From assembly GCA_019347795.1 (NCBI GenBank), contig JAHWKS010000022.1, forward strand, positions 1-15,121: 15,121 bases of DNA, read 5' to 3'. Below the pieces are notes generated by a model. The model did no database searches. It saw only the letters and a list, made by a program, of their open reading frames with translations, and was not told where the DNA came from. Shown piece after piece: positions 1 to 15,121 of this stretch (position 1 is the stretch's first letter; each line of letters begins with the position of its first letter). The translations under genes and the position numbers were made by a program. Source of the DNA: Planctomycetota bacterium. GTDB lineage: Bacteria > Planctomycetota > Planctomycetia > Pirellulales > Pirellulaceae.

Positions 1-56
1 GAGTAATGGAGTAATGGAGTAATGGAGTAATGGAGTAATGGAGTAATGGAGTAATT
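1..56. repeat. 8-bp tandem repeat, seven copies
   Basis: Seven head-to-tail copies of the unit GAGTAATG fill this stretch; the last copy ends in T instead of G. The array starts at base 1, so it may continue outside the window. The unit length is not a multiple of three and no credible reading frame uses it. A diverged inverted version (GAGTGATG read on the minus strand) lies at 103-118, so the two could fold into a long imperfect stem. Between them is a compact 9-bp hairpin (67-75 with 79-87, loop 76-78, one G-T pair). No spacers are present, so this is not CRISPR. Confidence 0.9.
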
Positions 57-102
57 GGGTGTGAGCCTTGGAAACCGAGTTTCCGAGATTTTCCCAACCC
101 TC

Positions 103-118
103 CATCACTCCATCACTC
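103..118 (-). repeat. Two inverted, diverged copies of the 8-bp repeat
   Basis: Read on the minus strand this is two copies of GAGTGATG, one base different from the GAGTAATG unit of the array at 1-56 and in the opposite orientation. The unit contains TGA in the frame of the leftward phosphoribosyltransferase gene, so the first copy supplies that gene's stop codon at 113-115. Confidence 0.7.
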
Positions 119-640
119 CCCGCTCCCGAGGTCGTTCTCTTCCAGCACGCCGATGAACGGCAGGTTGCGGTGCTCGTCGCGGTAATCCAGGCCGTAGCCG
201 ATCACGAACTCATTGGGGATGTCGAAGGCGGCGAAGTCCGGCTCGATCGGCGCCTCCTTCCGCTCCGCCTTCCGCAAGAGCACCGCCGTGCAGATCGACC
301 TGGCGCCTTTCCGCCGCAGATGCTCCACGATCGCCATCAATGTATGGCCCGTGTCGAAGATATCGTCCAACAACAGCACCTCCCGGCCGGCGACGTCGGG
401 GGTCAGGTCGGAGTTCACCACCAGCTCGCTGCGGGTCGTCTCTCCGCGATAGCTGCTGGCCTGCACCACGCCCACGCGCATCGGCATCTTCAAGAGGCGG
501 ATCAGGTCGGCAAGCAGCATCACGCTGCCGGTCATCACGCCCACGATGGTGATGGGGGAGTCGCCGAAGCGATCTTCGACGAACTTCGCCATCCGCTCGA
601 CGCCCTGGCGAACGTCGTTTTGGGAAAGGAGCACGCGCAC
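113..640 (-). CDS. hpt: Hypoxanthine phosphoribosyltransferase (HPRT)
   Basis: This 175-residue cytoplasmic enzyme of purine salvage should transfer phosphoribose from PRPP to hypoxanthine or guanine, giving IMP or GMP. The PRPP-binding signature VLLLDDIFDTGHTL is at about residues 88-101. The pyrophosphate-loop motif GVMTGS is at 34-39, a flexible-loop segment (SSYRGETT) is at 62-69, and the purine-pocket stretch FVIGYGLDYRDEHRNLPFIG is at about 145-164. Length is normal for bacterial HPRT (170-190 residues). The start is GTG at 640: it has a GGAGG ribosome site 7 bases upstream (648-652) and no in-frame ATG lies further up. The C-terminus ends inside an inverted copy of the 8-bp repeat, which provides the TGA stop. 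The gene is divergent from the DUF1549/DUF1553 block and not functionally linked to it. Family assignment is firm; substrate preference (hypoxanthine, guanine or xanthine) is not resolved. Confidence 0.93.
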   Translation of the reverse strand: MRVLLSQNDVRQGVERMAKFVEDRFGDSPITIVGVMTGSVMLLADLIRLLKMPMRVGVVQASSYRGETTRSELVVNSDLTPDVAGREVLLLDDIFDTGHTLMAIVEHLRRKGARSICTAVLLRKAERKEAPIEPDFAAFDIPNEFVIGYGLDYRDEHRNLPFIGVLEENDLGSGE

Positions 641-670
641 CGGCGAGCCTCCGCGTGATCTGCGTAGCCG

Positions 671-700
671 TTGATGGAAGGGTGGCCGTTGTTTTACAAT
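671..700 (+). promoter_or_regulatory. Candidate sigma-70-type promoter for the PSCyt/DUF1501 block
   Basis: TTGATG (671-676) and TACAAT (695-700) are separated by 18 bases in the divergent gap between hpt and the first exported-protein gene. Both hexamers are close to the consensus. A transcript starting near 707 would give about a 40-base leader before ATG 747 and would exclude the TTG at 705 as start. This is judged by eye only; planctomycete promoters are poorly characterised. Confidence 0.35.
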
Positions 701-746
701 ATCTTTGCCCTTCCTGCTCTATCCCTCCCTCCGGCCGGCCTGCCCG

Positions 747-3700
747 ATGTCGCCCCGCTCGTTCACTTTTGCCGGCGCCGCGCTCGGCGCTTTTGCGTTC
801 CTCGCCTCGGGTCTGCGGGGCGAGGAGGCTGGGAAGCCGTATTCGCAGATCGTCGCCGAGGATGCGCCGGTCGCCTGGTGGCGCTTTGAGGGAGAGCATT
901 CGCCGCATGTCAGCGGCGCGGGCGACTCGCTGGAGGCGGCGATTGTCGGCGAGGTCAATGCATCCCAGCCCGGTCCGCGGCCTTCAGCCTTCCCGCTCTT
1001 CCCGGACGAGAACCAGGCGATCCACATTCCGCGCGGCGGCGGGTATCTGCGGGTGAGCGATCTTGGCGAGGCGAGCGTTCTCGATTTCGATGCAGGCGAG
1101 TCGATCACGCTGGAGGCGTGGGTGGCCCCGGATGCGGCGTTCTCCGGCGGATACGCCTACGTCGTCGGCAAGGGACGCACCGACGCCGCCAAGATGAACC
1201 AGAACTACGCGCTGCGGCTGCACGGAAAGGGAAGCGGGGCGGCGGTGACGTTTCTCTTTCGCAGCCGCGGCGAGGACGGCGACTGGCATCGCTGGACCTC
1301 CGAGGCGACGTTTCCCGTCGGCGACGGCTGGCATCACGTCGCGGTGACGTACGCGTTCGGCAAAGCCGATAGCCTCCGCGGCTACATCGATGGCGAAGCG
1401 GTCAAAGGCAAATGGGACATGGGAGGCGCCACCGATCGCGCGCCGGTGATCGACGATGACGAGTTGTGGATCGGCTCGGCCATGGGGGGGCAGCCCGGCA
1501 GCACGTTCCGCGGCGGGATCGATGAAGTGGCGGTCTATCGCGAGGCGCTCTCCGCCGAGCGCATTCGTTCCCGCTATCGCTACGCATCGTCGATGCCGGA
1601 AGTCGATCTGGCGAACGTTCCGAGCGACGGCGTGCTGGTGGAGCTCTTCGAAGGCCTGCCGGATAAGAAGTCGTGGGACTTTCGTCCGCCGCAGTTCGCG
1701 GACAGCTACATCGCTCCGGCGTTCGGTTTTCCGGCGACGCCGCACAAGTACACTTCGACGGGGGTGATCGCCGATCGCAGCAATCCCTACCTGATCCGCG
1801 CCACCGGCTACGTCACGATCCCCGCTGGGCGGCAGCGGTTGCTGGTGCGAGGGAGAAACGCGGCCCGCGTGTATCTGGACGGAAAGAAGATCATCGAGTC
1901 GCCGTTTTACAACATCCCCATGAACGGCCACGGCACGGTCTGGGAGCTGGATGCGAGCCTGGCGCCGAACATCCGCGCCTTGCGGCGGGGCGATCAGCAA
2001 GCTGTGGCGGAGATCGAAGGCGACGGCAAGCGGCGCCTGGTGCAAATGGAGATGATTGTCGGCGGACAGAAGCGCCGGCCGGAGTTGGGGGATGCTTGCG
2101 TCGCAATCGCCCCGCCCGAGGGCGACTTTCACGTGCTCAGCCCGACGTCAGAGATTCCGTTCACCGAGCGAGGATGGACGGCGTTCCGCGACTCGCAGGC
2201 GAGCTGGCTGAGCGACTTCAACACACAGCGTCGCCGGGAAGCCAGCCGCGAAGAATCGAAGTATTGGGAATGGCGCCATGAGCTGGCGCGCGAGGAGATG
2301 CCCCATACGTCCGCGCCGCAGGCCCCGGCGAATCCCGAGGGATATCCGGTTCACAACGAGATCGACCGCTGGATTAACGTCCAGCTAGCGGCCGCGGGCG
2401 AGCAGCCGAATCCATTGATTAACGATCTGGCGTTCCTCCGCCGCGCCTCGCTGGATGTGATCGGGCTGATTCCCTCCCCCGCCCAGATCAAGGCGTTTCT
2501 GGCCGATCCGCCCGAGTCGCGACGCAAGCTGGCGATCGACCGGCTGCTGGCCAATCCCTCCTGGGCCGATCACTGGATGGGCTATTGGCAGGACGTGCTG
2601 GCCGAGAACCCCAATATCGTGAACCCCACGCTCAACAACACGGGACCGTTCCGCGTGTGGCTGCACGAGTCGTTCTCCGACAATAAGCCGATGGACCGCT
2701 TCGTCACCGAACTGGTGATGATGGAGGGGAGCGAGTACTTCGGCGGCCCGGCCGGCTTCGGCATGGCGACGCAGAACGACGCCCCCATGGCGGCCAAGGC
2801 CCATGTCCTCGGACAGGCATTCTTGGGTTTGGAGATGCGCTGCGCCCGCTGCCATGACGCGCCGTTCCACGAGTTTCACCAGGCAGACCTGTTCAGCGTC
2901 GCCGCGATGCTGCGCCGCGATCCACAGCCGGTTCCCGAAACGAGCAGCGTCCCGGTGGCGGAGGGAGAGGAAGGATCGCTGCTGGTAAGCGTTACCCTCG
3001 ACCCCGGCTCGAAGGTAGCGCCGAAGTGGCCGTTTCCCGAGATTATTTCCGAGGACTTTCCCGACGGCGTCTTGCGCCGCGATGGCGATTCGCGAGAGCG
3101 GCTGGCGGCGCTTATCACCTCGCCGCGAAATGCGCGGTTTCCGCAGGTGATCGCCAACCGGCTCTGGCGCCGCTATCTGGGCCGGGGAATCGTCGAGCCG
3201 GTCGATGACTGGGAGAGCGATTCTCCCTCGCATCCGGAACTTCTGGATTGGCTGGCGCGGGAGTTCGTCACGCACGATTACGACCTGAAACACGTCGCGC
3301 GGCTGATCTTGAATTCCCACGTTTATCAGCGACAAGCGGTATCGCCCGAAAGCATCGACACGGCGCAGCCGTACCTCTTCGCGGGACCGGTGCGGCGACG
3401 GATGACGGCCGAGCAGTTGGTCGATTCGCTGTTCCGCGCCAGCGGCAAGTCCTTCGATGCCGGTCCGATGAGTGTGGACATCGATTCCTCCCGGGCCTAC
3501 ACCGCTTCGCTCAACCTGGGGGAGCCGACGCGCTCGTGGATGTTCGCCTCGCTCTCCAATGAGCGGGACCGCCCCAGTCTCGCGCTCCCCTTCATCCAGC
3601 CGTTCGTGGAGGTGCTGGAGACATTCGGCTGGCGCGGCTCGCGGCAGGACCCGCTCACGGTACGCAGCGACGACGCCACCGTGCTTCAGCCCGGCGTGCT

Positions 3701-4112
3701 GGCGAACGGCGCCTTGGGACGCCGAGTCACGCGGCTCTCGGAAGACAGCGGCTTCACGGCGATGGCGCTGGAGGAGCAGCCGGTGGAGGAGTTGGTCGAT
3801 GGCGTCTATCGCCGCATCCTGACCCGGGATCCGACCGCCGACGAACGGGCGATGTTTGTCGGGCTGCTCGAGGCCGGCTACGATAAGCGAAAGACGGGAG
3901 CGCCGCCGGCCGAGCCCCGGAAGCTGCCGCGGGAACTGGTCGGCTGGTCAAACCACCTCAGCCGTGAGGCGAACGAGATTAAGCGCGAGTTAGAACAGGC
4001 TGTTCGCGAAGGCGATCCTCCCACCGCCCGCCTCACGCCGGCGTGGCGAGAGCGGATGGAAGACATGGTCTGGACGCTGACGAACTCCCCGGAGTTTCTG
4101 TTTGTGCCGTAA
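747..4112 (+). CDS. Exported LamG/PA14-like/DUF1549/DUF1553 protein
   Basis: Secreted multidomain protein of 1121 residues from ATG 747. Residues 1-25 look like a Sec signal peptide (MSPRSFTFAGAALGAFAFLA, then SGLRG). A LamG/concanavalin-A-like domain covers about 38-278, with typical segments such as GWHHVAVTYAF and RGGIDEVAVYREALSAERI. A PA14-like beta-rich region covers about 295-440 (ATGYVTIPAGRQRLLVRGRN, then YLDGKKI). DUF1549 (PSCyt2) covers about 535-722 and contains one haem-type motif, CARCH, at 699-703. DUF1553 (PSD1) covers about 770-1117. The usual N-terminal cytochrome domain PSCyt1 is absent and carbohydrate-binding-type domains take its place. A TTG at 705 would extend the frame by 14 residues, but the signal peptide begins at ATG 747. 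The stop overlaps the ATG of the DUF1501 gene (TAATG), implying coupled translation. The family is planctomycete-typical and has no established reaction; a surface role with binding to polysaccharide is inference. Confidence 0.9.
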   Translation: MSPRSFTFAGAALGAFAFLASGLRGEEAGKPYSQIVAEDAPVAWWRFEGEHSPHVSGAGDSLEAAIVGEVNASQPGPRPSAFPLFPDENQAIHIPRGGGYLRVSDLGEASVLDFDAGESITLEAWVAPDAAFSGGYAYVVGKGRTDAAKMNQNYALRLHGKGSGAAVTFLFRSRGEDGDWHRWTSEATFPVGDGWHHVAVTYAFGKADSLRGYIDGEAVKGKWDMGGATDRAPVIDDDELWIGSAMGGQPGSTFRGGIDEVAVYREALSAERIRSRYRYASSMPEVDLANVPSDGVLVELFEGLPDKKSWDFRPPQFADSYIAPAFGFPATPHKYTSTGVIADRSNPYLIRATGYVTIPAGRQRLLVRGRNAARVYLDGKKIIESPFYNIPMNGHGTVWELDASLAPNIRALRRGDQQAVAEIEGDGKRRLVQMEMIVGGQKRRPELGDACVAIAPPEGDFHVLSPTSEIPFTERGWTAFRDSQASWLSDFNTQRRREASREESKYWEWRHELAREEMPHTSAPQAPANPEGYPVHNEIDRWINVQLAAAGEQPNPLINDLAFLRRASLDVIGLIPSPAQIKAFLADPPESRRKLAIDRLLANPSWADHWMGYWQDVLAENPNIVNPTLNNTGPFRVWLHESFSDNKPMDRFVTELVMMEGSEYFGGPAGFGMATQNDAPMAAKAHVLGQAFLGLEMRCARCHDAPFHEFHQADLFSVAAMLRRDPQPVPETSSVPVAEGEEGSLLVSVTLDPGSKVAPKWPFPEIISEDFPDGVLRRDGDSRERLAALITSPRNARFPQVIANRLWRRYLGRGIVEPVDDWESDSPSHPELLDWLAREFVTHDYDLKHVARLILNSHVYQRQAVSPESIDTAQPYLFAGPVRRRMTAEQLVDSLFRASGKSFDAGPMSVDIDSSRAYTASLNLGEPTRSWMFASLSNERDRPSLALPFIQPFVEVLETFGWRGSRQDPLTVRSDDATVLQPGVLANGALGRRVTRLSEDSGFTAMALEEQPVEELVDGVYRRILTRDPTADERAMFVGLLEAGYDKRKTGAPPAEPRKLPRELVGWSNHLSREANEIKRELEQAVREGDPPTARLTPAWRERMEDMVWTLTNSPEFLFVP

Positions 4113-5443
4113 TGAGGTTTAAACCACTGCCGATGATGCATGATCCAATCACTCGTCGCGACTTTGTCGCGCAAGCGAGTTTGACCGCGGGCGCCGCCGG
4201 CTTATCCACCTTTCTGCCGCGGAGCTCCATTGCAGCCGAGGTCAGCCCCCTCCCGCCCGGCCGGGCGGAGCATTGCATCTTCGTTTGGCTCGGGGGTGGA
4301 GCGTGCCATATCGATACTTGGGATCCGAAGCGGGTCGGGGACCCGCAGGCGAGGAAGCCGGGGTCGGCTTACCCGGCCATGGACACGGCGATTCCCGGCA
4401 TCCAGGTGTGCGAGTATCTGCCGCGGTGCGCCGATGTGCTGGACCGCTTTGTGCTGCTGCGGACGGTGCACCATGAGGTGATCGACGAGCATGCCGCGGC
4501 CACCAATTGCATGCACACCGGCCGGCCGACCAGCGGCACGATCGTGTATCCTTCGATCGGCTCGATCGTGGCGCACCAGCGCGGCGCCGCGCAGGAAAAT
4601 GCTCCGGCGTACGTGCTGATCGGCTATCCGAATGTGACCCGCGGTCCCGGGTTCCTCGGCCCGGAGGCGGGATACATCTACCTGACCGACACTGAGTCGG
4701 GACCCGCGGGACTTTCACATCCGCCCGAGGTGAGCGAACAGCGCCAGTCGCGGCGAGAGCATCTGCTGGCGGCGGTGCGCGAGCAGTACCTCGCCCGTAA
4801 TCCGGGCGGCCAAGGCATCCGCAACTACGACTCGACGTTGAGCGAGGCGCTGCGTCTGTCCGGCCCTGACTTCCTCCGGGTCTTCAATCTCCAGGAAGAG
4901 CCGGCCGACCTGCGGGAGTCGTACGGCGGCGAGTTCGGGCAGCGGTGCCTCCTCTCGCGGCGGCTCTTGGAAGCGGGGGTGCGGTTCATCGAGGTCTCGC
5001 ACAACTTGAACTTCGTTAATGGTACCGGCTGGGACACGCACAACCAGGGGCAGCTCAACCAGCACCTCTTGATCAAAGAGCTGGACGCCGCCCTCGCGAC
5101 GCTGGTCCTGGACCTGGAGCGGCGTCAAATGCTCGACAAAACGCTGGTGGTGGTCGCCTCCGAGTTCGGCCGGCCGGCGGGCTTCGACGGCGGCGGCGGC
5201 CGCGGCCACCACTCCAAGTCGTTCACTGTGGCCCTGGCCGGCGGCGGGCTGAAGACCGGCCAGGCGATCGGGACCACCGACGAATTGGGAATGGCGATCG
5301 CCGACCGGCCGATCTCCGTCCCCGACCTGCACGCCACGATCCATCACGCCCTGGGCATCGACCCGTCCGAAGAGCTCTATGCCGGCGACCGCCCCGTCCC
5401 GATCACCGACGGCGGAACGCCCGTCCACGAAGCGTTCGCGTGA
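4112..5443 (+). CDS. DUF1501 family protein with Tat signal (first copy)
   Basis: This 443-residue DUF1501 protein belongs to the alkaline phosphatase/sulfatase-like superfamily. A twin-arginine export signal is visible at residues 13-42 (ITRRDFVAQASLTAGAAGL), so it is probably exported folded. Candidate metal-site segments are GGGACHIDTWDPK (about 61-73; D68, D71), GWDTHNQG (306-313; D308, H310), SEFGR (350-354) and GRGHHSKSF (363-371). Length fits the family (about 430-480). ATG 4112 overlaps the stop of the upstream gene in TAATG; the paired ATGs at 4133 and 4136 lie closer to the twin-arginine motif and are reasonable alternatives. DUF1501 genes regularly follow DUF1549/DUF1553 genes in planctomycetes, which suggests the two products act together. 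Substrate and reaction are unknown. Confidence 0.9.
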   Translation: MRFKPLPMMHDPITRRDFVAQASLTAGAAGLSTFLPRSSIAAEVSPLPPGRAEHCIFVWLGGGACHIDTWDPKRVGDPQARKPGSAYPAMDTAIPGIQVCEYLPRCADVLDRFVLLRTVHHEVIDEHAAATNCMHTGRPTSGTIVYPSIGSIVAHQRGAAQENAPAYVLIGYPNVTRGPGFLGPEAGYIYLTDTESGPAGLSHPPEVSEQRQSRREHLLAAVREQYLARNPGGQGIRNYDSTLSEALRLSGPDFLRVFNLQEEPADLRESYGGEFGQRCLLSRRLLEAGVRFIEVSHNLNFVNGTGWDTHNQGQLNQHLLIKELDAALATLVLDLERRQMLDKTLVVVASEFGRPAGFDGGGGRGHHSKSFTVALAGGGLKTGQAIGTTDELGMAIADRPISVPDLHATIHHALGIDPSEELYAGDRPVPITDGGTPVHEAFA

Positions 5444-5453
5444 CCAGCCGGAT

Positions 5454-5527
5454 GGGGTCGGGGAGGTTTTTCGGCCGGATGAGTCGTCACATCGCAAGAT
5501 CCATGACCGAAAAACCACCCCGACCCC
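5454..5527. repeat. 21-bp inverted repeat (REP/BIME-like) over the start of the next gene
   Basis: The left arm 5454-5474 and right arm 5507-5527 are reverse complements at 20 of 21 positions; the single mismatch is A5464 against A5517. The loop is 32 bases (5475-5506). The left arm begins GGGGTCGGGG and ends GGTTTTTCGG. It includes the only good Shine-Dalgarno-like run (5461-5466), and the loop and right arm hold the candidate start codons ATG 5479 and ATG 5503. In RNA this would be a very stable hairpin that could hide the ribosome site. Two short GC-rich arms in inverted pairing resemble REP/BIME elements mobilised by RAYT-type transposases; that identity is inferred from appearance only. 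Confidence 0.8.
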
Positions 5528-8500
5528 CTGCAGTTGGTTGTCCCCGTCTCTTGTCGATCGTCCTGTTGTTTATCGCAGCGACCACGGCGCGCGGCGTCGC
5601 TGCGGAGCCGGCCAAAGTGCGCTTCGAGCGCGATGTGCAGCCGATCTTCAGCGCGAAGTGCTTGACCTGCCACGGCGCCGCGGAGAAGCGGGGCGGGGTG
5701 GGGCTGAGCGATCGGGAGGCGGCGCTGGCGGAGCTCCACTCGGGGCTGTACGCCATTGTTCCCGGGAAGCCGGAGGAAAGCGAGCTGCTGCGGCGAGTCG
5801 CCTCGGAGGATCCTTCCGAGCGAATGCCTGCCAAGGGCGAGCCGCTCACCGCCGCCGAAGTCGCCGTGGTTCGCCGCTGGATCGAGCAGGGCGCCGAGTG
5901 GCCGCCGCACTGGGCGTATCGACTGCTGGAGCGGCCGGCGATTCCCGATCCGGCCAACCTGGCATACGCCGAGTGGGCGCAAACGCCGATTGACCTGTTC
6001 ATCCTCGCGCGGCTGGAAGAACTGGGCCTGCAGCCCTCGCCGCCGGCCGATCACCGGACGTTTCTGCGGCGGGTGACCTTCGACTTGCTCGGTTTGCCTC
6101 CCACGCCGGAAGAGATGGAGGCGTTTCTCGCGGATGACTCGCCGCAGGCGCACCAGCGGGCGATCGACCGGCTGCTCGCCAGTCCGCACTTCGGCGAGCG
6201 CTGGGCGCGGCACTGGATGGACGTGGTTCATTACGCCGAGACGCACGGGCACGATCAGGACCGCCCTCGCCCGCACGCCTGGCCGTACCGCGATTACTTG
6301 ATCCGCTCGTTCAACGAGGACAAGCCGTACGGGCGGTTTGTGGAAGAACAGGTGGCGGGCGATGCGCTTTATCCCGGCGACCCGCAGGCGATCATCGCCA
6401 CCGGGTTTCTCGCGACCGGGCCGTGGGATGAAAGCTCGCTCCGCGACATCCGCGAGGACACGATCGACCGCGAGATCGCCCGTTACCTCGATCGCGACGA
6501 CATCGTGCACACGGTGATGGCCACATTCAACAGCGCCACCGTCCACTGCGCCCGCTGCCACGACCACAAGTTCGATCCGATCGCGCACGAGGAATACTAC
6601 GGCCTGCAAGCGGTCTTCGCCGGGACCGGTAAGGGCAATCGACCATTGGACGCCGACCCGCAAGTCGCGAAGCGGCGGAAGGCGCTCCAGGAGAAGATCG
6701 CCGCATTGCCCGCGCTGCGGGAAAACGTGGATCCTCGGCTTCTCGCTCCCGAGGTGCAGGAGGAAATCGCCGCCTGGGAGGCGAAACTCGCCAACGCCGC
6801 GTCGCCGTGGGTGGTCCTTGAGCCGGAGACTTACAGTGCGGAGAAGGGAAGCACGCTGACGAAGCAATCCGACGGCTCGCTCCTGGCCGGCGGCGAGCGG
6901 CCGGAAACGGAGATCTACACGATTACGGCCTCCGCCCCGATCGAAAACATTACGGGTGTGCGACTGGAGGTCCTCACCGATCCCTCGCTTCCGCACCAAG
7001 GGCCGGGCCGGCAGGACAACGGGAACCTGCACCTCAATGAATTCACCTTCGCGGTCAACTCATCGCCGGCAGACCTGGTGAACCCCAAGGCCGACTTCGA
7101 CCAGCAAGAATGGACCGCCGCCATGGCGATCGACGGCAAACCGGCCACAGCCTGGGGCGTCTATCCCGAAGTGGGGAAACCGCATCAAGCGGTCTTCGAG
7201 TTGCGAGAGGCGATCGCCGTCGAGGGCGACGCTACACTCACCTTTCGACTCGAGCAAACGCACGGCGGCGGCCACCTCATCGGCCGGCCGCGGCTCTCCA
7301 TCACTTCGGCGAAAGCGCCGTTGCCGCTGGACGTGAACTCGCTTCCCGACGAGATTGCGGAGGTGTTGAGAACGCCTCCCCGAGAACGCGACAACCAGCA
7401 ACGGGCGAGTCTTGCGGCTCACTATCTTCACGAAAAATGGACGGCGGAGCTTGCTTCACTCCCGCCGCAACAGTTGGTTTATTGCGGCTCGAACGACTTC
7501 CAACCCGATGGAAGTTTTCGTCCGGCCGCCGCGCCCCGCCCCATTCACATCCTCCATCGCGGCGACGTGCGGCAGCCCGGGGAGGAGGCGCAGCCGGGCT
7601 CGCTCTCCTTCATCGACAACTTCGGCGGCGCCTTTGATCTGGACAACCCAAGCGACGAAGGCGCCCGACGCGCAGCGCTGGCTCGCTGGCTCTCCGATTC
7701 GCGGAACGTGCTCACCTGGCGGTCGATCGTCAATCGCCTCTGGAGCTACCACTTCGGTCGCGGCCTGGTAGACACCCCCAACGACTTCGGCCGCATGGGC
7801 GCCACGCCCACGCACCCGGACCTATTGGACTGGCTGGCGGTGGAGCTGCTCGAAAGCGGCGGCTCGCTCAAGCACATCCACCGCCTGATTGTCACTAGCG
7901 CTGTTTACCAGCAGTCGTCGAATGCGGAATGCGGATTGCGGAATGCGGAATTATTCTTTTCCATTCCGCATTCCGCACTCCGCACTCCGCATTCGTTCGA
8001 CTCGGACAACCGCTACTTATGGCGGATGAACCGCACACGCCTCGACGCCGAGTCGATCCGCGACGCCGCGCTGTCGGTCAGCGGTATGCTCGACCGCACG
8101 ATGGGCGGACCGTCGGTCAAGCAGTTCATCCAGACCCCGGGCGTGCATGTGACGCCGAACGTCGATTACCGCAACTTCGACGTGGACGATCCGGCGAACC
8201 ATCGCCGCAGCGTGTACCGCTTCATCTTCCGCACGCTTCCCGACCCGTTCATGGAAACGCTCGACTGCCCCGACGCCTCGCAACTGGCCGCCAAGCGCAA
8301 CGAGTCGGTGACCGCCCTTCAGGCGCTGGCGATGCTCAATAACTCCTTCATGGTCCGCCAAAGCGAACGCCTCGCCGAGCGGCTGAGAAACGAGCGACCT
8401 GAATTGCTAGAGCAGATCGAGCGGCTGTACGAGCTGGTGCTGAACCGGCAACCGACGGAGACGGAGTTATCCGCATTCGCGGAGCACGCCGGAGCATACG

Positions 8501-8559
8501 GGCTGGCGAACGCGTGTCGGGTGCTGTTCAACAGCAACGCGTTCATGTTTGTGGACTGA
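5479..8559 (+). CDS. Exported cytochrome-type PSCyt1/DUF1549/DUF1553 protein
   Basis: Secreted protein of 1026 residues (1018 if ATG 5503 is used; numbering below is from 5503). A Sec signal peptide with core LLSIVLLFIAATTARGVAA spans about 16-34. PSCyt1 at about 38-135 has haem motif CLTCH (53-57). DUF1549 at about 160-370 has haem motif CARCH (349-353). A beta-rich region at about 437-600 (GPGRQDNGNLHLNEFTFAV) separates it from DUF1553 at about 680-1015. Residues about 807-832 are encoded by a palindromic repeat inserted in frame between VYQQSS and DSDNRYLWRMNRTRLDAE, two segments normally joined by a short linker. The start is uncertain: ATG 5479 has GGAGG 12 bases upstream, ATG 5503 gives a shorter signal peptide, and the frame stays open to GTG 5440. 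The whole start region lies in a 21-bp inverted repeat. A DUF1501 gene follows after 15 bases. Two CXXCH motifs suggest covalent haem and electron transfer outside the cytoplasm; the actual role is unknown. Confidence 0.9.
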   Translation: MSRHIARSMTEKPPRPPAVGCPRLLSIVLLFIAATTARGVAAEPAKVRFERDVQPIFSAKCLTCHGAAEKRGGVGLSDREAALAELHSGLYAIVPGKPEESELLRRVASEDPSERMPAKGEPLTAAEVAVVRRWIEQGAEWPPHWAYRLLERPAIPDPANLAYAEWAQTPIDLFILARLEELGLQPSPPADHRTFLRRVTFDLLGLPPTPEEMEAFLADDSPQAHQRAIDRLLASPHFGERWARHWMDVVHYAETHGHDQDRPRPHAWPYRDYLIRSFNEDKPYGRFVEEQVAGDALYPGDPQAIIATGFLATGPWDESSLRDIREDTIDREIARYLDRDDIVHTVMATFNSATVHCARCHDHKFDPIAHEEYYGLQAVFAGTGKGNRPLDADPQVAKRRKALQEKIAALPALRENVDPRLLAPEVQEEIAAWEAKLANAASPWVVLEPETYSAEKGSTLTKQSDGSLLAGGERPETEIYTITASAPIENITGVRLEVLTDPSLPHQGPGRQDNGNLHLNEFTFAVNSSPADLVNPKADFDQQEWTAAMAIDGKPATAWGVYPEVGKPHQAVFELREAIAVEGDATLTFRLEQTHGGGHLIGRPRLSITSAKAPLPLDVNSLPDEIAEVLRTPPRERDNQQRASLAAHYLHEKWTAELASLPPQQLVYCGSNDFQPDGSFRPAAAPRPIHILHRGDVRQPGEEAQPGSLSFIDNFGGAFDLDNPSDEGARRAALARWLSDSRNVLTWRSIVNRLWSYHFGRGLVDTPNDFGRMGATPTHPDLLDWLAVELLESGGSLKHIHRLIVTSAVYQQSSNAECGLRNAELFFSIPHSALRTPHSFDSDNRYLWRMNRTRLDAESIRDAALSVSGMLDRTMGGPSVKQFIQTPGVHVTPNVDYRNFDVDDPANHRRSVYRFIFRTLPDPFMETLDCPDASQLAAKRNESVTALQALAMLNNSFMVRQSERLAERLRNERPELLEQIERLYELVLNRQPTETELSAFAEHAGAYGLANACRVLFNSNAFMFVD
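7919..7995. repeat. Palindromic repeat element inside a coding region
   Basis: The left arm 7919-7951 and right arm 7963-7995 are reverse complements at 31 of 33 positions, with an 11-base loop (7952-7962, TATTCTTTTCC). Each arm is itself about four runs of a TGCGGAA-type 7-mer, so the element combines tandem and inverted repetition. It lies wholly inside the DUF1553 domain of the 5479-8559 gene, contains no stop in that frame and keeps the frame open. The translated peptide (NAECGLRNAELFF then SIPHSALRTPHSF) resembles nothing expected in this domain, which supports a later insertion. This recalls the Rickettsia palindromic elements that insert in frame into genes. Confidence 0.9.
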
Positions 8560-8574
8560 CCACGCGAAAGTCAA

Positions 8575-9996
8575 ATGGCGACAACAAACCATTCCCGGCG
8601 CTCCTTCCTCTCCTCCCTCGGCGGCGGCTTGGGCGGCATTGCGCTGGCCCACCTCCTCGGCCGATCCGGGCTGTTGGCGGACTCGCCGCGGGCGGAGCTC
8701 AACGGCGGGCTGCACCATCCGGCCAAGGTGCGGCGGATCGTCCAGTTGTTCATGAATGGCGGCGTCAGCCAGATGGATACGTTCGATTACAAGCCGGAGT
8801 TGGAGAAGCGGCACGGCGAAAAGATCGACTTCGGCCTGACCGCCGCCGCCACCAGCACGCCGGGGGCGATCATGAAGTCCCCCTTCGCCTGGAAGCAGCA
8901 CGGCCGGTGCGGGCGGTGGGTCAGCAGCGTCTTTCCGCACATGGCCGAGATCGTTGATGATCTGGCGTTCCTCATGGCGATGGCCTCGAAGACGAACGTC
9001 CACGGCCCTGCCAGTTACCTGCAGAACACCGGGTTCCTGCTTCCTGGATTCCCGTGCATGGGGGCGTGGATTTCCTACGGGCTGGGAAGCGTGAGCGATG
9101 ACCTGCCCACGTTTGTGGTGCTGCCTGACTCGCGCGGCCTGCCGTACAACAACGCGGGCAATTTTTCGGCGGGCTTTCTGCCGATGTCGCATCAGGGCAC
9201 GATTATCAAGCCGACCGCTCCCACGCCGATCAACGATCTCTCGCCGCCGGACTGGGCCGGGCACATCACGCCTGAGAGCGAAACCGCCGGGCTGGCGCTC
9301 TTGGAGCAGGTCAACCGCGAGCACCAAGAGAGCCGCTCCGACGATTTACGGCTGGAGTCGCGGATCGACTCCTACGAACTGGCCGCCAAGATGCAGCTCA
9401 GCGCCCCGGAGGCGCTGGACCTCTCGCAAGAGACAACGGCCACGCATCGCGACTACGGTCTCGATCGGCCGGAAACCGCCGACTTCGGCCGCAACTGCCT
9501 CACCGCGCGGCGGATGCTGGAGCGGGGCGTGCGGTTCGTGCAAATCTGGAGCGGCATGGGTGGCCCGTCAAAGAACTGGGACAACCACAGCGATATCCCC
9601 CGCGAGCTGCCGTTCATCGCCGCGAGCGTCGATCAGCCGATCGCCGCCCTGGTGCGCGACCTCCGGCGCCGCGGCATGTTGGAAGATACGCTCGTGATCT
9701 GGACCACCGAGTTCGGACGGATGCCCTTCACGCAAGGCGCCACCGGCCGCGACCACAACGGCGGGACGTTCGTCACGTGGCTGGCCGGCGCGGGAGTGAA
9801 GCCCGGCATCGCCCACGGCCAGAGCGACGAGTTCTCCTACCAGGCCGCCGAAGGCAAAACCGAGTGCTACGACCTGCACGCCACGGTGCTGCACCTCCTG
9901 GGGATCGATCACGAGCGTCTCACCTGGCGCCACAACGGCATCGACCGCCGTCTGACGGACGTGCACGGCCACGTGATCCGGCAAGTTTTGGCGTGA
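8575..9996 (+). CDS. DUF1501 family protein with Tat signal (second copy)
   Basis: This 473-residue DUF1501 protein is a distant paralogue of the one at 4112-5443. The twin-arginine signal is clear: HSRRSFLSSLGGGLGGIALA at residues 6-25. Superfamily-type metal-site candidates are GGVSQMDTFDYKP (62-74; D68, D71), NWDNHSD (334-340; D336, H338), TTEFGR (377-382) and GRDHNGG (391-397; H394). The C-terminus has the usual DLHATVLHLLGID segment (about 433-445). ATG 8575 is 15 bases after the stop of the preceding PSCyt1/DUF1549/DUF1553 gene, with only a weak upstream purine run, so it is probably the last cistron of the block. The reaction is unknown; an exported partner of the cytochrome-like protein is inference. 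Confidence 0.92.
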   Translation: MATTNHSRRSFLSSLGGGLGGIALAHLLGRSGLLADSPRAELNGGLHHPAKVRRIVQLFMNGGVSQMDTFDYKPELEKRHGEKIDFGLTAAATSTPGAIMKSPFAWKQHGRCGRWVSSVFPHMAEIVDDLAFLMAMASKTNVHGPASYLQNTGFLLPGFPCMGAWISYGLGSVSDDLPTFVVLPDSRGLPYNNAGNFSAGFLPMSHQGTIIKPTAPTPINDLSPPDWAGHITPESETAGLALLEQVNREHQESRSDDLRLESRIDSYELAAKMQLSAPEALDLSQETTATHRDYGLDRPETADFGRNCLTARRMLERGVRFVQIWSGMGGPSKNWDNHSDIPRELPFIAASVDQPIAALVRDLRRRGMLEDTLVIWTTEFGRMPFTQGATGRDHNGGTFVTWLAGAGVKPGIAHGQSDEFSYQAAEGKTECYDLHATVLHLLGIDHERLTWRHNGIDRRLTDVHGHVIRQVLA

Positions 9997-10013
9997 AGCC
10001 AGACCCTGAAAGG

Positions 10014-11348
10014 CTAAATGGCGGATGACGGAAACTCGTACACGCGCACCAGGTCCTGATCGGGACCGTAACGCCGGCGGGCCTGAGCCAACAGGTCGGG
10101 CCACGCGGCGGAGGCGTCGTGGGCGTATTGCTCGTAGAGATGCTTCACCGGCTCTGCGGCGGTGATGCTCACGGCGCGGGTGAAGCCGAACTCGTGAATC
10201 TGCTCCAACGCGCTCTCCAAGAGCAGTCGGCCGTAGCCGGAGTCCTGGTGGTTCTCGCCCACCGCGAAGCCGCCGAGAATCGCCGTGTCGGCGTGCTCCG
10301 GGACCGCGTGGAAGTAGGCGGCGCCGACGATCAGGTCGCGCTGCCGCAAGACGAGCGTGTTCGGCAGCAGCCGCTCCAACTCCTCGAGAGGCAACGGCTT
10401 AAGGTAGGGGACGCCCGAAGGCGTCGCCGCCCGCGAGCATTCCTGCCGAAGCTGCACGATCTCGCCAAGTTGCTGCGTCCGGGCGGGAAAGTCGAGCTCC
10501 AGAAACGGCTCGCGTTCAATGAGCGTCCCGCTCCCAGTGCGGGTGAACAGCTCTTCCAGCAAGGCGCCGGACCGCGCTTGGACCACGTGCACCTGCGGCA
10601 CGCCGTAGGCCAGCGCCTCGTACACCGCCTTGATCGTGGGGAGCGACTCTTCACCCACCACGAAGTTGTCCTGCGGGTCGCAGGCCCGGATCAGTTGCAG
10701 TAGTTGGTGCAGGTCGAGGAAGCTGATCTTCTTCCGCCGGCCGTGCCGCGTGGGGACCATCAGCCCTGCCTCATCGCTGTACATGATGAGCTTACGGGCA
10801 TTCACCGCCGCGGCTGCCCGGGCGGCCACGTCCTCGGCGCCGACGTAGAGCGTGCGCACCGCCGCATCCACGCCGCCGAAGGGGAGGATGGCCAACTCGT
10901 CCTCGTCGAAGGCGGCGTAGATCGCCTCGCGGGCCACCGACACCACGCCGCCCGTTTCCTTATGACCATCCAAGAGGCGCGTCGCCCGGGTGATTGCGTG
11001 AGGCAACACCCGATGCGGAATGCCCAATTGCCGGCACTGGGCGGCGAGCGTCTCGCCGACGTGATGAATCGCTTCCTCGATTTTCGGAATGTGCTTTCGC
11101 TCGACAATCGGCAGGTGCGTTCGCGGGTGCAGCCGCTTCTTGCGAAGCTCGGCGTCAAGCTGAACCCCCGGACCGCTCACCAGCAGGCACTTCACGTCGT
11201 GCCGAAGCAGCGCGCGCACCCCTCGCAGCACCTCCCGGCAGACCCCCGCATCCTCCCACTGATCGCCGTCGATCTTATGCGCAATCCCATGCCCCGCGAG
11301 CTTCCGCTCGAAGTAATCAGCCAGCGGGAATGGGAGAGGAGGAGACAT
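10014..11348 (-). CDS. argA: ArgA-like amino-acid N-acetyltransferase (N-acetylglutamate synthase)
   Basis: Cytoplasmic enzyme of 444 residues, likely acetylating glutamate from acetyl-CoA, the first step of arginine synthesis. An amino-acid-kinase-like domain spans about 1-285 (LLVSGPGVQLDAELRKKRL at 55-73; LPFGGVDAAVRTLYVG at 155-170; KLIMYSDEAGL at 186-196). A GNAT acetyltransferase domain spans about 315-440, with acetyl-CoA site segment GENHQDSGYGRLLLESAL at 364-381. This two-domain order and length match the ArgA class. The first kinase glycine-rich motif is degenerate (HKIDGD), as expected for a domain that binds arginine and does not phosphorylate. ATG 11348 was chosen; GTG 11375 would add nine residues (RKKVRVRA-rich), and neither has a strong ribosome site. 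No other arginine genes are nearby. The stop is only 17 bases from the end of the convergent DUF1501 gene. Family is firm; glutamate as substrate is inferred. Confidence 0.85.
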   Translation of the reverse strand: MSPPLPFPLADYFERKLAGHGIAHKIDGDQWEDAGVCREVLRGVRALLRHDVKCLLVSGPGVQLDAELRKKRLHPRTHLPIVERKHIPKIEEAIHHVGETLAAQCRQLGIPHRVLPHAITRATRLLDGHKETGGVVSVAREAIYAAFDEDELAILPFGGVDAAVRTLYVGAEDVAARAAAAVNARKLIMYSDEAGLMVPTRHGRRKKISFLDLHQLLQLIRACDPQDNFVVGEESLPTIKAVYEALAYGVPQVHVVQARSGALLEELFTRTGSGTLIEREPFLELDFPARTQQLGEIVQLRQECSRAATPSGVPYLKPLPLEELERLLPNTLVLRQRDLIVGAAYFHAVPEHADTAILGGFAVGENHQDSGYGRLLLESALEQIHEFGFTRAVSITAAEPVKHLYEQYAHDASAAWPDLLAQARRRYGPDQDLVRVYEFPSSAI

Positions 11349-11396
11349 GGCGCGCACACGAACTTTCTTTCTCACCGGCTAGCATAGATGAGATAC

Positions 11397-11427
11397 GCCC
11401 CCCGTAGAACAGGCGGCTCGCCTGTTC
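11397..11427. repeat. Dispersed palindromic repeat, copy 1
   Basis: This stretch contains a perfect hairpin: GAACAGGCG (11407-11415), loop GCT, CGCCTGTTC (11419-11427). The preceding GCCCCCCGTAG and the hairpin form a 30-base block (11397-11426) that matches 11735-11764 at 25 of 30 positions in the same orientation. It lies in the divergent gap between argA and the HTH gene, where it could also affect expression of either gene. Confidence 0.75.
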
Positions 11428-11514
11428 CGGTACGATCAACCACGCGCAGACGATCTCGCAGCGTTACGATATCATCAGAATAGTCGCTTTGCCGCCGCCA
11501 GCCGGGAGTCGCCG

Positions 11515-11745
11515 ATGTCCGCCACCGTAGCGCAGCTTTGTCGCGAGCGGCAGGTTTCGCTCGAGGAACTGGTCAGCCGCTCCGGGCTGGAGTCCAGCCG
11601 GACGGCGGCGATCGTCGAGGGCCGCTGGACCCCCAGTCCCGACGAGCGGCGCCGCATCGCCGAAGCCCTCGGCGCCGCCGTCGAAGACATCGCCTGGGGC
11701 CACGCGACTCCCATTCAACACCTCTGGGGCCACGGCCCCACGTAG
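11515..11745 (+). CDS. Small XRE-type helix-turn-helix protein
   Basis: This 76-residue protein reads as a single helix-turn-helix domain: VAQLCRERQVSLEELVSRSG (about 5-24) is helix-turn-helix-like, followed by EGRWTPSPDERRRIAEALGA (about 35-54), the region after the recognition helix in Cro/C1-type proteins. It is probably a DNA-binding regulator, but the target is unknown. ATG 11515 has GGGAG (11504-11508) six bases upstream, so the start is well supported. The stop TAG (11743-11745) lies inside copy 2 of the 30-base dispersed repeat, so the repeat sets the C-terminus (WGHGPT) and may have shortened it. The gene is flanked on both sides by copies of that repeat. A Uma2-family gene follows 41 bases downstream. 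Confidence 0.75.
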   Translation: MSATVAQLCRERQVSLEELVSRSGLESSRTAAIVEGRWTPSPDERRRIAEALGAAVEDIAWGHATPIQHLWGHGPT

Positions 11746-11764
11746 CACAGGCGGCCCCACTGTT
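11735..11764. repeat. Dispersed repeat, copy 2 (overlaps HTH stop codon)
   Basis: This block matches copy 1 at 11397-11426 at 25 of 30 positions, in direct orientation and 338 bases away. Shared parts include GCCCC-CGTAG and ACAGGCGGC. The stem is decayed compared with copy 1: only ACAG/CTGT still pairs well. It supplies the TAG stop of the HTH gene, and its end runs into a T-rich stretch (11761-11767), so it might also act as a weak terminator. Confidence 0.65.
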
Positions 11765-11786
11765 TTTCCTACGGAACCCGCTTCCC

Positions 11787-12473
11787 ATGATCGTTCGCCT
11801 GACAGAATCGGACCTGTGCATCGCCGTCCCCCCGGACGCGAACACGCTGCCGGGATTTCGCGCCTGGGCCGCGTCGGAAGCGTTTCCCGAGCGCGGCCGG
11901 AGCTCGCTCATCAACGGGGAGTTGATCATCGACATGAGTCCCGAACGCGCCGAATCCCACAACGCGGTCAAGGCGGAGATGAGCGCGGTGCTGCATCAAT
12001 TGGTCAAAGACCTGGACATCGGTCAGTTCTTTGCGGACGGGATGTGGATCACCAACGACGCCGCGGAGCTTTCCAACGAGCCGGACGCGATGTTCGCGTC
12101 TTGGGAGAGCTTCGAGGCCGACCGGATTGAGTTGATCCTTCGCGAGGAGGACGAAGACGACGGCATCGAGCTGCGCGGCGCCCCCGACTGGGCGCTGGAG
12201 ATCGTCAGCCCCACCTCCGTACGCAAGGACACGCGTTTGCTCCCCGTCGCCTACTTCCGCGCCGGCGTGCGGGAATACTGGCTGGTGGATGCACGGGGCG
12301 AGTCGCTGCAATTCACGATCTACATGCGCGGCGATGAGGGATTCGTTCCCGTCGAACCGAACGACGGCTGGCGTCGCTCGGACATTTTCGGCCGCGAGTT
12401 TCGCCTGGATCGGCGCCGCGATCGCATCGGGGGCTGGAGTTACACGCTGCACGTACGCGAGGGCGCCGAGTGA
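11787..12473 (+). CDS. Uma2 family (DUF820) PD-(D/E)XK-like protein
   Basis: This 228-residue protein belongs to the Uma2/DUF820 family, which has a restriction-endonuclease-like fold and is abundant in planctomycetes and cyanobacteria; its cellular role is unsettled. Visible family marks are INGELIIDMSPERAESHNAV (42-61), the acidic NEPDAMF (97-103; D100), WALEIVSPTS (135-144; E138) and YFRAGVREYWLVD (156-168). In many members the segment after the SPTS motif reads D-x-x-x-K; here it is DTRLLPVAY, with Leu in the place I would align with Lys, so nuclease activity is doubtful. ATG 11787 is preceded by no strong ribosome site. The frame is open upstream to 11538, but that part overlaps the HTH gene out of frame and is not coding. 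The stop is 20 bases before the ATG of dusB, so the two may be co-transcribed. Confidence 0.85.
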   Translation: MIVRLTESDLCIAVPPDANTLPGFRAWAASEAFPERGRSSLINGELIIDMSPERAESHNAVKAEMSAVLHQLVKDLDIGQFFADGMWITNDAAELSNEPDAMFASWESFEADRIELILREEDEDDGIELRGAPDWALEIVSPTSVRKDTRLLPVAYFRAGVREYWLVDARGESLQFTIYMRGDEGFVPVEPNDGWRRSDIFGREFRLDRRRDRIGGWSYTLHVREGAE

Positions 12474-12493
12474 CTTCAGGAACGGAATTCGCA

Positions 12494-13537
12494 ATGCTGG
12501 AAACCGCCGGCGCCGTCAAGGCCGATGCTCCGCGAAGCTGGCCGGCGCCGCTCTGGATCGGTTCGATCAAAGTCGATCCGCCGATCCTCCAGGCGCCGAT
12601 GGCGGGCTTCACGAACTACGCCTTTCGCCAGGTGGTGCGGGAGTTCGGCGGCGTGGGCCTGCAGGCGACCGAGATGGTCAACGCCAAAGGCTTCGTCTGG
12701 CTGGACGAGCACGAGGCGGAGCATCCCGACCGGCTGTGGGGCGTGAAGGACGAGTCGCGGCCGCTGGCGGTGCAGATTTGGGACAACGATCCCGAGACGC
12801 TCGCCCGCGTCGGTCGGCGGCTGGCGGAAGAATACCGCGTGAGCGTGGTGGACATCAACTTCGGCTGCCCCGTCAAGCAAGTGACGGAGAAGGCCCACAG
12901 CGGGTCGTACCTCTTGCGGGATCCCGAGCGGATGGGGCGGATTATTGAGCGGGTCGTGGCCGCGTGCGCTCCCACGCCCGTCACCGCCAAGATTCGCCTC
13001 GGCTGCACGCGCGACACGGTGAACGCCATCGACGTGGCTCAGGTGGTGGAAGGCGCCGGGGCCGCGGCGCTCACGGTCCACGGCCGGACGGCTCAGGATT
13101 TCTTCAAAGGCTCGGCCGACTGGCACCGCATCTCGGCGATCAAGCCGTACCTGCGGCGGATCCCGCTCATCGGCAACGGCGATCTCGACTCGGCCGAGAA
13201 GGTGGTCACAGCGCTGCGGCGGTACGACGTGGACGGGGTGATGATCGCCCGGGCCTCGCTCGGCCGGCCGTGGCTGTTCGCCCAAGCTGCGGCGGCGCTG
13301 CGAGGCGAGCCGATTCCGCCCGAGCCGACGCTCGACGAGCAGCGGCAGATCATGCTCCGCCACTACGACCTGGTGGTCCGCCGCTTCGGCGAGCAGAAAG
13401 GCACGGTGCTGATGCGCAAATACGCCGTCTGCTACGCCCAAGGCCGCGCGGGCGCCCGCGCCTTCCGCACCCACATCTCCCACGCCGCCACGCGGGCGGA
13501 GTTCCACGACGTCGTAGAGCGGTATTTCCCGCGGTAG
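12494..13537 (+). CDS. dusB: tRNA-dihydrouridine synthase, DusB/NifR3 type
   Basis: This 347-residue flavoenzyme should reduce specific uridines in tRNA to dihydrouridine with NADPH and FMN. The motifs run in family order on a TIM barrel: LQAPMAGFTNYAFR (32-45, FMN phosphate side), VDINFGCPVKQV (119-130) with the presumed catalytic Cys125, TAKIRLGCT (164-172), LTVHGRTAQDFFKG (193-206), PLIGNGDLDS (224-233) and DGVMIARASLGRPWLF (247-262). The helical C-terminal domain is complete (RRFGEQKGTVLMRKY, 296-310). ATG 12494 is preferred, with a GGAA-like purine run upstream; GTG 12470 would overlap the stop of the Uma2 gene and add eight residues. Length fits the DusB group (about 320-350). The last 188 bases are overlapped on the other strand by the extended reading frame of a toxin gene. 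Which tRNA positions it modifies cannot be read from the sequence. Confidence 0.93.
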   Translation: MLETAGAVKADAPRSWPAPLWIGSIKVDPPILQAPMAGFTNYAFRQVVREFGGVGLQATEMVNAKGFVWLDEHEAEHPDRLWGVKDESRPLAVQIWDNDPETLARVGRRLAEEYRVSVVDINFGCPVKQVTEKAHSGSYLLRDPERMGRIIERVVAACAPTPVTAKIRLGCTRDTVNAIDVAQVVEGAGAAALTVHGRTAQDFFKGSADWHRISAIKPYLRRIPLIGNGDLDSAEKVVTALRRYDVDGVMIARASLGRPWLFAQAAAALRGEPIPPEPTLDEQRQIMLRHYDLVVRRFGEQKGTVLMRKYAVCYAQGRAGARAFRTHISHAATRAEFHDVVERYFPR

Positions 13538-13955
13538 GCGCCATCTGCCGGACGGCGCCTTCTTCCGCCGGCAAGTGGAAACGCTTGGGCGACTGTAGCG
13601 AGCCGGTGATGCCCGGGGTGATCTCGATCGGCTCGCCTCGGCAACTGTCGCATGCGGCGCGCAGCTCTTCGGCTATGCGAGTCGTCGCCGTATCCAGATC
13701 ACGCCTGGCATCGAGAACCGCGACGATGGTCACCGTGCCTTCACTTACACTGTAGTAGATGCAAAACGGAAACCGTTTCGATAGCGCTCGATGGTAGCCG
13801 TACTCAGTTGCATGAGTCCCACCGTAGTAGGCCAGCGATTCAATGTCAGCAATCAGGCAACTCCGAAAATAGTCGCCGAGCCCAGGTGATTGCCGCTCAT
13901 AGAACCAGCCCTCGATGAGATCTTCCTCGGCGTCGGATGAAATATCGACGATCAT
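13350..13955 (-). CDS. ParE/RelE-family toxin with abnormal C-terminal extension
   Basis: Residues 1-98 have the RelE/ParE toxin pattern: DISSDAEEDLIEGWFYERQS (4-23), then HRALSKRFPFCIYYSV (55-70) and VTIVAVLDARRD (75-86). Such toxins are about 95-105 residues and act on ribosome-bound mRNA or on gyrase; the target is not evident here. The start is ATG 13955, overlapping the antitoxin stop in ATGA. The frame does not stop at the expected place and continues to 201 residues. The last 63 codons run antisense through the 3' end of dusB and give an Arg/Gly-rich peptide that looks non-functional. A TAG lies one base out of frame at 13673-13675, exactly where the family normally ends, which suggests a small indel in this genome or a sequencing error. 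The true end may therefore be near 13673. The toxin may be altered or inactive. Confidence 0.7.
   Translation of the reverse strand: MIVDISSDAEEDLIEGWFYERQSPGLGDYFRSCLIADIESLAYYGGTHATEYGYHRALSKRFPFCIYYSVSEGTVTIVAVLDARRDLDTATTRIAEELRAACDSCRGEPIEITPGITGSLQSPKRFHLPAEEGAVRQMAPTAGNTALRRRGTPPAWRRGRCGCGRRGRPRGLGRSRRRICASAPCLSARRSGGPPGRSGGA
13537..13565 (+). terminator. Weak intrinsic terminator candidate after dusB
   Basis: GGCGCC (13537-13542) and GGCGCC (13554-13559) can form a 6-bp all-GC stem with an 11-base loop, followed by TTCTT. The hairpin begins at the last base of the dusB stop codon. The T tract is short and interrupted, so termination is plausible but not strong. The stretch also lies within the antisense toxin frame. 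Confidence 0.3.
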
Positions 13956-14170
13956 CGTCCCGCGTCCAACAGCCAGGTCTTGGCTTCGCTCCACGACGAC
14001 ACCGTTGCTTGTCCCTCTGCAAGGCGTCGCTTTCGGGCTTCGAGCACGTCCCGATGCCAATCCGGCGAACGAACGTCACCGTATTTACTGCAAAGACTGT
14101 CCCACACACGTTCCAATAAGCGGACCTTTTCGGAAACGGATAGGTCGTCGAGAGGTATTTCAACAGACAT
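13952..14170 (-). CDS. Addiction-module antitoxin (Unstab_antitox family)
   Basis: This 72-residue protein matches the putative addiction-module component family: LSVSEKVRLLERVWDSL (10-26), DWHRDVLEARKRRLAEGQAT (37-56) and SWSEAKTWLL (59-68), the usual helix, then WH..L..R pattern, then a tryptophan-containing tail. Members neutralise a RelE/ParE-like toxin encoded immediately downstream, as here. ATG 14170 has GGAGA (14178-14182) seven bases upstream. The stop overlaps the toxin start by four bases (ATGA), so translation is probably coupled. No clear promoter or operator palindrome could be identified by eye in 14171-14331, the 161-base gap upstream, where I also see no gene. Confidence 0.82.
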   Translation of the reverse strand: MSVEIPLDDLSVSEKVRLLERVWDSLCSKYGDVRSPDWHRDVLEARKRRLAEGQATVSSWSEAKTWLLDAGR

Positions 14171-14331
14171 GAATGTTTCTCCGAGTCAATCGTGGCAGCC
14201 AGAACATACCCGCTGAGTTGTCCGGGCCCGAATGAGTCCGAGTTCAGGATACCGGCGCCAGTGGGGCGCATCAACTTGAAACGGGTGCTTAATTTGGTTC
14301 GCAGCGCCAAGTCCCGGCCGGCCGGCGGGAC

Positions 14332-15078
14332 CTACTTGATGGCGATCGCTTGCTGCAGCGGGCGGAGGACGTGTTCGACGATGTAGTTGTCGATCAGGTC
14401 CGTGCCCACATCGGCCAGCCGTTTCAGCACCGCGACGTAGGTCTCGCCGGGGTCGAGGCTACCGTAGCGGCGGACCGTGAGATAGACCGAGAACTGGTCT
14501 TCGGGATAATCGCCCATCCGCACGTTGTAGGCGGTGGTGCGGGTTTCGATGCTCAGCCGGCACTGCAGCCGGCAGTCCTCATCCAGCGCCAGTTGCAGGG
14601 TCGGCTCGTGGTTGAGCACCGTGGCGCCGGGTATTTCCGCCATTCGCTCATACGCCGGCGTGGCGCCCAGGGCCTCGGCCACCAGGGCGCTGTGGTTGCC
14701 GCGATAGGTGTAGTCGAAGCCGATCATCACGTTCAGCGACTCGCAATCGAGCGGGCTGAGCGTCAGCGCGAACGGCGCCACCTCCAGCACCAGGCGGTGC
14801 AGATCGAACGCTTCCTTGAGCGAGGCCGGATTCACGGCGCCGGAGCTCACGCGGCGCGGCTCGATGGTGGCCCAGCGGTAGTCGCCGCGGTCCTTGTCCT
14901 CCTCCAGCACAAACTCCGTCCGCTCCCGCGTGTAGAAGTTGCGCATGCTGGGGTACTGCTTTTGAATCCGCTCAAAGTAGTGGAGAATCGCCTCGCGGTT
15001 GTAGGGGAGGTCCATCTCCGTGTTGAGGTGCATATTGATGTAGTAATCGTCGCTGAGAGCGGCATAGCGGGTCATCAT
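14332..15078 (-). CDS. Conserved-looking protein of unknown function
   Basis: I recognise no characterised domain in this 248-residue protein. It has no signal peptide or membrane segment and is rich in acidic and aromatic residues, consistent with a soluble cytoplasmic protein. Distinctive segments are YINMHLNTEMDLPYNREAIL (13-32), YPSMRNFYTRERTEFVLEED (42-61), LTLSPLDCESLNVMIGFDYT (104-123) and SIETRTTAYNVRMGDYPEDQ (175-194). The even composition and normal codon pattern suggest a real gene. ATG 15078 is chosen because AGGAA (15084-15088) lies five bases upstream; TTG 15081 and ATG 15075 are adjacent alternatives. It is separated from the toxin-antitoxin pair by 161 bases and may be a single-gene unit. 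It could be a planctomycete-restricted family; I cannot test that here. Confidence 0.8.
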   Translation of the reverse strand: MMTRYAALSDDYYINMHLNTEMDLPYNREAILHYFERIQKQYPSMRNFYTRERTEFVLEEDKDRGDYRWATIEPRRVSSGAVNPASLKEAFDLHRLVLEVAPFALTLSPLDCESLNVMIGFDYTYRGNHSALVAEALGATPAYERMAEIPGATVLNHEPTLQLALDEDCRLQCRLSIETRTTAYNVRMGDYPEDQFSVYLTVRRYGSLDPGETYVAVLKRLADVGTDLIDNYIVEHVLRPLQQAIAIK

Positions 15079-15121
15079 CAAGGTTCCTTTCCCGGGTGAG
15101 CAGAGAGGGCCTCGTGCCGGA
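15079..15121 (-). promoter_or_regulatory. Ribosome binding site and leader of the 248-residue gene
   Basis: On the minus strand the leader contains GGGAAAGGAA (15084-15093), ending five bases before ATG 15078. This decides the start among TTG 15081, ATG 15078 and ATG 15075. The window ends before any promoter can be judged. Confidence 0.55.

Follow-up and report, generated by a model that had tools for sequence, protein, structure and literature searches.

The hairpin at positions 7919-7995 of the window, a 15,121-nucleotide stretch of a contig from a Planctomycetota bacterium, consists of two phase-locked heptamer arrays in inverted orientation, each with the core AAT(GCGGAAT)4, and lies in frame within a DUF1553 domain. 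Arrays of this AATGCGG type, about four units long, are dispersed through the genome, and we lean towards the reading that the pair was formed from such arrays, copied in trans into a permissive loop of the domain. To our knowledge, heptamer arrays have been met chiefly in intergenic DNA, and we know of no established way in which they spread. Here a single protein loop records repeated in-frame use of arrays, in paralogues of the same genome (G000) and in a planctomycete of a different order (G740), where the heptamer is another one, which allows a comparison of arrays at one position. Any mechanism has to account for the strand polarity of the arrays and for their distance of a few nucleotides from gene edges; the arrays also supply proteins with ready-made peptides of seven-residue period.

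The palindrome is genuine. Its left arm (7919-7951, forward strand) and right arm (7963-7995, reverse strand) are each 33 nt long, are complementary at 31 of 33 positions (94%) and stand 11 nt apart, as originally described, and they form the top-ranked inverted repeat of the window. Folded as DNA, the hairpin reaches -37.9 kcal/mol against -11 ± 2.3 kcal/mol for 200 shuffled versions, none of which equalled it (z = -11.75). The tandem 7-mer structure proposed for each arm was also found, with 4.6-4.7 units per arm: the left arm contains the core array at 7921-7951 with one GATT variant unit, and the right arm carries a heptamer array on the opposite strand with two GAGT variant units. The spacer between them (7952-7962) is unrelated to those of other pairs. 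Reading the seven triplets of the GCGGAAT heptamer, and the complement of each, shows all six frames to be free of stop codons. The window also begins with an octamer array, (GAGTAATG)7 at positions 1-55, at the contig end; CTCCATCA octamer arrays occur again in loci L063 and L064, so the genome holds at least one octamer family.

The host reading frame (5440-8559, forward strand; 1039 aa from a GTG, with a start at 5551 according to our home-made gene finder) stays open through the hairpin, and a PSD1 (DUF1553, PF07587) match at 7666-8484 on the same strand encloses it, in agreement with the stop-free, intradomain element that had been predicted. The linker segment YQQSS ... DSDNRYL occupies 7906-8019 (forward strand). 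Between the motifs Y[RQ]Q.S and D.[DE]N there are 26 residues in the window, 13 in a same-genus orthologue that lacks the insert, and 9 in most homologues. The net gain from the element is therefore 13-17 residues, fewer than the roughly 25 first proposed. No remnant of the usual linker was recognised beside the insert in the window protein. An AlphaFold model of the domain places the insert as a coil between two helices, which would fit a loop; with a mean pLDDT of 67, a pTM of 0.40 and residues 182-225 (insert included) below 50, the model is too weak to prove the surface loop that had been envisaged.

Copies of the arm were drawn from search lists and extracted stretches (48 loci) of the draft genome, which spans 5.92 Mb in 976 contigs and is 72% complete. 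Exact GCGGAATGCGGA occurs 49 + 37 times, against 0 + 0 for the reversed control; a separate search listed at least 100 matches and scored 40 of 60 candidates, and the number of copies in the whole genome is a minimum. The 48 loci hold 71 arrays of at least 20 nt, arranged as 20 inverted pairs and 31 arrays without a partner of such length. The resulting single share, 31 of 51 elements, is an upper bound, as some of these arrays have weak partners below the 20-nt cut (14 nt in C591, 19 nt in C116) or sit at a contig end (C337). Polarity is uniform, with GCGGAAT on the left and ATTCCGC on the right in 20/20 pairs. Among the 60 arrays of at least 24 nt, every one begins at unit positions 2-4, 48 end on T or the next G, and 37 measure 31-33 nt, clustering round the 31-nt core. 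Pair spacers vary in length between 6 and 129 nt, and all that they have in common is short words of the kind expected by chance. Arm identity is 0.799 within pairs and 0.798 between pairs (permutation p = 0.42; pair C322 was kept in the test although it scored 0, its overlap being too short). The paired arms behave like independent draws from the family, and fold-back copying of one arm was rejected because the two arms of a pair resemble each other no more closely than they resemble those of other pairs. The mobile or self-propagating repeat of the original prediction is thus indeed dispersed, but as an array of about 31 nt that is often unpartnered rather than as a single palindrome; with independent arms and unrelated spacers, the proposed behaviour of a Rickettsia palindromic element moving as one unit is not supported.

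Outside this genome, the exact 18-mer was found as one copy each in three of 59 relatives and in none of the remaining ones, and GCGGAAT-type arrays of like form appear in records of many phyla in a public genome collection (at least 119 stretches, 80 of them among the matches listed). A same-genus genome (G001) was considered as the source of another heptamer family and set aside, having one array in 400 kb of its approximately 9.2 Mb. Locus L075 of the window's own genome contains three more heptamer arrays, with units ACCCCTG, ACTCGCT and AATGGCG. RAYT-type mobilisation was likewise rejected: the scan for arrays at nine Y1 transposase matches gave only a single array-like 12-mer, in L248. 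A Y1 match and an array-like match share a contig in C25, C397 and C791, more than 1 kb apart, which we considered a coincidence.

As predicted, unrelated proteins of the genome also contain the encoded peptide in frame, in the forms NAECGxRNAE or IPHSAFR. Hosts identified with Pfam include, besides the window, the PSD1 proteins of C690, C25 and C152, a GNAT acetyltransferase with a weak ABC match (C313), a phosphodiesterase reading frame (C609) and a PutA-type protein in which the array lies between the Pro_dh and Aldedh domains (C466). In C591 (L016, L066), two elements lie in an impB/mucB/samB-family gene and the DNA polymerase III alpha gene is a host as well. A Cas4-Cas1 fusion (C564; L064, 794-2629) has two elements, of which one is inside the N-terminal Cas4 part and the other separates the two domains. 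Further coding copies, judged by eye from translations, include C634, C831 and C727. The hosts are not confined to exported proteins, since PutA-type, Cas4-Cas1, DNA polymerase III alpha and impB/mucB/samB-family proteins are not known to be exported. By our home-made codon-usage gene finder, 25/60 arrays lie inside predicted genes in the window's genome and 16/34 in G740.

Most intergenic arrays hug gene edges with one end. In the window's genome, the 5′ end of the unit strand lies a median of 3 nt from the gene edge (≤10 nt in 23/30), compared with 118 nt for the 3′ end (≤10 nt in 3/29); the corresponding medians in G740 are 4 nt (≤10 nt in 14/18) and 91 nt (0/18). Random 31-mers placed in the same gaps would be expected within 10 nt in 5.2% of cases (P = 5e-24 for the window's genome). 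Exceptions in which the 3′ side is nearer the gene edge number 4/25 and 1/18 in the two genomes, respectively. Hugged edges include stop edges (10/30 and 10/18), and of the start edges checked, 13/15 have an ATG. Edge hugging is not a matter of G content, because the hugging strand is G-rich in the window's genome and C-rich in G740.

The DUF1553 loop itself is a recurrent site. Of 45 PF07587 matches in the window's genome, four short ones were left out and 41 loci were read (39 distinct). In our own judgement, 23 of these have an alignable loop (Y..xS ... D..N), seven another short form, one is misaligned and eight are unaligned. Arrays occupy the loop in four of the 23 alignable paralogues (C162, C690, C25, C152), beginning at the same serine or one codon later. 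The C152 copy is a single array and retains eight additional linker residues, C690 has also lost the D..NR motif, and the spacer of C25 may be the old linker. Among the best 120 of 7953 protein matches, the linker is 9 aa long in 88, 13 in two and longer in 30. Heptamer-encoded peptides scored above all 40 shuffles in 19 of the 30 long linkers and did not in the other 11; scores of at least 8 were reached by 50% of long linkers and 2.7% of control stretches. On protein sequence alone, these linkers would imply several distinct heptamers at the loop. One homologue that is 76% identical (P0001) has a related peptide at the site, at the equal length of 26 residues.

At the DNA level, linkers extracted by alignment (196 locus rows, 175 distinct) include 136 of 9 residues, and among the 175 the only heptamer pairs at the loop are the window's own and that of G740. 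By eye, L369 shows an array on the right side alone and L362 a hairpin of another kind; in L121 the heptamer array stands upstream of the loop. These counts speak against array insertion at the loop as a frequent event. Other repeats and sites were seen in related proteins. In P0025 and P0034 the loop contains a pair of peptides without heptamer character (GWAVPT ... GTAHPT or GKAHPT), which resembles a further palindromic repeat, and P0037 has an NAEC-type heptamer peptide in another DUF1553 loop, while its main site has the 9-aa linker of most homologues. A second in-frame site, with single arrays just before ID.F of DUF1549-like proteins, was observed in P0015 and in L424 and L430 of G740, the latter two called DUF1549-like by motif; a regular-expression survey of the ID.F site matched only 36/120 proteins and was set aside.

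G740, which belongs to the same class as the window's planctomycete and to another order (family f22), encodes the homologue P0012, and uses the same loop with a different heptamer. The loop DNA reads as four AATGCCG/ATTTCCG-type units, a spacer, and then the same type inverted, that is, an inverted pair of ATTKCCG. Three consecutive ATTKCCG units matched exactly 29 times in G740 and were absent from the other 18 genomes searched, the window's included. Conversely, GCGGAATGCGGAATGCGG matched 18 times in the window's genome, three times in G783, and neither in G740 nor in the other 16 of the 19 genomes. Neither heptamer, common as it is in its own genome, turned up in the other one. A 21-mer of the ATCCGCG heptamer of G731 matched 0/19 genomes, a pattern too strict for the G731 site itself. 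The arrays listed for G740 mostly have four units and form 14 distinct pairs, all 14 of the same polarity; in at least two of the pairs, those of C321 and C365, the two arms carry different heptamers. Period 7 accounts for 27/29 arrays of period 5-10 in G740 DNA drawn partly from contigs chosen for their arrays. As several heptamer families coexist within G740, one heptamer per host is a simplification.

From these patterns we infer a manner of spread in which members of the family would act in trans as the source of single new arrays, added at exposed 3′ ends probably through template switching or some other templated process. Joining of two array-tipped ends would then give a convergent pair with independent arms and a short unrelated spacer, with loss of the intervening DNA. 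Trans copying and joining fit the independent arms, the single polarity, the fixed phase, the unrelated spacers and the missing native linker. An insert of this kind would survive because the heptamer is stop-free in all six frames and the loop tolerates additional residues, so that a suitable array length and a tolerant loop are all that in-frame survival requires. Neither break repair nor template switching predicts the hugging of gene edges unless an additional rule is assumed. A more specific version, which we consider quite improbable, is a telomerase-like, templated heptamer-adding activity that would place about four genome-specified units on 3′ ends that are then joined; if true, it would yield independent convergent arms, a fixed phase, loss of the DNA between them and a unit typical of each genome. 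For DRT10, a preprint (PMC12632851) describes reverse transcription of an RNA template into tandem-repeat DNA.

Several other explanations can be considered. The hugging of edges to within a few nucleotides and the fixed polarity would suit selected gene-boundary signals (an RNA hairpin, a binding site or translation insulation) whose coding copies are tolerated strays, and like placement appears in the parts of MacGregor 2015 (PMC4679880) and Rehm 2015 (PMC4692102) that we could consult. The arrays inside predicted genes in both genomes (25/60 and 16/34) argue against such signals, and with one heptamer array in the 400 kb sampled from G001 they seem dispensable; we regard this reading as possible and worth keeping in mind, though doubtful. 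We consider it unlikely that a hairpin element (a MITE, a REP doublet or a relative of the Rickettsia palindromes) moves as one palindromic unit, with singles as its decayed halves. Uniform polarity in the 20 pairs of the window's genome and the 14 distinct pairs of G740, in-frame insertion in unrelated proteins, and the “single” arrays of C591, C116 and C337 with weak partners or contig ends would all be expected of such an element, but spacers unrelated in length and sequence, arms unmatched within pairs, the 31 single elements out of 51, the unlike heptamers on the arms of C321 and C365, and the lone array-like 12-mer (L248) among nine Y1 transposase loci are at odds with it.

Growth of arrays in place by replication slippage, each from a heptamer present there by chance and independently of other sites, would be in keeping with the dominance of period 7 in G740, within its partly array-chosen contigs, and slippage is cited as a hypothesis for heptamers in the accessible text of Rehm 2015 (PMC4692102). 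It sits poorly with one heptamer being common per genome and rare or absent in the other genomes searched, with the fixed phase and the length of about 31 nt, and with the recurrence of one heptamer at this loop in four paralogues, and we give it little credence. An old, vertically inherited linker whose palindrome arose by chance or codon use is highly improbable. The related 26-residue peptide of P0001 speaks for inheritance, yet the genome contains dozens of further copies, some of them between genes. These refute inheritance as a general account, and with them the outcome that would have refuted the original prediction, a shared peptide with a palindrome present nowhere else, did not arise; the fold z-score and the insert-free same-genus orthologue count against inheritance here too. 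Shared descent of the insert with P0001 alone is possible.

The dispersed arrays can be compared with published repeats, which we do from the accessible parts of the papers cited. They are closer to the heptamer repeats known from Xanthomonas and Nostoc than to Rickettsia palindromic elements. Heptameric G-rich repeats, GGGAATC in Xanthomonas and GGGGA(C/T)T in Nostoc, are described by Rehm et al. 2015 (PMC4692102); they share with the arrays of the window's genome and G740 a 7-nt unit, a preference for about four units and a dispersed distribution. Convergent inverted pairs occur among the Xanthomonas repeats and account for 20/20 and 14/14 pairs here, and the Xanthomonas and Nostoc repeats lie nearer their 5′ neighbouring ORF whatever its orientation, an asymmetry like the one described above. 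The accessible text reports no link of these repeats to mobile elements. Differences are also apparent (PMC4692102): the intragenic share is 42-47% here (home-made finder) versus 7-11% in Xanthomonas and 32% in Nostoc, the heptamers are other ones, one protein loop is reused in frame, GCGGAAT lacks the GGG tract of Rehm-type G-quadruplex repeats, and in G740 the strand that begins at the gene edge is C-rich rather than G-rich.

The TAACTGA repeats of Beggiatoaceae (MacGregor 2015, PMC4679880) are likewise heptamer arrays a few nucleotides from start codons with a patchy occurrence across distant lineages. They differ in being direct repeats whose forward unit has stops in three frames, because of which, as the available text has it, coding copies mostly lie at protein ends. 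Rickettsia palindromic elements (PMC10969869, PMC3767692), in the portions available, also lie in frame in unrelated proteins, with hot spots at one gene position discussed; they are conserved families of about 100-150 bp, whereas the element here consists of two 31-nt arrays with an unrelated spacer. REP elements of the GTAG/CGTC families (PMC3733652, in part) also often have units in opposite orientation, which lie between ORFs with some copies in genes, and are reported in planctomycetes too, but the arms here are built as direct heptamer arrays. On either strand, up to 8 nt from the ends of 60 arrays, GTAG occurred once and CGTC 12 times, neither being common to the arrays; the window's left arm is preceded by a CGTC. 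Our searches of the open-access literature brought up no listing for heptamer hairpins in planctomycetes or in DUF1553. Compared with the known systems, new here are the heptamers themselves, their high coding share, a protein hot spot, and the use of host-typical units at one and the same site.
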